From Cyanobium sp. Tous-M-B4 (GTDB taxonomy: Bacteria > Cyanobacteriota > Cyanobacteriia > PCC-6307 > Cyanobiaceae): a DNA stretch of 64,000 nt. Below the pieces are notes generated by a model. It ran no database searches. It was not told the DNA's origin and was given only the letters and a program-made list of their open reading frames with translations. Shown here piece after piece: positions 1 through 64,000 of this stretch. Within the stretch, counting starts at the first letter, position 1; the number at the start of each line of letters is the position of its first letter. The position numbers were made by a program, and so were the translations under genes. Location: NCBI RefSeq assembly GCF_024345395.1, contig NZ_JAGQBA010000002.1, positions 496,001 to 560,000 on the forward strand, in the 5' to 3' direction.

Positions 1-397
1 CCCAAATCGGAATTAATCCAGTTGGTTTGACCTGGCTCAGTCTTCTCGGCGCGCCGGAAGTCTCGCGAGACTCCAGCTCATCAGTTCTGCTGATTGGTTA
101 TCCCTTTCCCCATTTTTGGCGTCTTTTCCCCGGTTTATTAGGGTTTTTCCCCAGAACAGGGGCCTTTGAGCCAGTTCAGGCCTGCCTGTTGGGGAATAGC
201 GGCTTTTGTTCTCTCTGACCTTGACAGCACAGGCGGCGGCCGCCCTCGCAGGCTTTGCAAATTCTCGCTGCCCCTTGTGGAACCGCCGGCACAGGCAATC
301 TCAGTTGAGAACGGTGTGGTTTCGCCTTGGCTTTCAGGCTTTGACGGACATGGCAGCGATGTGGCCTACTGAGGCCTCCCCAAACTCTTATTTCGTA
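1..397. other. Left-edge region without a supported gene
   Basis: I see no convincing coding region here on either strand. Short open frames exist but lack recognisable protein character and overlap each other. The stretch presumably carries the promoter of the DUF2811 gene that follows. A frame continuous with that gene opens at 206, but its first 64 residues look like untranslated sequence. No repeat, RNA gene or terminator was recognised. Confidence 0.5.
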
Positions 398-667
398 ATG
401 ACAGCCGAGCGCAGTCACCTCCAGCGCTGTATGGAGCAGCCCAGCTGCGCAGAAGTTTTAGTGGAGGCTGAAGCCGGCAGCATCAGCCTGGAGGCGGAGG
501 TGCCAGAGGTGTTGTTCGATGGCATGCGTGAGTTCCTGCGCAGCCACCCCCAGTGGGATCAATACCGCTTGATCTCCTCAGCTCTTTCCAGCTTTCTTTT
601 TCAGCACGGCTGCGCCGATAAGGGAGTGAGCCAGCACTACCTCAACGGCCTGTTCCTGCGCCGCTGA
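398..667 (+). CDS. DUF2811 family small cyanobacterial protein
   Basis: An 89-residue protein whose C-terminal two thirds match the DUF2811 pattern: a short beta segment (SISLEAEVPEVL), then a helix around the motif FLRSHPQWDQ, then SALSSFLFQHG. The fold resembles small ribbon-helix-like or helical cyanobacterial proteins, but the family has no established function. The frame is open from 206. I chose the ATG at 398 because conservation appears to begin shortly after it; an ATG at 350 is also possible. It converges with the GMC oxidoreductase gene, and a hairpin terminator for that gene lies between them. Family assignment is from memory of the motif. Confidence 0.72.
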   Translation: MTAERSHLQRCMEQPSCAEVLVEAEAGSISLEAEVPEVLFDGMREFLRSHPQWDQYRLISSALSSFLFQHGCADKGVSQHYLNGLFLRR

Positions 668-693
668 ATTTTTTAAACCTGGTGGCAGTTATC

Positions 694-721
694 AAAAAAA
701 AGACGGAGGGGCCAACCTCCG
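694..721 (-). terminator. Intrinsic terminator of the GMC oxidoreductase gene
   Basis: Read on the minus strand, a 6-bp GC stem (cggagg/cctccg at 704-709 and 716-721) with a six-base loop is followed by eight T residues (694-701). It lies about 100 bases past the stop of the minus-strand oxidoreductase gene. Confidence 0.75.
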
Positions 722-820
722 CCTGGGTCTCCCTTGCCCGACCCTTTAGAGGTCGACTTTGCCATTGTGAGCAGGGTTGCTCAAGCCGGTTGTGGCGATA
801 GACACCGGATTGCAACCGGT

Positions 821-2467
821 TTATGGGGCTCCTTGGCGCAACCTGGCGGCAGCGGCTTCGCAAGCGCGCCAGGTGATGGCCATTTCAGTGAGGGTTGGGC
901 TCTGCCAGCCGGCCCGGGGCCAGCAGGCCCCATCGACTACCAGCACATTGGGGGCGCCCCAGCACTGGTTGAGGTGATTCACCACACCTGCCTCGGGTTG
1001 GCTTGCCATGCGGGCGCCGCCGAGTTCGTGGATGTAGTAGCCAGGTGGTGGCGCCTCGGGGCTTACCGCCAGGCTGGTGCGGATCCAGGGCTCCAGCAGC
1101 GGCAGCACAAATAGCTCTTCGATGGGCCTGATCTGCCCCCCACCAGCTGCCACCACCGCCTCCATGCGCCGGTGCATGTGGGCCACCAGGCGCTGCTCGT
1201 TTGCCCCCCAGCGGCAGTTGATGTGGGCGGTGGGTAGCCCCCAGGCATCGAGTTGTTCGCCGTTCAACGTCACCTGGTTGTCGGCGTTGGGTTGCACGTC
1301 GCCGTGACCGATTAGAAAGCCAACCGCCTCGCCACGGCGGCGCTGCAGCAGGGCGGGTGGATCAAAGCGCTGAAGGGCAGTCCAGAGGCCGTAGCCGCCA
1401 CAGAAATCAGCTTCGCTGCCAGCGTCAAGGTTGACCGTGTTGGGTATGAAGCAGCTACCGGCCCCTGAAAGTTCGCTGGGCCCATCCAGGGCCGGCACCC
1501 CGGGAATCGAAAAGAAGCGACTGCTGGAGATGTGGTCCATCAGATAACGACCGAGGCTGCCGGATGGATCGATTAGGCCGCCGCGTTGGTGGGCTTCGCT
1601 CGAGTGCAGCAGGATCCGCAGGGTCTCGATCGTTGAGGCGCAGAGCACCACCAAGGGCGCCTCAATGCGCTCGTGGGCTGCCGATTTGCCGTCTACCAGC
1701 ACCACTCCCCGGGCCCGGTCGCCGTCGAGCAGTAGATGGCTCACCACGGCGTTGCTGCGCACCTGGGTGCGCCCCGTTGCCAGGGCCCGTGCCAAGGTGC
1801 GCCCCTGGCTGGCGGAGCGGGGCCAGCCCGCACCTCGGTGCAGGTTGAAACCGCGCGAGTGGATCAGGGGCAGGCCGAGCTCGTCGCCGATGCGGCGCTG
1901 CAGGTGGCGCTCGCCCGGGGTGAAGGGCAAGGGCGCCTGGAAGTGGCCATCGGGCAGCTGGGGCAGGCCGTCGCAGGCGCCGTGCACCTCCAGCAACTGC
2001 TCAAGGCGGGTGTAATAGGGCGCTAGCTCGGTGCTGCCGATCGGCCAGCTTGCCCCCTGGCCATCGCGCTCAGCGGCACCGAATTCGTAGTCGGAAAGGC
2101 GCAGGGTGATGCCTCCCCAGGTGAGGCTTTTGCCCCCCACCTGCCGGCCCCGGCTCCACAAAAACGGGGCGTCGTCTGGGGTGGAGTAGGGATTGAGCCG
2201 CTCATCGACAAACAGCTGGGGATTGTGTTTCCAGAAGCCCGGATGGTGGCGCTGCAGGCGTTGCTGGCCGCTGGCGATGTGGGCCACACGTCGGGCCGTA
2301 TTCAGCGGTTCGCTGCCGAAGGCCTGGCGGGATGAGAGCTCAGGACCGGCCTCCAGCACAAGCACCCGCAACCCCGCCTCGGCCAGCACCATGGCAGCCA
2401 CACCGCCGGTAGCGCCGGAGCCCACCACGATGGCGTCGGGCTGGGTCACGCTGGCGGGGATGGCCAT
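821..2467 (-). CDS. GMC-family FAD-dependent oxidoreductase
   Basis: A 548-residue flavoprotein of the glucose-methanol-choline family. Such enzymes oxidise alcohols or sugars using FAD; the substrate here is unknown. The N-terminus carries the Rossmann dinucleotide motif GSGATGG near residues 17-23 followed by VLVLEAG, which binds the adenine part of FAD. Around residue 110 the segment GRQVGGKSLTWGG matches the family's second FAD signature. Near the C-terminus are YIHELGGARM and a PTLTEMAITWRA-type closing motif, where GMC enzymes place the FAD-binding and catalytic residues. No signal peptide is seen, so it is probably cytosolic. It is monocistronic, bounded by a terminator on each side. 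Gluconate dehydrogenase-like or cholesterol oxidase-like members share these motifs, so no finer name is justified. Confidence 0.85.
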   Translation of the reverse strand: MAIPASVTQPDAIVVGSGATGGVAAMVLAEAGLRVLVLEAGPELSSRQAFGSEPLNTARRVAHIASGQQRLQRHHPGFWKHNPQLFVDERLNPYSTPDDAPFLWSRGRQVGGKSLTWGGITLRLSDYEFGAAERDGQGASWPIGSTELAPYYTRLEQLLEVHGACDGLPQLPDGHFQAPLPFTPGERHLQRRIGDELGLPLIHSRGFNLHRGAGWPRSASQGRTLARALATGRTQVRSNAVVSHLLLDGDRARGVVLVDGKSAAHERIEAPLVVLCASTIETLRILLHSSEAHQRGGLIDPSGSLGRYLMDHISSSRFFSIPGVPALDGPSELSGAGSCFIPNTVNLDAGSEADFCGGYGLWTALQRFDPPALLQRRRGEAVGFLIGHGDVQPNADNQVTLNGEQLDAWGLPTAHINCRWGANEQRLVAHMHRRMEAVVAAGGGQIRPIEELFVLPLLEPWIRTSLAVSPEAPPPGYYIHELGGARMASQPEAGVVNHLNQCWGAPNVLVVDGACWPRAGWQSPTLTEMAITWRACEAAAARLRQGAP

Positions 2468-2514
2468 CTTCTGGGCGGTGATCGCTGGGGCAGCGCAGGT
2501 GAACGTTCAAACAA

Positions 2515-2546
2515 CAAAGCCCCGACAGGAGACTGCCGGGGCTTTG
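2515..2546 (-). terminator. Terminator downstream of tRNA-fMet
   Basis: A perfect 10-bp inverted repeat (caaagccccg at 2515-2524, cggggctttg at 2537-2546) with a 12-base loop, followed on the minus strand by a T-rich stretch (ttgtttg). It lies six bases past the encoded CCA end of the tRNA and upstream of the oxidoreductase start. Confidence 0.8.
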
Positions 2547-2551
2547 GGAAG

Positions 2552-2628
<77 letters not shown>

Positions 2629-2671
2629 TCGACCTCTTAACCATACCAGTCGAAGTGCCTAGTACTGCCGC

Positions 2672-3643
2672 TCAGTCGAAGCGCAGCTCGCCGATCACCT
2701 CCAGACGCAGATGGGGGGCTGGGATCAAGAAGCGGGTGCGCAGCTCTTCAAGCGCTATCGGCGTTAGCCAGTCGAGCTGCTCGAGCAGGTGCAGGGCTAC
2801 GGCTTGCTTGGCTCGGGCGGAGCCGTCTTCCACCTTGATCGCCACCCCCATGCCTTCACCGACGCGGCTGAGGCACTGGATGCCTTCAGCTCCTCCCTTG
2901 CTCACCACTTGACCGTGGCCGCCGCGCATCAGTTCGGTGTCAAAGCGCCCCTCGCCGGCCACTAGTTCGGGGTGGGCCAACATCGCCCGGCTGAGGCGCT
3001 CCAGATCTGCCTGGCTGCCGGCGCCCAGGTGGGCGTAGAGCAGGGCCATCTGGGCCAGTTGCAGCTGCAGGGTGGGGGCGCCGCAGTCGTCACGGGCGGT
3101 GAGCAGCTCGGCGGCTGGCAGGGCGAGCAAATCGCCCACGCGCTTGAGCACCTCCTGCTGCAGAGGATGCTCTTTTTGTAGGTAGCTCTCGGTACTCCAG
3201 TTCAGTTGCCGGCAGGTGGCCAGGAAGGCGGCGTGCTTGCCGGAACAGTTGTGCTCAAGGGGGCTTTTGCCGCAGTCGGGCACGGGGCATTGCAGCTGCT
3301 CGGCCTCGATTTCAGCGCCCCAAAGCAGCTTGAAGGCCTCGCGGGCGTGCATGGCCGTGCCGGTGTGGCTGGCGCAGGCGATCGCCAGGCCCCGCTCGCC
3401 GCAGTTGCAGTGGTCGGCGGCGCCACTGCTCACAAAAACCGTGGCCTGAAAGGGCTTTAGGGCAGAGCGCACAAAGCTCAGCTGCTGGGGATCTCCTGCC
3501 CGCATCAATACGCGGCCGCGGCCGTCGCAAACCACCGCGTGCACCCGGTGGCGCGATTCAACGATGCCGTTGCGCAGCAGCCGCACCTCTAGGGGAGGGA
3601 CGCCCCCGCGGGCGGTGCCACCGAAACTGGAGGACAGGGTCAC
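2672..3643 (-). CDS. Asparaginase II family amidohydrolase
   Basis: A 323-residue cytosolic protein of the asparaginase II family (COG4448, Rhizobium etli AnsA/ReAV type), predicted to hydrolyse L-asparagine to aspartate and ammonia. Visible family motifs are SALKP (a Ser-x-x-Lys pair), ASHTGT, CPVPDCGKSPLEHNCSGKHA, DDCGAP and GQVVSKGGAEG. In the structurally studied relative, such Ser-Lys pairs are catalytic and Cys/Lys residues of CSGKH and DDCG form a metal site; I infer the same here from motif match only. It starts with GTG at 3643, 19 bases after the CGLD27 gene, so it is probably cotranscribed with the rsfS cluster. It is not related to the type I/II EcA enzymes or to plant isoaspartyl peptidases. 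Confidence 0.85.
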   Translation of the reverse strand: MTLSSSFGGTARGGVPPLEVRLLRNGIVESRHRVHAVVCDGRGRVLMRAGDPQQLSFVRSALKPFQATVFVSSGAADHCNCGERGLAIACASHTGTAMHAREAFKLLWGAEIEAEQLQCPVPDCGKSPLEHNCSGKHAAFLATCRQLNWSTESYLQKEHPLQQEVLKRVGDLLALPAAELLTARDDCGAPTLQLQLAQMALLYAHLGAGSQADLERLSRAMLAHPELVAGEGRFDTELMRGGHGQVVSKGGAEGIQCLSRVGEGMGVAIKVEDGSARAKQAVALHLLEQLDWLTPIALEELRTRFLIPAPHLRLEVIGELRFD

Positions 3644-3662
3644 TAGAGCCCAGGAGCTGGTC

Positions 3663-4145
3663 TCAAAGAGCCTGACAGAGGCTGGCCCCCACCAGGGCCA
3701 GGATTACCGCCAGGGCTGCACCCTGCTGCAGCCGCCGCAGCACCGGTTGCACCTGGTGCTGGGCCACCAGCAGGTCCTGCTGGCGCCAGGCCAGGGGCTT
3801 TTCCCACACCTGTCCGTCGTACCAGCCTGATTCCTCGTATTCGACCCGCTCGGAGATCAGGCGGCGGTGCACGTAGTTCCAACCGAGCCACTGGCGCACG
3901 AGCAGCAGCATCGGCAGCGCCACTGCAGCCACCATGCCCGCCAGCACCAGCTGGGCAGGGTGGTGGCGCAACACCCAGCTGCCACTGGCCACCAATGTGG
4001 AGAGGGGCAGCAGCAACAGCCAGCTGGTGGCTAAGGGGCGCAACAGACCTGGCAGGTCGTGGGACGGCCAAACGAAAAACCAGGAGGCCAGCAACTGCTC
4101 GTATTCCTGCAGGGGCCGTTGCTCGGGCGGCACCGGGCACGGCAT
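3663..4145 (-). CDS. CGLD27 family (DUF1230) membrane protein
   Basis: A 160-residue protein of the green-lineage CGLD27/DUF1230 family found in cyanobacteria and plastids. The N-terminal PVPPEQRPLQEYEQL motif is typical of the family, followed by two hydrophobic segments (about residues 42-62 and 69-90) and a conserved middle region RLISERVEYEESGWYDGQVW. A last hydrophobic helix closes the protein. Plant members have been linked to photosynthesis under iron limitation, but the molecular role is unknown. It begins five bases after rsfS ends, so it belongs to the DUF3318-rsfS run. Confidence 0.82.
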   Translation of the reverse strand: MPCPVPPEQRPLQEYEQLLASWFFVWPSHDLPGLLRPLATSWLLLLPLSTLVASGSWVLRHHPAQLVLAGMVAAVALPMLLLVRQWLGWNYVHRRLISERVEYEESGWYDGQVWEKPLAWRQQDLLVAQHQVQPVLRRLQQGAALAVILALVGASLCQAL

Positions 4146-4150
4146 GGCGT

Positions 4151-4561
4151 TCAGGGAGAAACTGCTGGGGTTGAGCTTACGAAGCGCACCTGTTCACCGT
4201 GGCCCCAGAAGGATTCGAGGTCGTAGTAGGTGCGCTCGCTGGGGGTGAGCACGTGCACGATCACTTCGCCGTAATCGAGCAGCATCCAGCGGCCCTCCTT
4301 CTGGCCTTCGCGCCGTAGGGGTAGGCGGCCGGTGGTCTCCTCGATCTGATCCTCAGCCGAGCGGGCGATGGCCCGCACCTGCACGTCGGAGAGGCCGCTG
4401 CAGATCACAAACCAATCGGCCAACGACGAAACCTCGTCAACGCGAATCAGACGAATGTCCACGGCCTTGCGGTCGTCACAGGCTTCTGCCGCCAGCTTGG
4501 CCAGCTGCTCGCTGTCGAGCTCCTGGTGGGTCGTGGACCTGCCAGCGGGGGAATCAGCCAT
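4151..4561 (-). CDS. rsfS: Ribosomal silencing factor RsfS
   Basis: A 136-residue member of the RsfS/Iojap/DUF143 family, which binds ribosomal protein L14 (uL14) and blocks joining of 30S and 50S subunits in starvation or stationary phase. The nucleotidyltransferase-like core is intact: KAVDIRLIRVDEVSSLADWFVI, then CSGLSDVQVRAIA, then WMLLDYGEVIVHVL and RTYYDLESFWG. I chose the ATG at 4561 rather than an upstream in-frame start because the extra residues would lie inside the DUF3318 gene and lack family character. It overlaps the end of that gene by 8 bases, which suggests translational coupling. Confidence 0.92.
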   Translation of the reverse strand: MADSPAGRSTTHQELDSEQLAKLAAEACDDRKAVDIRLIRVDEVSSLADWFVICSGLSDVQVRAIARSAEDQIEETTGRLPLRREGQKEGRWMLLDYGEVIVHVLTPSERTYYDLESFWGHGEQVRFVSSTPAVSP

Positions 4562-5189
4562 AGACGTTCTCACTGGTGACGGATTGACGCGAGCCCTGTT
4601 GCTGGGCCATTTCAGCCCGGGCCTTGCCGGCACTCTTGCGCAGTGCCTCGAGCCGGTCTTCGTAGAAGGCGCGCTTCTTTTTCTTGCGGGTCTGCTCCAC
4701 CAGCTCCTTGAGGGCGCCGCCCAGGCTCTTGTAGGCATTGGGCAGGGTGTAACCGAAGCGGGTGGCTAGGTCGATGGCCCGCTCATCGGCGGCGATGGCG
4801 TCCTGCAGTCGCTTTTCGGAGTTGTTTTTGAGGTAAAGGCGGTAGCCGGCAAAGCCGGATAGGCCCAGGGCCATTACCAGTAGGAGGCCGTCCTGCACCC
4901 ACAGCTCACCGATGGCTCCACCCAGGCCGATCGCCAGGGCCGCCATCTCCCAACCGTCGCGGGGCACCGCATCGTTCTGGACGCGGCCCACCTCGTGCCA
5001 AAACAGCAGATTGCGATGATCGATTGCCAGCCCATCCCAGCTTTCCAGGTCGACCTGAATTTCGACTTCATCGCGGCCGATCTCCTCGATGGTGATCAGG
5101 GGCGGTTCCACCGAGGCGGCCGCTTCGACAAATACCCAGCTCTGCAATTCAGGGGGCAGCAGCCCTTTCAGGCGCTGGAGCTCACTCAT
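4554..5189 (-). CDS. DUF3318 family membrane protein
   Basis: A 211-residue cyanobacterial protein of the DUF3318 type. The N-terminal half contains a conserved LLFWHEVGRVQ motif, the middle has one or two hydrophobic segments (about residues 80-115), and the C-terminal part is basic and predicted coiled or helical (EQTRKKKKRAFYEDRLEAL). Function is unknown. HEVGR-type sequences recall zinc peptidases, but the rest of a HExxH site is absent, so I do not call it an enzyme. It is the first gene of the run leading to rsfS and is divergent from carB, 97 bases away. Confidence 0.75.
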   Translation of the reverse strand: MSELQRLKGLLPPELQSWVFVEAAASVEPPLITIEEIGRDEVEIQVDLESWDGLAIDHRNLLFWHEVGRVQNDAVPRDGWEMAALAIGLGGAIGELWVQDGLLLVMALGLSGFAGYRLYLKNNSEKRLQDAIAADERAIDLATRFGYTLPNAYKSLGGALKELVEQTRKKKKRAFYEDRLEALRKSAGKARAEMAQQQGSRQSVTSENVYG

Positions 5190-5286
5190 CTAGGGCTTCC
5201 GCGTTATCGATCAGGTTAGCGATTCCAGCCGCAGCTGCTGCCAGGGGGGCGTGAGAGGCTAGGCAGGTTTGGCTTGCCCACCCCCT

Positions 5287-8200
5287 ATGCCCCGCCGCAC
5301 GGACCTAAGGCGCATCCTGCTGCTGGGCTCGGGACCGATCGTGATCGGCCAGGCCTGTGAATTCGATTATTCCGGCACCCAGGCTTGCAAAGCGCTGCGG
5401 GCGGAAGGCTTTGAGGTGGTGTTGGTGAATTCCAACCCGGCCTCGATCATGACCGATCCGGACATGGCGGATCGCACCTACATCGAGCCCCTTACGCCCG
5501 AGGTGGTGGCCCGGGTGATTGAGATCGAGCAGCCCGATGCCCTTCTGCCCACGATGGGCGGCCAGACCGCTCTCAATCTGGCGGTAGCCCTGGCTGAAAA
5601 CGGCACCCTGGAAAAGCACGGGGTGGAGCTGATCGGCGCCAACCTGCAGGCGATCCGCAAGGCGGAAGACCGGCTGCTCTTTAAGGAGGCGATGGAGCGG
5701 ATCGGCGTGGCGGTGTGTCCCTCCGGCATCGCCAACACCCTGGAGGAGGCCGAGCGGGTGGGCGAGGTCATTGGCAGCTACCCCCGCATCATCCGGCCGG
5801 CCTTCACCCTCGGTGGCAGCGGCGGTGGCATCGCCTACAACCCCGAGGAGTTCCGCGCCTTCTGCAAAAGCGGCCTAGAGGCCAGCCCCGTCTCCCAGAT
5901 CCTGGTGGAGCAGTCGCTGCTGGGCTGGAAGGAATTCGAGCTGGAGGTGATGCGCGACAGCGCCGACAACGTGGTGATCGTTTGCAGCATCGAAAACCTC
6001 GATCCGATGGGGGTACATACCGGTGATTCGATCACCGTTGCACCGGCCCAAACCCTCACCGACCGCGAATACCAGCGGCTGCGCGACCAGTCGATCGCGA
6101 TCATTCGCGAGATCGGCGTCGACACCGGCGGCAGCAATATTCAATTTGCGATCAACCCCGCCAACGGCGATGTGGTGGTGATCGAGATGAACCCGCGCGT
6201 ATCGCGCAGCTCGGCGCTGGCTTCGAAGGCCACAGGCTTTCCAATCGCCAAGATCGCCGCCCGCCTGGCGGTGGGCTACACCCTCGACGAAATCGTCAAC
6301 GACATCACCGGTGCCACCCCGGCCTGCTTCGAGCCCACGATTGATTACGTGGTCACGAAGATTCCCCGCTTCGCCTTTGAGAAGTTCCGCGGCAGCCCCG
6401 CATTGCTCACAACTTCAATGAAGTCGGTGGGCGAGGCGATGGCTATCGGTCGCTGCTTCGAGGAGTCGTTCCAAAAGGCGTTGCGCTCCTTAGAAACGGG
6501 CCACGCCGGCTGGGGTTGCGACCGCCCCGATGCCGCAAGTGACCCCACGCTTGCCCCCGATCCCACCGTCCTGGAGCGGGCCCTGCGCACCGCCACGCCT
6601 GAGCGCATTTTTGCCGTGCGCGAGGCGATGCTCGCCGCCCGCAGCGACGACGAGATCCACCAGCTCAGCGCCATCGATCCCTGGTTTTTGGCCAAGCTGC
6701 GCTGCATCCTCGATGCTGAGCAGCGGCTGCTGCGGGGCCGGCAGCTGGAGCAACTCGATGCCGCCGCCCTGCTGGAGCTCAAACAGCTGGGGTTCTCCGA
6801 TCGCCAGATCGCCTGGGCTACTGGTAGCGATGAACTCACGGTGCGGCGCCACCGTCAGGGGTTGGGCATCAATGCCGTGTTCAAAACCGTCGACACCTGT
6901 GCGGCGGAGTTTGCCTCCAGCACCCCGTATCACTACTCCACCTATGAGCGGCCGCTGGAGCGGCTCAACGCCGCCGGTGCGCTCGAGATCGTGCCGCCGG
7001 AAAATGAGGTGCAGCCGGAGAGCCGTCGCAAGGTGATGATCCTGGGTGGTGGGCCAAACCGCATCGGTCAGGGCATCGAATTCGACTATTGCTGCGTGCA
7101 CGCCTCCTTCGCCCTGCAGGCGGAAGGCTTCGCCACCGTGATGGTGAATAGCAACCCGGAGACGGTGTCAACCGATTACGACACCAGTGATCGGTTGTAT
7201 TTCGAGCCGCTCACCCTCGAAGACGTGCTCAACGTGATTGAGGTGGAGCATCCCGAGGGGGTGATCGTGCAGTTCGGTGGCCAAACGCCGCTGAAGCTGG
7301 CGATGCCGCTGCTGCGCTGGCTGGCCTCTCCCGAGGGCCTGGCCACCGGCAGTCGCATCTGGGGCACCTCACCGGAATCAATCGATTCGGCTGAAGACCG
7401 GGAGCAGTTCGAGGCGATCCTGCGCCGGCTGGACATCCGCCAGCCCCGCAACGGCCTGGCCCGCAGTGAGGCTGAGGCTCGGGCCATCGCCGCGCGCGTT
7501 GGCTATCCGGTGGTTGTGCGCCCCAGCTACGTGCTGGGCGGGCGCGCCATGGAGGTCGTCTACGACGAAGCCGAGCTCAACCGTTACATGGTGGAAGCGG
7601 TACAGGTGGAGCCCGACCACCCAGTGCTGATCGACCAATACCTCGATAACGCCATTGAAGTGGATGTGGATGCCCTTTGCGATCGAGATGGGGTGGTGCT
7701 GATTGGCGGTGTGATGGAGCACATCGAACCGGCCGGCATTCATTCGGGCGATTCGGCCTGCTGGCTGCCGTCGGTGAGCCTTAGCGAGGCGGCTCTCGCC
7801 ACGATCCGCGCCTGGAGCCGGGACCTGGCGCTGGCCCTGGGGGTGCGCGGCCTGATCAACCTGCAGTTTGCGGTGCAAATCGACCCTGAGCAGGGCGAGC
7901 GGGTTTTCATCATCGAGGCAAATCCCCGGGCTTCCCGCACCGTGCCCTTCGTGGCTAAGGCCACCGGCGTGCCCCTGGCCAAGGTGGCCAGCCAGCTGAT
8001 GGCCGGCCGCACCCTGGCGGAGCTGGGGCTCACGGCCGAACCCATCCCGCCCCTGCAAACGGTGAAGGAGGCGGTGCTGCCGTTCAAGCGCTTTCCGGGT
8101 TCCGACACCCTGCTGGGTCCGGAGATGCGCAGCACCGGTGAGGTGATGGGCATCGCCTCCACCGCCGGCATGGCCTATGCCAAGGCCGAACTGGCCGCCA

Positions 8201-8625
8201 ATGAGGCTCTGCCCACCAAGGGCACGGTGTTTCTCTCCACCCACGACCGCGACAAGCCGGCCCTGCTGCCCGTGGCTGAGCGGCTGGTGGGGCTGGGCTT
8301 TGCCCTGATCGCCACCGGTGGCACCGCCGAGGCCCTTAGAGCCGCTGGCCTGCAGGTGGAATCAATCCTCAAGGTGCATGAGGGCCGACCCAACATTGAA
8401 GACGCGATCCGCTCGGCCCGCATTCAGCTGATCATCAACACCCCGATCGGCCGCCAGGCTGCCCACGACGACAAATATCTGCGCCGGGCGGCCCTCGACT
8501 ACGCCGTGCCGACGGTGACAACCCTGGCCGGGGCCCGGGCGGCGGTGGAGGCGATCACAGCGCTGCAGCAGCAGACCATCGAGGTGAATGCCCTGCAGGA
8601 CATCCACCCCGGACTCACTCGTTAG
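5287..8625 (+). CDS. carB: Carbamoyl-phosphate synthase large subunit
   Basis: A 1112-residue CarB, the usual length for the family. It makes carbamoyl phosphate from bicarbonate, ATP and glutamine-derived ammonia (from CarA, not in this window) for arginine and pyrimidine synthesis. Two homologous halves are visible: the first ATP-grasp unit begins [13 protein letters not shown] and the second [14 protein letters not shown] near residue 580. Each contains the biotin-carboxylase-like ATP-grasp motifs ([22 protein letters not shown]) and metal-binding EMNPR/EANPR. The C-terminal methylglyoxal synthase-like allosteric domain starts near residue 975 ([12 protein letters not shown]) and contains a TGGTAEALR loop. 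The ATG at 5287 places the conserved MPRR start correctly; a TTG at 5269 is less likely. Confidence 0.97.
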
Positions 8626-8651
8626 GGTTAGGGGGCCAGATAGATCCCGCC

Positions 8652-9350
8652 TTGACAGCCAGCACCCAAGTCAGCAACCAGATCACCTCAGGCAGCGACT
8701 GCACGGCGGCTTTCCGGGCCGCCTATGAAAATCGCTACACCTGGGAGCCGGATTTCGGTGGCTATCAGGGCCGCTGCATCTGGGAGCAACCCGGTGATGC
8801 GGCTCAAGAAGGTAGGCGTGTCGAGGGCAGCTTCGTGGTGGGCGCCGACCTCAAGGCCACGGTGACTGGCGTCGCTGATGAGGAGATTCACAAGGCCCTG
8901 GCCTCCCAACTGTGGGAGGTGGCGATCCACCGGGTGCGGCGCAGCTTTGAGCAAACCCACGGAGCTAACACCTTCAGCGCCGGCGACACCGACCCAGTGG
9001 GCACTGAAGTGATCGTGGGCGGCAAAAACGAAGGTGATCGCTATCGCATCAAGGGTGATGTGGTGACGATGGTGCATCGCCACATCCACGGCACCGTGGT
9101 GACGATCTTCACCGAGAGCACAACAGACACCGGCAGCGGCTACTTGAGCCGTAGTTACACCAGCCAGTACGCCGATCCGGCAACCGGCGCAGCTAAAGGG
9201 GGTATCAGCCGTTTCACCGACACCTTTGTGCCGCTTACCGAGGCTGGCCCCTGGGTGCTGAGCGAGCGGGTGGTTGAGACCGCTGCTCATGGCGACACGC
9301 CGGCCGGCCACCAGGTGTTTCGTTTCGAGGATCTTGCCCCCTTGGCTTAA
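8652..9350 (+). CDS. DUF3386 family cyanobacterial protein
   Basis: A 232-residue soluble protein that I assign to DUF3386 from the opening FRAAYENRYTWEPDFGGYQG and the later YRIKGDVVTMVHRHIHGTVV. It looks beta-rich with alternating polar strands, and no signal peptide or membrane segment is seen. Function is unknown in the family. The start appears to be TTG at 8652, as no ATG or GTG lies suitably early. It follows carB by 26 bases and precedes the ABC importer by 32, so cotranscription is possible but no functional link is evident. Confidence 0.7.
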   Translation: MTASTQVSNQITSGSDCTAAFRAAYENRYTWEPDFGGYQGRCIWEQPGDAAQEGRRVEGSFVVGADLKATVTGVADEEIHKALASQLWEVAIHRVRRSFEQTHGANTFSAGDTDPVGTEVIVGGKNEGDRYRIKGDVVTMVHRHIHGTVVTIFTESTTDTGSGYLSRSYTSQYADPATGAAKGGISRFTDTFVPLTEAGPWVLSERVVETAAHGDTPAGHQVFRFEDLAPLA

Positions 9351-9382
9351 GCCAAGAGGCCGCTGCTAGGCACAATGCAGCC

Positions 9383-10273
9383 ATGTTTTCTCTTTGGATT
9401 GGTGCCTACGACCAGGGCTTGGCCTATGCCGGCCTGGCCCTGGGCACCTACCTGACGCTGCGCGTCCTCAACTTTCCAGACCTCACGGTGGACGGCTCCT
9501 TTGCCCTGGGAGGTGGCACCGCTGCGGTGTTGATCAGCCAGGGTGCCCCGGTGCCGGTGGCCTTGGGGCTGGCGATCTTGTTTGGCTGCTTGGCTGGCAT
9601 GGTTACCGGCCTGATTCACACCCGGCTAGGTGTGAATGATCTGTTTGCAGGCATCCTCACCACCACGGGCCTTTATTCGATCACCCTGCGCCTGATGGGG
9701 CGCTCCAACATCCCCCTCTCTGAAACCCCAGCTGGAATTCTGGCCCTGCCCGACCTGGGCCTGGGCCTGGATGGTCAATGGGCCGTGGGATTAACCCTGG
9801 CGACCGTTGGGATGATCCTGCTGATCTCCTTCCTGATGGCCACCGATTTCGGCTTGTCTTTGCGCGCCCTAGGCAACAACCCCACCATGGCCCGCGCCAA
9901 CGGCATCAACCAGCGCCGCGGGCTCACGGTGGGAATTGCTGCTGCTAATGGTCTGGTGGCCCTGGCCGGGGCGCTGGTTGCCACCTATCAGGGCTTTGCA
10001 GATGTGACCATGGGCATCGGCTCGCTGATCCTCGGACTAGGCATGGTGATCATTGGCGAAGCGGTGCTGCGGCCGCGCTCGCTGCCCTGGGCCCTGCTGG
10101 CGGTGGCGGTTGGGGCGATTTTGTTCCGCACCATGATCGCCATCGCGCTGCAGTTGGGCCTCGAACCGGTTGATCTCAAGCTGGCAACGGCCCTGCTGCT
10201 GTTGATCGCCCTGGCTTTCGGACGGCTGCGCATACCCGGTCTTTCGGCAGACCAAGGGAGGCAGGAGCAATGA
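9383..10273 (+). CDS. ABC importer permease (TrpY/BPD-2 type)
   Basis: A 296-residue polytopic membrane protein of the branched-chain permease-like family (BPD_transp_2). About eight or nine hydrophobic segments are visible. The segment FPDLTVDGSFALGG near residues 31-44 and LGVNDLFAGILTTTGLYSI near 77-95 are typical of permeases paired with ABC_sub_bind lipoproteins, some of which import tryptophan or tyrosine. The stop overlaps the ATPase start by four bases (ATGA). With the next two genes it forms a complete importer: permease, ATPase, binding protein. Substrate specificity cannot be read from the sequence. Confidence 0.85.
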   Translation: MFSLWIGAYDQGLAYAGLALGTYLTLRVLNFPDLTVDGSFALGGGTAAVLISQGAPVPVALGLAILFGCLAGMVTGLIHTRLGVNDLFAGILTTTGLYSITLRLMGRSNIPLSETPAGILALPDLGLGLDGQWAVGLTLATVGMILLISFLMATDFGLSLRALGNNPTMARANGINQRRGLTVGIAAANGLVALAGALVATYQGFADVTMGIGSLILGLGMVIIGEAVLRPRSLPWALLAVAVGAILFRTMIAIALQLGLEPVDLKLATALLLLIALAFGRLRIPGLSADQGRQEQ

Positions 10274-11133
10274 GTACGGCTTCGGGTCTAAGAGTCCCTG
10301 GTCTCAGCGTTGAAGAGCTCAGCTGGGGCCATCCCCTGCCTGGATCGGGCTGGCGGCAATTATTCAGCGGTTTCTCGCTGAGCTGCCCCCCCGGCCAGTT
10401 TCTGGTGGTGATTGGCAGCAACGGCTCTGGCAAGAGCACCCTGCTCAATCTGGTGGCGGGTACCTTGCGCCACGGAGCTGGCCGTATCCACCTGGGTGGC
10501 CGCCCCCTGCACCGCCTGCGAGATCACCAGCGGGCCCGCTGGATCGGCCGGGTGATGCAAAACCCTCTGGAGGGCACTTGTCCGGGGCTGACTGTGGCTG
10601 AAAACCTGCGGCTGGCGGAGCGGCGCAACAGGCCAGCCAGGTTTGCAGCAGGTTTTTTGATTAGTGCCTTTGGTGGCATCCATCCCAATGGCGGCGACCG
10701 CAGGCGCTACCGCGAGCTGCTGGGCGAGCTGGGCTTGCCCTTGGCCGACCGGCTCGATGAACCGGTGGGTCAGCTTTCCGGAGGTCAGCGCCAGACCCTT
10801 AGCTTGGTGATGGCAACCCTGGGTTCACCGGATCTGCTGCTGCTCGATGAGCACACCGCTGCCCTTGACCCCCGGGCCGAAGCAACGGTGATGGCGCTCA
10901 CCGAAAGGTTGGTTCGTCAGCTGGGCACTACCGCCTTGATGGTGACCCACAGCCTTGAGCAGGCCCTGAGCCACGGCGACAGGTTGGTGATGCTCCATGA
11001 AGGTGGCTTGATCGGCGACTGGAATGCTGCCGAGCGTGAACATCTCGACCCGTCCTCATTGCGGGCGATGTATGGCGCCGCCATAGTTGCCCCGCAGTCT
11101 TCCAGTGCCACAAATGGGTCTTCAGCGTCGTGA
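10270..11133 (+). CDS. ABC importer ATP-binding protein
   Basis: A 287-residue ATPase that energises the adjacent permease. The Walker A motif is GSNGSGKST (near residue 53), the signature LSGGQRQT (near 170), and Walker B LLLLDEHTAALDP with the catalytic Glu. A His switch sits in MVTHSLEQAL. All catalytic elements are intact. It starts inside the permease stop codon and its end overlaps the binding-protein gene by 20 bases, so the three are translationally coupled. Confidence 0.9.
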   Translation: MSTASGLRVPGLSVEELSWGHPLPGSGWRQLFSGFSLSCPPGQFLVVIGSNGSGKSTLLNLVAGTLRHGAGRIHLGGRPLHRLRDHQRARWIGRVMQNPLEGTCPGLTVAENLRLAERRNRPARFAAGFLISAFGGIHPNGGDRRRYRELLGELGLPLADRLDEPVGQLSGGQRQTLSLVMATLGSPDLLLLDEHTAALDPRAEATVMALTERLVRQLGTTALMVTHSLEQALSHGDRLVMLHEGGLIGDWNAAEREHLDPSSLRAMYGAAIVAPQSSSATNGSSAS

Positions 11134-12127
11134 ATTTCTGAGCCTGGTAGGGGCCGGCGCTGTGAGCACGGTGGTGCTCTCCGCCTGCGGCAAGCTCGGC
11201 GGCGGCACCAAGGTGAAAGGCCCCACCATCGGCATGCTGCAGATGGTGGAAGCCCCGCCTCCAACTAACACCCGCAAGGGCTTTGAAGCGGCCCTGGCAG
11301 AAGCTGGCTACATCCCTGGCAAAAACGTCAATTTCATCCAGAAGGATGCCGCCGGCGAGCTGCCCAACACCACCTTGGTGATGAAGCAGTTTGTGGGCGA
11401 CCAGGTGGACATGATCCTGGCGGTGGGCACCCCGCCCCTGCAGGCCGCCATGAAGGTGGCCCCAGCAACCACTCCTGTGGTGTTCTGCTATTGCTCCAAT
11501 CCCTGGGGTGCTGGAGCGGGCACGCCTCCGGGTGCCGTGGGTCAGCACAAGCCAAACGTGGTCGGCACGATCGGCACCAACCCGGTGGGCAAGGAGCTCG
11601 ATTTGGCACGCCAAATCAACCCTGAGCTCAAGACCGTGGGCCTGATCTTCAACCCCGGCGAGCCCAACTCCGAATACGAAGCCAAGGTGCTTAAGGAGGA
11701 GGCGGCTAAACGCAACATCACCGTTGTGGAGCAGTCGGTGGCCAACTCCGGCGAAGTGCTGCAAGCCGCCCAGGTGCTGGCCGACAAGAAGGTCGAGGCC
11801 TTCGTGAAGATTGGCGATTACGCCACGATTCAGGGCTTTGGCTCGATTGCCAAGGTGGGCCTAGAGAAGAAGATTCCCGTGTATTCGGTGGATGCCGACG
11901 ACATCAAGCTGCCCGGCTGCCTGGCCACTATCGGCTGGGCCTACTTCGATGACGGCTACGCCGCAGGCAAGCTGGCGGTGCGGGTATTGAAGGGAGAATC
12001 GCCGGCCAAGATGGCCTTCGAGCCCCTCACCAAAACGGAGTTGATGGTGAATAAGGCCACCGCCGAAGCGATCGGGGTAACGCTGCCTGAGGAGCTGATC
12101 AAGGAAGCTCAGAAGGTGGTGAGCTAG
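11114..12127 (+). CDS. ABC substrate-binding lipoprotein (TrpX-like)
   Basis: A 337-residue ABC_sub_bind family protein, the periplasmic receptor of the importer encoded just upstream. The ATG at 11114 gives a classical N-terminus: QRREFLSLVGAGAVSTVV then a lipobox LSAC with Cys near residue 24. The twin-Arg-like RRE start could also indicate Tat export. The mature part has two Rossmann-like lobes with GTPPLQAAMKVA and VVGTIGTNPVGKELDLA, as in tryptophan/tyrosine-binding TrpX relatives. An earlier in-frame start at 11087 would put residues ahead of the signal and is disfavoured. A hairpin terminator follows. Confidence 0.87.
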   Translation: MGLQRREFLSLVGAGAVSTVVLSACGKLGGGTKVKGPTIGMLQMVEAPPPTNTRKGFEAALAEAGYIPGKNVNFIQKDAAGELPNTTLVMKQFVGDQVDMILAVGTPPLQAAMKVAPATTPVVFCYCSNPWGAGAGTPPGAVGQHKPNVVGTIGTNPVGKELDLARQINPELKTVGLIFNPGEPNSEYEAKVLKEEAAKRNITVVEQSVANSGEVLQAAQVLADKKVEAFVKIGDYATIQGFGSIAKVGLEKKIPVYSVDADDIKLPGCLATIGWAYFDDGYAAGKLAVRVLKGESPAKMAFEPLTKTELMVNKATAEAIGVTLPEELIKEAQKVVS

Positions 12128-12144
12128 AGCCCACCCCCCATCAG

Positions 12145-12180
12145 ATCACCCCTCTTTTCAGGGAAGGGGGGTGATGTTTT
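12145..12180 (+). terminator. Probable terminator of the ABC importer operon
   Basis: An 8-bp inverted repeat (atcacccc at 12145-12152, ggggtgat at 12168-12175) followed by gtttt. The T-run is short. It lies 18 bases past the lipoprotein stop and overlaps the 3' end of the convergent small gene, so it could serve both strands. Confidence 0.5.
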
Positions 12181-12400
12181 GCAGCTTGTCGTTGAGCTGG
12201 CTGGCCATAGCTTGGCGGCCTACGGCAAGCACCTTCAAGGTGTCTTCATGCATGCGCAGCTGGGCATCAGCTACCTGCATGCCTCGCACCAGCTCCTTCA
12301 TCTCATCAGGCAAGCCGTTGAGGTCGTAGCGCTTGCCCTCGAAGGTGAGCACGGGGGGCTGGTTGCCCGACTGCTGGGTGATGTTGTCCACGAGAGGCAA
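12158..12400 (-). CDS. Small conserved protein, possibly DUF6447
   Basis: An 80-residue soluble protein with a short beta hairpin (PPVLTFEGKRYDLNGLP) followed by a long helix (KELVRGMQVADAQLRMHEDTL). This pattern resembles DUF6447 proteins of picocyanobacteria, an assignment I hold only loosely. The start at 12400 would be TTG; a GTG at 12391 is as likely. It follows the 99-residue gene by 15 bases on the same strand and may be cotranscribed with the exporter upstream. Function unknown. Confidence 0.55.
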   Translation of the reverse strand: MPLVDNITQQSGNQPPVLTFEGKRYDLNGLPDEMKELVRGMQVADAQLRMHEDTLKVLAVGRQAMASQLNDKLQNITPLP

Positions 12401-12415
12401 AAAAATCTGCAGCTC

Positions 12416-12715
12416 TCAGGATACGGGTGGCAGGCCAACCGGTCGCTTGAAGAAAAACATCAGCAGCGGGCCCACCTGGGCTGCTTCCACCATCTCCCAG
12501 TTTTCCTTGCCGAGGGCATTGAGAAAAAACTGCAGCTGTTCGGCTGGGTGGCGTGGTTTGGTGGCTGCGGCGTCGTATTGCTGCGGGAATTCCTTTTTAA
12601 GAAACTCCGGGCTTAGGGCGCCGCCGAGCCGCTCACTATCTGCCTTGGGTGAGGGAGGGCCAGGAGGATTGCCGCTCTCCACGTTGATGTGGATCACCCG
12701 GTATTCCCAAGACAT
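12416..12715 (-). CDS. Conserved small protein, DUF4177-like
   Basis: A 99-residue protein that begins WEYRVIHINVES and later has LQFFLNALGKENWEMVEAAQVG, a strand-helix-strand arrangement like DUF4177 (small proteins that end in a 'GWELV' turn). A proline-rich insertion (GNPPGPPSPK) separates the parts. Function unknown. Its ATG at 12715 overlaps the stop of the ABC exporter by one base (TGATG), so translation is probably coupled to it. No membrane segment is seen. Confidence 0.6.
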   Translation of the reverse strand: MSWEYRVIHINVESGNPPGPPSPKADSERLGGALSPEFLKKEFPQQYDAAATKPRHPAEQLQFFLNALGKENWEMVEAAQVGPLLMFFFKRPVGLPPVS

Positions 12716-14454
12716 CAGGCTTGCAGATGAATGAATTGGCGCTCGCAGAGCACGCGGTAGCGGCCCCCCTGCGCCATCAGCTCATTGTGACTGCCCTGTT
12801 CGACGATGCGCCCGCCATCGAGCACCAGGATCCGGTCTGCCCCTTGCACGGTGGCTAGCCGGTGGGCGATCACCAGCACGGTGCGGCCCGCCATCGCCTG
12901 CTCCAGGCCCCGCTGCACCGCCTCCTCCGCTTCGGCATCGAGGGCGCTGGTGGCTTCATCCAGCAGCAGCACCGCCGGGTTGCCGAGCACGGCGCGGGCA
13001 ATGGCCAGTCGTTGCAGCTGGCCACCAGAGAAGTTGCTGCCCCGCTCTTCAATGCGGCTGGCGTAGCCCTGGGGCAGGGCCTCGATGAAGCCGGCGGCGT
13101 TGGCGAGGCTGGCGGCCTGGCGGATGGCGGCTTCGCTGGCGGGCCGGCCGAAGGCAATCGCTTCAGCCACCGTGCCAGAAAACACACTGCTTTGTTGGGG
13201 CACCAGGGCTACGGCGCGGCGCAGCTCCCGCGCCCGCAGATCGGCTAGGTCGTGGCCATCAAGCAGCACCCGGCCCTGCTGGGCGGTGTTGAAGCGCAGC
13301 AGCAGGGAAAACAGGGTGCTTTTGCCGGCGCCGGAGGGACCCACCAGGGCCACTACCTGGCCAGGCCGCACCTGCAGATCCAGGTCGTGCAGCACCGGTT
13401 GGGTGGGGTTGTAGCCGAAGCGCACCTGCTCGAGCACCAGCTCGCCGCGCACGCTGCCAAGCGGCTGGGCCGAGGCCCGGTCTGGAGCCTCCACCGGTTC
13501 GGCCTCGATCGCCCGCAGTCGCCGCAGCGAGGCCTGGCCCTGCTGAAACTCGTTGAAGTTGGTGGTGAGGTGGGAGATCGGGTCGATCAACATCAGCAAG
13601 GCCGCCACGTAGCTGCTGAAGCCCTGGCTGTTGAGGCCGCCGGCCTGAATCCGGGCGGCGCCGAGCAGCAGCACGGTGAGGATGCCGGCAGCTTCCAGAA
13701 AGCCCACCACCGGGTGTTGCATGGCCAGCAGCTTGAGGGTGCGGTAGCGGGCCTGGCGGTGCAGGTCGATTTCAGTGTCGAAGCGCTGCTGCAGCCAGGG
13801 TTCGGCCGCGAAGGCGCGCACCAAGGGCAGGCCGCCGATCGCCTCGCCCAGCAGGCCCGCCAGTTCGCTCACCTGCTTCTGACTGCGTTCGGCGGCGGCC
13901 ATTACCCGGGCGCCAAAACTGCTCACCAGCAGCACCACCACTGGCGCCAGCAGCAGGGTGGCCAGGGCTAGGGGCCAATCGAGCCACACCATGTAGCCGA
14001 GCACCACCACCAGCTGCAGGGCGCTGGGGGTGGTGTCTTGGATGGTTTTGTAGATCACTTCGCCCACCCGGTCGGCGTCTTCGGTGAGGCGATAGGTGAG
14101 GTCGCCGGCTGAGAGCTTCTCGAGGGCGCCGAATTCAAGCCGTTGCAGTCGGGCAAATAGGCCCCGGCGCAGCTCCTGACTCACCCGCAGGGCCGGCCCT
14201 GCCAGCAAGGTGTCCTGGCCGAACTGGGCCGCCTTCTGCACTAAAAACAGCCCTAGGGCCGCGGCGATCGTGCGCAGCACCACCGGGAAGTTGCCGGCGC
14301 CGATAGCGGGGATCAGCTGGCCCGCCAGCCAGGCAAGCAGCGGCCAGCAGGCCACATAGATCAGCATGCACAGCCCACCTGCCAGCAGGCGCCGGCGGTG
14401 GGGTTTCAGCAGCGGCCAGAGGTGTCGAAACCCGGCCGGTGAGGGTGCAAGCAT
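12715..14454 (-). CDS. MsbA-like ABC exporter (fused TMD-NBD)
   Basis: A 579-residue half-transporter with an N-terminal six-helix membrane domain (about residues 15-310) and a C-terminal nucleotide-binding domain. Walker A is GPSGAGKST, signature NFSGGQLQRLA, Walker B VLLLDEATSALD and His switch VIAHRLATV; all are canonical, so it should act as an active homodimeric exporter. Relatives move lipids, drugs or peptides, and the substrate cannot be named. Its ATG at 14454 lies only 36 bases from the TTG of the oppositely transcribed S4 gene. It is clearly distinct from the degenerate ABC pair at 17-21 kb. Confidence 0.88.
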   Translation of the reverse strand: MLAPSPAGFRHLWPLLKPHRRRLLAGGLCMLIYVACWPLLAWLAGQLIPAIGAGNFPVVLRTIAAALGLFLVQKAAQFGQDTLLAGPALRVSQELRRGLFARLQRLEFGALEKLSAGDLTYRLTEDADRVGEVIYKTIQDTTPSALQLVVVLGYMVWLDWPLALATLLLAPVVVLLVSSFGARVMAAAERSQKQVSELAGLLGEAIGGLPLVRAFAAEPWLQQRFDTEIDLHRQARYRTLKLLAMQHPVVGFLEAAGILTVLLLGAARIQAGGLNSQGFSSYVAALLMLIDPISHLTTNFNEFQQGQASLRRLRAIEAEPVEAPDRASAQPLGSVRGELVLEQVRFGYNPTQPVLHDLDLQVRPGQVVALVGPSGAGKSTLFSLLLRFNTAQQGRVLLDGHDLADLRARELRRAVALVPQQSSVFSGTVAEAIAFGRPASEAAIRQAASLANAAGFIEALPQGYASRIEERGSNFSGGQLQRLAIARAVLGNPAVLLLDEATSALDAEAEEAVQRGLEQAMAGRTVLVIAHRLATVQGADRILVLDGGRIVEQGSHNELMAQGGRYRVLCERQFIHLQA

Positions 14455-14489
14455 GCGGTAACGCTATCGCTGCTCCCCCAAGCCGCCCC

Positions 14490-14687
14490 TTGAAACTCGA
14501 CCAATTCCTCAAATACCAAGGCCTGGTAGGCACCGGTGGTGAAGCCAAGCTGCGCATTCAGCGCGGTGATGTGCGGGTGAATGGCGCCATAGAAACCCGT
14601 CGCGGTCGTCAGTTGGCCCCCGGTGATGCGGTCGATATCGATGGCCGCGAGCTGCTGTTTATGGGGACCCGGCCGCCGGCCCATTAG
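14490..14687 (+). CDS. S4-domain RNA-binding protein (YbcJ-like)
   Basis: A 65-residue protein that is almost only an S4 RNA-binding fold: LKLDQFLKYQGLVGTGGEAK, then IQRGDVRVNGAIETRRGRQLAPGD, then a closing strand VDIDGRELLF. Small S4 proteins of this type (YbcJ/YaaA-like) bind structured RNA; the target is unknown. The TTG at 14490 starts right at the domain; a GTG at 14439 would add 17 non-conserved residues and overlap the divergent exporter. It ends 28 bases before tpiA on the same strand. Confidence 0.75.
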   Translation: MKLDQFLKYQGLVGTGGEAKLRIQRGDVRVNGAIETRRGRQLAPGDAVDIDGRELLFMGTRPPAH

Positions 14688-14715
14688 GTTTTCCTGACAG
14701 TGCTGGAGAGGGCCG

Positions 14716-15444
14716 ATGCGTAAGGCCGTGATCGCGGGTAATTGGAAGATGCATATGACCTGCGCTGAGACGCGGGTATTTGCAGCCACGTTTCGGCCCC
14801 TGATTGCCGATCTTCCAGACGACCGGGAGGTGGTGATAGCGCCGCCTTTCACCTCGATTCCCACCCTCTGCCGCCACCTGGAGGGTGCTGGCGTGGAGTT
14901 TGCTGGCCAAAACGTGCACTGGGAAGACCAAGGTGCTTACACGGGCATGATCTCGGCGCCGATGCTGCTGGAGCACGGGGTGAGCTACGCCATCGTTGGC
15001 CACAGCGAGCCGCGCAAGTACTACAGCGAAAGCGATGAGCAGATCAACCTGCGCGCCCGCAACGCCCAGCGCCATGGCTTGATACCGATCCTGTGCGTGG
15101 GTGAAAGCCTCGACCAGCGGGAATCAAATGAAACCGAGCGGGTGATCCACCGCCAGATCGAACAGGGCCTCGAGGATGTGGATCCCACCCAGGTGGTGGT
15201 GGCCTACGAGCCGATCTGGGCGATCGGCACCGGCAAGACCTGCGCCGCCGAGGAGGCCAACCGCATCTGCGGTCTGATCCGGGGCTGGGTGGGCAATCCC
15301 GGCGTCACGGTGCAATACGGCGGCTCGGTGAACCCTGCCACCATCGACGATCTGATGGCCCAGAGCGACATCGACGGCGTGTTGGTGGGTGGGGCCTCCC
15401 TCGATCCAGTGAGCTTTGCCCGCATCGTCAACTACGGCCGCTGA
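14716..15444 (+). CDS. tpiA: Triosephosphate isomerase
   Basis: A 242-residue TIM-barrel enzyme that interconverts dihydroxyacetone phosphate and glyceraldehyde 3-phosphate in glycolysis and the Calvin cycle. All active-site landmarks are visible: AGNWKMHMT (Asn and Lys), [13 protein letters not shown] (electrophilic His), [13 protein letters not shown] (catalytic Glu and flexible loop), QYGGSVNP and [11 protein letters not shown] (phosphate binding). The sequence SEPRKYY in place of the more common SERR is an oddity next to the active-site His, but I recall it from other picocyanobacteria. It precedes folP by about 40 bases. Confidence 0.97.
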
Positions 15445-15445
15445 G

Positions 15446-15478
15446 ACTGGCCCCCTGAAACTGGCCCCTGAAACTGGC
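15446..15478 (+). repeat. Short direct repeat between tpiA and folP
   Basis: Two and a half copies of the unit actggcccc(c)tgaa (15446-15459, 15460-15472, 15473-15478) fill the spacer between the tpiA stop and the folP start. The copies differ by one C. Probably slippage-derived; no function is evident. Confidence 0.7.
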
Positions 15479-15487
15479 GCCGCTGTG

Positions 15488-16315
15488 ATGGACCAACCCC
15501 GTTTCGCTTGGGGCGAGCGCACCGCGGTGATGGGGGTGCTGAACCTCACACCCGACTCCTTCAGTGACGGCGGCCGCCTCGCCAGCGTGGCGCAGGCGGT
15601 GCGCGCCGCTGGGCGGATGCTGGCCGAGGGAGCCGACCTGCTCGACCTTGGCGCCCAGAGCACCAGGCCCGGCGCTGAGGAGGTGGGCCCCGATCGGGAG
15701 CTGGCGCGGCTGCTGCCTGCTCTTACGGCCATTCGCGCGGCCCATCCAGGCGCCCTGCTCTCGATCGACACCTTCCATGCGGCGGTGGCGGAGGCGGCCT
15801 TGGCGGCGGGCGCCCACTGGATCAACGACGTCAGCGGCGGCCGGCGGGATCCGGCCCTATTGCGCTTGGCTGCTTCTGCCGGCTGCCCATTGGTGTTGAT
15901 GCACAGCCGCGGCGATAGCCGCAGCATGAACTCCCTTGCCAACTACGTCGATGTGGTGGCGGAGGTGCGGGCTGGCCTATTGGCCGCCACTGAAAAGGCC
16001 TTGGCGGCAGGGGTGCGTCCGCTGCAGCTGATCTGGGATCCGGGGTTGGGCTTCGCTAAGGACACCGACCACAACCTGGATCTGCTGCGGGGCCTAGGCA
16101 CCCTGGCGGCGGAAGGCTTTCCCCTACTGGTGGGGCCTTCGCGCAAGCGCTTCATCGGCGCGGTGCTTAACGAGCCCAGGCCCCGTGCCCGGCTGTGGGG
16201 CACGGCGGCGGTGTGCAGCCAGGCGATTGCCCAGGGGGCCCGCATCTTGCGAGTGCACGACGTTGGGCCGATCGTGCAGGTTGCCCGGATGACTGATGCG
16301 CTTTTGCCCGCTTAG
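15488..16315 (+). CDS. folP: Dihydropteroate synthase
   Basis: A 275-residue TIM-barrel enzyme that joins p-aminobenzoate to 6-hydroxymethyl-dihydropterin pyrophosphate in folate synthesis and is the sulfonamide target. Signature motifs are VMGVLNLTPDSFSDGG at the N-terminus, DLGAQSTRPGA, HWINDVSGG, VLMHSRG, DPGLGFAKD and VGPSRKRFIG. The ATG at 15488 is the best start; the frame opens earlier at 15416, inside tpiA, but those residues show no conservation. Its last four bases overlap the convergent MshEN-like gene. Confidence 0.96.
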   Translation: MDQPRFAWGERTAVMGVLNLTPDSFSDGGRLASVAQAVRAAGRMLAEGADLLDLGAQSTRPGAEEVGPDRELARLLPALTAIRAAHPGALLSIDTFHAAVAEAALAAGAHWINDVSGGRRDPALLRLAASAGCPLVLMHSRGDSRSMNSLANYVDVVAEVRAGLLAATEKALAAGVRPLQLIWDPGLGFAKDTDHNLDLLRGLGTLAAEGFPLLVGPSRKRFIGAVLNEPRPRARLWGTAAVCSQAIAQGARILRVHDVGPIVQVARMTDALLPA

Positions 16316-16983
16316 CCAGCTTGGTAGTCGATCTGGCCTTTCTCGTTGACTTTGGCCAGCGAGAAGAAGCGGGCCGTGGTGGTGGAGATGAAGCCCAGCT
16401 CGGCCAGCAACTCGCCAACCCGGCCGCCCTTGCTGCGTTGCAGTTCGAGGGCCTGATCAAGTTGCTCATGGGTGATGCAACCCGTTTCCACCAGCCGCTC
16501 ACCCAGCCGCTTCTCATTGAAGCCCTGCTCATCGAACAGGGCGGGGTTGAGCAGCAGATCCAGCATCTGGGGCGGCACCTGCAGGTTGAGCCGTAGGAAT
16601 TCGCCGAAGCGCTGGGTTTCAGCGAAGGGGCGATAGTCCTCTAGTAATTGCTCCAGCTCTTCGATGTCGAGCACGCCGGCCTGCACCAGCTTGTTGCCGA
16701 GGTTTTGGCGCTGGAAGCTGGTGTCGGTGCTGGCGGCGGCATTGAGATCGCCTTCCACAACCTGAGGCGCCTGGAAGGCCTCCTTAACCCAAGGGTCGCT
16801 GCCCAGGAAGCCAAATAGCTCGCGTGGGTTGAGGGTGAGGCTACCGAGACTTTCTTCGATCAGCTCTTCAAGAAAGGCCACCTCGGTAGTGGGACCGATC
16901 ACCTGAAATGGCAGGCGGGCACTGTTGCCATTGGCAACAAGCTCCAATTGGACTTGCTCCGAACTCAGACGGAACCGATACAT
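16312..16983 (-). CDS. Tandem GspE/MshEN N-domain-like protein
   Basis: A 223-residue protein with an N-terminal beta-rich region and a C-terminal part holding two similar helical modules: LGNKLVQAGVLDIEELEQLL (about residues 95-114) and LGERLVETGCITHEQLDQAL (about 160-179), the second followed by GGRVGELLAELGFIS. These resemble the N-terminal domain of type II secretion/pilus ATPases (GspE_N, MshEN), some of which bind c-di-GMP. No ATPase domain follows. I infer a regulatory or adaptor role but cannot name one. The upstream gap of about 160 bases is AT-richer and probably holds divergent promoters for this gene and the secretion operon. Confidence 0.6.
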   Translation of the reverse strand: MYRFRLSSEQVQLELVANGNSARLPFQVIGPTTEVAFLEELIEESLGSLTLNPRELFGFLGSDPWVKEAFQAPQVVEGDLNAAASTDTSFQRQNLGNKLVQAGVLDIEELEQLLEDYRPFAETQRFGEFLRLNLQVPPQMLDLLLNPALFDEQGFNEKRLGERLVETGCITHEQLDQALELQRSKGGRVGELLAELGFISTTTARFFSLAKVNEKGQIDYQAG

Positions 16984-17144
16984 AGCTCAGCTCTGAACGG
17001 GTACTGCGCGGGGCGCCGTAGTGCTTTCAAAATCATCCTAGCCAGCTGTTGCCAGAATAAATTAAGGAAATTCTTTGACTTTTCCTGACGATTAAACCAA
17101 AACCAGTTTAGGGAACTTAGTTTTGCTCTGATTGCAGCGTTGAC

Positions 17145-18893
17145 TTGGTACGCACCTTAGAGGCCAGAGAGCCGAACCGATCCTTCTGGCAGGCCCTAGC
17201 CCAGGCCCCAAGCCTGCTGATCAACGGGATCCAGGATGGCTGGCGCACCAGTAGGGAGCTGATCGAAGAGCTGGTTAACCACCGCTTTTTCCAGTCGCTT
17301 AGGGAGGTTGATTGGAGTCAGTATCAGCTTGGTCCCATTTTGATCGCCTCGGTGCTGATCAACCTGCTGGAACTGGCATCCCCCCTTTACATCAATATCG
17401 TTTACACCTCGGTTTTGCCGAGTGGCTCGATGTCGAGCCTGGTGGTGATGACCGTGGCCGTGGTGCTTTTGATGGTGCTGGGCGGCTGGCTCAAAACGGT
17501 CCGGCTTGGTTTCACCGGTAGTGACGGCGCCCGCTTAGAGCACCAGCGCCGCCTTGAGGGGCTGGCGCATTTCTCACAGATGCGCCTGAGCGATTACCTG
17601 AGCGTTTCGCCAGCTACCCACCTGGAGCGTCTCAACAGCATCAACCTGCTGCGCGATGAGAGTGCCCTGCAGTCGCTCACCACGGCGATCGACCTGGTGT
17701 TCTCGCTGCTGTTTGTGCTGGTGCTGTTCCTGATTGCAGGCAGCGTGGGCATCGTGGCCGTGATCGCCATTGTGATTTACCTGCTGCGGGCCCTGGCCTT
17801 CGCCCGCGACTACGAGGGGATCAGCAAGCAGCGCGACCGGCTGGAGCTGGAGCGGCTCAGCTACCAAACCAAGCTGATGGGCTCGATCGACCTGATCAAG
17901 TCGAATGGCCTCGGCCGTCAGTTTCTGGTGGGCAACGAGCAGCGCCAGGAGGAGCTGGCCTGGCAGCGCATGGTCAACAACAACTTCAGCGGCAAATATC
18001 AAGCCTTCGGTTCACTGATGAGCCAGCTCACCTTTGCGGGAATTGTTACCTGGGGTGCCCTGCTGGTGATCCAGGGAAGGCTGCTCGTGGGTGCCTTGGC
18101 CGCAGCCCTGCTGCTGGCCGGCAAGATTCTCAACCCTTGGCAGCAGGCCATGGGCCTGTGGAACAGCTACCGCCGCCTGGCCCATTCCCGCGATGAATAC
18201 GACGCTCTAATGGCGACGCCGGTAGAAGCGGAAGGCGGTGATAAAAAACTTGACCTGAGCGCCGATGGTGCCCTCAGCCTGGCGATCGATGGCCAGCCCC
18301 TGGCGGTGATTCCCAATGGTTCGGTGGCCCTGCTGCGCGATCAGCAATTTGGTGCCAGCGCCCGCCACCTATTTATGGCCCTGATCCAGATCGAGCCCGA
18401 TCCTCGTCTGCAGCTCAACGGCCTGCCGGTTGCCAGCTATCACCGCGATGCCCTGCGCGACGGCATCGCCTATGTGGATCCCTCGCGCCAGTTTTTTGAG
18501 GGCACCCTGCTGCAGAACATCACCAGCTATCAGCCGCGCCGCTACCAGCGCCGGGCCCTTTTCTGGTCATTCCTCACCGGCCTAGACGCCAAGGTGCGGG
18601 GTTTGCCCCAGGGTTACAACACGGCGATGGGCACTTCCGTGCCCTCGGGGCTGTCCCGCGATGCCCAGCAGTTGTTCCAGGTGGTCGCCGCCCTAGCCAG
18701 CTCCCCCCAGCTACTGCTGCTTGATCTGAGCGATTGCTCCTATGGCAAGGAATTCATCGAAGGCCTGCAACGCATTCTGGGCCGCACTAAGGGCCGCACG
18801 ACCGTGCTGATCAGTGGCGCCGGACGGGTGCTCGGCTCGGTTAGTGACCAGCAAATCGATATGCCGGCCCAGGGCCGGGAGGTGCTCGCATGA
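17145..18893 (+). CDS. ABC secretion half-transporter with dead NBD
   Basis: A 582-residue membrane protein with the layout of a type I secretion exporter half: a cytosolic N-terminus, a six-helix membrane domain (about residues 65-350), then a nucleotide-binding-like domain. The Walker A loop is lost: where GxxGxGKS is expected the sequence reads IPNGSVALLRDQQFGASA. The signature is PSGLSRD rather than LSGGQ and Walker B reads LLLLDLSD, with no catalytic Glu. This NBD is therefore unlikely to hydrolyse ATP. It probably pairs with the next gene, whose ATG overlaps this stop (ATGA). The apparent start is TTG at 17145. First gene of the secretion locus. Confidence 0.78.
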   Translation: MVRTLEAREPNRSFWQALAQAPSLLINGIQDGWRTSRELIEELVNHRFFQSLREVDWSQYQLGPILIASVLINLLELASPLYINIVYTSVLPSGSMSSLVVMTVAVVLLMVLGGWLKTVRLGFTGSDGARLEHQRRLEGLAHFSQMRLSDYLSVSPATHLERLNSINLLRDESALQSLTTAIDLVFSLLFVLVLFLIAGSVGIVAVIAIVIYLLRALAFARDYEGISKQRDRLELERLSYQTKLMGSIDLIKSNGLGRQFLVGNEQRQEELAWQRMVNNNFSGKYQAFGSLMSQLTFAGIVTWGALLVIQGRLLVGALAAALLLAGKILNPWQQAMGLWNSYRRLAHSRDEYDALMATPVEAEGGDKKLDLSADGALSLAIDGQPLAVIPNGSVALLRDQQFGASARHLFMALIQIEPDPRLQLNGLPVASYHRDALRDGIAYVDPSRQFFEGTLLQNITSYQPRRYQRRALFWSFLTGLDAKVRGLPQGYNTAMGTSVPSGLSRDAQQLFQVVAALASSPQLLLLDLSDCSYGKEFIEGLQRILGRTKGRTTVLISGAGRVLGSVSDQQIDMPAQGREVLA

Positions 18894-21022
18894 CTATTTC
18901 TGCTTCCCGCTCCATGTTGCTGCGCGATCTAACGCTCAGCGCGGAAGCGCCGATGGCCTTCTGCGTGCGGCTGCTGCTGCAGCAGATGCTCTGGACCGGC
19001 CGTCCCGATGAGCTGTTTGAGCTGATCGGCAGCGATCCCCGCCAGATGGACCTGGTGGATGCCCGCAACCTGCTGCTGAGGCTTGGCTACGGCAGCCGGA
19101 TTGAAGGGCTGGAGAGCTGGAACCAGCTCAATCCCCAGCTGTTGCCTGCCCTTTATGTGGGCCCCGACAACGTGCCCTACGTGCTGTCGCGCACCAGCAA
19201 GGGAGAGCTGGTGGCGGGCAATGTCAATGGCCGAGTTGATCTCTACAGCCTGCCGACTGGCGGCCGGCTGGTTTTCCTGCAGGACAAGGGCAGCACCGAA
19301 CGGGTGACCCTGCTGCAGCAAATCCTTTACCGCTTCACCAACCGGATCTCGGTGCTTTACGGCATCAGCTTTGTTCTGGCCCTGCTGGCCATGACCCTGC
19401 CCTTCTACATCCGGGCGATCTACAACGTTTCAATCCCGAGCACCAGCGTGCTCTCCACCTTCTGGATCTTCCTGGGGGTGGTGCTGCTGTTTGTGCTGGA
19501 TTGGATCCTGCGCCAGTGGCGCACCACCTTGCTCTCCCAACTTTCGGGCCGGCTTGATGCCCTGCTGGGGGTGAATCTGGTGGAGAAGCTATTTGGTCTC
19601 GACTACCGCCAGATCGAGACCCTGGGCCAGCACGGCCTCACCAACCGGCTGCGCAATCTCGACGGCCTACTGGCTTACTTGCAGGGTCCCCTGGCCCTGG
19701 CCTGCCTGGATTTCCCCTTCGTGGTGATCTACCTGGGCGCCATCGCCATGATTGCGGGGCCGCTGGTGTTTGTGCCGCTGGTGCTGATGGTGCTCAGCGG
19801 CCTGCTGGTGTGGCTGCTTTCGCGCTACTACACCGGTGCCTCCGAGCTCAACTTGGCCACGGGCATCGGCATCACCCAGGCCCAGCAGGAGCTGGTGAAT
19901 CGCTTCCTGGAAGTGAAGCTGGCCAATGTGGAGTGGGTGTGGCTGCAGCGTCTTAGGGGCCTGTCGGCCCAGAGCACCAGCAGTGGCCTCACGATCAACC
20001 GCCAGGTGGGCCGGCTGCAAGTGCTAGTTAGCACCACCTCCCAGCTCGCGAGCGTGCTCACCTTGGCTATCGGCGTCTGGATGGCCTATTCGAGTGATCA
20101 GGGCCCGGCGGCCATGGGCAACTTGATCGCCGCCATGTTCTTTGTGTTCAGAGTTTTTACGCCGTTTCAGCAGCTGATGAATGCTTTGCTGCGTTTCGAT
20201 TCGATGCGCAAGCAATATGGCCAGCTGGATCAATTCTTCAAGCTGCGTAGCAGCAATCGTTCTGCCGGTGCCTTGGTGAGTGCGCCGCGGATGCGCGGCT
20301 CGATCCTGCTGGATTCAGCTGCCTGCCGGCTGGGCGGCGAAGGGGCATTGGCGATCACCCGGGTGTCGCTTTCGGTGGCGCCGGGCGAACTGCTGGCAAT
20401 CACCGGCAATGCCGGCTGCGGCAAGAGCACGGTGCTGCGGGTTGTCGACCAGCTCTATCCGCTGGTGAGCGGCACCCTGCTGTTTGACGGCAAGGACTAC
20501 CGCCAGTTCAGCGCCGAGGCGATCCAGCGCAACATCGCCTACCTGATGCCCCAGAGCGAGCTGCTGCCCGGCACGATCTGGAGCAACCTCACGGCGATGA
20601 ATCCAGACGCCACCGTGACCGGGGTACGCCAGATCTGCGCCAGCCTGGGCCTGCTTGATTTCCTCGATGGTTTGCCGGATGGCTTCGATACGCCCCTCAC
20701 CGATGAGGTTGCCTATCAGCTGCCCAACGGGGTGCGCCGGTTGATGGCCCTGGCCCAGGCCCTGATCAAGGACACGCCGATCCTGTTGATCGACGACATC
20801 AGCCAGGGCTTGGCCCCGGATCAGTTCCAGGCGGTGCTGGGGGCCCTGCCGTCGCTGCGTCGCTGCACCTTCAGCGGCCAGGACCGCAGCATCATCCTGG
20901 CCACCGACAACAAGTTGCTGCTGGAGAAGGCTGATCGTCTCTGCATCCTTGATAAAGGCGTCACCTCGTTCCAGGGCACGGCTGAGGAGCTGCGAGCGCG
21001 TATGCAACAGACACCCGCCTGA
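18890..21022 (+). CDS. Type I secretion ABC transporter, ATP-binding half
   Basis: A 710-residue protein with an N-terminal domain of about 140 residues that resembles a peptidase-inactive C39-like domain (LLPALYVGPDNVPYVLSR, then RLVFLQ), a membrane domain (about 150-430) and an NBD. Walker A GNAGCGKST is intact and the Q-loop region reads LMPQSELLPGTIWSNL. The signature LPNGVRR departs from LSGGQ, Walker B ends LLIDDIS with Asp where Glu is expected, and the His switch position reads LATDN. It probably forms a heterodimer with the preceding ATP-dead half and exports a large protein with the HlyD adaptor that follows. C39-like domains in such exporters recognise unfolded substrate. Confidence 0.85.
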   Translation: MTISASRSMLLRDLTLSAEAPMAFCVRLLLQQMLWTGRPDELFELIGSDPRQMDLVDARNLLLRLGYGSRIEGLESWNQLNPQLLPALYVGPDNVPYVLSRTSKGELVAGNVNGRVDLYSLPTGGRLVFLQDKGSTERVTLLQQILYRFTNRISVLYGISFVLALLAMTLPFYIRAIYNVSIPSTSVLSTFWIFLGVVLLFVLDWILRQWRTTLLSQLSGRLDALLGVNLVEKLFGLDYRQIETLGQHGLTNRLRNLDGLLAYLQGPLALACLDFPFVVIYLGAIAMIAGPLVFVPLVLMVLSGLLVWLLSRYYTGASELNLATGIGITQAQQELVNRFLEVKLANVEWVWLQRLRGLSAQSTSSGLTINRQVGRLQVLVSTTSQLASVLTLAIGVWMAYSSDQGPAAMGNLIAAMFFVFRVFTPFQQLMNALLRFDSMRKQYGQLDQFFKLRSSNRSAGALVSAPRMRGSILLDSAACRLGGEGALAITRVSLSVAPGELLAITGNAGCGKSTVLRVVDQLYPLVSGTLLFDGKDYRQFSAEAIQRNIAYLMPQSELLPGTIWSNLTAMNPDATVTGVRQICASLGLLDFLDGLPDGFDTPLTDEVAYQLPNGVRRLMALAQALIKDTPILLIDDISQGLAPDQFQAVLGALPSLRRCTFSGQDRSIILATDNKLLLEKADRLCILDKGVTSFQGTAEELRARMQQTPA

Positions 21023-21059
21023 TTTCCCCCTTTTTTGATCCAACGCCCCCTTCATCGCC

Positions 21060-22466
21060 ATGACCTCCATACCCGCCAACGGCCCCAACTCCATTTCTGG
21101 CAGCGACCCTGCTGATTCCTCATCTCTGGCCCTGCCGCCCGGCGGCGGCATGCTGGCCCGGCTGCCCGGCATGGACAGCCCTGATGCGATCACCCTGGTA
21201 GGCCGCAGCCGGCTCAGCCAGGCCCTGGAGCTGGAGGAAAAACCCGACAACCGCTACCTGCGGCTCAGCCTCTATGTGCTCGGAGCGGCGGCCTTGATCT
21301 TCTTCCCCTGGGCGGCGCTTACCCCGATTACCCAGGTGGTGAATGCCTCCGGTGAGGTGATTCCCGAGGGCGAGGTGAATGTGATGCAGCACCTCGAGGG
21401 CGGCATTGTGTCGCGGGTGGATGTGAGCGAAGGCGAGGAGGTGCGTAAGGGTGAGGTGATGCTTGAGCTAAGTCCGAAATTGGTGGGAAGCGAGTATGAG
21501 GCCACTGAGCAGCAGCTCAAGAACCTCCTGCTGCAGCAGCAGCAGCTGCAGGCTGCGATCCGCGGCGAGCGGGTGCTGCCTATCACAGATGGCATCAAGG
21601 AAGGCAACAAGGTGAGCAAGGCTCAGATAAATCTGCTCAACAGCCGCCTGGACAACTCCGTTGACCAGATCAAGGCCTCTAAGGAAATAGTGGCTGAGAA
21701 ACGCGCCGAGGTGACGGGCCTTAACAATCAGATTGCGCTCTACTTGAAGCAGCGGGCGATGTGGGCGAGCCTGGTGGATTCTGGTGCCGCTTCGCGCCTC
21801 AACCTGCTCGACATCGATACCAAGCTTGCCGAGATGCGTGGTGCTCGTAATGAGTCGCTGAAGGCGCTGAGCCAGGCGGAAGCGAATTTCAGCGGTGTTA
21901 AGTCGGGCCTGGTGTTTGAGCAGAACTCCCAGATTGCCCAACTGGTGAATGAGGAGGCAGTGGTGGCCGAGAATATAAAGAAAGTGCGCAACCAGCTGGA
22001 GCGCACCAAGATCGTTTCACCAGTGGATGGTGTGGTGAGCGACCTACGCTTTAAGGCCCCTGGTGCGGTTGTCGGTCCTGGTGCAGTTGTGCTTTCTGTG
22101 GTGCCAAACACGACGCAGAGGTATGTAGAGGTCCGAGTGCCCTCGGCTGATATCGGCTTTGTGAAGCCCGGCCAGAAGGTGGACGTGAAACTCCAGCCCT
22201 TTGATTCCACCATCTATGGCTCGGTGCCGGGCAAGGTGATCAGCATCGGCGGTAATTCGGTGCAAGACCCCGACGACCGCAAGTATTACTACAAGGCCCG
22301 CATCCAACTGGATCGTCAGTTTGTAGATGTGGCCAATCGCAAGTACCCAATCGCCGTCGGCATGCCCCTAGTGGCCGACATCAAGGGCCCCCAGCGCAGC
22401 GTGCTGCGCTACATCTTCCAGCCTTTCACCCGCACCCTGGATTCGGCCTTGCGCGAGTCGCGCTGA
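21060..22466 (+). CDS. HlyD-family periplasmic adaptor (type I secretion)
   Basis: A 468-residue membrane fusion protein. It has a 70-residue cytosolic tail, one membrane helix (LGAAALIFFPWAALTPITQV), then a lipoyl half-motif (GEVNVMQHLEGGIVSRVDVSEGEEV), a long coiled-coil hairpin (about residues 140-300), the second lipoyl half (RTKIVSPVDGVVSDL) and a beta-barrel end (VKPGQKVDVKLQPFD). EGGIV and KIVSPVDG are hallmark HlyD/PrsE motifs. It links the inner-membrane ABC pair to an outer-membrane TolC-type channel, which is not encoded here. It follows the ABC gene by 37 bases. Confidence 0.92.
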   Translation: MTSIPANGPNSISGSDPADSSSLALPPGGGMLARLPGMDSPDAITLVGRSRLSQALELEEKPDNRYLRLSLYVLGAAALIFFPWAALTPITQVVNASGEVIPEGEVNVMQHLEGGIVSRVDVSEGEEVRKGEVMLELSPKLVGSEYEATEQQLKNLLLQQQQLQAAIRGERVLPITDGIKEGNKVSKAQINLLNSRLDNSVDQIKASKEIVAEKRAEVTGLNNQIALYLKQRAMWASLVDSGAASRLNLLDIDTKLAEMRGARNESLKALSQAEANFSGVKSGLVFEQNSQIAQLVNEEAVVAENIKKVRNQLERTKIVSPVDGVVSDLRFKAPGAVVGPGAVVLSVVPNTTQRYVEVRVPSADIGFVKPGQKVDVKLQPFDSTIYGSVPGKVISIGGNSVQDPDDRKYYYKARIQLDRQFVDVANRKYPIAVGMPLVADIKGPQRSVLRYIFQPFTRTLDSALRESR

Positions 22467-22471
22467 GGCCA

Positions 22472-23308
22472 TTAAGGGTTGGGCTGGTGTGAATACACCG
22501 GGCCCAGGCGATTCGCCTGGGCTTCGCTGATGCGCCGTTCACCCTTGCTGCGCAGGGTTTGAGGGTCCCAATAGCGCTCTACTGTTTTGCCCCAGTGCAC
22601 CAGGCTTGGCTCGCCATCGGCTTGTTTGTAGAGGTGATAAACGGGCAGCACGGCGGGGTGATAAATCGACCAGCCCCTGGCCATTAAGCGTTGGGCGTAT
22701 ACCAACTCTTCGCCATTGAAATAAAGGTGGGGGTCATAGGGCACCTCGTCGTAGATGCTGCTGGCGGCAAATAAACAACCAGCGGCGAGCCTTTGGCCGG
22801 GGATGGGTTTGCCTGTGGGATTGGCAACCAGCGAAGCCCGGTTGCGCATCGGGTAATCAGGATGCTGTTCAAGCTTGATCACCTTGCCTGCTGGCATGGG
22901 GGTGTTGCCAGCTTCTGGAGTCCAAGGCATGGGCGAGGCCGTTAAAAGAGCACGAGGATCGCCAAGTGCTTGCAACTGATCAATCATGATTTGATCCCAC
23001 TCGGGATCAAAGCGCATGTGGGAATCAATCTGCAGCACATGCGCTTCCCCATCCATCATCCCGGGGATGATCGAGCGGGCGAAGCACACCCCCCGGGCAT
23101 CGCGCGCCTGCATCCAGAGGTAGCGAATTTGCTCCTTCCAGGCGGGTAGTGCGTCATAGCGATCCTCCACGCATTGGTCGACCACCCCGAAGCGCAACTG
23201 CTCGGGATTGGCCGCCTTGGCGTAGGCGTCATGGAGAGTGGGCAGCAGCTCCGGGTCGTTGTAGGAGGCCACGGAGACAAACAGTGTCGGTGCCGTTGAT
23301 GCGGCCAT
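22472..23308 (-). CDS. GT60-like N-acetylglucosaminyltransferase
   Basis: A 278-residue GT-A fold glycosyltransferase matching the GlcNAc family (Pfam PF11397), whose eukaryotic founder adds GlcNAc to hydroxyproline of Skp1. Motifs are LFVSVASYNDPELLPTLHDA at the N-terminus, FGVVDQC, ARGVCFARS, and the DxD-type metal site VLQIDSHMRF. Later FAASSIYDEVPYDPHLYFNGEELVYA fits the acceptor-side region. No membrane segment or signal peptide is seen, so it should act in the cytosol. It lies between the exporter genes and the exoprotein, on the opposite strand, and ends five bases from the adaptor stop. I infer glycosylation of a cell-surface product, possibly the Thr/Pro-rich exoprotein. Confidence 0.8.
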   Translation of the reverse strand: MAASTAPTLFVSVASYNDPELLPTLHDAYAKAANPEQLRFGVVDQCVEDRYDALPAWKEQIRYLWMQARDARGVCFARSIIPGMMDGEAHVLQIDSHMRFDPEWDQIMIDQLQALGDPRALLTASPMPWTPEAGNTPMPAGKVIKLEQHPDYPMRNRASLVANPTGKPIPGQRLAAGCLFAASSIYDEVPYDPHLYFNGEELVYAQRLMARGWSIYHPAVLPVYHLYKQADGEPSLVHWGKTVERYWDPQTLRSKGERRISEAQANRLGPVYSHQPNP

Positions 23309-23512
23309 GGCGCCAGCGATGGGCTTGTTGGCTCAGGCTAGGGAGCTTGCGCGCGGCGGCTGGAGGGCTGATTTCTCACCCACCTCTCAGAAACCCCAGT
23401 TCCCTTGCCCTGTAGGCATTCTGAGGTTTTGCGTGGCCCTAGAGCTGCTCCAGGATGGCCTACTGGGTGACAACAGCGTGTTTTCCCATTGGTGAAGCCG
23501 GATGAGCTGCAT

Positions 23513-26500
23513 ATGGTAAATCCAGAGATTGCTGCAAGATCCATGGCGGACGACTTAAACACGATGCTCACCGACTCGGCCCAGCAGTCCGAGGACGAGA
23601 ATCGCCTGACGGGCAACGTTCAGGATGCGTCGGTCGTAGACCCCGCTGGCAGCGTCGACAACCCCGACGGCAACACCCCCACCGGTTTCGGGCAAGACAA
23701 CACGATTACGGAGCAGGCCCCTGAGAGCCAGCCCCCGGCCAACAACGTCACCCAGGACATTCCGGGCCCCACCAGCCCAGAGGGCGGCCTTGGCGGCGGT
23801 GGCATTGCTGGTGCCACCACGGTGAATGAGGCCCCGCAGGAGCCCACCGTTGCGCAGACCGGTGTTGCGCAGCTGGATCCGACGCTGGCTGAAGCACCTG
23901 TGGCTTTGGCTGGGGAAGCACCGACTGAGCCTCCTACTGAGGCACCAACTGAAGCGCCGACTGAGCCTCCTACCGAGGCACCAACTGAGCCTCCTACCGA
24001 GGCACCAACTGAGGCACCAACTGAGCCTCCTACCGAGGCACCAACTGAGCCTCCTACCGAGGCACCAACTGAGCCTCCTGTTGAGCCCAATCCAAGTCTC
24101 TCCGTAGATAAATCTGTCAACGGTGTATTCGCTGTTGACCCTGTCACCGGTGCGCTGACCGCTCTTCCGCAATCTAATGTCACCGCCGCTGGCCAAGTCG
24201 TTGGTTATCTGATTACGGTTGTAAATACTGGCGATCAGGATCTAACTGGTGTTGTTGTCAGTGACCCTCTGGCCAATTTTGGGCCAATCACTTTAATTGG
24301 CGGCGATCTGGATGGGGATAGCGTTCTTGATGTTGGAGAGACTTGGACTTATCAGGCTTATCATCAGTTTAGCCAGGAAGAGATTGATGCTGGAGGTAAC
24401 TTTGACTCGGACTTGAATGGTTTCTTCGATCAGTTTATTAATACTGCAACGGTTGATACTGACCAGACAGTCCCCCAGTCGGATACAGCGGATGTTCCGT
24501 TGACGCAGGTCAATGATGTTGCCATTGCGAAGACAGTGCTGTCTGTAGCCGATTCAGAAGGCAACATTCTTGAGGGTGGAATCACATCGGCAGGTGATGT
24601 CGTCACCTATCAGATTGTCGTTACTAATGAAGGTAATACTAGTCTTGGGAATGTGACGGTCACAGATCAGCTCCTGGGCTCTGTGGCACTGACCGGCGCA
24701 ATCGAAAGCGGCGCACAGAATGGGATTCTCGATCCGGGTGAAACCTGGACCTATACGGCTACCTACACGGTGACGCAGGATGATATCGATTCGAATGCAA
24801 CAGAGGAGCCGAACGATATTGCTGCAGGCTTCCTGGATAACGAGGCTAGCGTTTCAGCGACTGATCCCCAGGGTAACGAGCTGACAGATGAAACTACAGC
24901 GGATGTTCCGTTGACGCAGGTCAATGATGTTGCCATTGCGAAGACAGTGCTGTCTGTAGCCGATTCAGAAGGCAACATTCTTGAGGGTGGAATCACATCG
25001 GCAGGTGATGTCGTCACCTATCAGATTGTCGTTACTAATGAAGGTAATACTAGTCTTGGGAATGTGACGGTCACAGATCAGCTCCTGGGCTCTGTGGCAC
25101 TGACCGGCGCAATCGAAAGCGGCGCACAGAATGGGATTCTCGATCCGGGTGAAACCTGGACCTATACGGCTACCTACACGGTGACGCAGGATGATATCGA
25201 TTCGAATGCAACAGAGGAGCCGAACGATATTGCTGCAGGCTTCCTGGATAACGAGGCTAGCGTTTCAGCGACTGATCCCCAGGGTAACGAGCTGACAGAT
25301 GAAGCTACAGCGGAAGTGGTAATCGTGCCCTTACTGACAGCTGTACTTGATGATGAGGGTCTCACTCCTCCCGGTATCGCTGAAGGACCTGGAGATCTCA
25401 GTGCATCAACAACGCCAGCGACCCAGACCGATGAAGCTCTCTTCTACTTCAATCCGTTTGGAACCGGTGTAGACATATCTGATTTTGTGCTAACTTCTTT
25501 ATCTATTGGTCAGTATCAGAATATCCAAGGACTGCTTGTTGGAAGTCAATACCAAATACTTGATCAGGATGGCAATCTTCTGCTTTCGATTCTTGAGAGC
25601 GACGATCCTGCTTTCGCCTATATGGTTCGACTCGAGTCGCCAATTCTCCATTCTACGCATCCAGATCCCGGTGCCAATGCAGATGGAGTTCTGACTGGTA
25701 GCGAGCTTTTGTATCTTTCTGATGAGCAGCTTGCGTCGACATTTATTCTGCTGGATTACACCGATTCTGCCGGTGTAATTCGGGAGCTCAAGGTTGTCGT
25801 AAATGATGATAGCCCTGAGGTTATTGCTGATGATGTTTATGGAGATGTGGCTGTTGATTCGGTCACTATTCTTGAAGGCGACTGGCAGCCTGCCATCGGG
25901 GCTGATCAAGCTGGGAGTTTGCAGGACTTCCTTTCTGATGTCAACATTCTTTCAATCCGTGTTGGCGATGACAGCATCTCGGCTGCCAGTGTATTAGTTG
26001 CTCCCGAGAATCTTGTAAGGGTTGACAACGCTGATGGCACAGTCTCCTTCTTTGGTCAGTTTTCTTATGACGCTGACCCCGGGCCGGCAACCCTAGAGCA
26101 ACAGGTTGACTATACAATTACATTTTCTGACGATGAGAGCGGACAGTACTCCTACGAGGTAGAAATCGGCTCTACAACTTCAATCTTGATTAGCGACACT
26201 GAATTTGGTACTGCTACTGTTGCCGCGGGAAGTCGGACTGGAGTATATAGATTCACAGCGTTGGATGCTTTGACAGGGGATTCTGCTGAGGGGGAGATCA
26301 CTTCCTTGACAGTGCTTAATTCGACCCCGGTCACGTTCTGGACGCCCTACGGTAATTATACGGTGCCTTATAATACCGCGAGTCTTCTGATCAATAATTC
26401 AACGCAGGGTATTGGTGTACAGGATCAAAATATTGAATCAAATCTAAGTTCCGGTTCCAAGCAGCCTCAGGATGTTGAGGGAGTGCGATTTAATCCTGAT

Positions 26501-27895
26501 GATCCCGCTACCTCCCTTACAATCGGATTTAAGCCTACGGGCGGCACAGGCTTTGGTACAGAGGGTGGGGTTGACCTAGTCCATGTGACAGTCTATGGAA
26601 TCATGGATGGCCTGTCTGTCAATTATGAACTTGTAATAGATAGCCTGTCCGGGGACTACATTAATACGACCGATACCCCTGACGGTTGGATTGCGAATAC
26701 GTCTGCTGTCGCCAACGGTTCTCTGGATTATGCTGGCGGAGCGCTGGTCTCGTATCGACTGGAGCCACTTCTCGGCTGGGATTATATTGAATATGCTGAT
26801 GTAACGGCTGGATTTACAAAAGTATTTAAGAATGAGAAAGACCTTGTAGGTGAATGGAAATCTTCTACTTACAAGATGACAGTCGGCTTTGAGGTTCTCA
26901 AGGCTGAGTTGCTCACTCAGGATGTTGAGCTTGAGTTCCAAGTCGTTGTGACGGATGCCGATGGTGACCTTGCGGCAGATTCCTTTGTTGTTTCCACGTT
27001 TGATGAGCCTATGCCGCCAGTCGTTCTCGACCTTGATCGAAGTGGTGATACCTCTTACCTCTCTGTAGAAGACGGTGTTGCTTTTGACTTTGGCGCTGGG
27101 ACCGTCTCGACAGCCTGGCTCTCGCCTGAGGACGGCCTGCTCGTCTACGACTTCAACAACGACGGCCAGATCACCGAAGCCAGGGAATTCGTCTTCACCA
27201 TGTGGGGCAACGACCCAGATGTCGTCACCGATATGCAGGCCCTTGCAGCCTACTTCGATGCTGATTCCAATGGTGTCAAAGATAGAGTCCTCGATGCGAA
27301 TGACACCGCCTGGTCGTACTTCGGCGTCTGGCAGGATCTGAACGTCGACGGCGTGCAGGATGAAGGTGAATTCGCCTACCTGGCTGATTGGGATATCACT
27401 GGCATTGCCCTCTCTTATGACGCCGACAGCACTACCTATGCTGCGGCCGATGGTGATGTGTTGGTCTACGGCCAGATGACAGTCACCTACGCAGATGGCA
27501 GCACCGGACTGGCAGAAGATGTCGCTTTTGCGGTAGCTCCTGTTGATGCCTCGGTTGCCGAAACCACAGTTCCGGCTGCCGACGCCTTCGTCCAGGATGT
27601 CGCCATCCCAGATGAGCAGGTCGTGGAGGCTGAGGTCGCCAGCGTGGCCGACCTAGTGGAGCAGTACGTGGGTGAGAACGCAGTCACCGATGAGGCGATG
27701 GCTGAGTATCAGCAGGAGCTAGCGCTCACCGAGCTGCCGGTTGCGGCCGATATGGCTGCCGACTCGGCAGCGATTGAGCCCACCGCTGATGCTTTGGCTG
27801 CGCTCGATGAGGCCGATGCGTTCCTGCCCGACGATGCCAGCGATGGCATTGCTACGGCTACCGACGTGGTAGATGACTTCTCCTACACCGTTTGA
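23513..27895 (+). CDS. Giant acidic repeat exoprotein (probable type I substrate)
   Basis: A 1460-residue acidic, Cys-poor protein without an N-terminal signal peptide. In order it has a polar N-terminus, a low-complexity linker of PTEAPTEPPTEAP units (about residues 137-190), three DUF11/DUF7507-like beta domains of about 135 residues of which the last two are almost identical, several more beta domains up to residue 1170, then an EF-hand-like calcium region (DFNNDGQITEAREF, DADSNGVKDRVLD, DLNVDGVQDEGEF). The C-terminus is acidic and ends in DDFSYTV. No RTX nonapeptides were found. Neighbouring exporter genes and the lack of a Sec signal point to type I secretion through a C-terminal signal. 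Start: ATG 23513 chosen over GTG 23489. Confidence 0.82.
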   Translation: MVNPEIAARSMADDLNTMLTDSAQQSEDENRLTGNVQDASVVDPAGSVDNPDGNTPTGFGQDNTITEQAPESQPPANNVTQDIPGPTSPEGGLGGGGIAGATTVNEAPQEPTVAQTGVAQLDPTLAEAPVALAGEAPTEPPTEAPTEAPTEPPTEAPTEPPTEAPTEAPTEPPTEAPTEPPTEAPTEPPVEPNPSLSVDKSVNGVFAVDPVTGALTALPQSNVTAAGQVVGYLITVVNTGDQDLTGVVVSDPLANFGPITLIGGDLDGDSVLDVGETWTYQAYHQFSQEEIDAGGNFDSDLNGFFDQFINTATVDTDQTVPQSDTADVPLTQVNDVAIAKTVLSVADSEGNILEGGITSAGDVVTYQIVVTNEGNTSLGNVTVTDQLLGSVALTGAIESGAQNGILDPGETWTYTATYTVTQDDIDSNATEEPNDIAAGFLDNEASVSATDPQGNELTDETTADVPLTQVNDVAIAKTVLSVADSEGNILEGGITSAGDVVTYQIVVTNEGNTSLGNVTVTDQLLGSVALTGAIESGAQNGILDPGETWTYTATYTVTQDDIDSNATEEPNDIAAGFLDNEASVSATDPQGNELTDEATAEVVIVPLLTAVLDDEGLTPPGIAEGPGDLSASTTPATQTDEALFYFNPFGTGVDISDFVLTSLSIGQYQNIQGLLVGSQYQILDQDGNLLLSILESDDPAFAYMVRLESPILHSTHPDPGANADGVLTGSELLYLSDEQLASTFILLDYTDSAGVIRELKVVVNDDSPEVIADDVYGDVAVDSVTILEGDWQPAIGADQAGSLQDFLSDVNILSIRVGDDSISAASVLVAPENLVRVDNADGTVSFFGQFSYDADPGPATLEQQVDYTITFSDDESGQYSYEVEIGSTTSILISDTEFGTATVAAGSRTGVYRFTALDALTGDSAEGEITSLTVLNSTPVTFWTPYGNYTVPYNTASLLINNSTQGIGVQDQNIESNLSSGSKQPQDVEGVRFNPDDPATSLTIGFKPTGGTGFGTEGGVDLVHVTVYGIMDGLSVNYELVIDSLSGDYINTTDTPDGWIANTSAVANGSLDYAGGALVSYRLEPLLGWDYIEYADVTAGFTKVFKNEKDLVGEWKSSTYKMTVGFEVLKAELLTQDVELEFQVVVTDADGDLAADSFVVSTFDEPMPPVVLDLDRSGDTSYLSVEDGVAFDFGAGTVSTAWLSPEDGLLVYDFNNDGQITEAREFVFTMWGNDPDVVTDMQALAAYFDADSNGVKDRVLDANDTAWSYFGVWQDLNVDGVQDEGEFAYLADWDITGIALSYDADSTTYAAADGDVLVYGQMTVTYADGSTGLAEDVAFAVAPVDASVAETTVPAADAFVQDVAIPDEQVVEAEVASVADLVEQYVGENAVTDEAMAEYQQELALTELPVAADMAADSAAIEPTADALAALDEADAFLPDDASDGIATATDVVDDFSYTV
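23920..24078 (+). repeat. Thr/Pro/Glu tetrapeptide repeat tract
   Basis: Within the exoprotein gene, 12-base units encoding PTEA or PTEP/EPPT alternate about a dozen times, nearly identical at the DNA level (cctcctaccgaggcaccaac). It encodes an extended, flexible acidic linker between the N-terminus and the beta domains. Such tracts change length by slippage between strains. Confidence 0.85.
24485..25306 (+). repeat. 411-bp near-perfect tandem duplication
   Basis: Two back-to-back copies of 411 bases (24485-24895 and 24896-25306), each encoding a 137-residue DUF7507-like domain that begins DVPLTQVNDVAIAKTVL. Reading the two side by side I found one base difference, close to the 3' end (gaaact versus gaagct). 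A related but diverged domain precedes them. Codon-silent identity indicates a recent duplication or ongoing gene conversion. Confidence 0.92.
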
Positions 27896-27898
27896 GCC

Positions 27899-28288
27899 AT
27901 GGCTAATACGGATGCCTCCTTTATTGCCGGCGATGTCATCGCCGGCTTGATCGAAACCTTCTTTGAAGCCGTGCGATCCTCGCCAGATCTTGCGGCTCAA
28001 GAGGCTCGCCCTGCTGAGCTTGTTTATGAGCTCGATCAGGTGGTTAGCTCCTACCTCGAAGAGCAGCAGCTCTCCTCTGATGCCTACCAGCTCATTCAGC
28101 AGGATGTGCTCAACAACATTGCCCACGACCTTGCTCAACAGCACGAAGACCTTGCCGATTTCGACGTCAGTTTTGATGCTGCTGGCAATGCCGATCCCGC
28201 TGCCGTGATGGCAGCCATGGACCATCACTTCGAGGCCCTGTTCAGTTCTGATTCCTTCGGTGATGATGCGTCGGCCGCCTTAGGCTGA
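27899..28288 (+). CDS. Small acidic protein next to exoprotein
   Basis: A 129-residue acidic protein that I do not recognise. The N-terminal part reads FIAGDVIAGLIETFFEAVRSSPDLAA and the rest is predicted helical with many Asp, Glu, Gln and Ala (YLEEQQLSSDAYQLIQQDVL). There is no signal peptide, Cys or membrane helix. It starts three bases after the exoprotein stop and ends 17 bases before the regulator, so it is surely in the same transcription unit. A dedicated chaperone, or a second small secreted cargo, are both possible; nothing in the sequence decides between them. Confidence 0.7.
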   Translation: MANTDASFIAGDVIAGLIETFFEAVRSSPDLAAQEARPAELVYELDQVVSSYLEEQQLSSDAYQLIQQDVLNNIAHDLAQQHEDLADFDVSFDAAGNADPAAVMAAMDHHFEALFSSDSFGDDASAALG

Positions 28289-28305
28289 TCTCCCAACGGT
28301 TGTCT

Positions 28306-28995
28306 GTGCCCCCCACTGCCCGTCTGCTGCTGGTTGATCCGGATACCCGCTCCTCTGATCTACTCACCAAGCACCTTCAGGTCCATGGCTTTGCAATCAG
28401 CGCGGTAGCCAGCACCGATGCTGCCCAGCAGCAGCTCGAGGTCGCCGCGCCGCAGATGCTTTTGATCAGCGATGCCCTGCCTGATAGCGCTGCGCTCGTC
28501 TTAACCCGCCAACTGCGCGCCGCAGCTAATGCCATTCCCCTGCTGTTGCTCCTATCTCTTGATCACTACAGCTCCCGCGTAGCTGCCCTTGAGGCCGGAG
28601 CTGATGATGTGTTATCTCGGCCCTTTGCAATCGAGGAGCTCATCGCACGGCTGCGTGCCTTAATACGCCGCAGCCGCATGGGGCTCAACCATGTAGATGG
28701 CACCGAGTTGCACTATCGCGACCTCACGGTCAATACCGACAGCCGCCAGGTATCTCGCGCCGGCAACCCGATCAAGCTCACCGTCAAGGAATACGACCTG
28801 CTGCTCCATCTGCTCCAGCACCGCGAGCAGGTGCTCTCCCGTCAGGACATCCTTTTGGCCGTCTGGGGTGACTCCTGGGTTGGCGATGACAACCTGCTCG
28901 ATGTCTACATCCGCTACCTGCGCAAGAAGCTAGAGCGGCCCGATCTTGATCCTTTGATCCAGACTGTGCGTGGTGTGGGCTTCATGATGAAGTAG
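28306..28995 (+). CDS. OmpR-family regulator with degenerate receiver
   Basis: A 229-residue winged-helix response regulator. The C-terminal DNA-binding domain is complete ([21 protein letters not shown], then [13 protein letters not shown]-like and a final VRGVGFMMK). The receiver is altered at key sites: the phospho-acceptor position reads LLISDALP, placing Ser where Asp belongs; the conserved Lys is Arg (DDVLSRPF); and the acidic pair near the start reads VDPD. It probably acts independently of phosphorylation. It follows the exoprotein and small acidic gene at 17 bases, which suggests local control of the secretion locus. The start may be GTG 28306 or TTG 28300. Confidence 0.85.
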
Positions 28996-29073
28996 CTGGC
29001 CCCAAACCCAGCCCGTTGACCCTGCCAGCGCCGATTTATTGAGTCATTTGACCAACCCTTGAGATCCCTCCCC

Positions 29074-30588
29074 ATGTTCAGGCCCCACCGCGATGTCCTG
29101 GCTGGTCTTGTTGTGGCCTTCGCCATGATTCCAGAAGCCATTGCTTTCTCCGGCATCGCCGGTGTTGATCCACGCGTTGGCCTTTTTGGAGCCTTCATCC
29201 TGGCTGTCACCCTGGCAGTGGTGGGTGGTCGCACCGCCATGATCACCTCCGCCACCGGCTCCACCGCGCTGTTGATGACGGGCTTGGTGCAGCAGGGTGA
29301 CGGGCTAGGCCCTGGCCTGGGCCTGCAATATCTGCTCGCCGCCGGGATCCTCACCGGCATCCTGCAGATCGCCTGGGGCTACCTGCGCCTGGCCCACCAG
29401 ATGCGCTTCGTGCCCCAGCCCGTGATGGCCGGCTTTGTTAACGCCCTGGCAATCCTGATCTTCCTGGCCCAGTTGCCCCAGCTGGGGTTGGATTTTTTCC
29501 ACCCAGACAAGCAAGCGATCAGCGCCGCCCAGCTGCCGGCGGTGTACGGCCTGCTCGCCCTCACCCTGGTGATCATCTACCTATTGCCCCGGCTCAGCAC
29601 CGTTGTGCCCTCAGCGCTGGTGGCAATCCTTATCAGCACAGGCCTTTCGATTCGCCTAGGGCTGGATGTGCCCACGGTGGCAACCCTGGGCATCCTGCCC
29701 AGCGGGTTGCCTCTGTTTGGCCTGCCCCAGGTGCCCTTTAACCTCAGCACCCTGGGGCTGATCCTGCCCACCTCCCTGGCGATCTCCTTGGTGGGCCTGA
29801 TGGAAACCTTCCTCACCCAGGACATCCTGGATGACCTCACCGATAGCACTAGCTCTAAAAACGTTGAAGCCCGCGGTCAGGGCATCGGCAACATTGTTAG
29901 CTCCCTTTTTGGGGGCATGGCCGGTTGCGCCCTAGTGGGCCAGTCGGTGATGAACGTGGGCTATGGCGGCCGCAGCCGCCTTTCGACCTTGACCTCAGGC
30001 GTGAGCCTGCTAGCGATGATTTTGCTGGCCAGCAATTGGGTGAATCAGATCCCGATGGCCACCCTGGTGGGGGTGATGGTGATGATCGCCATCAATACCG
30101 CCAATTGGGACTCGATCCGCGCCATTCGCCGCATCCCCAAAAGCGATTCCGCCGTGATGCTGCTCACGGTCGCTGTCACCGTGCTCACCCACAACCTGGC
30201 GGTTGGTCTGCTGGCGGGCGTCGCCCTGGCCGGCATCTTATTTAGCCGCAAGGTGGCCAAGGTGATTGAGGTAAGCAGCGAGCTTTTGGCCCCAGATCAT
30301 CGGCTTTACAGGGTGCGCGGTCAGTTGTTCTTCGTGAGCACGATCTATTTCCGTCAAGGCTTCGATCTTCACGACCATCCAGCCCGCATCAGCATCGATA
30401 TGGCAGAAGCTCACATCTGGGACCAGAGCGGTGTAACAGCCCTTGATCAGGTGATCCGCAAAATGAAGCTAAAGGGCAGCTCAGTGGAGGTGCTTGATCT
30501 CAATCCTGAGAGCACCAACCTATTTGCCCGCATTGGTATCGCCCCTGAGGCGGGCGGGCGAGGGGGCACCCCGATCCAAGTTGCCTAA
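29074..30588 (+). CDS. SulP-family anion transporter
   Basis: A 504-residue SLC26/SulP membrane protein with about 12 to 14 hydrophobic segments and a C-terminal STAS domain (about residues 415-495). The N-terminus has the family sequence [20 protein letters not shown] and PRVGLFGAF. Members carry sulfate, bicarbonate or other anions, with sodium or protons. In cyanobacteria BicA is a SulP bicarbonate carrier, but this sequence differs from BicA at its start, so substrate is left open. I chose the ATG at 29074 over a TTG at 29059. It follows the regulator by 78 bases. Confidence 0.88.
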
Positions 30589-30600
30589 TCCGAAAGTCGC

Positions 30601-30858
30601 TCAGGCAGGCTCCCATTCAATCTTCACCACATCCAACGGCCCGCGGCCGCCGCGATTCAGCTCAGTGGCGGCTCGCAGGGCAGCTTCGTGGGTGTGAAAA
30701 AGGAAAGCTTCTGAGGTGTGGACCACGTCCACCAGGCGCTGATCCTCGCCGGCAATTGCCAGAAATGTGCCATCGCTAAGCCGCTTCAGGGCATATCGCT
30801 CAGCCTGGGTGCAGTCCATCGGATGGGATGGATCAATCTCGGGAGCCCAAAAATGCAT
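30601..30858 (-). CDS. Conserved hypothetical small protein
   Basis: An 85-residue soluble protein that I do not recognise. It reads as alternating strands and helices with DCTQAERYALKRLSDGTFLAIAG early and HTHEAALRAATELNRGG later, ending with an acidic-aromatic tail (VKIEWEPA). No signal, Cys cluster or membrane helix is present. It ends 13 bases from the convergent SulP gene and starts 34 bases after the PhoR-like stop, so it may be the last gene of the regulator operon. Function unknown. Confidence 0.6.
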   Translation of the reverse strand: MHFWAPEIDPSHPMDCTQAERYALKRLSDGTFLAIAGEDQRLVDVVHTSEAFLFHTHEAALRAATELNRGGRGPLDVVKIEWEPA

Positions 30859-30891
30859 GGCCTAATGCCCTTGGCCTAATACCTGATCAAG

Positions 30892-32046
30892 CTAGCCAGG
30901 GCTGGCGGTGTCGACTACGCCCGGCAGGATCATCTCAAGCACGGCGCCTCCTTCAGCCTGGTTGCTGGCCTGGATCCGGCCGCCGTGGGTAACGGCGATC
31001 TGCTGCACGATCGATAAGCCCAGGCCACTGCCGATTCGTCTACTCCGGGCCCGAGATGGATCACCTCGGTAAAAGCGCTCAAACAGATGGGCTAGGTCTT
31101 CTTCGCTAAGCCCGGGGCCCTGATCAGCCACGCTCAGCTGGCACCACTCACCGCGGCGATCAAGGCTGACCCGCACCACTCCACCATCGGGGCTGTAGCG
31201 CAGGGCGTTATCAAAAAGGTTTAGCAGGGCCCGGTGCAGGCGGGAATTGTCGCCGCTCAGCTGCAACTGTCCTGGTGCAACTAGCTCAAGAGCTATCTGG
31301 CGTTGATCTGCCAGCGGCCGCACGCTGGCCCATACCTGCTCCACCAGCTGGGGCAGATCCACCACCATGGCCCGTGAGCCCGTACCGGGCAGGGTGTTTT
31401 CCAGGCGGGAGAGCTCCAGTAGGTCGCCCACCAACTCCTGCAGCCGCAGCAATTCCCGCTGCAACCGCTCCACCAGCCGCGCATTCTGGCTATTCACCTG
31501 AGCAGCGAGGCTGTCACCCACCAGCAGCAGGGCAGTGAGAGGGGTTTTCAATTCATGGGCCACATCACTAACCCAGCGCTCCTGCTGCTCCAGCTGGGCA
31601 TCAAGGGAGCGGCGGCTCTGCAGTTGCACCACCAACCAGCCATCTCGTCCCGGCACCACCATGGCGTCTAGGTCATGGCCGCCAGAGTGCAATTCCAGTC
31701 GCTGGGGGCGATCCTGGCGGCGGGCGATACGGATGCTGCTGGCTAGGTCTGGATCTGGGCAAACATCACCGAAGGGCTGGCTGAGCAACAGGCGGCCGGC
31801 ATCAAGCTGCAAGATCCGCTCCGCCCGTGGGTTGATATGGCCGATCAGGCCCTGGCGATCCAGCAGGATCCAGCCGATGGCTGCGGAATCCATCCAGCTC
31901 AGCAGCTGCCGGGCTGGAGGCAGGGGGCGGTTCAGGCCAGCCCGGCGCCGCCAGGAGGTCACTACCAAGCTGCCTAGCAGGCCTAGCCCTAACCCCAGGC
32001 TCAAAGCAAGCAGCAGCTCAAGGGCATTAACCAAAGCGATAACCAA
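30892..32046 (-). CDS. PhoR/SphS-like sensor histidine kinase
   Basis: A 384-residue membrane histidine kinase. One N-terminal helix (LELLLALSLGLGLGLLGSL) is followed by a PAS-like region (ILLDRQGLIGHINPRAERIL, about 55-75), the H-box WVSDVAHELKTPLTALLLVG with the phospho-accepting His, the N-box NLFDNALRYSP, and ATP-lid motifs DQGPGLSEEDL and GSGLGLSIV. The short sensor without a large periplasmic domain matches the phosphate sensor PhoR/SphS of cyanobacteria. It overlaps the PhoB-like gene by 20 bases and its likely start is TTG at 32046. The phosphate role is inferred from architecture and pairing, not proved. Confidence 0.82.
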   Translation of the reverse strand: MVIALVNALELLLALSLGLGLGLLGSLVVTSWRRRAGLNRPLPPARQLLSWMDSAAIGWILLDRQGLIGHINPRAERILQLDAGRLLLSQPFGDVCPDPDLASSIRIARRQDRPQRLELHSGGHDLDAMVVPGRDGWLVVQLQSRRSLDAQLEQQERWVSDVAHELKTPLTALLLVGDSLAAQVNSQNARLVERLQRELLRLQELVGDLLELSRLENTLPGTGSRAMVVDLPQLVEQVWASVRPLADQRQIALELVAPGQLQLSGDNSRLHRALLNLFDNALRYSPDGGVVRVSLDRRGEWCQLSVADQGPGLSEEDLAHLFERFYRGDPSRARSRRIGSGLGLSIVQQIAVTHGGRIQASNQAEGGAVLEMILPGVVDTASPG

Positions 32047-32719
32047 AGCCGCGCACCGTGATCAGATGCACCGGGGCTGATGGACTCTCCTCCAACTTCT
32101 CCCGCAACCAGCGGATGTGCACATCAACGGTTTTGCTGTCGCCGATGTAGTCGATACCCCAAAGTTGCTCCAGCAGCTGATCGCGGCTCCAGACCCGCCG
32201 CGGATTTTGCATAAACAACTCCAGCAATCGATATTCCTTCGGCGATAGGTTTACCTCCACCCCGTCCCGCGTTACCCGGCACTCGTCCTGGTAGATGCAG
32301 AGGTTGGCGTGCTCCAGCACCTTGGCCCGGCTGGTCTGGCTAGACGAGCGCCGTAGCAGGGCCCGGCACCTAGCCACCAGCTCACGCATGCCAAAGGGTT
32401 TCACCAGGTAGTCGTCGGCACCCACCTCCAGCCCCAGCACCCGGTCCGTTTCGGTGTCGCGGGCACTCACCACCAGGATCGGCGTTTGGTTGCTGTGTTG
32501 ACGTAGCTGCCGGCAGACATCCAGCCCGCCCAGCCCCGGCAGCATCAAATCCAGCACTACCAGGGAAAATGGTTGGCCATCGGGCGCCCGCTGCAGCATT
32601 TGCAGGGCGTCGCGGCCATTGCCACAGGCCTGGACGCTGAATCCCTCCAGCTCCAGGGCTTCGCGAATGGTTTCGCGAATCGTTTCGTCGTCTTCGACTA
32701 CGAGCAAGGAAGGCTGCAT
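32027..32719 (-). CDS. PhoB/SphR-like response regulator
   Basis: A 230-residue OmpR/PhoB-type regulator with an intact receiver: acidic pair VVEDDE, phospho-acceptor in VVLDLMLPGLGG, Thr/Ser site VVSARD, and Lys in DDYLVKPF. The winged-helix part contains SPKEYRLLELFMQNPRRVWSR and VDVHIRWLREKLE, ending TVRGFGYRFG. It is the expected partner of the PhoR-like kinase encoded immediately after it. I chose the ATG at 32719, 43 bases after the previous gene; an in-frame GTG-type start at 32782 would overlap that gene. In cyanobacteria this pair usually runs the phosphate-starvation regulon. Confidence 0.86.
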   Translation of the reverse strand: MQPSLLVVEDDETIRETIREALELEGFSVQACGNGRDALQMLQRAPDGQPFSLVVLDLMLPGLGGLDVCRQLRQHSNQTPILVVSARDTETDRVLGLEVGADDYLVKPFGMRELVARCRALLRRSSSQTSRAKVLEHANLCIYQDECRVTRDGVEVNLSPKEYRLLELFMQNPRRVWSRDQLLEQLWGIDYIGDSKTVDVHIRWLREKLEESPSAPVHLITVRGFGYRFG

Positions 32720-32762
32720 GTCGCCATTCTCGCCGGCCAGCTCCACCCCCCAGAACGTTGCT

Positions 32763-33458
32763 TCAACCACAGCGGTAACCATGGCCGCGAACCGTGGTGA
32801 TCAAGCTGGGTTGGGCGGGATTCTCTTCCAACTTGAGGCGCAGCCAGCGGATATGCACATCCACGGTCTTGGGATCGAGCTCCACGGCCTCGCTTTCTCC
32901 CCAAACCCGAGCCAGCAGCTCATCGCGACTCCAGATCCGGCGTGGATGCTTCAAAAAGAAGTGAAGCAGTCGAAATTCCCGTGGCGACAGGCTCACTTCG
33001 GCACCATCGCGGCACACCCGGTGTTCCTCCACAAGCATCGAAACCGGGCCGCAGCGGAGGGCAAGCGAGCTTTCTGAGCCAAGTTGATGGCGGCGCACCA
33101 GGGCCCGGCAGCGGGCCAGGCATTCCGCCAGTCCAAAGGGACTTGGCAGCACGTCATCGGCGCCGTCCTCCAGGCCCCTTACCCGGTCGGTCTCGGAGAC
33201 TCCAGGGCAGAGCAGCAGCACCGGAATCGGCTTGCGGGCCGAGCGCACCTGGCGGCACAGCTGCCGGGCAGCTTCGCCCAGGCTGCCATCCAGCACAAGC
33301 AGATCCCAGTTGAAGCTTGGCCCCAGCTTGGCGCTCGCCTGCTCAGCATCAGGGCAAACGGTTACTTCGTAGCCCTCATCGCCAAGCTTTTGACGCAGGC
33401 AGGCGGCTGCGGTGCAGTCGGAGTAAACCAGCAACAGCCGTATGGACGGCTGCTTCAT
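32763..33458 (-). CDS. Atypical PhoB-like regulator, altered receiver
   Basis: A 231-residue OmpR-family protein. The DNA-binding half is well preserved and similar to its PhoB-like neighbour (SPREFRLLHFFLKHPRRIWSR, VDVHIRWLRLKLEENPAQP). The receiver keeps an Asp in LLVLDGSLGE, but the acidic pair is replaced (LLVYSDC), the Thr site reads LLLCPGVS and the conserved Lys is Ser (DDVLPSPF). Phosphorylation chemistry is therefore doubtful. It may be a constitutive or protein-gated partner that binds similar DNA. Its start overlaps the CRP-like stop by four bases (ATGA). It probably arose by duplication of the PhoB-like gene. Confidence 0.83.
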   Translation of the reverse strand: MKQPSIRLLLVYSDCTAAACLRQKLGDEGYEVTVCPDAEQASAKLGPSFNWDLLVLDGSLGEAARQLCRQVRSARKPIPVLLLCPGVSETDRVRGLEDGADDVLPSPFGLAECLARCRALVRRHQLGSESSLALRCGPVSMLVEEHRVCRDGAEVSLSPREFRLLHFFLKHPRRIWSRDELLARVWGESEAVELDPKTVDVHIRWLRLKLEENPAQPSLITTVRGHGYRCG

Positions 33459-34102
33459 CGATGCTGGTTGCGCTGCTGGGGGAGATGGCTCACCACCAGC
33501 CGGCGCTGGCTGTCGATGTGGAGCCAGCCCTCATCGCGCAGGGCCCCGAGAATCCGGGTCACGGTGACCCGGGTGGTGCTGAGGGTGCTGGCCAGCTCCT
33601 GGTGGGTGAGCTTCACCTGAAGCCGCAGGCCCTGTTCACAGGGCTGGCCGTAGTCGTTGGCGAGCAACTCAAGGAATCCGCGCACCCGATCTTCGATGCG
33701 GCGCAGGCCGAGCAGGGCCAGCAGGGCTTCACTTTGGCGGTAGCGAGAGGCCATGCCCTGCAGCAGGCCCATAGCCAGATTGGGCGAGCGCTGAATTTCT
33801 TCGCAGCTGACGCAGAGCAGGTCGCTATCTACCAACGTGTTGGCCGCATAGGCCTCAACATTGGTGAGGGGATCGCCGAAGGGCTCGTTAGGGCCGGCTA
33901 ACCCGAGCAGCAACTCATCACCATGGATCGAAATCGCCGTGAGTTTCACCATGCCCCGCACCACCAGCCAAACGCTGCGCTTGAGCAGGGGCACCTGGCT
34001 GCCCGCCGCAAGGTGCACCAGGCTGCGCTTCTCGTAACTGGTTTCAAGCAGATCGCGGAAGCTATCGCTGCGACCCGGCTGAAGAGAGGGCGTGAACACC
34101 AT
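33455..34102 (-). CDS. CRP/FNR-family regulator (PtrA-like)
   Basis: A 215-residue regulator with an N-terminal cyclic-nucleotide-binding-like barrel (SLVHLAAGSQVPLLKRSVWLVVRG, GDELLLGLAGPNEPFGD), a dimer helix (LGLRRIEDRVRGFLELL) and a C-terminal helix-turn-helix (THQELASTLSTTRVTVTRIL). The cAMP pocket residues of true CRP are not evident. In marine picocyanobacteria a CRP-like protein, PtrA, works with PhoBR under phosphate stress, and the adjacent PhoB/PhoR-like genes make a similar role plausible here. NtcA-like nitrogen regulation is less likely given the neighbours. First gene of the four-gene regulatory run. Confidence 0.78.
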   Translation of the reverse strand: MVFTPSLQPGRSDSFRDLLETSYEKRSLVHLAAGSQVPLLKRSVWLVVRGMVKLTAISIHGDELLLGLAGPNEPFGDPLTNVEAYAANTLVDSDLLCVSCEEIQRSPNLAMGLLQGMASRYRQSEALLALLGLRRIEDRVRGFLELLANDYGQPCEQGLRLQVKLTHQELASTLSTTRVTVTRILGALRDEGWLHIDSQRRLVVSHLPQQRNQHR

Positions 34103-34179
34103 CGAGGAGCAAGCCAGTTAGCTGGCACAACGCTATGGAGCCAGCTGCGCCGCCAAGCAAAGGCTCGGTAGTCCCGGGT

Positions 34180-34905
34180 TTAAGACCCGGTTAGGGCTGG
34201 GAGTGGTGGTGGCGCCCCCAGAAGCGAGCCCCGCAACAGCCAGAGGCTCTCGCCCTGCTGCCAGAAGAGCCAAAGCTGATCCCCATCTATTAGGGAGCGG
34301 CCATGCAGCTCAGCGAGGGCCAGGGGCGCGGCAGCGCTAGAGCTGCTGAGGCGGAGGCTGATGTCTTCGGGCAAGGTGCCCAGGCTCGCTGGCAACTCCT
34401 GCTCCTTGCCTCGGTCCCAAAGGGCTAGAAGGGCACGCTCCTGGCCGGGAAGCAGCCACCACTGGCGCCGCTGCAGGGCCACCAAGGCGGCGCCAGCCTC
34501 CCTGGGCCGCCCACCCATGGCCACTTGCCTCGCCAGGCGAAATGCCTCACTGGGCTTCCGCGGCAGGCCTGCGGAGTTGCTTGTAACAGGCGGCCCGCTA
34601 GCTGTGGCAACGGGCTGGCGGCGGCTCTGCTCGCTTTGGGAGTCGCCGGCGAAAGCACCCGCGGGCAGGCTGGAGGGTGGCGGCGGCGGCAGGCCTGCCA
34701 GACCTTGCAGCGGAATCGTGGCCAGGGAGCTAGTCGCGGCTAAGCCTGGCGCCGTGCGGCTCCAGCGCAGCAGGGTGGCCGTGTCCTCTGCCAGTACGGC
34801 CCGGCGAGCGCGGCGGCCATCGCTGCCAGGCTGGGGCAGGGCCATCAGCAGCAGCAACTGGCAAATAAGGGCGGCCAGCAGAGCAGGTGCCCAGCGCCGC
34901 ACCAT
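34180..34905 (-). CDS. TonB-like protein with Pro-rich linker
   Basis: A 241-residue protein with a single N-terminal membrane helix (RRWAPALLAALICQLLLLMALP), a Ser/Pro-rich middle with GLPPPPPSSLPAGAF, and a C-terminal domain of about 100 residues rich in Arg, Trp and Leu (REAGAALVALQRRQWWLLPG and DGDQLWLFWQQGESLWLLRG). The layout and its place after ExbB and two ExbD genes suggest a TonB-like energy transducer, but the C-terminal domain does not show the classical TonB motif. It starts four bases after the second ExbD-like gene. Functional name is an inference. Confidence 0.6.
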   Translation of the reverse strand: MVRRWAPALLAALICQLLLLMALPQPGSDGRRARRAVLAEDTATLLRWSRTAPGLAATSSLATIPLQGLAGLPPPPPSSLPAGAFAGDSQSEQSRRQPVATASGPPVTSNSAGLPRKPSEAFRLARQVAMGGRPREAGAALVALQRRQWWLLPGQERALLALWDRGKEQELPASLGTLPEDISLRLSSSSAAAPLALAELHGRSLIDGDQLWLFWQQGESLWLLRGSLLGAPPPLPALTGS

Positions 34906-34909
34906 CGGC

Positions 34910-35272
34910 TCAGCCAGCTTTGGGTGTAGGTGCAGGAAGTTGGATTTCAAGGTGCAGCGGCAAGGAATCGAGCTGGCTGAGCAGGCGGCGCACGTCGCCC
35001 CAGGGGGTGTCGGGATCGGGCACGATCCGCAGGCGATTCGCCCTGCTGCGCAGGGCCGGAGCGGCAAGCAAGCGCCGCAGCTCGGCGGCGGCAATGGGCT
35101 GGTTCCAGAGCCTCAGGCCACCATCGGCAGCGAGGTGCAAGCTGATTACCCCCTGGGCCAGCGGGCGCTGCAGCCTCACCTGGGGCAGCAGCAGCAGGCC
35201 TAGGGAAAAGGCGCATAGTGCTGTTGCCAGCAGCGCATGGGAGAAGGGTTGCAGCAGCCAGGCTCGCTTCAC
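34910..35272 (-). CDS. ExbD/TolR-like protein (second copy)
   Basis: A 120-residue inner-membrane protein with one N-terminal helix (LLATALCAFSLGLLLLPQV) and a periplasmic alpha-beta domain: ISLHLAADGGLRLWNQPI, then AAELRRLLAA and DTPWGDVRRLLSQLDSLPL. This is the ExbD/TolR pattern. The Asp usually placed in the membrane helix is not present, so proton coupling may rest on the other copy or be altered. The GTG at 35272 overlaps the preceding stop (GTGA); an upstream start at 35329 is less likely. Confidence 0.65.
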   Translation of the reverse strand: MKRAWLLQPFSHALLATALCAFSLGLLLLPQVRLQRPLAQGVISLHLAADGGLRLWNQPIAAAELRRLLAAPALRSRANRLRIVPDPDTPWGDVRRLLSQLDSLPLHLEIQLPAPTPKAG

Positions 35273-35655
35273 CGCTTTCCTCCCGGCCACTCCACCAGCA
35301 CCGGCAAGCGGGAGTGGTGCTGCAACCAATCGAGAGAGGCGGCAACCTCAGCGCTGGCCAAGCCAGCAGAGGGCTGGAAACGCACAGCCACCACCGCGGA
35401 CGGGCGGGCCTGCAGTTGGCGAAGCAGGCTCTCATCGGCTTGGGGGGCACCGTTGAGAATCCAGCGGCCGGATGCGGCGCGGGCCACAACCAACACATCG
35501 CCGCCGCCAACGGCGGGTTCGGGGTGCAGTCGCAGCTTGGCTTGCTGCACCAGGCTGGGCAGGGCAGCAACCGCCAGCAACACGGTGATGGTGGTTGCCA
35601 CCAGGGGCACCAAGGCGGTTAAGGGCCCTGGATGTGCGGCGCTTGGCTGCTGCAT
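35269..35655 (-). CDS. ExbD/TolR-like protein (first copy)
   Basis: A 128-residue inner-membrane protein with one helix near the N-terminus (LTALVPLVATTITVLLAVAAL) and a periplasmic domain with GDVLVVARAASGRWILNGAPQ, ESLLRQLQARPSAVVAVRFQ and SLDWLQHHSRLPVLV, as in ExbD/TolR. As in the second copy, the acidic residue expected in the ExbD membrane helix is not obvious. The ATG at 35655 overlaps the ExbB-like stop (ATGA); one at 35670 is also in frame. Confidence 0.68.
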   Translation of the reverse strand: MQQPSAAHPGPLTALVPLVATTITVLLAVAALPSLVQQAKLRLHPEPAVGGGDVLVVARAASGRWILNGAPQADESLLRQLQARPSAVVAVRFQPSAGLASAEVAASLDWLQHHSRLPVLVEWPGGKR

Positions 35656-36191
35656 CAGGGGTTGGCGCAATGACGCAACTGCCAGCGGCGCAGCCCCTGG
35701 TTGAGCAACAGCAACGCCATCGCCACAAAAGTGATCTGCAGACCAAGCAGCGTGGGAAGCAGCACGTCGCCGTAGCCCGCTAAGGGAGCGCCGGGCGGCA
35801 GCAGCAGCTGGCTGCCTAGTTGCTTCAGCACCGCCATTAGGCCAGCCGTCGTGCCGATCAGGCCCAGCAGCGGAGCCAGCACCACTGCTGCCTGCAGCAA
35901 GGGCTCACCCCAAGCCATCTGGTGGTCGCAGTCGTCAAGCAACTGATGGCGCTGCCGCCAGGAACGGCGACCACGGGCAAACCAGCGCCACCAAAATGCA
36001 CCCCGATCAAATCCCACGGTGAATACCGCCACCGATAAAACCAGCAGGGGCACAGCTACGGGTCCGCAGGCCTTCCACAGGGACAGGAAGGAAGCCATGG
36101 CTCTTGCCAACTGGGGCGAGGATATGGAGCGCTTGGGGCCACCGCCGGTATCGCCCCTGCTTGACATGGGGCCCGGGTCGGGCGCCTGCAC
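35655..36191 (-). CDS. ExbB/TolQ/MotA-family proton channel protein
   Basis: A protein of up to 178 residues with three hydrophobic segments: VAVPLLVLSVAVFTVGFDRG near the N-terminus, LLQAAVVLAPLLGLIGTTAGLM in the middle and LPTLLGLQITFVAMALLLLN near the end. The middle segment carries the ExbB hallmark APLLGLIGTTAGLM. It should form the proton-conducting core with the ExbD-like proteins. The start is uncertain: ATG at 36191, or another at 36098 that begins closer to the first helix. First gene of a four-gene run with overlapping or near-overlapping stops and starts. Confidence 0.82.
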   Translation of the reverse strand: MQAPDPGPMSSRGDTGGGPKRSISSPQLARAMASFLSLWKACGPVAVPLLVLSVAVFTVGFDRGAFWWRWFARGRRSWRQRHQLLDDCDHQMAWGEPLLQAAVVLAPLLGLIGTTAGLMAVLKQLGSQLLLPPGAPLAGYGDVLLPTLLGLQITFVAMALLLLNQGLRRWQLRHCANP

Positions 36192-36200
36192 GGCTTAAAA

Positions 36201-36257
36201 GTTGATCTGCTTACAGATTGATCGGTTTAAAGATTGATCGACTTAAAGATTGATCGG
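36201..36257 (-). repeat. 16-bp direct repeats at the prfC 3' end
   Basis: Units of gattgatcgRYttaaa occur at 36216-36231, 36232-36247 and (partly) 36248-36257, with a degenerate copy at 36201-36215. The repeats span the prfC stop codon, so part of the array encodes its last residues. Confidence 0.8.
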
Positions 36258-37883
36258 CTCCACTCCGCTCACCACCGGCGCCACGGCGCTCAGCTCCAGT
36301 TCCGGGTGCTCCTCCGCCAGCTGACCCAGGTTCCAGCTGTTCTTGAACAGCAGCACCGGCCGATTCCAGGCATCTCGCACCGTCTTGCAATTAAAGATCC
36401 GCCCCACCTGCTCCAGGGCTGGCCAGCCGCCCGCCACCCAGCGAGCTACCGCAAAACCGAGCGGTTCAAGCCGCGTCTGCACGCCGTATTCGTGCTCAAG
36501 CCGGTATTGCACCACCTCCAGTTGCAGCTGGCCAACTGCCGCCAGAATCGGATCGCGCTTGCTTTCATCTGTGTCGTAGAGGATTTGCACCGCCCCCTCC
36601 TCGCGCAGCTCATTGACGCCCTTGCGGAAACTCTTGAACGCCGATGGGTTGGGGTTGCGCAACCAGGCAAAGATCTCCGGCGAGAAGCAAGGAATCCCCT
36701 CGTATTCCACCTTCTGGCCGAGATAAAGGGTGTCGCCAATGGCGAACATGCCGGGGTTGTTGAGGCCGATCACATCGCCGGGGTAGGCGTCCTCCACCAC
36801 TTCCCGGTCCTGACCGAACAGCTTCTGGGGGCGCGATAGGCGAATGGCCTTGCCGGTGCGGGCGTGCTGCACCGTCATGTCCTTTTCAAACTTGCCGCTG
36901 CACACCCGCACAAAGGCCACCCGGTCGCGGTGGCGCGGATCCATGTTGGCCTGCAGCTTGAACACAAAGCCGCTGAAACCTGGGCCGATCGGGTCGATCT
37001 CACCGGCATTGCTGGCGCGGCCCACCGGCTTCTGGGCGAGCTCCAAAAAGGCATCAAGAAACGGCCGCACGCCGAAGTTGGTCATCGCCGAACCAAAGAA
37101 AACGGGCGAGAGCTCACCGGCGTGCACCAGCTCTAGGTCGAGGTCGGCGCCAGCCCCCTCCAGCAACTCCAGTTCCTCAAGGGCCTGAGCCAGGAGCTCC
37201 GGCTCCACGGCCCCCATATCGCGGGCCTCCTGCACCGTGAGCAGCTTTTCCTCGCTCTGGCGGCCGCGCTCGGCGCGCTGAAACAGGATCACGTCGTGGC
37301 TGCGGCGATCGATCACGCCGCGAAAGCGGTCGCCGCTGCCGATCGGCCAGTTCACCGGCCAGCAGGCCAGGCCCAGCTCCTGCTCGATCTCATCGAGCAG
37401 CTCCAGGGGCTCGCGCCCAGGCCGGTCCATCTTGTTGATGAAGGTGAAAATCGGGATGCGCCGCATGCGGCACACCTCAAACAATTTGCGTGTCTGGGGC
37501 TCCAGGCCCTTGGCCGCGTCTTCCAGCATCACCGCGTTATCGGCGGCGGCCAGGGTGCGATAGGTGTCTTCTGAGAAGTCCTGGTGGCCAGGGGTATCCA
37601 GCAGGTTGATCGTGCTGCCGCTGTAGTCGAACTGCAGCACCGTTGAAGTGATCGAGATGCCGCGCTGCTTCTCGAGCTCCATCCAGTCAGAGGTCACCTT
37701 GCGCTGCTCCCCCTTGGCCTTCACGGCGCCGGCCTGCTGGATCGCGCCCCCGTAGAGCAGCAGTTTCTCGGTGAGGGTCGTTTTGCCCGCGTCTGGGTGG
37801 GAAATGATCGCGAAGTTGCGCCGCCGGGCCACGGCCTCGGCCAGGGCCTGCAGTTCGGGAGTGCTGCTTGTGCTGCTGATCAT
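36243..37883 (-). CDS. prfC: Peptide chain release factor 3
   Basis: A 546-residue translational GTPase that frees RF1 and RF2 from the ribosome after termination. GTPase motifs are G1 [19 protein letters not shown], a G2/switch region with [12 protein letters not shown]3 [16 protein letters not shown] and G4 NKMDRPGR. Domain II and III motifs ([38 protein letters not shown]) match RF3 rather than EF-G, BipA or LepA. Its stop lies within a short direct-repeat array. It follows the methyltransferase gene by 21 bases. Confidence 0.96.
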
Positions 37884-37904
37884 CAGCTCAGCCTGCCAGG
37901 CCGC

Positions 37905-38582
37905 TTAGTTGAGCCGGCCCCATACCTCCAAGTAGCGCTCCTGCCGCGGCGCCACCTGGAGCTGGGCGGCCAGCCCGGCCTGCTCCAGCTGCTGCTGCAC
38001 CTCCTCTGGGGTGAAGGCCGCATGCAGGGAAGCGCGGTAGTCGCGCCGCAGCACCTCGGGCGCTCCTTCCATCTCGGAAACCACCAGCGCCTCCACCGCC
38101 TCGGCGTTATCGGGGCGCCGCAGGTCTTGGACATAAACAAACGCCCCTGGGGAGCCGAGCTGGGTCACCGTCTGCCAGAGCACCGCCGGATCATGCAGGT
38201 GGTGCAACAGGCTGTTGCACACCACCGCTGAGAAGTGGGCTTCGAGTTCGCCTGCGATAGCAAGGGGCAGCAGCGCCTGCTTAAAGCGCAGCCGAGCCGC
38301 CAGATCCGGCGACGCTCCGGCCAGGCGCTCGCGCGCCACCGCCAGCATCCGCGGCGCCCCGTCGATCCCTAAAACCTTTGCAGCAGGCCAGCGAGCGGCC
38401 AGAAGCAAGCTGATGTTGCCCGGGCCGCAGCCCAGATCCACCAAGGCCGTGCCGGGGTCATCACCGCAGAGCTGGGCCAGCCTCTCCACCATCGCCGCAT
38501 CGGAGGTGGCGAAATCGGCCTGGGCATAGGCCAGCACCTGGCCTGCCTTGTCCATCAGCTCCGGCTCCGGAATGCGCTGCAT
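37905..38582 (-). CDS. SAM-dependent class I methyltransferase
   Basis: A 225-residue Rossmann methyltransferase. The SAM-binding glycine loop is [15 protein letters not shown] near residue 49, followed by the acidic ribose-binding site VLGIDGAP and the post-I motif [26 protein letters not shown]. The final part (YLEVWGRLN) matches trans-aconitate or small-molecule methyltransferase-like proteins. Substrate cannot be read. Its start is divergent from nrdJ, 130 bases away. Confidence 0.82.
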
Positions 38583-38712
38583 CGAAATTCAAGATTTCCT
38601 GATCCACTGTGGCGCAGCCTTGCTGGGCAGCGCACTGTCGCTGGTGTCTACCAGATGTTGCACACCCCACCGGTGGCGTTATGGTTCGGCTCACCTTCGG
38701 GCCGTACTGCCT

Positions 38713-41100
38713 GTGACGCTCTCAGCCACGCCCCCTACAGCCGCCAGTCAGAACGCCGAAGCTGCGGCGGCTGAAAAGGCTTTTGCCGCCGCCAGCGGCA
38801 GTCCGGCGGGCGAGGCCCTCGATTTCCCGGCCACCGCCCCTGCTGCCAACCCGGTCTTCTACCGGACCTACAGCCGCAAGACCGAGACCGGCAGGGAAAG
38901 CTGGCACCAAGTAGCTGAGCGCAACCTCGGCGGTCTGAGCAAGCTGGGCAACCTCAGCGATGCGGAGGTGGAGTTGATGCGCCGCATGCAGCAGCAGCAG
39001 AAAGCACTTCCTTCAGGGCGCTGGCTGTGGATCGGCGGCACCGAATGGATCGAGCAACAGCAAAACTTCTCTGGCGCCTACAACTGCACCTCCACCAACC
39101 TGGTGGACTGGGAAGCCTTCGGTCTGATGATGGACCTGGCGATGATGGGCTGCGGCACCGGCGCCATCATCGAGCCCCATCTGATTGGGCGCTTGCCGGC
39201 GGTGCGCAACCGGCTCAGCATCGCCGCTGTGACCGATATCGGTGCCACCCCGGCTGGCCAACGCCAAGAGCACACCAGCCACAGCATCGAGGCCAACCGG
39301 GTTGCCATCAAGGTGGGTGACACCCGCCGCGGCTGGGTGGACAGCTACCAGCTGCTGCTCAATCTCTGCAGCGACGAGCGCTTTGACCCCGCCAGCCCGA
39401 TCGAGATCAGCGTCGATCTCTCCGACGTGCGGCCCGTGGGCGAAACCCTCAAGGGCTTCGGTGGCATGGCCAACCCGGTGAAACTCAAGGACCTTTACGG
39501 CCGCGTGGCCCAGATTCTCAATAAGGCCCAAGGCCGCCAGCTCACCTCGGTGGAGTGCTGCCTGCTGATCGATGAGGCTGCTGTCACGATCGTGGCCGGC
39601 AACATCCGCCGCAGCGCCGGCATGCGCCAGTTCTGCGCCGACGACAACTCCGCCGCCGGAGCGAAGGAGAACCTCTGGCAGCAGGACAGCGAGGGCAACT
39701 GGAGCATCGATCCGGAAAGGGATTCGCTGCGCATGGCCAACCACACCCGGGTCTTCCACAACCGGCCCGACCGGGCCACGGTGCTGGAGGCGGTTGTTAA
39801 GCAGTTCCAGAGCGGTGAGGGCGCGATCCAGTTCGCTCCTGAAGCCATCGCCCGCTCCAACGCCGACCTGCTGACCACCCCAGAGCTGCGCACAGAGTTC
39901 ATCGGCATCTATTGCGACCAAGGCCGCGAGCAAGCTGGCCGCTGGCTCACCACCCACCACCCCGAGATCAGCGCCGCCGAACTGGAGCACCGCTTGGGCC
40001 GCTACGGCCTCAACCCCTGCGGCGAGATCCTCGGCGCCGACTTCCACTGCAACCTGGCTGAAATCCACCTCAACCAGATCGACCCCGCCGATCTGGTGTC
40101 CCAGGAGGAGGCCTTCCGTGCTGCCGGCCTGGCCGTGGCCTGCCTGCTCAACCATCGCTTCGAGGTGGAGCGCTACCGCCAGAGCCGCGCCTGGGATCCG
40201 ATCGTGGGCGTGAGTTTCACCGGCCTATTTGACTTTTTTGTGCACGCCTTTGGCACGCCCTGGCTCACCTGGTGGGAAGCGGGACGGCCCAACACGGCCG
40301 AAGGCCTGGCCTTCAAGGCAAAGGAGGCCGAATTCCTGGGCCGCTGGAAGCAGATCGTCAATACGGCGGTTTGGGACTACTGCGATCGCCACGGCCTGCG
40401 CCGCCCCAACCGCTGCACCACCGTGCAGCCCGCCGGCACCAAGAGCCTGCTCACCGGAGCATCACCTGGCTGGCACCCCCCCAAAGCCCAGCGCTTCATC
40501 CGCCGCATCACCTTCCGCAAGAACGATCCGGTGGCCCTTGCCTGCATGGATTACGGCTACACAATCGTGCCCTCGCAAAGCGATAAGGACGAACAGGGCC
40601 GCCTGCTGGATGATGCGTTTGATCCCCGCTGCACCGAGTGGCTGGTGGAAATTCCCACCGAAGTGAGCTGGGCCAATATCCCAGGTGCCGACGCAGTTGA
40701 GATCAACAACTTCTCAGCTTTGGCTCAATTTGACTTCTACATGCAGGTGCAGAAGCACTACACAGCCCACAACACCTCAGCCACGGTCGAGTTCCGCGAA
40801 AACGAAATTGAACCACTAGCAGATGCAATTTATCAGGCAATCGATCAAGGTGAGGGCTACATCTCTGCTGCCCTATTGGCCCGTTTTGATGCCAATGCCA
40901 CCTTCCCGCGCCTGCCGTTTGAACCAATCGACCACGCCACCTACCTGCGTCTAAACGCTGAGGTGGCATCCCGTCGCAGCACCACTTGCTTCTTCGAAGC
41001 ATTACAGCGCTACGACCGTGGTGAGCTGGTGGAGGCAGGTCCAGCAGGCTGCGATTCAGATAAGTGCCTACTGCCTTTAGCTAAACCGGGCAACAACTAA
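38713..41100 (+). CDS. nrdJ: Class II (B12-dependent) ribonucleotide reductase
   Basis: A 795-residue adenosylcobalamin-dependent ribonucleoside-triphosphate reductase of the monomeric type, converting NTPs to dNTPs. Visible landmarks are CTSTNLVDWEAFGLMMDLAM with the first redox Cys, LNPCGEILGADFHCNLAEI with the catalytic Cys, TVQPAGTKSLLTGASPGWH, and a C-terminal CDSDKC that would re-reduce the active site. No intein interrupts the catalytic motifs. The GTG at 38713 is the best start; the frame opens earlier but those residues lie over the divergent methyltransferase start. No cobalamin riboswitch was recognised in the spacer. Confidence 0.92.
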   Translation: MTLSATPPTAASQNAEAAAAEKAFAAASGSPAGEALDFPATAPAANPVFYRTYSRKTETGRESWHQVAERNLGGLSKLGNLSDAEVELMRRMQQQQKALPSGRWLWIGGTEWIEQQQNFSGAYNCTSTNLVDWEAFGLMMDLAMMGCGTGAIIEPHLIGRLPAVRNRLSIAAVTDIGATPAGQRQEHTSHSIEANRVAIKVGDTRRGWVDSYQLLLNLCSDERFDPASPIEISVDLSDVRPVGETLKGFGGMANPVKLKDLYGRVAQILNKAQGRQLTSVECCLLIDEAAVTIVAGNIRRSAGMRQFCADDNSAAGAKENLWQQDSEGNWSIDPERDSLRMANHTRVFHNRPDRATVLEAVVKQFQSGEGAIQFAPEAIARSNADLLTTPELRTEFIGIYCDQGREQAGRWLTTHHPEISAAELEHRLGRYGLNPCGEILGADFHCNLAEIHLNQIDPADLVSQEEAFRAAGLAVACLLNHRFEVERYRQSRAWDPIVGVSFTGLFDFFVHAFGTPWLTWWEAGRPNTAEGLAFKAKEAEFLGRWKQIVNTAVWDYCDRHGLRRPNRCTTVQPAGTKSLLTGASPGWHPPKAQRFIRRITFRKNDPVALACMDYGYTIVPSQSDKDEQGRLLDDAFDPRCTEWLVEIPTEVSWANIPGADAVEINNFSALAQFDFYMQVQKHYTAHNTSATVEFRENEIEPLADAIYQAIDQGEGYISAALLARFDANATFPRLPFEPIDHATYLRLNAEVASRRSTTCFFEALQRYDRGELVEAGPAGCDSDKCLLPLAKPGNN

Positions 41101-41120
41101 GGCCTTCGCAGGCGCGAATG

Positions 41121-41939
41121 CTAAGAGGAGGGGGGATCGGCAATGATATACCGGTCCCTACCTGTTTGTTTAGAGATAAGCAAAGCGGCATCTGCCCTTT
41201 TATAGGTGTCTGTGTAGACCTCGCCAGGGGCACGCTCTGCTACTCCGATGCTTATCGTAGCTTGCAGCATATCTTCGCCCACCCGGATACGCAGGGCGCG
41301 TGTATTGGCCAGCATGCGATCAGCAATATCGGATGCTGTCGCTAGATCAGCATTAACGAGCAGGGCGAGAAATTCTTCGCCGCCCCAGCGGCCACAAGAG
41401 TCGTATTCTCTAAGGCTATGGGTAAAGGAATTGGCGAGCTCGATTAGCACCTGATCGCCTACATCATGGCCGTAAACATCATTGAAAAGCTTAAAGCGAT
41501 CCACGTCCATGGTGAGCAGGGAGTAGGTGCCTTCTTCCCTGGCTAGTCGCTCATCCTCAATTCGGCATCGCTCTGACATCAGGCGGCGATTTGGGATAGA
41601 GGTAAGTAAATCATGGGTGGAAGCTTCCCTTAGGGCCTTATTGAGGTCGTTCAGCATCGACTGGTAGCGATCTGAAATGCTGATTGCACGCTCAAGTGTG
41701 CGGATCTGACGGTCGTAGCGGCGTGAGAGGTTGCGCACCCGTTCTTGGACACCGCTTTGATAGCGATCCGAAATCTGGGTAATACGCTCTAACCTGGAAA
41801 CTTGCTGCCCCATCCTCTCCATCATTTCGGCTAAAGCTTCCCGCAAGGGATGGCCCAGGTAAGCCTCGTTTGCCAATAATTCTGCTACTCGATCGTCGAG
41901 CTCATCAGAGGGTTTGGAGTCGCCAGAATAAGGAGTCAT
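41121..41939 (-). CDS. siaD: SiaD-like diguanylate cyclase (GGDEF)
   Basis: A 272-residue protein that makes c-di-GMP from two GTP. The N-terminal 110 residues are polar and coiled-coil-like (RVRNLSRRYDRQIRTLERAIS, with a repeated ISDRYQS). The C-terminal GGDEF domain has DLLTSIPNRR, the active site CGRWGGEEF and an inhibitory-site motif RxxD five residues before it (REYD). There is no sensor or membrane segment, as in Pseudomonas SiaD, whose cyclase needs SiaC binding to a coiled coil. It is the last gene of a four-gene run with SiaA-, SiaB- and SiaC-like proteins, 12 bases after siaC. A stop-to-stop gap of 20 bases separates it from the convergent nrdJ. Confidence 0.88.
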   Translation of the reverse strand: MTPYSGDSKPSDELDDRVAELLANEAYLGHPLREALAEMMERMGQQVSRLERITQISDRYQSGVQERVRNLSRRYDRQIRTLERAISISDRYQSMLNDLNKALREASTHDLLTSIPNRRLMSERCRIEDERLAREEGTYSLLTMDVDRFKLFNDVYGHDVGDQVLIELANSFTHSLREYDSCGRWGGEEFLALLVNADLATASDIADRMLANTRALRIRVGEDMLQATISIGVAERAPGEVYTDTYKRADAALLISKQTGRDRYIIADPPSS

Positions 41940-41951
41940 GCTAGAGGGTCC

Positions 41952-42350
41952 TTAGACCACAACGGCCTCAATTGAAAAATCGAAAGTATAGTCTTCTTTG
42001 AATTCCTCGCCCAGCTCTGCGGAACGGGGATTGCGACTATCGTAAAACCAGCATACTGCAATTTGCTTGCCTTGATCGGCGGCATTTTGTAGCCGATCGA
42101 ATATGTCTATCATCGCCCTAATGCTACTTGTATTTAAGTAATTCAGTCTTAGCTCGATTTTTAGTGGTTGGGACCCAGAATGCAAAAAATCTTCAACCCA
42201 GCCAATGATATTGTCGAAAATTTCATAGGTGTTTTCCGGATAGGACTCGCCAGTCATCACCAGCACTCCGGTGTCCCATTCAGCCGTGACTGCAGGCGTG
42301 GACTGGGTTGGGGCCAGGCTCAGGTTTTTCTGGAATTCAGTGTTTGTCAT
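41952..42350 (-). CDS. siaC: SiaC-like partner-switch protein (DUF1987)
   Basis: A 132-residue member of the SiaC/DUF1987 family. In Pseudomonas aeruginosa SiaC, unphosphorylated, binds and activates the cyclase SiaD, and SiaB phosphorylates a Thr to stop it. The conserved site appears here as YLNTSSIRAM, with Thr74 in the place of the phosphorylated Thr. An N-terminal VLVMTGESYPENTYEIFD strand-helix segment and the end FDFSIEAVVV are also family-like. It starts 6 bases after siaB. Confidence 0.85.
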   Translation of the reverse strand: MTNTEFQKNLSLAPTQSTPAVTAEWDTGVLVMTGESYPENTYEIFDNIIGWVEDFLHSGSQPLKIELRLNYLNTSSIRAMIDIFDRLQNAADQGKQIAVCWFYDSRNPRSAELGEEFKEDYTFDFSIEAVVV

Positions 42351-42356
42351 GGCCGT

Positions 42357-42914
42357 TCAGATTGTTGCGCGTAGCGTGAAGAAGGCTTTGCCACCACCGA
42401 GCTCATCCAAGCTGGCCTGCAATGGCTCAGATGACTTGCGTGCAATATCAATCAGGCCGAGGCCCGCACCAGTTACCACACCTTCTTCACGGGGCTTGCG
42501 CAGTTGCTCTTTGTAGAGCGACTTGAGCTCTACCTTATCAAGCCTCCCCAAGGCCTCGACCCGATCCAATAGATGCTGGCCATCAGCAGTATCAACCATA
42601 TTTCCTGCCGAAACTACATATTTATCAACTCCAGTCTCTGCAATTACAACCGTAGCAGTGGCCTCTAGGTCACTGTAGGAGCGATTGGATGTATAGTGAC
42701 GAATATTCTGGCTCATCTTGATATAAACGCTAAAAACATCCATTGCTGAAGACATGCAATCTCTTGTTGTCTCGATGTGCTCCTTCAGCGCCACCCCAAT
42801 TTCGCCAATCAAACTTCTTGAAGTGGGGCCGTTAAAGCAGATCAAAATACGCTCATGCGTGAAGAAATCCCTAAGAGAGGAAAGGCTCCGGCTGGTTGTA
42901 AGGGCGCTGTCCAT
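42357..42914 (-). CDS. siaB: SiaB-family protein kinase
   Basis: A 185-residue protein of the SiaB/DUF6272 family, which phosphorylates SiaC in the studied Pseudomonas system. The sequence has ICFNGPTSRSLIGEIGVALK, a middle SVYIKMSQNIRHYTSNRSYS and the glycine-rich GVVTGAGLGLIDIARKSS resembling the G-box of GHKL ATP-binding folds. No membrane helix is seen. It is 60 bases after the phosphatase gene and 6 bases before siaC. Confidence 0.85.
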   Translation of the reverse strand: MDSALTTSRSLSSLRDFFTHERILICFNGPTSRSLIGEIGVALKEHIETTRDCMSSAMDVFSVYIKMSQNIRHYTSNRSYSDLEATATVVIAETGVDKYVVSAGNMVDTADGQHLLDRVEALGRLDKVELKSLYKEQLRKPREEGVVTGAGLGLIDIARKSSEPLQASLDELGGGKAFFTLRATI

Positions 42915-42974
42915 GGGCTTAATGCTTATTGCAATGTTAACACCAGAGCCTGATCGGGCTGGAACAGGGTCACG

Positions 42975-44144
42975 TTAGTTAAATCGGAAGGACAACATGG
43001 TGATGTCATCGCGTTGGGGGTGATCCCCTTGGAATTCCTGCAATGCCCTAGTAAGAGCCTGGTGTTGGTCGTCAAGGGACTTGGTTGCATGCTCAAGCAG
43101 CCACTGGGAAAATCGATCGCTGCCCAGTCCAAATCCATGCTCCCCTCCAGCCTGATCTAAATATCCATCTGTTGTGAGGTAATAGGTGAAGCCAGGAAGA
43201 AGCGGAACGTCGTGATCGTGATATGCGCCGGTGCGGCGGTCCCAGAGACTGCGATTGTCCCCTTTGACGTATTCAACTGTGTTGCCATCGCTCCAGTAAA
43301 GCCAGATCTTGGCTCCTGCAAAGCGCAGCAGTTGGGCGTGTGCATCAATCATGACTAGGCCTACATCCATTGTGGTGGCAATGGCACGAGAGACTTGGGC
43401 TTCGCTGAGAATGCTGTGCATGCCTTCATTGGTGGCTTGCAGCACCTCGGCTGGAGAGGCAATGCCATGCATCTGTATCGACCGATCGATGCCGGCTCGA
43501 GCGAGCATGGTCATCATGGCTCCGGATACTCCGTGGCCTGCGCAGTCGGCTACGCCCGCCAAGCAACGCCCACCTTCCTCGTGGAACACGTAGTAATCGC
43601 CGCCAACGGTGTCGCGGGGCTGCCACAGGATGAAGTGATCCTTGCCGAAGCGTTCTTTTAGCTGACGATTTGGCAGAATCGACTTCTGCAGCAGTGCTGC
43701 ATATTGAATCGAATCATCCACCTGTTTTGTTACATCCTTAAGGCGCTGATGGGCTGAATCGACCATGTCATAGGCATGGCGCTGGCGAACTAAGACGGAG
43801 TTAAAGGCTTCCGTGAGGCGACCGATCTCGTCACTACCCCTTACGGTCAGCAGTTCGTTGGAATCGTCGGATGATATGGAATAGGCTTGACGAACCAAGC
43901 GGCGCAGGGGTTCAACTACGCGCAGCGACAATATGCGATAGGAAATTGTGACCCCTATTGCCAATAAGATTGCCAGAAAGATGGTGGTTTGTGACTGCAT
44001 CTGGCTGGAGCTGGGATCGTTCAGCAGCGTCGAAGCTGAATAGATCAAATAGGCCAGCACAATGCCATTGAGAATAGCGAGGAGCAAAAATATCTGCTGA
44101 ATCGACAGGACACGCTTTTTCCGCTTAGCTGCCTCTACCGTCAT
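42975..44144 (-). CDS. siaA: SiaA-like membrane PP2C phosphatase
   Basis: A 389-residue membrane protein with two helices (about residues 14-36 and 54-72) separated by only about 18 residues, then a HAMP region (VVEPLRRLVRQAYSI), a short helical linker and a SpoIIE/PP2C phosphatase domain. Metal-binding residues are visible in GGDYYVF, ADCAGHGVSGAMM and RDDITML. In the Pseudomonas operon SiaA dephosphorylates SiaC, but that protein carries a large periplasmic sensor which is missing here. I chose the ATG at 44144; a GTG at 44159 is in frame. First gene of the run. Confidence 0.85.
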   Translation of the reverse strand: MTVEAAKRKKRVLSIQQIFLLLAILNGIVLAYLIYSASTLLNDPSSSQMQSQTTIFLAILLAIGVTISYRILSLRVVEPLRRLVRQAYSISSDDSNELLTVRGSDEIGRLTEAFNSVLVRQRHAYDMVDSAHQRLKDVTKQVDDSIQYAALLQKSILPNRQLKERFGKDHFILWQPRDTVGGDYYVFHEEGGRCLAGVADCAGHGVSGAMMTMLARAGIDRSIQMHGIASPAEVLQATNEGMHSILSEAQVSRAIATTMDVGLVMIDAHAQLLRFAGAKIWLYWSDGNTVEYVKGDNRSLWDRRTGAYHDHDVPLLPGFTYYLTTDGYLDQAGGEHGFGLGSDRFSQWLLEHATKSLDDQHQALTRALQEFQGDHPQRDDITMLSFRFN

Positions 44145-44280
44145 CCAGCCTCTTAGCACCCATTTTAAGTTTCATCTTAGTCAGGGATGGCCCGGAAAAC
44201 TGCGCCCTCTCAGAAAATTCTCAGACGGCCCCCCTCGTGGGATTATGGAAGAGGTGGCGGCATTGCCGCACCAACCCTCT

Positions 44281-44365
44281 GGAGAGGTGGTCGAGTGGTT
44301 GATGGCTCTGGTCTTGAAAACCAGCGAAGTGAAAGCTTCCGCGGGTTCGAATCCCGCCCTCTCCG
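44281..44365 (+). tRNA. tRNA-Ser (UGA)
   Basis: An 85-nt class II tRNA with acceptor GGAGAGG/CCTCTCC, discriminator G, anticodon stem CTGGT/ACCAG with loop CTTGAAA (anticodon TGA), a variable arm (GCGAAGTGAAAGCTTCCGC region) and T arm GCGGGTTCGAATCCCGC. The CCA is not encoded. It is transcribed away from the sia operon. Confidence 0.95.
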
Positions 44366-44386
44366 TTCCAATGACATCAGCAGAAC

Positions 44387-44414
44387 CCAGCCCCGCAAGT
44401 GCTTGCCGGGCTGG
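44387..44414 (+). terminator. Hairpin after tRNA-Ser
   Basis: A 12-bp stem with one C-C mismatch (ccagccc-c-gcaag / cttgc-c-gggctgg) and a two-base loop, 22 bases past the tRNA. It may serve as a tRNA-Ser terminator, though no clear T-run follows; instead two direct repeats follow. Confidence 0.45.
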
Positions 44415-44448
44415 TCTGGCATCAGTCTTGATCTGGCATCAGTCCTGA
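44415..44448 (+). repeat. 17-bp tandem direct repeat
   Basis: Two adjacent copies of tctggcatcagtcYtga (44415-44431, 44432-44448) with one mismatch, directly after the hairpin downstream of tRNA-Ser. The second copy contains the stop of the minus-strand zinc-ribbon ORF. Confidence 0.85.
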
Positions 44449-44732
44449 AGGTGGCTGAAGGGGCGCATTGCTGCGGCGGGCTCTGCGCAGGCGCGGTTGA
44501 GCTCCCTTTCGAGATTGATTATGCGCTTCTCCCTTAGGCAGTATTTGCAGCCGCCGGTGGTTTGGAGGTGCTTCTCGGGGGTGATGGAAATCTCTTTGAC
44601 TGGATGGCTATTGCAGCGAATCTTGATGGGGGTCTTGTAGCTCTTGTAGAGGATGGCTGCGTAGTCGTATTGATCGCCAAAACGGGATCGGGCCCTTGCC
44701 AAAAACAGTTCACGACTGATTGGGTTGCCCAT
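44439..44732 (-). CDS. Phage/virus-type zinc-ribbon protein
   Basis: A 97-residue protein matching a zinc-ribbon-like module common in phage and algal-virus proteins and in homing-endonuclease-linked ORFs: FLARARSRFGDQYDYAAILY, then PIKIRCNSH, then PEKHLQTTGGCKYC. Paired Cys and His residues (C..H and CKYC) suggest one metal ion. No nuclease domain is present, so it may be a remnant or a stand-alone DNA-binding protein. Its position just after tRNA-Ser is a usual landing site for mobile DNA. Confidence 0.65.
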   Translation of the reverse strand: MGNPISRELFLARARSRFGDQYDYAAILYKSYKTPIKIRCNSHPVKEISITPEKHLQTTGGCKYCLREKRIINLERELNRACAEPAAAMRPFSHLQD

Positions 44733-44850
44733 CTCCAGGCCAGGTGGGATCAGTGAAGATGCGGCATATTACGGAGGCTGCCGCCCCAGGCCAATTCGCC
44801 GGCAAAGACCGTCACGTTGCGTGATGCGGTTCAAAAGATATGGGTTTGGC

Positions 44851-44933
44851 CCCCTTGCTCCCATCTTTTCTAGGCTGGTCCTGAGCGCCACGAAGGGAGT
44901 GGTGATCAGGCAGGGAGCAATCCCTGCTTTTTT
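44851..44933 (+). ncRNA. Candidate small structured RNA
   Basis: A possible promoter (TTGCGT at 44817, TATGGG at 44839, 16-base gap) precedes about 80 nt that end in two adjacent hairpins. The first (44880-44910) pairs CCTGAGCGCCAC with GTGGTGATCAGG around a purine loop GAAGGGA, and the second is an intrinsic terminator (44910-44933). No plus-strand gene lies directly upstream to account for it. It is not one of the Yfr families whose sequence I can recall. Boundaries are approximate. Confidence 0.45.
44910..44933 (+). terminator. Strong intrinsic terminator
   Basis: Stem gcaggga/tccctgc with a gcaa tetraloop and six T residues (44928-44933), directed on the plus strand. The minus strand has no matching T-run, so it does not serve ppk2. 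Confidence 0.85.
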
Positions 44934-44991
44934 ATGGCTTACAAATACCTTTGGTGCGAATCTGGGTGCTTCCAACCCAGCCCGGCTGTTA

Positions 44992-45105
44992 ATGGCCCCA
45001 GAGAGTCCCCAACGTCCCCCCTGGCTGAATTGGTTGTTTCTATTGGCGTTCCTGTGGAGCTCCTACCAGCTGGCTGGCCTCTGGTTTGCGCGCCTACACG
45101 GCTAG
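44992..45105 (+). CDS. Possible 37-residue membrane protein
   Basis: A short frame encoding a polar start (MAPESPQRPPWLN), one membrane helix (WLFLLAFLWSSYQLAGLW) and a short basic tail. This looks like a real single-pass microprotein, as cyanobacterial genomes carry many, but there is no independent support. It ends four bases into the convergent ppk2 stop. Confidence 0.4.
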   Translation: MAPESPQRPPWLNWLFLLAFLWSSYQLAGLWFARLHG

Positions 45106-46004
45106 GGGTATTGGTTGGGCACGAAGAACTGCTCATTGCGGGGCGGACGAGCCGTGCCCTTGGGGGGCTTGCGGGGCGGCAGCTTGATCGCTGGCGGTGT
45201 CATGTCTTCGTAGGGGATCTTGCTGAGCAGGTGGTGGATGCAATTGAGGCGGGCGCGGCGTTTGTCGTCTGCCTCCACTGTGAACCAGGGCGCTTCGGGG
45301 ATGTTGGTGTGGGCAAACATCAGATCTTTAGCGGCTGAAAAGCTTTCCCACTTGTTGCGGGCCTCCAGATCCATCGGACTGAGCTTCCAGCGGCGGGTGG
45401 GATCGTCGATACGGGCCTGGAAACGGCTTTCCTGCTCCGCATCGCTCACTGAAAACCAGTACTTGAGTAGCACGATTCCAGAGCGCACCACCATCCGTTC
45501 AAATTCCGGGCAGCTCTGCAGAAACTCCTCCGTTTGGGCTGGAGTGCAGAAGCCCATTACCGATTCCACCCCAGCCCGGTTGTACCAGCTGCGATCAAAT
45601 ACGACGATCTCCCCCGCGGAAGGGAAGTGTTCGACGTAGCGCTGGAAATACCACTGGGTTTTCTGTTGATCAGAGGGGGTGCCTAAGGCCACCACCCTGC
45701 AGCCGCGGGGGTTGAGCGGTTCGGTGATTCGTTTAATCGTGCCGCCCTTACCGGCCGCATCCCTGCCCTCGAACAGCACGATCAGCCGAAAGCCAGAGGC
45801 CTTCAGCCAGTACTGCATTTTTACCAGCTCCACCTGCAGCCGGGTGAGCTCTTTCTCGTACACCTTGCGATCTAGCCGGCCCCCGTTGCTGGCCAGATCT
45901 TCCATTAACGGCGATGGGTAGTAGCGATCGCTCAGGGGCCCAAAGTGTGGTTGCTGGGGCTGGCTCGAGTTGCTGGTTTTATCCGTTTTCTTGTGTTTTC
46001 CCAT
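45102..46004 (-). CDS. ppk2: Polyphosphate kinase 2
   Basis: A 300-residue PPK2-family enzyme, which uses polyphosphate to phosphorylate nucleoside diphosphates or monophosphates. The P-loop reads LFEGRDAAGKGGTIKRI, the lid region GCRVVALGTPSDQQKTQWYF, and Walker B IVVFDRSWYNRAGVE. Later motifs KYWFSVSDAEQE and RWKLSPMDLEARNKWE fit class I PPK2. The C-terminus is basic and proline-rich (KLPPRKPPKGTARPP). Confidence 0.94.
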   Translation of the reverse strand: MGKHKKTDKTSNSSQPQQPHFGPLSDRYYPSPLMEDLASNGGRLDRKVYEKELTRLQVELVKMQYWLKASGFRLIVLFEGRDAAGKGGTIKRITEPLNPRGCRVVALGTPSDQQKTQWYFQRYVEHFPSAGEIVVFDRSWYNRAGVESVMGFCTPAQTEEFLQSCPEFERMVVRSGIVLLKYWFSVSDAEQESRFQARIDDPTRRWKLSPMDLEARNKWESFSAAKDLMFAHTNIPEAPWFTVEADDKRRARLNCIHHLLSKIPYEDMTPPAIKLPPRKPPKGTARPPRNEQFFVPNQYP

Positions 46005-46022
46005 CGCTGAGGGTCTCCAGAA

Positions 46023-46388
46023 CTAGTTGCGGCGGCTGGGTTGGGGCCATAGAGCTCGCACTAGGCGGATGATCCCCGCAACCACCAATCCCAGGGCCGC
46101 AATGGCCGCCAGCACCAGCAGCACCACCGCCAGCAGTTGCACCAGTCCCCAAAGCGCCTGCTGCACCCCGCCGATCAGGTTGGCTAGAGCTGTGCTCAGC
46201 ACCAAGAAGGTGTCGAAGCGCTCCGGCAACTGCAGCAAGGCCAGCATTAGCCCGGCGCCAGCAGCGCCGAGCAGCAGGGCGATACCGGCCTGACGCCAGC
46301 GGGCCGGGCGGCGGCGGCGGCGAAATACTCGTCGTGTCGACGCGCCTGTGGCGGGCAATTGCAGGGCGCGGCGACGGGGGGAGGTCAT
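46023..46388 (-). CDS. Two-helix membrane protein, unknown
   Basis: A 121-residue protein with a very basic N-terminus (RRVFRRRRRPARWRQ), a helix AGIALLLGAAGAGLMLALLQ and a second long hydrophobic segment LVQLLAVVLLVLAAIAALGLVVAGI. I do not recognise the family. The ATG at 46388 overlaps the stop of the preceding 82-residue gene by four bases (ATGA), so the two are coupled. It ends 18 bases before ppk2 on the same strand. Confidence 0.65.
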   Translation of the reverse strand: MTSPRRRALQLPATGASTRRVFRRRRRPARWRQAGIALLLGAAGAGLMLALLQLPERFDTFLVLSTALANLIGGVQQALWGLVQLLAVVLLVLAAIAALGLVVAGIIRLVRALWPQPSRRN

Positions 46389-46633
46389 ACCTCGAGGACG
46401 TAACCAGCACCGCGCATCCAGCGCTCGAATTCCATCAGCACCAACTCGTTGGGGCAGTCGATCAAGGAGAGATCTGCCACGGTGCAATCCCCCTGGCCGC
46501 CGTGATGGAGGGAGAGGCGGAAGTCGTCGCCGCTGAGCCCGCAAACCTCCGGATCACTGCGTACAACCACATCAAGGGAGGCCCCAAGCCGAGCCACCCG
46601 AATCCTCAGTTCCGACCAGGTCAGCGCCGCCAT
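46385..46633 (-). CDS. Small conserved protein upstream of membrane gene
   Basis: An 82-residue soluble protein beginning MAALTWSELRIRVARLG with a central CGLSGDDFRLSLHHGG and ending FERWMRGAGYVLEV. It has two Cys and no signal peptide. The family is not recognised. It is translationally coupled to the membrane-protein gene that follows, and together they may act at the membrane, but that is only inference. Confidence 0.6.
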   Translation of the reverse strand: MAALTWSELRIRVARLGASLDVVVRSDPEVCGLSGDDFRLSLHHGGQGDCTVADLSLIDCPNELVLMEFERWMRGAGYVLEV

Positions 46634-46699
46634 GGACTCAATTCAAACTCGATCAGCGATACCCAAGTGTGACCAGCTAGCCGGATACGTCAATAGCGG

Positions 46700-47296
46700 C
46701 TATTTAGGCTGGGCGGCAGCTGGACGCTGGACTGGCTCGGGCCCGGGCTTGGGTTCTGGAAGCAGCAGCCCTAGCCCAGAGGCCACGGCCACAGCTAGCA
46801 GCCCTGCCAGCGGCCCCGCAAGGCGCTGGGTAAGGGGGCGGCGCTCCAGCAGCTCGCGTGCCTTTAGGGGCATGGGCTCAGGCAGCTCCAATGGCAACTG
46901 CAGGCGCGAATCGAGGCGCAATTGATCCAGCACCCGCACTAGATCGGCCAGCTCGGCATCGTCGAGATTGAGCTGCAATGGGGGCGTATCCGGCTGGCTA
47001 CTGCGCAGCAGCAGGCCATGGCCGCCCTCGGGCCCCGGACTTATCTCCACTGGCTCGGGCTCGGCGCCAAAGCGACGCGGCACACCACTGATCAGGTAGC
47101 GGGCGTAGGGCAGAACCACCTGCATCAGGGCTAGCAGGTGCTCCTTGCGGCCCTCAAGCTCGGGGCGACCGGCCCAGGCCAAACTCCAGCCCGTGATGAT
47201 GCCGAGGTTCTGGCCGCTCTGGCCGACCGATACATCCGGCAGACCCTCCACCTTGAGGCGGCAGCTGAGTTGGTCGAACTGAAGTACTTGCTTCAT
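46700..47296 (-). CDS. DUF4335 family protein
   Basis: A 198-residue protein of the cyanobacterial DUF4335 family. It opens LQFDQLSCRLKVEGLPDVS, has GIITGWSLAWAGRPELEGRKE and a conserved HLLALMQVVLPYARYLISG, and ends with one hydrophobic helix (LAGPLAGLLAVAVASGLGLL) and a proline-rich tail. DUF4335 genes usually stand beside DUF3038, as here (gap 19 bases). The pair has no known function; a membrane complex is plausible. Confidence 0.8.
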   Translation of the reverse strand: MKQVLQFDQLSCRLKVEGLPDVSVGQSGQNLGIITGWSLAWAGRPELEGRKEHLLALMQVVLPYARYLISGVPRRFGAEPEPVEISPGPEGGHGLLLRSSQPDTPPLQLNLDDAELADLVRVLDQLRLDSRLQLPLELPEPMPLKARELLERRPLTQRLAGPLAGLLAVAVASGLGLLLPEPKPGPEPVQRPAAAQPK

Positions 47297-47315
47297 TGCA
47301 GGCTCAGGAGCTGGA

Positions 47316-47858
47316 TCATGGCTGGGCATCCAGCAGGCTGGCGCGCAGCCGCTCAAAACCGCCCACCCCGGCACCCAGGGCCAGGGCCTGGATCAGCAGC
47401 CGCGACTGGCGGGCACCTGACTCGGGATCGAGCAAAAGTTGCACGCCACCACGGCGGAGGTTCATGCGCTGGCGCACTAGATCGGCCAGGCGGCTGCGGA
47501 ATAGGTTCCAACGCTCGCTGAGCACTTCCGGCGGCTCGGCGCTGGAGAGCAGGCCGCGCACCAGGGGATAGAGGCGATCTGCCAAGGCGCAAAGTATGCG
47601 GATTAGGGCGTCGGTTTCAGCTGGCTCCAGACCCTCGCGGCGAGTGGTGCGGCGCAGGGGGTTGGTGCAGCGGCGTTTCCACAGTTCCACCCGGTTGGGG
47701 AAGAGAGTGGTGAAGCCCATCTGCTCGCTCATCCACACCATTGCCTCACCGCCGTTGAGGTCGAGGGCCTCGGCGCTGAGCAACAGCAGGTCGAGGCGTT
47801 CAAGGCCGCGGCGGGGAAGCCGGGCGGCCGATTCAGGAGCGAATGAATCAAGGGGCAT
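47316..47858 (-). CDS. DUF3038 family protein
   Basis: A 180-residue soluble, helix-rich protein of the DUF3038 family: RLDLLLLSAEALDLNGGEAM, LWKRRCTNPLRR, and SERWNLFRSRLADLVRQRMN. It is always, or nearly always, adjacent to DUF4335 in cyanobacteria. The ATG at 47858 was preferred over one at 47888 because it begins closer to conserved sequence. It is divergent from apt, 41 bases away. Confidence 0.8.
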   Translation of the reverse strand: MPLDSFAPESAARLPRRGLERLDLLLLSAEALDLNGGEAMVWMSEQMGFTTLFPNRVELWKRRCTNPLRRTTRREGLEPAETDALIRILCALADRLYPLVRGLLSSAEPPEVLSERWNLFRSRLADLVRQRMNLRRGGVQLLLDPESGARQSRLLIQALALGAGVGGFERLRASLLDAQP

Positions 47859-47899
47859 GGCTGCGATGATGCCAGCAAGTGCACCCAACCGTCACGTTC

Positions 47900-48424
47900 A
47901 TGGCCCCAGACCTGCGGGAATTCGTGCGCGATGTGCCTGATTTTCCCAAGCCCGGCATCCTGTTTCGCGACCTCACGCCGCTGATGCGTGACCCGGATGG
48001 CTGGCAGGAAGTGATCCGTCAGCTGAGCGCAGTTTGCGAGCGGCTGCAGCCCGACCTGATCGTGGGCATTGAGTCGCGGGGCTTCATCGTGGGCACCGCC
48101 CTTGCCACCGCCGTGCGATTGGGTTTTGTGCCAGTGCGCAAGCCCGGCAAGCTGCCTGGGGAAGTTACGGGCGTGGACTACGCCCTCGAATACGGCAGCG
48201 ACCGGCTGGAAATCCATAGCGATGCCCTGGCCGATGGTTCAAAAGTGCTGATCATTGATGATCTGCTGGCCACCGGCGGCACCGCCGCGGCCTGCGCCGA
48301 GCTGGTTGCTGCAGCTGGTGGTGAACTGTGCGGCTTCGGCTTCGTGGCCGAACTGGCGGCTCTTGAAGGGCGCCGCAAGCTGCCCGATGATCAGCCCGTG
48401 GAGTCGCTAATCATCTATTCCTGA
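47900..48424 (+). CDS. apt: Adenine phosphoribosyltransferase
   Basis: A 174-residue type I phosphoribosyltransferase that salvages adenine to AMP with PRPP. Motifs: [41 protein letters not shown], and the PRPP-binding loop [16 protein letters not shown]. The start codon at 47900 places the conserved [10 protein letters not shown] directly after Met. It ends 10 bases into the convergent DUF2949 gene. Confidence 0.96.
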
Positions 48425-48624
48425 GCCTGCCAGCTGAGCAGGGCATCGAACTGCTCCAGGCTGATCAGCCCGAAGCGCCACAGCACCACCGGCAGGGGGG
48501 CCTGCTCCTGCTGCGCCTGGCGCAATCCCAGGGCTAGGGCGCTCTCACTTAGGCCAAATTGATGGCGCAGCAGACGCAGCAGCGCCGCTGAAGGTGGCGG
48601 CTGGGAACTTGTGCTGATCACCAT
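48415..48624 (-). CDS. DUF2949 family small protein
   Basis: A 69-residue helical protein of DUF2949: [40 protein letters not shown]. Function is unknown in this cyanobacterial family. The ATG at 48624 was preferred because the in-frame residues upstream lack conservation. It follows the UbiH-like gene by 28 bases. Confidence 0.8.
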
Positions 48625-48652
48625 GGTGGCGGTCCCGGATAGCCCATGCTGA

Positions 48653-49825
48653 TCAGCGCCTAAGCAGCTGGCAAGGGCCATCGGTCATGGCCGACAGGCT
48701 GAGTTTGCGCAGGGGAGCAAGCTTGGTCAGTAGCAGCAGGGTCAGGTGGCGCAGGGGCAGCAGCAGGGGCGAGCGATTCGAGAAAAACCGCACCAGCAGA
48801 TCGGTGGCCAGCAGGGTGAGCAGCAAATCCGGCCAACGTCGCCTTGCATAGGCCGCCGGTAAGCGGTGCACGGCCAGCCGCCCGGTCGCCGCCCGCCGGG
48901 CCAGGCGATGCAGGGTGGCCACATCGCGCCAGCAGAGGTTTAGCCCCTGGCCGCCCACTGGATGGCAGCGGTGACCGCTCTCCCCCACCAGCACCGTATG
49001 GCGGCGGTGCAGGCTCCGGGCCAGCAGCAGGGCCACCGGGAAGGCGCGCGGATCGTCGAGCAGGGCATCGGGCTGCAGCTGGTCTGGCAGGGCACCGGCC
49101 AGGGCATCAAGGAAGGCTGAATCGCCGAGGCTTTCAAGCTGGCGGCAGCGCTGGGCTGGGGCACTCCAAACCAGCTGGAAGACGCCATCACCCAGGGGCA
49201 ACACCGCAAAGGGCCCCTCGGGCCGCAGCAGCTCCCAGGCCTGGTCGTCGGCACTGCCGCGGAGTCGCACCAGGGCGGTGAGGCAGTTTTGTCGATAGGT
49301 CCACTGCAACACGCCCATGCCGAGGGCCTCGCGGCTGGGGGAGTGGGGCCCGTCGGCCGCCACGATCAGGTCGTGCGGCGGCCGATCACCTGCAGTTAGC
49401 GGCGGCGGCGTGCCCAACTCCAAAGTGATGGCGGGATGGGCGCTTAGGCGCTCCAGCAGCAGGGTCATCAGCGGCCGGTGCTGTCCCACCCAGCCCACGG
49501 CCGCCGCCGGGGCCGCCGCCCGCTGCGAGCCCAGGTCCGCCAAGCAGAAAGGCACCTGGCGCTGGGTGGCCAGATCAAGTAGCTGCAGGGAGCGGAAGGG
49601 CACCAACACCGCCCGCACAGCTGGCCACAGCCCCAGCTGCTCCAGCAGGCGCTGGCTGGAATGGGTGAAGGCGTAGGCGCGGCTGCGCTCGAGCAGCACG
49701 GCAGCGGGCAGGGGATCGCTGATCTGCACCTGCCAGCCAGCGTCCGCCAGGGCAAGGGCCGTTAGGGCACCGGTGGGGCCCGCCCCATTCACCAGGGCCC
49801 TCAGAACCGGTTTGGACTCGACCAT
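48653..49825 (-). CDS. UbiH/COQ6-like FAD-dependent hydroxylase
   Basis: A 390-residue aromatic-ring hydroxylase-type flavoprotein. The FAD Rossmann motif is VNGAGPTGALTALALADAGW (one departure from GxGxxG), the DG motif is DLIVAADGPHSPSRE, and the second FAD motif reads VLVGESGHRCHPVGGQGLNL with the conserved GD replaced by GE. This is the UbiH/UbiF/VisC family, which in cyanobacteria may act on quinone-type substrates. The C-terminus has hydrophobic segments. Substrate not assignable. Confidence 0.85.
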   Translation of the reverse strand: MVESKPVLRALVNGAGPTGALTALALADAGWQVQISDPLPAAVLLERSRAYAFTHSSQRLLEQLGLWPAVRAVLVPFRSLQLLDLATQRQVPFCLADLGSQRAAAPAAAVGWVGQHRPLMTLLLERLSAHPAITLELGTPPPLTAGDRPPHDLIVAADGPHSPSREALGMGVLQWTYRQNCLTALVRLRGSADDQAWELLRPEGPFAVLPLGDGVFQLVWSAPAQRCRQLESLGDSAFLDALAGALPDQLQPDALLDDPRAFPVALLLARSLHRRHTVLVGESGHRCHPVGGQGLNLCWRDVATLHRLARRAATGRLAVHRLPAAYARRRWPDLLLTLLATDLLVRFFSNRSPLLLPLRHLTLLLLTKLAPLRKLSLSAMTDGPCQLLRR

Positions 49826-49857
49826 GGCGATGGCGGATCAGCCCGGGGATCGGGCAC

Positions 49858-49885
49858 AAAAAAGCCGCAGCTGTAAAGCTGCGGC
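49858..49885 (-). terminator. Terminator of the hli gene
   Basis: Perfect 9-bp stem (gccgcagct/agctgcggc, 49864-49872 and 49877-49885) with a gtaa loop, followed on the minus strand by six T residues (49858-49863). It lies 43 bases after the hli stop. Confidence 0.9.
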
Positions 49886-49927
49886 AATTGGTGTAGCAAA
49901 GCTCAGGCCTGGGCGAGAGCAGGCAGA

Positions 49928-50185
49928 TCAGCCGATGCCGAGCAGGCCGCGGGTGAAGGACTCACCACCCAGGGCGAATTCAGTGGCAAGCAGGGCGATG
50001 AAGCCGAGCATGGCCATACGGCCATTAAGCTTCTCCGCGCGCTCGTGGAAGCCCCAGCCGCTTTCGGTTGACACAACTTCCATCCGGGGCTCGGTGGCGA
50101 ATGCATTGAGGCGGCCGCCGTCTTCAGTGGTAACGGTGGCGCCGCGGATGGTGGCGGCTTCGATCGAAGGGGTGGTCTGAGTCAT
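49928..50185 (-). CDS. hli: High-light-inducible protein (Hli/Scp)
   Basis: An 85-residue single-helix chlorophyll a/b-binding-like protein. The C-terminal helix has the hallmark ERAEKLNGRMAMLGFIALL, where Glu and Asn-Arg bind chlorophyll. The N-terminal 45 residues are polar and contain no targeting signal. Such proteins bind chlorophyll and carotenoid near photosystem II during light stress. A pair of TTACA-type boxes lies 26 to 53 bases upstream of the ATG, and a strong terminator follows. Confidence 0.95.
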   Translation of the reverse strand: MTQTTPSIEAATIRGATVTTEDGGRLNAFATEPRMEVVSTESGWGFHERAEKLNGRMAMLGFIALLATEFALGGESFTRGLLGIG

Positions 50186-50210
50186 GGATGCCTGACGTGT
50201 GCTTGCAAGA

Positions 50211-50238
50211 AGTGTAACGCAATATTGCAGCTTGTAAC
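50211..50238 (-). promoter_or_regulatory. Possible HLR1-like RpaB site upstream of hli
   Basis: Read on the minus strand, GTTACAAG and GTTACACT lie 20 bases apart start to start, 53 and 33 bases before the hli ATG, with a palindrome GCAATATTGC between. HLR1 sites bound by RpaB in cyanobacterial hli genes are TTACA-type repeats spaced about 10 bases. The double spacing here is unusual, so this is a candidate only. Confidence 0.4.
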
Positions 50239-50267
50239 TGCGGCCCCGGGGAAATGCTGCGCCTGGA

Positions 50268-50915
50268 TCAGCGGAACCGCTTCAGGCAGAGCTCCTCAAA
50301 GGCCGGTCGCAGCAAGAAGGGGTATTCACCTACCCAAAGCTTGAGCTGGGGCAGCCAGGCGTCGCTGATCGCTCCAATCTGAGAAAAGTCCTTGCGCTCG
50401 CTCAGCACCAAAACCCGCACAACCATGCCGGCACGAATCTGCTGGTGCTTTTTTTCAAAGGGGAAGCGCACCTTGCCGAGGTAGCCCTCTTCGTCTTCGA
50501 GCTCGAGGGTGAGCCAGGTGCGGCGGTTTTCCACCAGCTCCAGGCGGCCGTCGTTGTTGGCCTGTTCGCGGCGCTCCTCCACGATTTCGCGGGTGTAGAG
50601 ATCGGCGATCTGGCCTTCAAACAGGGCTGCAGCCGGATAGCGGCGCAGGGTGGAATTTTTCTGGCCCGCCTCGAGGATCGGTCCCCAGAGCAGGTAAAGG
50701 GCAAACACAAAGCCCACCACCAGGAAAACCGGGCCGAACTGGCTGGAGAACAGCAGGGTTTGGCTGATTAATAGGGCAATCACTGCGCCGATCACCGAGA
50801 TCAGCACCCGTTGCAGCACCTTGCGGGGATTGCCGGTGCAGGCGTTGAACTGGGGGCCGGTGGCCACCGCTGGGATCAGGCGCAGCAGCTCGCCGGGACG
50901 CAGGGGAAGCAGCAT
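50268..50915 (-). CDS. Conserved cyanobacterial membrane protein
   Basis: A 215-residue protein with two hydrophobic segments (VLISVIGAVIALLISQTLLF and FGPVFLVVGFVFALYLLWGP) followed by a cytosolic beta-rich domain (RTWLTLELEDEEGYLGKVRF, GMVVRVLVLSERKDF). I recall this type as a conserved cyanobacterial protein often mislabelled a phosphate permease; I see no transporter features. Its ATG overlaps the dapB stop by one base (TGATG). Function unknown. Confidence 0.72.
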   Translation of the reverse strand: MLLPLRPGELLRLIPAVATGPQFNACTGNPRKVLQRVLISVIGAVIALLISQTLLFSSQFGPVFLVVGFVFALYLLWGPILEAGQKNSTLRRYPAAALFEGQIADLYTREIVEERREQANNDGRLELVENRRTWLTLELEDEEGYLGKVRFPFEKKHQQIRAGMVVRVLVLSERKDFSQIGAISDAWLPQLKLWVGEYPFLLRPAFEELCLKRFR

Positions 50916-51769
50916 CAGATCAGCCGCTCCAGGCCATACACAAGGCCAGCCAGCTGGCGTACCTTGCGCACGGTGAGCAGCACGCCGGGCATGTAGGCGG
51001 AGCGCTCGATCGTGTCGTGGCGCAGGGTGTAGGTCTCGCCGGGAGCACCAAACATCACCTCTTGGTGGGCCACCAGCCCTGGCAAGCGAATCGAGTGCAG
51101 GCGCAGGCCGCTGTCGCGCTGGCCGCCGCGGCAGCCCGCCAGGGTTTCGTGCTCCTCCACCTGCTGGGGGTTGAAGGATTTACCGAGCTCCTCGATCAGC
51201 TCGGCGGTTTTGATGCAGGTGCCGCTGGGGGCATCGGCCTTGCGGTTGTGGTGCAATTCGGTGAGCTCAGCGAAGTCGTAGAAGCGGGCGGCGGCGGCGG
51301 CGGCCTGCTGCAGCAGCACCATGCCAACTGAAAAATTGGGGATCACGGCACCGCCCACACCCGCCTTCTCGGCAAAGGCGGCCAGATCAGCCAGCTGCCC
51401 GGGTGAGAGGCCCGTGGTACCGATCACTGGGTGCACGCCGTAGGCGATCGCGGCGCGGGTGTGCTCGTAGACAACCGAGGGGTGGGTGAAATCCACCAGC
51501 ACCGCAGCCCCACCCTGCCGTGCCGCCTGGCTGGCTTGGCATAGGGCCCCCTCGAAGTCGCTGGTGATCGCCAGCTCCAATTCGCCTAGGCCGAGCTCCA
51601 AGCCCAGATCAGCCCCCTCTTTATCAGGGGTGGTGTCGATGGCGGCCACCATGGTGCAATCGGGGGCCGCAAGCACGGCCCGCACCACCTCGGCGCCCAT
51701 GCGGCCCAGGGCACCGGCCACCACCACGGGGATGGGTGCCCCAGAGGCCGGATCGGGTGCAGGAGCCAT
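50915..51769 (-). CDS. dapB: 4-Hydroxy-tetrahydrodipicolinate reductase
   Basis: A 284-residue NAD(P)H-dependent reductase of lysine and meso-diaminopimelate synthesis. The Rossmann motif is [17 protein letters not shown], with GTTGLS and [12 protein letters not shown], the active-site helix [14 protein letters not shown] including the catalytic His, and the substrate site [14 protein letters not shown]. It follows the HD-GYP gene by 27 bases. Confidence 0.96.
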
Positions 51770-51796
51770 GGTGTTCTTAAAGCGCTGGCAGCGAGC

Positions 51797-54577
51797 CTAT
51801 GCGGCGCGCGCAGGGGCGCGCAGCCGAGCGAGCAGGGCTTCGAGATCCACCGCATCACCCTGCTCGGCTGCCAGGAAGCGCTCTGCATAGCTGCGCCAAA
51901 CGCCAGCTTCAAGAAACAGCTCCAGCAGCTCCCTATCGAGGTGGCGCTCGCCGGCCATGGTAACCAGGATCTCCAGGGCCACAGACAAGGGTTTGCCGCT
52001 CTTGTAGGGCCGGTCGGCTGCGGTGAGGGCTTCAAACACATCGGCGATCGCCATCATCCGGGCCAGGGGACTCATCTGATCAGAGGTGAGTCCGCGGGGG
52101 TAGCCCCGGCCGTCGGTGGTTTCGTGGTGGCCGCCAGCGATCTCTGGCACCGCCGCCAGGTGGGCGGGAAAGGGCAGGGAGGCCAGCATCCGAATCGTCT
52201 GGATGATGTGCTCGTTGATCTTGTAGCGCTCCTCGCCACTGAGGGTGCCGCGACTGATCTCCAGGTTGTGCAGCTCGCCGCGGTTGTAGAGCAACTCGGG
52301 CTCGGCCATGGTGATGCCCCAGGGGTTATCCGCCGGCAGCTGCTGCTGGGGCAGGCGCTCGATGCGGTGGTGGAGCCGGTCAGCCAGCAGGGGCTCGCCC
52401 ACCGGCAGGGGCTGCTGGGACTCCCGCTGGCGGCGGCGCAACTCCTCCGCGCCAACGCCAGCGCGGTCGTCGAGGGTGCGGCGCCACTGGCGGCGGGCGA
52501 TGGCTTGGAGACGGTCGATCCGCTCTTGAGCCATGAATTCGCCGCCCAGGTTGCATTCAGCCACAAAGGCAAATTCGGCATCGAGCTCGGCCCAGATGCG
52601 CTCCAGCTCGGCCTGAAGGGCCTGCCGATCACCACCAGCAGCGATGGCTCGCCAGGCGTCGGTTTCAGCGGCGCTTTTAAGCAGCTCAAAGCGCATCCGC
52701 ACCTCGTGGATGCGGTCGTAGATGGTTTCCAGCTTGGTGGCCTTATCGACCACGTATTCGGGAGTGGTTACCTTGCCGCAGTCGTGCAGCCAGGAGGCCA
52801 GGTGCAGGGCCTCCCAGTCGGCCTCCGAGAGCTGAAAGCTGGCGTAGGGGCCGCTGCGGGCCTCACAAGCAGCGGCGGCCAGCAGTTGGGCTAGCTCAGG
52901 CACCCGGGCGCAGTGGCCGCCGGTGTAGGGGCTTTTGGCGTCAATCGCATCAGCGAGCAGCTGAATAAAAGCCTCAAACAGGGCCTTCTGGGCGGCGATC
53001 AGGCCGCGGGTCTCCAGGGCAACCGCCGCATTGCCAGAGAGGGCCTGGCAGAAGGCCACCCGGGCTGGTTCTGGGGGGGTCTCAAAGTGCAGCACCAGCT
53101 CGCCCAAGGGCTCGCCGCGCCTGCTGAGCAGGGGCAGGCACAACCGCTCCCCAGCTCCCGCCGCCGTGGCGCCAACCAGCTCGCCGCGCTCAAGGCGCCG
53201 ATCAGGAGGCATTACCAAGCTGGCGCCGCGGGCATCGCTGGCCTGCAGCGATTCCTCTAGAAGCCTTTCCAGCAGCCGATCTACGTCATCTTCTGCCGCC
53301 AACAGGGCGGAAATATCAAGGAAGCGCCGGATCGTGCCACGCATGGCATCGAAGGTGAGGGCCAGCTCATCCACCTCGACGATGCGGGAGCGGCCAGCCG
53401 GCTCGCCTTCGAGCTGGAAGGCTCGGATCGCCTGGGCCTGGCGAGCCAGGCGCCGCAGGCTGGTCGAGAGGCGGCGCGCCAGCAGCACCACCACCGGCAC
53501 GCTGAGCAGCAGCACCACCAGTGTCGCCACCCCTCCCTCCTTAGCCAAGCGCCGCGCATCGGCAAGCAGCTCCCTTTCGGGCATAGCCATCAATAAAAAT
53601 GTGTTGCCGCCCTTGAGTGGCGAGGGCAGGGCAACCACCGCACCACGCCAGCCCTGTCCAGCGGCATCGAAGTGGCTGAATCCGGGGGGACGGTCCATGG
53701 GCGTTGGTTTGCGCAGCTCCTGCTTCAGCTGGGGAGCTAGGGCAGCCAGGGCCGGCATGCCCAGCTGGGCCAGGCTTGGTATATCCGCAGTCCCCCCCGC
53801 GGCTTCTTGGTGGAAATTGCCCATGCCCTCCATGGCTGGGGTGGCCACCACCAAGCCCTGAGGGGTAACGATCGCCAGCTGGGTGCCTGGAGTGATGCGG
53901 TATGTGCTCAACAACTCGCCCAGGTTGCTAAGCGGTAAGGCAGTCCCTACGGCGCCACCGTCAGCCGTTGCCAGGGACAAGGTGACACCGACCTGCCCCC
54001 CGAAGACAAAGCGGTGCAGCGGGGCCAGTACGGGTCCCTTGCTGGCCAGGGCAAGACGCACCCAGGGGCGTTCCTTGAGGTCGAAGCCCGGTGGCGGGGA
54101 GAAGGGCTCGGAGCTCAGCTGCCGCAGAGTTGCGTCAAACACGATCCGGCGCCCCAGTCGCTTGCCCGGATCGATGCCCTGCACCACCAGCCCCCCTTTG
54201 GGCTCCTTAGCCCGAGCCACCAGAAATAGACGCCCACCCCTGTCCGCCACCATGTAGGCGGCATAGGCGGGGGTATTGGCTAGGGCCTCGGCAAAGCTGG
54301 GCAGCAGGTCCAGCCGTTGCTCGAAGTTGAGGTCGTCGGCTAGATCTTCGATTCGCTCTAGTTCGAGCACGGCCTTAGACGGGTCGATGGCCCGTCTGAT
54401 CTCGGCTCGAAGCTCCCCCACCATTGCCTGGAGCGTCTGTTCGCTGGCGCTGGAGAGCACCTCCTCCGTGCGGCGCACCCCCAGGGCACTCACTAGCAAG
54501 CCTGTAGCGCAAACCAAGGGCAGAAAAAGGGCCACCAGCGTGGTGGTGAGGCTCAGCCGAGGTAGGAGCTTTGGCAT
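51797..54577 (-). CDS. Membrane HD-GYP protein with large insertion
   Basis: A 926-residue sensor-like protein with an N-terminal helix (TTLVALFLPLVCATGLLVSALG), a periplasmic Cache-like domain of about 300 residues, a second helix followed by a HAMP linker, a GAF-like region, then an HD-GYP domain. HD is at residue 598 (WLHDCGK) and the second half HHETTDGRGYP at 817. Normal HD-GYP domains place these about 60-70 residues apart; here about 220 residues separate them, with charged helices (ERIWAELDAEF, QAIARRQWRR) in between. Metal ligands of a c-di-GMP phosphodiesterase look intact. The ATG at 54577 is divergent from chlH, 82 bases away. Confidence 0.83.
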   Translation of the reverse strand: MPKLLPRLSLTTTLVALFLPLVCATGLLVSALGVRRTEEVLSSASEQTLQAMVGELRAEIRRAIDPSKAVLELERIEDLADDLNFEQRLDLLPSFAEALANTPAYAAYMVADRGGRLFLVARAKEPKGGLVVQGIDPGKRLGRRIVFDATLRQLSSEPFSPPPGFDLKERPWVRLALASKGPVLAPLHRFVFGGQVGVTLSLATADGGAVGTALPLSNLGELLSTYRITPGTQLAIVTPQGLVVATPAMEGMGNFHQEAAGGTADIPSLAQLGMPALAALAPQLKQELRKPTPMDRPPGFSHFDAAGQGWRGAVVALPSPLKGGNTFLLMAMPERELLADARRLAKEGGVATLVVLLLSVPVVVLLARRLSTSLRRLARQAQAIRAFQLEGEPAGRSRIVEVDELALTFDAMRGTIRRFLDISALLAAEDDVDRLLERLLEESLQASDARGASLVMPPDRRLERGELVGATAAGAGERLCLPLLSRRGEPLGELVLHFETPPEPARVAFCQALSGNAAVALETRGLIAAQKALFEAFIQLLADAIDAKSPYTGGHCARVPELAQLLAAAACEARSGPYASFQLSEADWEALHLASWLHDCGKVTTPEYVVDKATKLETIYDRIHEVRMRFELLKSAAETDAWRAIAAGGDRQALQAELERIWAELDAEFAFVAECNLGGEFMAQERIDRLQAIARRQWRRTLDDRAGVGAEELRRRQRESQQPLPVGEPLLADRLHHRIERLPQQQLPADNPWGITMAEPELLYNRGELHNLEISRGTLSGEERYKINEHIIQTIRMLASLPFPAHLAAVPEIAGGHHETTDGRGYPRGLTSDQMSPLARMMAIADVFEALTAADRPYKSGKPLSVALEILVTMAGERHLDRELLELFLEAGVWRSYAERFLAAEQGDAVDLEALLARLRAPARAA

Positions 54578-54659
54578 GGACCGTTCGTAGCAGGTCACCA
54601 GGACCTCGCATCAAGGCGGATACATCCGTAGATTCCCCAACAACCCCTTATTCGCGCTG

Positions 54660-57600
54660 ATGTTCACGCAGGTTCGCTCCACCAACCGCCGAGTTACGCC
54701 CGGCGACGTGAACGGCCGTGCCGTGATGAAGGCCGTTTATGTGGTGCTCGAACCCCAGTACCAAAACGCCCTAACCCAGGCCGCCAACTCGCTCAATGCC
54801 CAGAACGGCCCCCTGGCGATCGAACTGAGCGGCTACCTGATCGAGGAATTGCGCGATCCCCAGAACTACGCCGATTTCCAGGCCGATGTGGCCGCGGCGG
54901 ATGTGTTTATCGCTTCGCTGATCTTCATTGAAGATCTGGCACAGAAGGTGGTGGAAGCTGTGGCGCCTCACCGCGACCGGCTCAAGGCAGCAGTGGTGTT
55001 TCCCTCCATGCCGGAGGTGATGCGGCTAAATAAGCTCGGCACCTTCTCGATGGCCCAGCTGGGCCAGAGCAAGAGCGCCATTGCCAGCTTCATGAAAAAG
55101 CGCAAGGAGGCGGGCGGCGCAGGCTTCCAAGACGCGATGTTGAAGCTGCTCAATACCTTGCCTACAGTTCTTAAATACCTGCCGGTGGAGAAGGCGCAAG
55201 ATGCGCGTTCTTTCATGCTGAGCTTCCAGTATTGGCTGGGCGGCACGCCAGATAATCTCAGGAATTTTCTGTTGATGCTGGCCGACAAGTACGTCTTCCC
55301 CCGGGGCGGCTCGGGAGACCGGGCCGACCGTCCCGAGGTGGTTGTGGCCGAGCCCGAGGTATTTCTCGACCTGGGCATTTGGCACCCACTAGCTCCGGGG
55401 ATGTTTGAAGATCTCAAGGAATATTTGAATTGGAATTCAAGCCGCGGCGATCTCAGCGAGCAGGCCCGTAATGGTCCGGTGATCGGTCTAGTGCTGCAGC
55501 GCAGCCACATAGTTACCGGCGATGAAGCTCACTATGTGGCGATCATTCAGGAGCTGGAATATCGCGGCGCCACCGTAATTCCGGTCTTCTGCGGCGGGCT
55601 CGACTTCACCAAGCCGGTGAATGCTTTCTTCTACGACCCGCTCAACCCCGACATGCCGTTGGTGGATGGGGTGGTGTCACTGACGGGTTTTGCCCTAGTG
55701 GGTGGTCCAGCCCGGCAGGACCACCCCAAGGCGATTGAGGTGCTTAAAAAGCTGAATCGCCCCTACATGGTGGCGTTGCCATTGGTGTTTCAAACCACCC
55801 AGGAGTGGGAGGAGAGCGATCTAGGTCTGCACCCTGTCCAGGTAGCACTGCAGATCGCCATCCCTGAACTCGATGGCGCCATTGAGCCAATAGTGCTCAG
55901 CGGCCGCGACGACGCCACCGGTAAAGCTCACACCCTGCAAGACCGGGTTGAGGCGATCGCCGAGCGCGCAATCCGCTGGGCCTCCTTGCGGATCAAGCCC
56001 CGGGCTGAAAAGAAGCTGGCGATCACCGTGTTCAGCTTCCCCCCTGATAAGGGCAACGTCGGCACGGCGGCGTATCTAGATGTATTTGGTTCGATCTTCC
56101 GGGTGCTGGAGGAGATGAAAGCCAAGGGCTACGACGTGCAGAACATGCCGCGGGATTCCAAGGCGCTGATGGAAGCCGTGATCAACGATCCAGAAGCCCT
56201 CCAGGGTGCACCGGAGCTCTCGATCGCCCACCGCATGAGCGTGGAGGAATACGAGCGCCTCACCCCCTATTCCGAGCGGCTTGAAGAAAACTGGGGCAAG
56301 CCCCCCGGCAACCTGAACAGCGACGGCACCAACCTGCTGATCTACGGCCGCCACTTCGGCAATGTGTTCGTGGGTGTCCAGCCCACCTTTGGCTACGAGG
56401 GCGACCCGATGCGGCTGCTCTATTCACGCAGCGCCAGCCCCCACCACGGCTTTGCCGCCTACTACACCTATTTAGAGAAGGTGTGGCAGGCCGATGCGGT
56501 ACTGCACTTCGGCACCCACGGTTCGCTGGAGTTCATGCCCGGCAAGCAGATGGGCATGAGCGAAACCTGCTACCCCGATTCCCTGATCGGCGCCCTACCA
56601 AATCTTTATTACTACGCCGCCAACAACCCTTCAGAAGCCACCATCGCCAAGCGGCGAGGCTATGCCTCCACGATCAGCTACCTCACCCCACCGGCTGAAA
56701 ATGCCGGCCTGTATCGGGGCCTCAAGGAGCTGGGCGAGCTGGTGGGCAGCTACCAGCAACTGAGAGAGGGCAGCCGGGGCGTACAGATCGTCAACGCGAT
56801 CGTGGAAACGGCGCGCCAGTGCAACCTCGACAAAGATGTGGTGTTGCCTGATGCCGATGCCTCGGAGATCGGCCTCGACGGCCGCGATGGCGTGGTGGGG
56901 GCGGTGTATCGCCAGCTGATGGAGATCGAAAGCCGGCTGCTGCCCTGCGGCCTGCACACGATCGGCAAGCCACCTACTGCCGAGGAGGCAATCGCCACCC
57001 TGGTGAATATCGCGGCGCTCGAGCGCGAGGAAGATGGCCTGCGCTCCCTGCCGGGCCTGCTGGCCGAGAGCCGGGGCCGCACGATTGCCGACATCTACAA
57101 AGGCAACGACGACGGTGTGCTCGTCGATGTGGAGCTCAACCGCACGATCACTGAAGTGTGTCGCGCGGCGGTGGGCGCCATGGTCAAGGCCGTAACCGGA
57201 GCCGATGGCCGGGTAACCCTGCGCCAGAACTTCGCTTGGTTGTTTGCCCTGCTGGAGAAATTCGGCTTCCAACTGCCCAGCCCCTGGCTGAGTGCCTGCC
57301 GCTCAGCTGGCTTCCCAGGGGTGGATCAAGCCGAGCTCGACAAGTTGTTTGGCTACCTGCGCTTCTGCCTTGAGCAGATCTGCGCGGATATGGAAATGCA
57401 GAGCCTGCTCAAGGCCCTCGATGGCGAATACGTGCTGCCCGGCCCCGGCGGCGACCCGATCCGCAACCCGGGCGTGCTGCCCAGCGGCAAGAACATCCAC
57501 GCCCTTGACCCTCAGTCGATCCCTACCCGCGCCGCAATTGCTGCCGCCAAGGTGGTGGTAGATCGGCTAATCGAGCGCCAGAAGGCCGAGCAGGGCGCCT

Positions 57601-58676
57601 GGCCCGAAACGATCGCCTGCGTGCTCTGGGGCACTGACAACATCAAGACCTACGGCGAATCGCTGGCTCAAATCCTCTGGTTTATCGGCGTGCGGCCGGT
57701 GGCTGATTCCCTGGGCCGGGTCAACAAGCTGGAGCTGATTTCCCTGGAGGAGCTCGGCCGGCCCCGCATCGACGTCGTGGTGAATTGCAGCGGCGTATTT
57801 CGCGACCTATTTATCAACCAGATGGGTTTGATTGATCAAGGCGTCAAGATGGCAGCTGAGGCCGATGAGCCCCTGGATATGAACTTCGTGCGCCGCCACG
57901 CCCAGGAGCAGGCGGCGGCCCAGGGCGTGTCCCTGCGGGATGCGGCGACACGTGTGTTTTCCAATGCCAGCGGCAGCTACAGCTCAAACGTAAACCTGGC
58001 GGTGGAGAACAGCACCTGGGAGGAGGAGAACGAACTGCAGGAGATGTATCTGTCCCGCAAGACATTTGCTTTCAACGCCGATAATCCAGGTGAGATGAAC
58101 CAGAACCGCGAAGTATTCGAATCAGCTATGAAAACCGCTGATGTGACCTTCCAGAATCTGGATTCGGCTGAGATTTCCCTCACCGATGTGAGCCACTACT
58201 TCGATTCTGACCCCACCAAGCTGATCGCCGGCCTGCGCGACGATGGCAAGGCACCGGCAAGTTATATCGCTGATACCACTACGGCTAACGCCCAGGTGCG
58301 ATCCTTGAGCGAAACCATTCGCCTCGATTCGCGCACCAAGCTGCTCAATCCCAAGTGGTATGAGGGCATGCTGAATAGCGGCTACGAGGGCGTACGCGAA
58401 GTGGCCAAACGGCTCAACTTCACCCTGGGCTGGAGCGCCACCAGCGGCTCGGTAGACAACTTCGTGTACGAGGAGGCAAACGACACCTTCATCAATGATC
58501 CGGAGATGCGCAAGCGTCTGATGGAGCTCAATCCCCACAGCTTCCGCCGCATCGTGGGCACCCTGCTCGAAGTAAATGGCCGCGGCTACTGGGAAACCAG
58601 CGATGAAAACATCGCCCAGTTGCAGGAGATCTATCAGGAGATCGAAGACCGGATTGAGGGGGTTACGGAGGGGTGA
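54660..58676 (+). CDS. chlH: Magnesium chelatase subunit H
   Basis: A 1338-residue ChlH, the porphyrin-binding subunit that, with ChlI and ChlD, inserts magnesium into protoporphyrin IX in the first committed step of chlorophyll synthesis. The N-terminus [19 protein letters not shown] and [16 protein letters not shown] fits cyanobacterial Chl[20 protein letters not shown] is the CobN/ChlH signature, and later [20 protein letters not shown] is also conserved. Length and domain order match the family; no break is seen. Confidence 0.97.
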
Positions 58677-58972
58677 GAATTTCTTGCTTGCTCCACCGGC
58701 TCGACTCAGTTAGTGCGAAGCAAGTGCTTGGCCTTTTTGAGTAGGTAATGGATCTTCGACTCTGACCTGGGCCAGCAACGGCTCAGCCTGAAACCTTGCC
58801 TGCGAACTCCATCCAGGAAGCCTGCTTGCAGTTCGAAGCCACCTCCAGCGCAATCATGGAAGCAGCTGCTTCTGTTTGATTCCGCTGACAGCTGGCTCCA
58901 TTGCTTTGCAGCCGCGCCAGCTTTGTAACGCAGCGTTCTGCAGCAACCCCGAGCGCTGCACCCAGCACTTCC
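58677..58972. other. Spacer after chlH without a clear gene
   Basis: About 300 bases between chlH and a small plus-strand gene. A minus-strand frame spans much of it (58706-59104) but its translation is Cys-rich and shows no family character. I see no strong terminator for chlH; an interrupted inverted repeat near 58720-58740 followed by a T-run (cctttttg) is a weak candidate. Confidence 0.5.
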
Positions 58973-59218
58973 ATGACAACCGAAAAAATTGGTCTCAGGC
59001 CCATCGAGCTCGAGGTTCTTAACGAGGCAGAGCCCCTTTCGGTTCTGTATGGCCAAACAGCTGGCGCTATGCAGCAAGACCAGGACTACCGGCTCTTGGA
59101 GCATTCCTATCGCAATTCACCTGAATACGCCGCGATGGTGGAGCGCTACCCCCTGCTGCGCAGCTTGATATCCGCAAGCGCTTCATCTGAACTTATTGGC
59201 CATCCGGCGGGGTCTTAG
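58973..59218 (+). CDS. Small hypothetical protein
   Basis: An 81-residue polar protein starting MTTEKIGLRPIELEVLNEAE, with YRLLEHSYRNSPEYAAMVER in the middle. No signal peptide or membrane helix. I do not recognise it. Codon composition is similar to core genes, which supports reality, but nothing else does. It may be the last GC-rich gene before the AT-richer region. Confidence 0.5.
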   Translation: MTTEKIGLRPIELEVLNEAEPLSVLYGQTAGAMQQDQDYRLLEHSYRNSPEYAAMVERYPLLRSLISASASSELIGHPAGS

Positions 59219-59288
59219 TTACGGTGAATAATGATTTGGGAATGCTGGGCATGGGCTATGATCAATTGTTCACTTAATACGTAAGAGA

Positions 59289-59600
59289 ATGTCTGAGATC
59301 GAGGAAATTAATAAGCTTGTCACGTTTGGACTGGTTGACGGCAAGCTGCGGATTCTTCAGGTTAATGCACATGTGTGGGGTGATGTTACTGGGAATATTC
59401 AGGGCAGTGTCCGCGGAGATATTTATGGAGATGTTGAGGGAAGCGTAGAAGGATATGTTGGCCGCGATGTCGGCGCAAATGTTGGGCGCCATGTCCTTGG
59501 TAATGTAAATGGCAATGTAGAGGGAAGCGTTTGGGGGGATGTTAAGGGCGATGTATGGGGTAACGTTTTTGGAAAAGTCGAGGGGAACGCTGAGGAGTAG
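59289..59600 (+). CDS. Tetrapeptide-repeat (xVxG) protein
   Basis: A 103-residue protein. After a 27-residue start (EEINKLVTFGLVDGKLRILQ) it consists of 18 consecutive tetrapeptides of the form x-V/I-x-G (HVWG, DVTG, NIQG, SVRG, DIYG and so on) up to residue 99. Such regular repeats would form a left-handed beta-helix or beta-solenoid, as in bactofilins. It has no signal peptide or membrane helix. DNA around it is AT-richer than the chromosome. The regular frame and lack of stops make it credible as a gene; function unknown. Confidence 0.68.
   Translation: MSEIEEINKLVTFGLVDGKLRILQVNAHVWGDVTGNIQGSVRGDIYGDVEGSVEGYVGRDVGANVGRHVLGNVNGNVEGSVWGDVKGDVWGNVFGKVEGNAEE
59370..59585 (+). repeat. 12-base units encoding 18 tetrapeptides
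   Basis: Eighteen degenerate 12-base units with consensus RAYGTNNNNGGN. Bases diverge while the amino-acid pattern is kept, which suggests selection on protein structure. The mirror-like minus frame over the same region is a by-product. Confidence 0.75.
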
Positions 59601-59809
59601 TTCTGACAAAATTCGTGTAGTTTATTATTTCTAGAAACTTATTTGAATTCCGTTAATTATAAAGCTTTGCCCCTTTGCTCCTTTGGGTCGACTTTCTAGA
59701 GATTTTGAGCTGCTGAAGACTTCGCTCGACAGATGTTCATAAAACTAGGTTTATCCTTGGCTTAGTAAATTAACTTGTCCGATTAACTTTATTTAATAGC
59801 CTGGCCAAT

Positions 59810-60253
59810 TTATTCGGAAAATGATAGAAGCAAGCCTCCCCCGGCGACGAGTAATAGTCCTGCCCAGCCAGTGGCTGAGGGGCGTTCGCCAAGAAAAGCA
59901 AAGCCTATGAGGGCTACCAGTAACAGGCTTAGACGATCAACAGGCACCACCAATGACGCGTCACCTTGTTTCAAGGCCCTAAAAAAGCAGAATGATGATA
60001 AGCCGCTAGCTATGCCAGAAAGGGTTATGAATGTCCATGTTTGTTGAGATAGTTCAAATGGATTACTCCATTTGCCAGAAGCAATTATGAGTAACGGCAG
60101 GAATATTGATACGACAACTGTGCGAATAAGGGTGGCTAAGTCTGCTTCTACATTCTCAAGTCCAATCTTTCCAAGTACGGCAGAGGCGCTGGCGAAAATT
60201 GCTGACATTAAGGCCCATGTGAACCAAAGTGGTAATACCGGAATTGGGCTCAT
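59810..60253 (-). CDS. Half-size EamA/DMT transporter
   Basis: A 147-residue four-to-five-helix membrane protein of the drug/metabolite transporter superfamily, containing a single EamA unit: LPLWFTWALMSAIFASASAV, LIRTVVVSIFLPLLIIAS, SGIASGLSSFCFFRALKQGDASLVVPVD and a final GWAGLLLVAGGGLLL. Half-size members act as dimers. Substrate unknown. It sits alone in the AT-richer segment, with 209 bases of AT-rich spacer downstream. Confidence 0.85.
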   Translation of the reverse strand: MSPIPVLPLWFTWALMSAIFASASAVLGKIGLENVEADLATLIRTVVVSIFLPLLIIASGKWSNPFELSQQTWTFITLSGIASGLSSFCFFRALKQGDASLVVPVDRLSLLLVALIGFAFLGERPSATGWAGLLLVAGGGLLLSFSE

Positions 60254-60632
60254 TTAAATCTGGTATCCGCAAGTGCTGGGTTAAGTCTAAATTTCACATG
60301 AATGGCCAAAAAGAATTATGGTGCAGCCTTTTTTTTATTCTAGCCGAGCACCCCTCTGCCCGGAAAGATGACGCTTCTCCAGCCAGACCACTTCATTCAC
60401 TGGGGGGCTTGATGGAACCGATCGACGCGTCGTTACAGCTAGGCCTCCTTTGGCTCTTGTTTTTATGCGGCTCCTTTCGATCTATTAACTTTGTATAGAT
60501 CGTCAATAAAACTCCTTCCAGGGATAAGCCCCTTCAGCGAAGGTCCGAGCGATCGATCCATATGGAGCAGTTGCAGAAATTGGAGTTCTTCAACGTTCGT
60601 ATAGCAATGCTTGGGATTATTAATTGCATGCC
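60254..60632. other. AT-rich spacer, no convincing gene
   Basis: About 380 bases. A plus-strand frame from 60229 ends at 60498 and its last 28 residues resemble a short hydrophobic peptide (LQLGLLWLLFLCGSF), but the rest is unlike a protein. Possibly remnants of decayed genes. No repeat or terminator recognised. Confidence 0.45.
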
Positions 60633-60812
60633 TCAGCCACTAATTTTTCGATCTAGCCATTGGGTCAACACATAGACTCCGATAAACATTGGTAGATATG
60701 CTATCCACATGTTTGGTAGGTTCAGCTCTGAGTTGTTGATTAGAACTAGTCCTCCGTAGCTGACTGCGCCATATATCATTGCCCTGCGCAGTGGTCCGGT
60801 GATCTTTTTCAA
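60633..60812 (-). CDS. Possible 59-residue membrane protein
   Basis: A minus-strand frame directly preceded by a stop. It encodes a basic start (KKITGPLRRA), a helix IYGAVSYGGLVLINN and a second helix WIAYLPMFIGVYVLTQWLD, ending RKISG. This hydrophobic pattern is much more protein-like than the other overlapping frame. Start TTG at 60812 or ATG at 60779 (48 residues). No family recognised. Confidence 0.42.
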   Translation of the reverse strand: MKKITGPLRRAMIYGAVSYGGLVLINNSELNLPNMWIAYLPMFIGVYVLTQWLDRKISG

Positions 60813-61293
60813 GCGAATTCGAAAGGCGAGTCAGGTCCAGGCTATGTGCGGCAGCAGTATTTGCACATTTATTGCTGCTCCCCCAGGCCACGCTTGGATC
60901 AGCGCTGCAGAGGGATGTAACAGAATCGTTACCAGGCACCCGTGACTCCGGATGAAGTGTTTTTGGGATTCAATGACAAGCTGGGTCACTACCGAACTGG
61001 AGATAGCCTGTATCTCTTCTCATTAAGCCACCTTTGGCCGCCACATAGTGGGTCCGAAGCTTTTGCATGTGTGGTTTCCGATTGGTTCAGCGTATTTTTC
61101 TGCGGTCTATCCATCTTGCTATGAATATGTAGTCACTTTTGCTAAATTGTTGGTTTCTGATTAGTTTTTGATCGTAGGTGACTGGCTGTTCTTGCTATTC
61201 GCTTTTCTTGTAATTTGTTTGTTGTTGGATTTTGTTTATAAAACTGTGGTTCCTCTGTCTGATGATATTATTATTGGTTGCTGCTGCCCGCAA
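60813..61293. other. Spacer with no supported gene
   Basis: About 480 bases. A 60-residue plus-strand frame (GTG at 60942) contains DEVFLGFNDKLGHYRTGDSL but turns into Ser/Phe-rich sequence and looks like a remnant or chance. The last 130 bases include an AT-rich stretch that could hold the promoter of the following secreted-protein gene. Nothing else recognised. Confidence 0.45.
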
Positions 61294-61662
61294 ATGGGGC
61301 GCAAAAAATCCATGCTTCCATCCTTTCGCAGATATTTACTCGGATGTGCTGCTTTGGTATCGGTCCTGGCGCCGAGCTTTGCTAGCTCTGTTCAGGCCGC
61401 TGAATGGTATTTCTATGTTAAAAATGATAGCAACTCCGCCATTACCCGTTTAGAGGCTAAGGAAAAAGGTGGTAGCTGGCTCAAGTTTGATTTAAATGGC
61501 GGAATTAGAGCAGGCAAGAAAGTTCGGATCGATTGGGCTGCTTCTACAAATGACGACGATTGTAAGCAATTTATCCGTGCTACTTTTGCCGATGGAAGCG
61601 TTACGAGTCCAACTTTGTTCGACTTCTGCAATGATCTAGATACGCCCATCGTGTTCGACTAG
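61294..61662 (+). CDS. Small secreted protein, two cysteines in mature part
   Basis: A 122-residue protein with a Sec signal peptide (RRYLLGCAALVSVLAPSFASSVQA then cleavage before AEWYF) and a beta-rich mature part of about 90 residues with two Cys (DDDCKQF and FDFCNDL) that could form a disulfide. Family not recognised. I chose the ATG at 61294; 61312 also precedes the signal. Codon use is AT-richer than the core genes. Confidence 0.68.
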   Translation: MGRKKSMLPSFRRYLLGCAALVSVLAPSFASSVQAAEWYFYVKNDSNSAITRLEAKEKGGSWLKFDLNGGIRAGKKVRIDWAASTNDDDCKQFIRATFADGSVTSPTLFDFCNDLDTPIVFD

Positions 61663-61860
61663 TGAGCTTTGTTTTTTAGGATTTAACGCTGGTTGCCTAA
61701 ATTGAATGAGCTAATTTTATTGTCATGGCGTACATAGGTAGCTTCTTCCAGTCTGGATGGGCAAAAGCTATGCCATTATGGATTTGGCCCGAATCTAAGT
61801 CGACCCCCACTTCTCCTTCTGTTCATTCATTTTGGTTCCGTGTAATAAAATAGTGAGATC

Positions 61861-62079
61861 ATGATGTTAAGTAGTTCCTCTCGTTTAGAGCGGCTAGGCC
61901 GTTTTCTGCTGCGGGGCTTACGTATTGGCGCAAGCACGGTGTCTATTATCGAGCTCCTTCGGAATGATTGGACCGGTGGCATCACTGCTGGGGTCGCCTG
62001 GTTTGTTTTTTTACAGGTGGAGCGACGATTGCCGCCTAGCTCTGCGGAGCCATCGTCTCCGGCAGATGGCCGGTCTTAA
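61861..62079 (+). CDS. Small membrane protein
   Basis: A 72-residue protein with a basic amphipathic start (SRLERLGRFLLRGLRIGA), one membrane helix (GGITAGVAWFVFLQVE) and a Ser/Pro-rich tail. Family not recognised. It overlaps the convergent cupin gene by 44 bases, which makes the C-terminal part less certain; a second ATG at 61864 is equivalent. Confidence 0.5.
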   Translation: MMLSSSSRLERLGRFLLRGLRIGASTVSIIELLRNDWTGGITAGVAWFVFLQVERRLPPSSAEPSSPADGRS

Positions 62080-62710
62080 CCCAGATAGTGCAACCGGCTT
62101 CGCTCCACGGCCTGTGCACGCTTCCGGGCGGATTGCGCAGCCAGCTACCAGCTTGATAGGTGCCGTGTTCGTCCTGGAATACGCCAGCGAGCACCAGAAT
62201 CTCCTCCCCACCTGGATGGCTGTGGGGCTGAAACACCGTGCCCGGTGCCCATCGCACTAGGGCTAGATGTTCAGAACCAAAGGCGTGTAGTGGCAGCACT
62301 TCTAATCCCTTGACTAGACCTGGAAGCCAGGCTTTTTTGTTGGTGTCTATCACCAGCTGAAGCTGATCTGCCGGGTGCATCTGGTGCAGTTTCACCAAGA
62401 TGGTGCAGCCCGCTACGCTGAATGGAGCATGGTTGGAGCCAGCGGGGTTGCGCAGGTAGGTGCCGGCTGGGTAGTCGCCTTGCTCATCTGAGAAGGTGCC
62501 CTCCAAGACCAGGATCTCCTCGCCACCGCCATGAAGATGGCGCTCGAAATGGCTGCCTGGGGCATAGCGCACGATCGAGGTTGCCCGGGCTACCTCGCCG
62601 CCATTGCGATCAAGCAGGCGCCGCTCCACCCCAGCCATTGGGGAGTGGTTCCAATCGAGAGCATTGGTGTCCAGCACCGCCCGCTGACTGAGGTCTGCAT
62701 GGAGCTTCAT
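62036..62710 (-). CDS. Double-cupin ChrR-like protein
   Basis: A 224-residue protein of two similar cupin barrels. Each carries the metal-binding motif: HLHGGGEEILVLEGTF in the first and HSHPGGEEILVLAGVF in the second, and each closes with YLRNPAGSNHAPFS- or WLRNPPGSVHRPWS-type sequence. This is the cupin of ChrR-type anti-sigma factors, here without the zinc-binding N-terminal domain. No sigma factor is adjacent. It could be a metal-dependent enzyme or sensor. Confidence 0.85.
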   Translation of the reverse strand: MKLHADLSQRAVLDTNALDWNHSPMAGVERRLLDRNGGEVARATSIVRYAPGSHFERHLHGGGEEILVLEGTFSDEQGDYPAGTYLRNPAGSNHAPFSVAGCTILVKLHQMHPADQLQLVIDTNKKAWLPGLVKGLEVLPLHAFGSEHLALVRWAPGTVFQPHSHPGGEEILVLAGVFQDEHGTYQAGSWLRNPPGSVHRPWSEAGCTIWVKTGHLPETMAPQS

Positions 62711-63068
62711 AAGGTGGATTCTGGCTCCTAATGGTCGAGAGTAGTAGCTAATGGTGCGGTCTTCTGGTCTAGTCGCGCTGCTGGAGACGTGACCCCCTGC
62801 CCGCTGTCGTGAGCCAGCATCCCAAGGGATAGTTGAAGAGAGTTCTCCTGCCTGCCAATACTCACCTGTGTCCTGGAGCGGGTGGCATCGGGAGCCCCGT
62901 CTGGATACCTCCTTGACTGAAATACAACGGTTGTTGAGGCTGGCTGTGCTGACAAGCAGCGGCTTATTTAACTCAAAAGTGCAGCACTCGAATCCTGACC
63001 ATTGCTAGTGGCCAGATTAAAAGGGGAGGCAAGGTTTTGTGCTCCCTAGCTCCTTTGCCAAGATAGCC
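62711..63068. other. Spacer between cupin and secreted protein genes
   Basis: About 360 bases. A minus-strand frame (62728-62955) of 75 residues is Ser/Thr-rich and has no protein-like features. The stretch holds upstream regions of both flanking genes (they diverge) but I could not settle promoters. No repeat or RNA recognised. Confidence 0.45.
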
Positions 63069-63245
63069 ATGAAAAACCTACTGTTCCCGATGCTGGGACT
63101 GCTCATGCTGGCTGCAACTGGCATGCCAGCCATGGCAGAGCAGCGTGGAGGGCCTAACTCAGGTGGAGATCGTCCTCAAACACCCGCAGAGTTAGGCAAC
63201 AGCGACAATCCCTGCGGTGCCCAGCAACGACCATGCGCTTGGTAA
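63069..63245 (+). CDS. Tiny secreted protein
   Basis: A 58-residue protein with a clear signal peptide (KNLLFPMLGLLMLAATGMPAMA, cleavage before EQRGG) and a mature part of about 35 residues, Gly/Pro/Asn-rich with two Cys (NPCGAQQRPCAW). It is purine-rich upstream (aaaggggaggc). I do not recognise it. A hairpin follows. Confidence 0.6.
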   Translation: MKNLLFPMLGLLMLAATGMPAMAEQRGGPNSGGDRPQTPAELGNSDNPCGAQQRPCAW

Positions 63246-63286
63246 GGACTGCACTGTTCACCTATCCCAGTTAGGGTTTCTGTGCT

Positions 63287-63308
63287 CCCTTGATATTCTT
63301 GTCAAGGG
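63287..63308 (+). terminator. Possible terminator of the tiny secreted gene
   Basis: A 7-bp stem (cccttga at 63287-63293, tcaaggg at 63302-63308) with an 8-base loop, followed by a T-containing but not continuous stretch. It lies 42 bases past the stop. Confidence 0.4.
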
Positions 63309-63586
63309 CTTCAATTTAGTTTCCTTACGGATTAAGTTGCGAAGGGATCTCCACATGGGGATCCAATTTCTACTCATCAAGGGCCAGCTTTCATAGGTCC
63401 TAAGGTTTGCGTCTGAGTTTTAGCGGATTGATCCTGAAGCTGCCCAATTAGCTCAAAACTGATTCATCACTATCGGTCCGATTACGTTAGTGCTGGTCAC
63501 TGGCTTGATTTTCGCTAAGCATCGATTCAGAACCCTATTGAAAACAATATGATGTGATACTTCAGGCATAAAGGGGCTTGGCACTA
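63309..63586. other. Spacer before the partial gene
   Basis: About 280 bases (340 from the previous stop) without a supported gene on either strand. Presumably the promoter of the right-edge gene. Nothing else recognised. Confidence 0.45.
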
Positions 63587-64000
63587 ATGACCGCAGTCCT
63601 TCGTCGAGAGAGGCAGACCAATGTCAGGCGCTCCAGGCCTGCTTTTGATGACAATGCGCCCATTAACTGCCAAAGTGAATCGTGCCTGCCTGTCACAACA
63701 GAAAGGAAATTGCTCAGAGAGCTGGTTGCCATCGCCTTGAGCCTGTTGATGCTGCTTACGGCACCAAGCGCTCACGCCAGTACCACCACCGCGCAACATT
63801 TCCTCTGTGAGGGCGACTCGCTGGAAGCAATCGCCTTCAACGGGGCTGTGGATGCTGTAGGGATCCCCAATAGCAACGCCGATACAGTGCCCGGAGCCTT
63901 CATGGTGCTGCGCTGGCGCGAACTTAGTCTGCAATTACCACGCACCAACAACGCTGGGATTCCCAGTTACTCCGATGGGCGCTGGTGGTGGCAGGCACTT
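63587..64000 (+). CDS. Secreted protein, truncated by window edge
   Basis: An uninterrupted frame from the ATG at 63587 to the last base (138 codons). After a basic, non-conserved stretch it has a signal-peptide-like segment (LVAIALSLLMLLTAPSAHA) and a mature part with HFLCEGDSLEAIAFNG and a YSDGRWWWQAL end so far. The true start may lie closer to the signal, since 50 residues before it is long. Family not recognised; the 3' end is beyond the window. Confidence 0.6.
   Translation, partial: MTAVLRRERQTNVRRSRPAFDDNAPINCQSESCLPVTTERKLLRELVAIALSLLMLLTAPSAHASTTTAQHFLCEGDSLEAIAFNGAVDAVGIPNSNADTVPGAFMVLRWRELSLQLPRTNNAGIPSYSDGRWWWQAL

Follow-up and report, generated by a model that had tools for sequence, protein, structure and literature searches.

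A siaABCD-like operon in a picocyanobacterium encodes a SiaA without a periplasmic sensor part

Introduction

The closest described system to the locus reported here is the SiaABCD partner switch of Pseudomonas aeruginosa, the organism on which the literature surveyed for this switch mainly bears. As far as the available portions of the reports describe that system (PMC7647112, PMC8457831, PMC12834913), the two share the gene order, the four protein families and the metal-binding residues of the PP2C phosphatase, and they have in common the phospho-threonine motif of SiaC, two SiaC sites on the stalk of SiaD, and the GGEEF and RxxD sequences of the cyclase. They differ in SiaA, which has no periplasmic part in the complete cyanobacterial copies compared. 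Inputs proposed for SiaA in the available text include carbon availability, surfactant stress and membrane perturbation (PMC7647112, PMC12834913). HsbA/HsbD of P. aeruginosa and BgrV/BgrR of Sinorhizobium meliloti are likewise partner switches that set diguanylate cyclase activity via a STAS-type protein, but they use other STAS proteins and cyclases and are set apart by the published descriptions, in the portions available (PMC8457831, PMC7647112). A further likeness, of mechanism only and with no homology claimed, is to the DesK thermosensor of Bacillus subtilis, a sensor kinase that reads the state of the membrane and in which polar residues of the first transmembrane helix are important (PMC12834913). 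Here we describe a candidate SiaABCD switch in oxygenic phototrophs.

The operon

We analysed a window of 64,000 nucleotides from Cyanobium sp. Tous-M-B4; all coordinates are those of the window, and all features of the operon lie on the minus strand. ORF calls and translations place siaA, siaB, siaC and siaD as four adjoining genes at 41121-44144, on a single strand and with gaps of 60, 6 and 12 bp. From its ATG, siaA (42975-44144) encodes 389 residues comprising a two-helix membrane anchor, a HAMP domain and a PP2C phosphatase domain, without a periplasmic domain. An alternative in-frame GTG at 44159 would give 394 residues; the open siaA frame of a close relative (L069) begins at the position of the window ATG. 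The remaining genes encode a DUF6272/SiaB-family protein kinase (siaB, 42357-42914, 185 residues), a SiaC-family phosphoprotein (siaC, 41952-42350, 132 residues; PF09345) and a helical stalk joined to a GGDEF diguanylate cyclase (siaD, 41121-41939, 272 residues). SiaB scores 244.3 bits against its NCBIfam equivalog model (NF038264, cut-off 225), SiaC 180.2 bits (NF038265, cut-off 150) and SiaD, narrowly above its cut-off, 296.3 bits (NF038266, cut-off 290). The same three proteins also match DUF6272, PF09345 and GGDEF, respectively, and Pfam recognises HAMP and a SpoIIE-type PP2C domain in SiaA. With E-values of 1e-36 to 1e-127, these family matches are far beyond chance. SiaC carries an NTSS sequence at residues 73-76, and SiaD contains both the GGEEF active site (residues 186-190, 41370..41384) and the RxxD inhibitory site (REYD, residues 177-180, 41400..41411). 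The original prediction of four contiguous minus-strand genes in siaABCD order, encoding a PP2C phosphatase with HAMP, a DUF6272 kinase, a DUF1987 protein with NTSS and a GGDEF cyclase with intact GGEEF and RxxD, is borne out by the ORFs and profile searches alike.

Judging from the sequences, the operon quite probably constitutes a working SiaABCD partner switch with an input from a membrane-embedded or cytosolic cue. In such a switch SiaB would phosphorylate SiaC at Thr74 and the PP2C domain of SiaA would take the phosphate off. Unphosphorylated SiaC would then bind both ISDRYQ motifs of the SiaD stalk and turn on c-di-GMP synthesis, with c-di-GMP feeding back via the RxxD site. What phosphorylation does to the switch, that SiaD is activated, and that the output is aggregation or biofilm formation we infer from P. 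aeruginosa; gene content and order, protein families, catalytic and contact residues and the architecture of the sensor are read directly from the sequences.

SiaA lacks a periplasmic part

The PP2C domain of SiaA (profile match, 42981..43574) keeps all eight active-site positions checked (P. aeruginosa D457, D474, G477, D534, D600, G601, D604 and D653, as named in the available text of PMC7647112), compared by gap-free alignment with a constant offset to 6k4e. This structure, the SiaA-PP2C domain of P. aeruginosa, is also the top Foldseek match of SiaA. Against the SiaA equivalog model NF038263 the full protein scores 425.6 bits, below the cut-off of 700, and covers profile positions 308-658 only, because a periplasmic part of about 280 residues is absent; the scan gave 412.4 and 440.1 bits for two further cyanobacterial SiaAs. 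The label siaABCD-like operon is therefore correct, while "same sensor" would be wrong. By hydropathy the interhelix loop of the window SiaA has 17 residues, and the AlphaFold2 model (mean pLDDT 80.8) has helices at 15-42 and 44-92 (ATG numbering). In every one of the 22 cyanobacterial SiaAs whose N-terminus is complete, 12-23 residues separate two membrane helices, whereas the corresponding stretch is 265-288 residues long in 54 of the 56 proteobacterial SiaAs. In three proteobacterial SiaAs scanned, the periplasmic part gives a dCache_1 match below the Pfam cut-off. The missing periplasmic part marks the cyanobacterial clade and is the main new finding of this work: a SiaA almost without a periplasmic part had been claimed for this locus, and the trait is common to the complete copies of the whole cyanobacterial set examined. 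A sensory half borrowed from elsewhere in the same genome was considered and rejected, as the N-terminal 128 residues of SiaA match themselves only (next best E 0.04).

Since SiaA has no dCache-like periplasmic domain, the cue that controls its phosphatase most likely arises in the membrane or the cytosol and acts through the conserved first transmembrane helix (TM1) and HAMP. TM1 (residues 19-41, GTG numbering, 44037..44105) is invariant at 6 of 23 positions (I20, Q21, F24, N31, L35 and L38) among 21 cyanobacterial SiaAs below 85% identity. In the same set, the loop before TM2 (42-58, GTG numbering) has none of 17 positions invariant, TM2 (residues 59-77, GTG numbering, 43929..43985) 2 of 19, and HAMP (Pfam, 43791..43931) 8 of 46. 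The cyanobacterial TM1 starts with S/T-I-Q..F and has an invariant Asn, in contrast to most proteobacterial rows, where the start is GLRxKS-like and its spacing fits R8, K10 and S11, the residues proposed as a membrane sensor (PMC12834913). Tentatively, SiaA might be a minimal sensor of membrane state, in which two helices act like DesK as a thermometer or gauge of fluidity and pass their reading to PP2C and hence to c-di-GMP; the operon would have entered the family once, the periplasmic sensor would then have gone, and TM1 would have been remodelled with Ile-Gln..Phe and a buried Asn at its core. If so, sensing of membrane perturbation could be tested without a confounding periplasmic domain. 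More generally, a SiaA restricted to membrane or cytosolic input makes the question of its signal directly testable, and the cyanobacterial operons offer a natural experiment in which the outside sensor is gone and the remaining switch is apparently kept.

It is rather unlikely that SiaA is instead a constitutive, membrane-tethered phosphatase, with the signal entering via SiaB (e.g. ATP or a ligand) or via operon expression. Pfam shows no sensor domain in SiaA besides HAMP, and control from the kinase side would be possible given that, in the available text of PMC7647112, SiaB and SiaA of P. aeruginosa balance the phosphorylation of one SiaC site; however, neither the invariant positions of TM1, set against none in the loop, nor those of HAMP are obvious requirements of a passive anchor. 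We regard it as unlikely that SiaA takes its signal, by way of its helices, from another protein in the membrane or periplasm that stands in for the missing domain. The invariant Gln21 and Asn31 of TM1 could equally be a helix-helix contact or a membrane sensor, but an ORF comparison of the flanks revealed no candidate gene adjoining the operon in all loci. Both alternatives accept the switch and dispute the nature of the sensor alone.

SiaB, SiaC and SiaD

Returning to the predicted switch, the sole PDB sequence match of SiaB is 6kko chain A, and the top Foldseek match of SiaD is 7e6g, SiaD with SiaC of P. aeruginosa. Thr74 of SiaC (codon 42129..42131) aligns with the P. aeruginosa phospho-acceptor Thr68. 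A residue-by-residue comparison is possible with the SiaC-SiaD contacts that the available text of PMC8457831 gives for P. aeruginosa. On SiaC, 12 of 14 contact residues tested are identical, the exceptions being D29E and M75I, positions that differ from P. aeruginosa in all 24 cyanobacterial SiaC rows. The Asn-Thr-Ser triad, the triple mutant of which does not bind SiaD in P. aeruginosa, is identical as well; biofilm formation there was still restored with N67A, T68A or S69A alone (both from the same portions of PMC8457831), so that conservation of any one residue proves little. The SiaD stalk has two predicted SiaC-binding motifs, both ISDRYQ, one distal (S57, Q61; 41757..41774) and one proximal (S89, Q93; 41661..41678), and Ser and Gln are retained in both, while substitutions relative to P. 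aeruginosa occur at 5 of the 13 proximal contacts tested (R74T, K77R, V78A, R80S and R90N). At the sequence level, contacts are thus largely kept in the window pair, which speaks against a SiaC unable to bind the cyclase coiled coil, an outcome named beforehand as damaging to the prediction. The other such outcome, a SiaB or SiaC that falls short of its family in profile searches, did not occur either.

The distal site is lost in five relatives (L071, L065, L062, L082 and L063) and the proximal site in one (L049). This erosion, and the resemblance of SiaC to anti-sigma-factor antagonists noted in the available text of PMC7647112, would fit a SiaC that regulates a target other than SiaD, such as a sigma-factor circuit, with SiaD as a passenger. 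We find this very unlikely, as at least one stalk site is intact in all 17 cyanobacterial SiaD rows compared, contact residues are mostly retained, and siaD stays in the operon at 28 of 28 loci.

Distribution and chromosomal context

Strong matches to SiaC, sought in 386 genomes sampled from the phylum, are confined to the window's family, where 29 of 300 genomes are carriers (3 of 16 in the window's genus). Carriers being a minority, the switch is dispensable. A survey of picocyanobacterial genomes for the same gene order had been suggested, and it finds the four genes in identical order in every one of the 28 further genomes of the family that have a SiaC match. The cyanobacterial operons cluster together in a tree that is unrooted, so a proteobacterial origin would have to be argued from distribution alone. 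Two copies are broken: L061, on the same contig as L073, has siaA in pieces and a cut siaC with Thr74 read as Ala, and in L065 siaC is split across two frames. These copies, together with the patchy occurrence and the empty sites in close relatives, are what a decaying relic of horizontal transfer might leave, but that view is barely credible when the window has four open frames with intact active sites and the remaining 26 of the 28 family copies show no broken frame (one ends at a contig edge), despite 46 to 89% identity to the window proteins.

The operon occupies a conserved slot, which stands empty in close relatives. Such a contrast is well suited to finding out under which conditions picocyanobacteria require the switch. 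One edge, in 24 of 28 family loci, is a B12-dependent ribonucleotide reductase gene (presumably nrdJ; 38548..41100, plus strand, true start uncertain), convergent with siaD in the window; the other, in 27 of 28, is tRNA-Ser(UGA) (44280..44366, plus strand). Recurrent ORF clusters on the siaD side are the reductase, a methyltransferase (15 loci) and release factor 3 (13 loci) only. Those on the siaA side, all or mostly from one genus, are a Na/Ca-exchanger-like cluster (12 loci) and clusters c8 (10), c9 (9) and c10 (6); of the last three, a member of c9 was scanned and has no Pfam match. Scans for promoters and terminators yielded no excess over shuffled sequence. Compared with close non-carriers (L150-L152), the reductase gene shows 89-91% identity over its 3' end and, for the most part, 94-98% upstream of it, a difference too small to separate reacquisition from loss at the slot. 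Integrase insertion at the tRNA gene was rejected, with the operon on the 5' side of tRNA-Ser and no integrase among the five window flank proteins scanned. A viral origin was likewise discarded, a SiaC-alignment scan of viral contigs yielding 73 pattern matches and no relative, as was a plasmid origin, none of the 19 plasmid records exceeding 36.2% identity to the window SiaC or being named as a cyanobacterium.

ComFB is a c-di-GMP receptor family in cyanobacteria and was not found in this genome. The genome does encode 18 GGDEF and 9 EAL domains, three PilZ domains over the cut-off plus one below, and one marginal MshEN domain.

A complete siaABCD operon with P. aeruginosa-like active and contact sites

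The original prediction described a siaABCD-like operon of four minus-strand genes in the order A-B-C-D, and this is borne out by open reading frames and Pfam domains: siaA (42975-44144; HAMP and SpoIIE-type PP2C), siaB (42357-42914; DUF6272), siaC (41952-42350; SiaC family) and siaD (41121-41939; GGDEF) all lie on the minus strand, with intergenic gaps of 60, 6 and 12 bp. In the profile search proposed as a check, SiaB and SiaC both score above their NCBIfam equivalog cut-offs (244.3 bits vs. 225 and 180.2 bits vs. 150), and SiaD passes narrowly (296.3 bits vs. 290). SiaA stays below its cut-off (425.6 bits vs. 700) because the match covers profile positions 308-658 only, and two more cyanobacterial SiaAs scanned with this model behave in the same way (412.4 and 440.1 bits). 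Since three of the four proteins pass NCBI naming models, databases probably carry names for the sia genes already.

Among solved structures, sequence comparison ranks 6k4e first for SiaA and 7e6g first for SiaD; the titles of both name P. aeruginosa proteins, the SiaA-PP2C domain in 6k4e and SiaD together with SiaC in 7e6g. For SiaB the top relative is 6kko chain A, and for SiaC 6k4f and 6kko chain C, two structures that we take to be of P. aeruginosa SiaB and SiaC. AlphaFold2 models of SiaA (mean pLDDT 80.8) and SiaD (mean pLDDT 87.9) have 6k4e and 7e6g, respectively, as first solved-fold match, and in the SiaD model residues 31-108 form a single long stalk helix. SiaA has the identical residue at each of the eight active-site positions checked from PMC7647112 (gap-free alignment with 6k4e), and Thr74 of SiaC aligns with the P. 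aeruginosa phospho-acceptor Thr68. Using the P. aeruginosa SiaC-SiaD contact residues given in PMC8457831, 12 of the 14 SiaC residues tested are identical in the window (D29 is Glu and M75 is Ile), as are 8 of 13 positions tested at the proximal of the two SiaC-binding sites on the SiaD stalk, each of which holds an ISDRYQ motif (changes R74T, K77R, V78A, R80S and R90N). The distal site keeps S50, D51 and Q54 and has Arg for G52, the same residue as the proximal site. Across 24 cyanobacterial rows, which leave out one locus whose proximal motif is lost (L049), SiaC Asn67 and Ser69 are invariant, Thr68 is present in 23 (the exception is the broken copy L073), and SiaD Ser82 and Gln86 are present in all. 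The operon is real, and at the sequence level the original interpretation is supported. In the relatives' loci L071, L065, L062, L082 and L063 the distal motif is affected, and the P. aeruginosa arrangement may not hold there.

Complete cyanobacterial SiaAs examined lack the periplasmic sensor

It had also been proposed that SiaA has almost no periplasmic part. This proved true of every complete cyanobacterial copy examined: the N-terminus is complete in 22 of 24 cyanobacterial SiaAs (the window and 23 others), each of which is predicted to have two membrane helices separated by 12-23 residues. The inter-helix span is 265-288 residues in 54 of 56 proteobacterial SiaAs; in the remaining two (L135 and L098) a single helix is called, and L135 is cut by its contig. 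In the three proteobacterial SiaAs scanned, dCache_1 matches the inter-helix part with E-values of 2e-11, 1e-7 and 3e-5, below Pfam's curated cut-off. A sample of 398 genomes of the proteobacterial phylum, centred on a known carrier and with two candidates per genome scored at the equivalog threshold, has SiaA over the cut-off in 8, matched over positions 1-657 or 1-658 of 658. The best match under the cut-off (308 bits) scores less than the window SiaA, and the scored candidates, two per genome, include no short SiaA like those of cyanobacteria. The absence of a periplasmic sensor is thus a mark of all complete cyanobacterial copies examined, a step beyond the earlier observation on one protein and, to us, the interesting part.

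Among 21 cyanobacterial SiaA sequences with less than 85% identity, drawn from 48 rows, invariant positions number 6 of 23 in TM1 (I20, Q21, F24, N31, L35 and L38, counted from the GTG start; subtract 5 for the ATG start), 0 of 17 in the loop, 2 of 19 in TM2, 8 of 46 in HAMP, 2 of 27 in the linker and 71 of 244 in PP2C. In most of the 56 proteobacterial rows TM1 opens with a GLRxKS-like motif. According to PMC12834913, a SiaA chimera with the first 336 residues swapped failed to keep up high biofilm formation at room temperature; membrane perturbation is proposed there as the signal, and R8, K10 and S11 are likened to the 'sunken buoy' of DesK. Cyanobacterial SiaAs, in contrast, carry other polar residues at these positions. 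Their TM1 polar residues are consistent with an input read from the membrane; alternatively, the N-terminus could be a passive anchor, or TM1 could contact a partner helix.

On the output side, the genome encodes 18 GGDEF, 9 EAL and 3 PilZ domains over cut-off, one further PilZ below it and one marginal MshEN, with no match to ComFB. With so many GGDEF domains in the genome, c-di-GMP could come from many proteins besides SiaD. By analogy with P. aeruginosa and with other cyanobacterial c-di-GMP work (PMC4284465 and PMC10117731), we infer that the cyanobacterial switch may control aggregation or biofilm formation.

No description of a cyanobacterial siaABCD operon was found in the literature, as judged by titles and abstract openings in a search that most subscription journals fall outside. 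PMC9239204 mentions SiaABCD as a case in which PP2C and c-di-GMP systems have merged and does not contain the word cyanobacteria. In particular, that search gave no description of the sensor-less form of SiaA or of the operon's shared genomic slot.

Distribution and a shared slot

SiaC matches occur in 29 of 300 Cyanobiaceae genomes (own genome counted) and 6 of 59 genera, with all carriers among the 197 genomes of at least 90% completeness and at most 5% contamination. In a phylum sample of 386 genomes, the five strong matches (at least 120 bits) are all in this family, and weak matches (20.6-24.5 bits) occur in two further genomes outside it. The proposed survey of picocyanobacterial genomes recovered the order A-B-C-D in 28 of 28 other family carriers. 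A scan of named genomes gave 23 cyanobacterial and 57 proteobacterial records as the best 80 of 388 relatives, which are the most similar ones and an uneven sample of Proteobacteria. The 23 are named Cyanobium, Synechococcus, Aphanothece, Vulcanococcus or uncultured, and many of them are probably genomes that the family search had also covered. Some copies are damaged. In a Cyanobium MAG (L061, on the same contig as L073, JAIYAQ010000012.1) siaA is in pieces, siaC is shortened and Thr74 reads Ala, which may be an assembly error; siaC of L065 is split across two reading frames (about 5850-6310), perhaps by decay or sequencing error; and siaA of L054 is interrupted by a contig end.

In an unrooted tree from a quick search on the concatenated conserved parts (824 columns in 81 rows), the 24 cyanobacterial operons all fall on one side of one branch (SH-aLRT 100). 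The operon also has a common location. All but one of the 28 family loci have tRNA-Ser(UGA) within about 2.7 kb on the siaA side, the exception being a short contig, and 24 of the 28 have a B12-dependent ribonucleotide reductase gene, its domain found by scan, on the siaD side. Among members of the genus that lack a SiaC match, 11 reductase loci were compared; tRNA-Ser is downstream in 10, at about 70 bp or less in seven and about 0.6-1 kb in three; the distance in the window is about 3.2 kb. In the eleventh (L152), tRNA-Ser was not found within 1.5 kb of the reductase. The arrangement in carriers and non-carriers therefore indicates a slot common to the family and empty in near relatives. On a reductase tree (36 rows), operon presence and absence needs three changes, and the window is placed among non-carriers. 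The shared slot is most simply explained by a single old acquisition followed by repeated loss, and the operon may alternatively have been reacquired by recombination through its flanks.

In 12 of 28 family loci, all of one genus, a gene whose scanned member encodes a Na/Ca-exchanger-like protein (8430-9599 in L044) lies between siaA and tRNA-Ser. In the window, a 97-residue open frame without a Pfam match (44439-44732, minus strand) adjoins tRNA-Ser. Finally, one relative's genome (G214, contamination 3%) has two reductase matches, on contigs C35 and C120 (L157 and L163): one adjoins a sia operon and the other, 98% identical to the window gene, is followed by tRNA-Ser without an operon, possibly from a contaminating relative.
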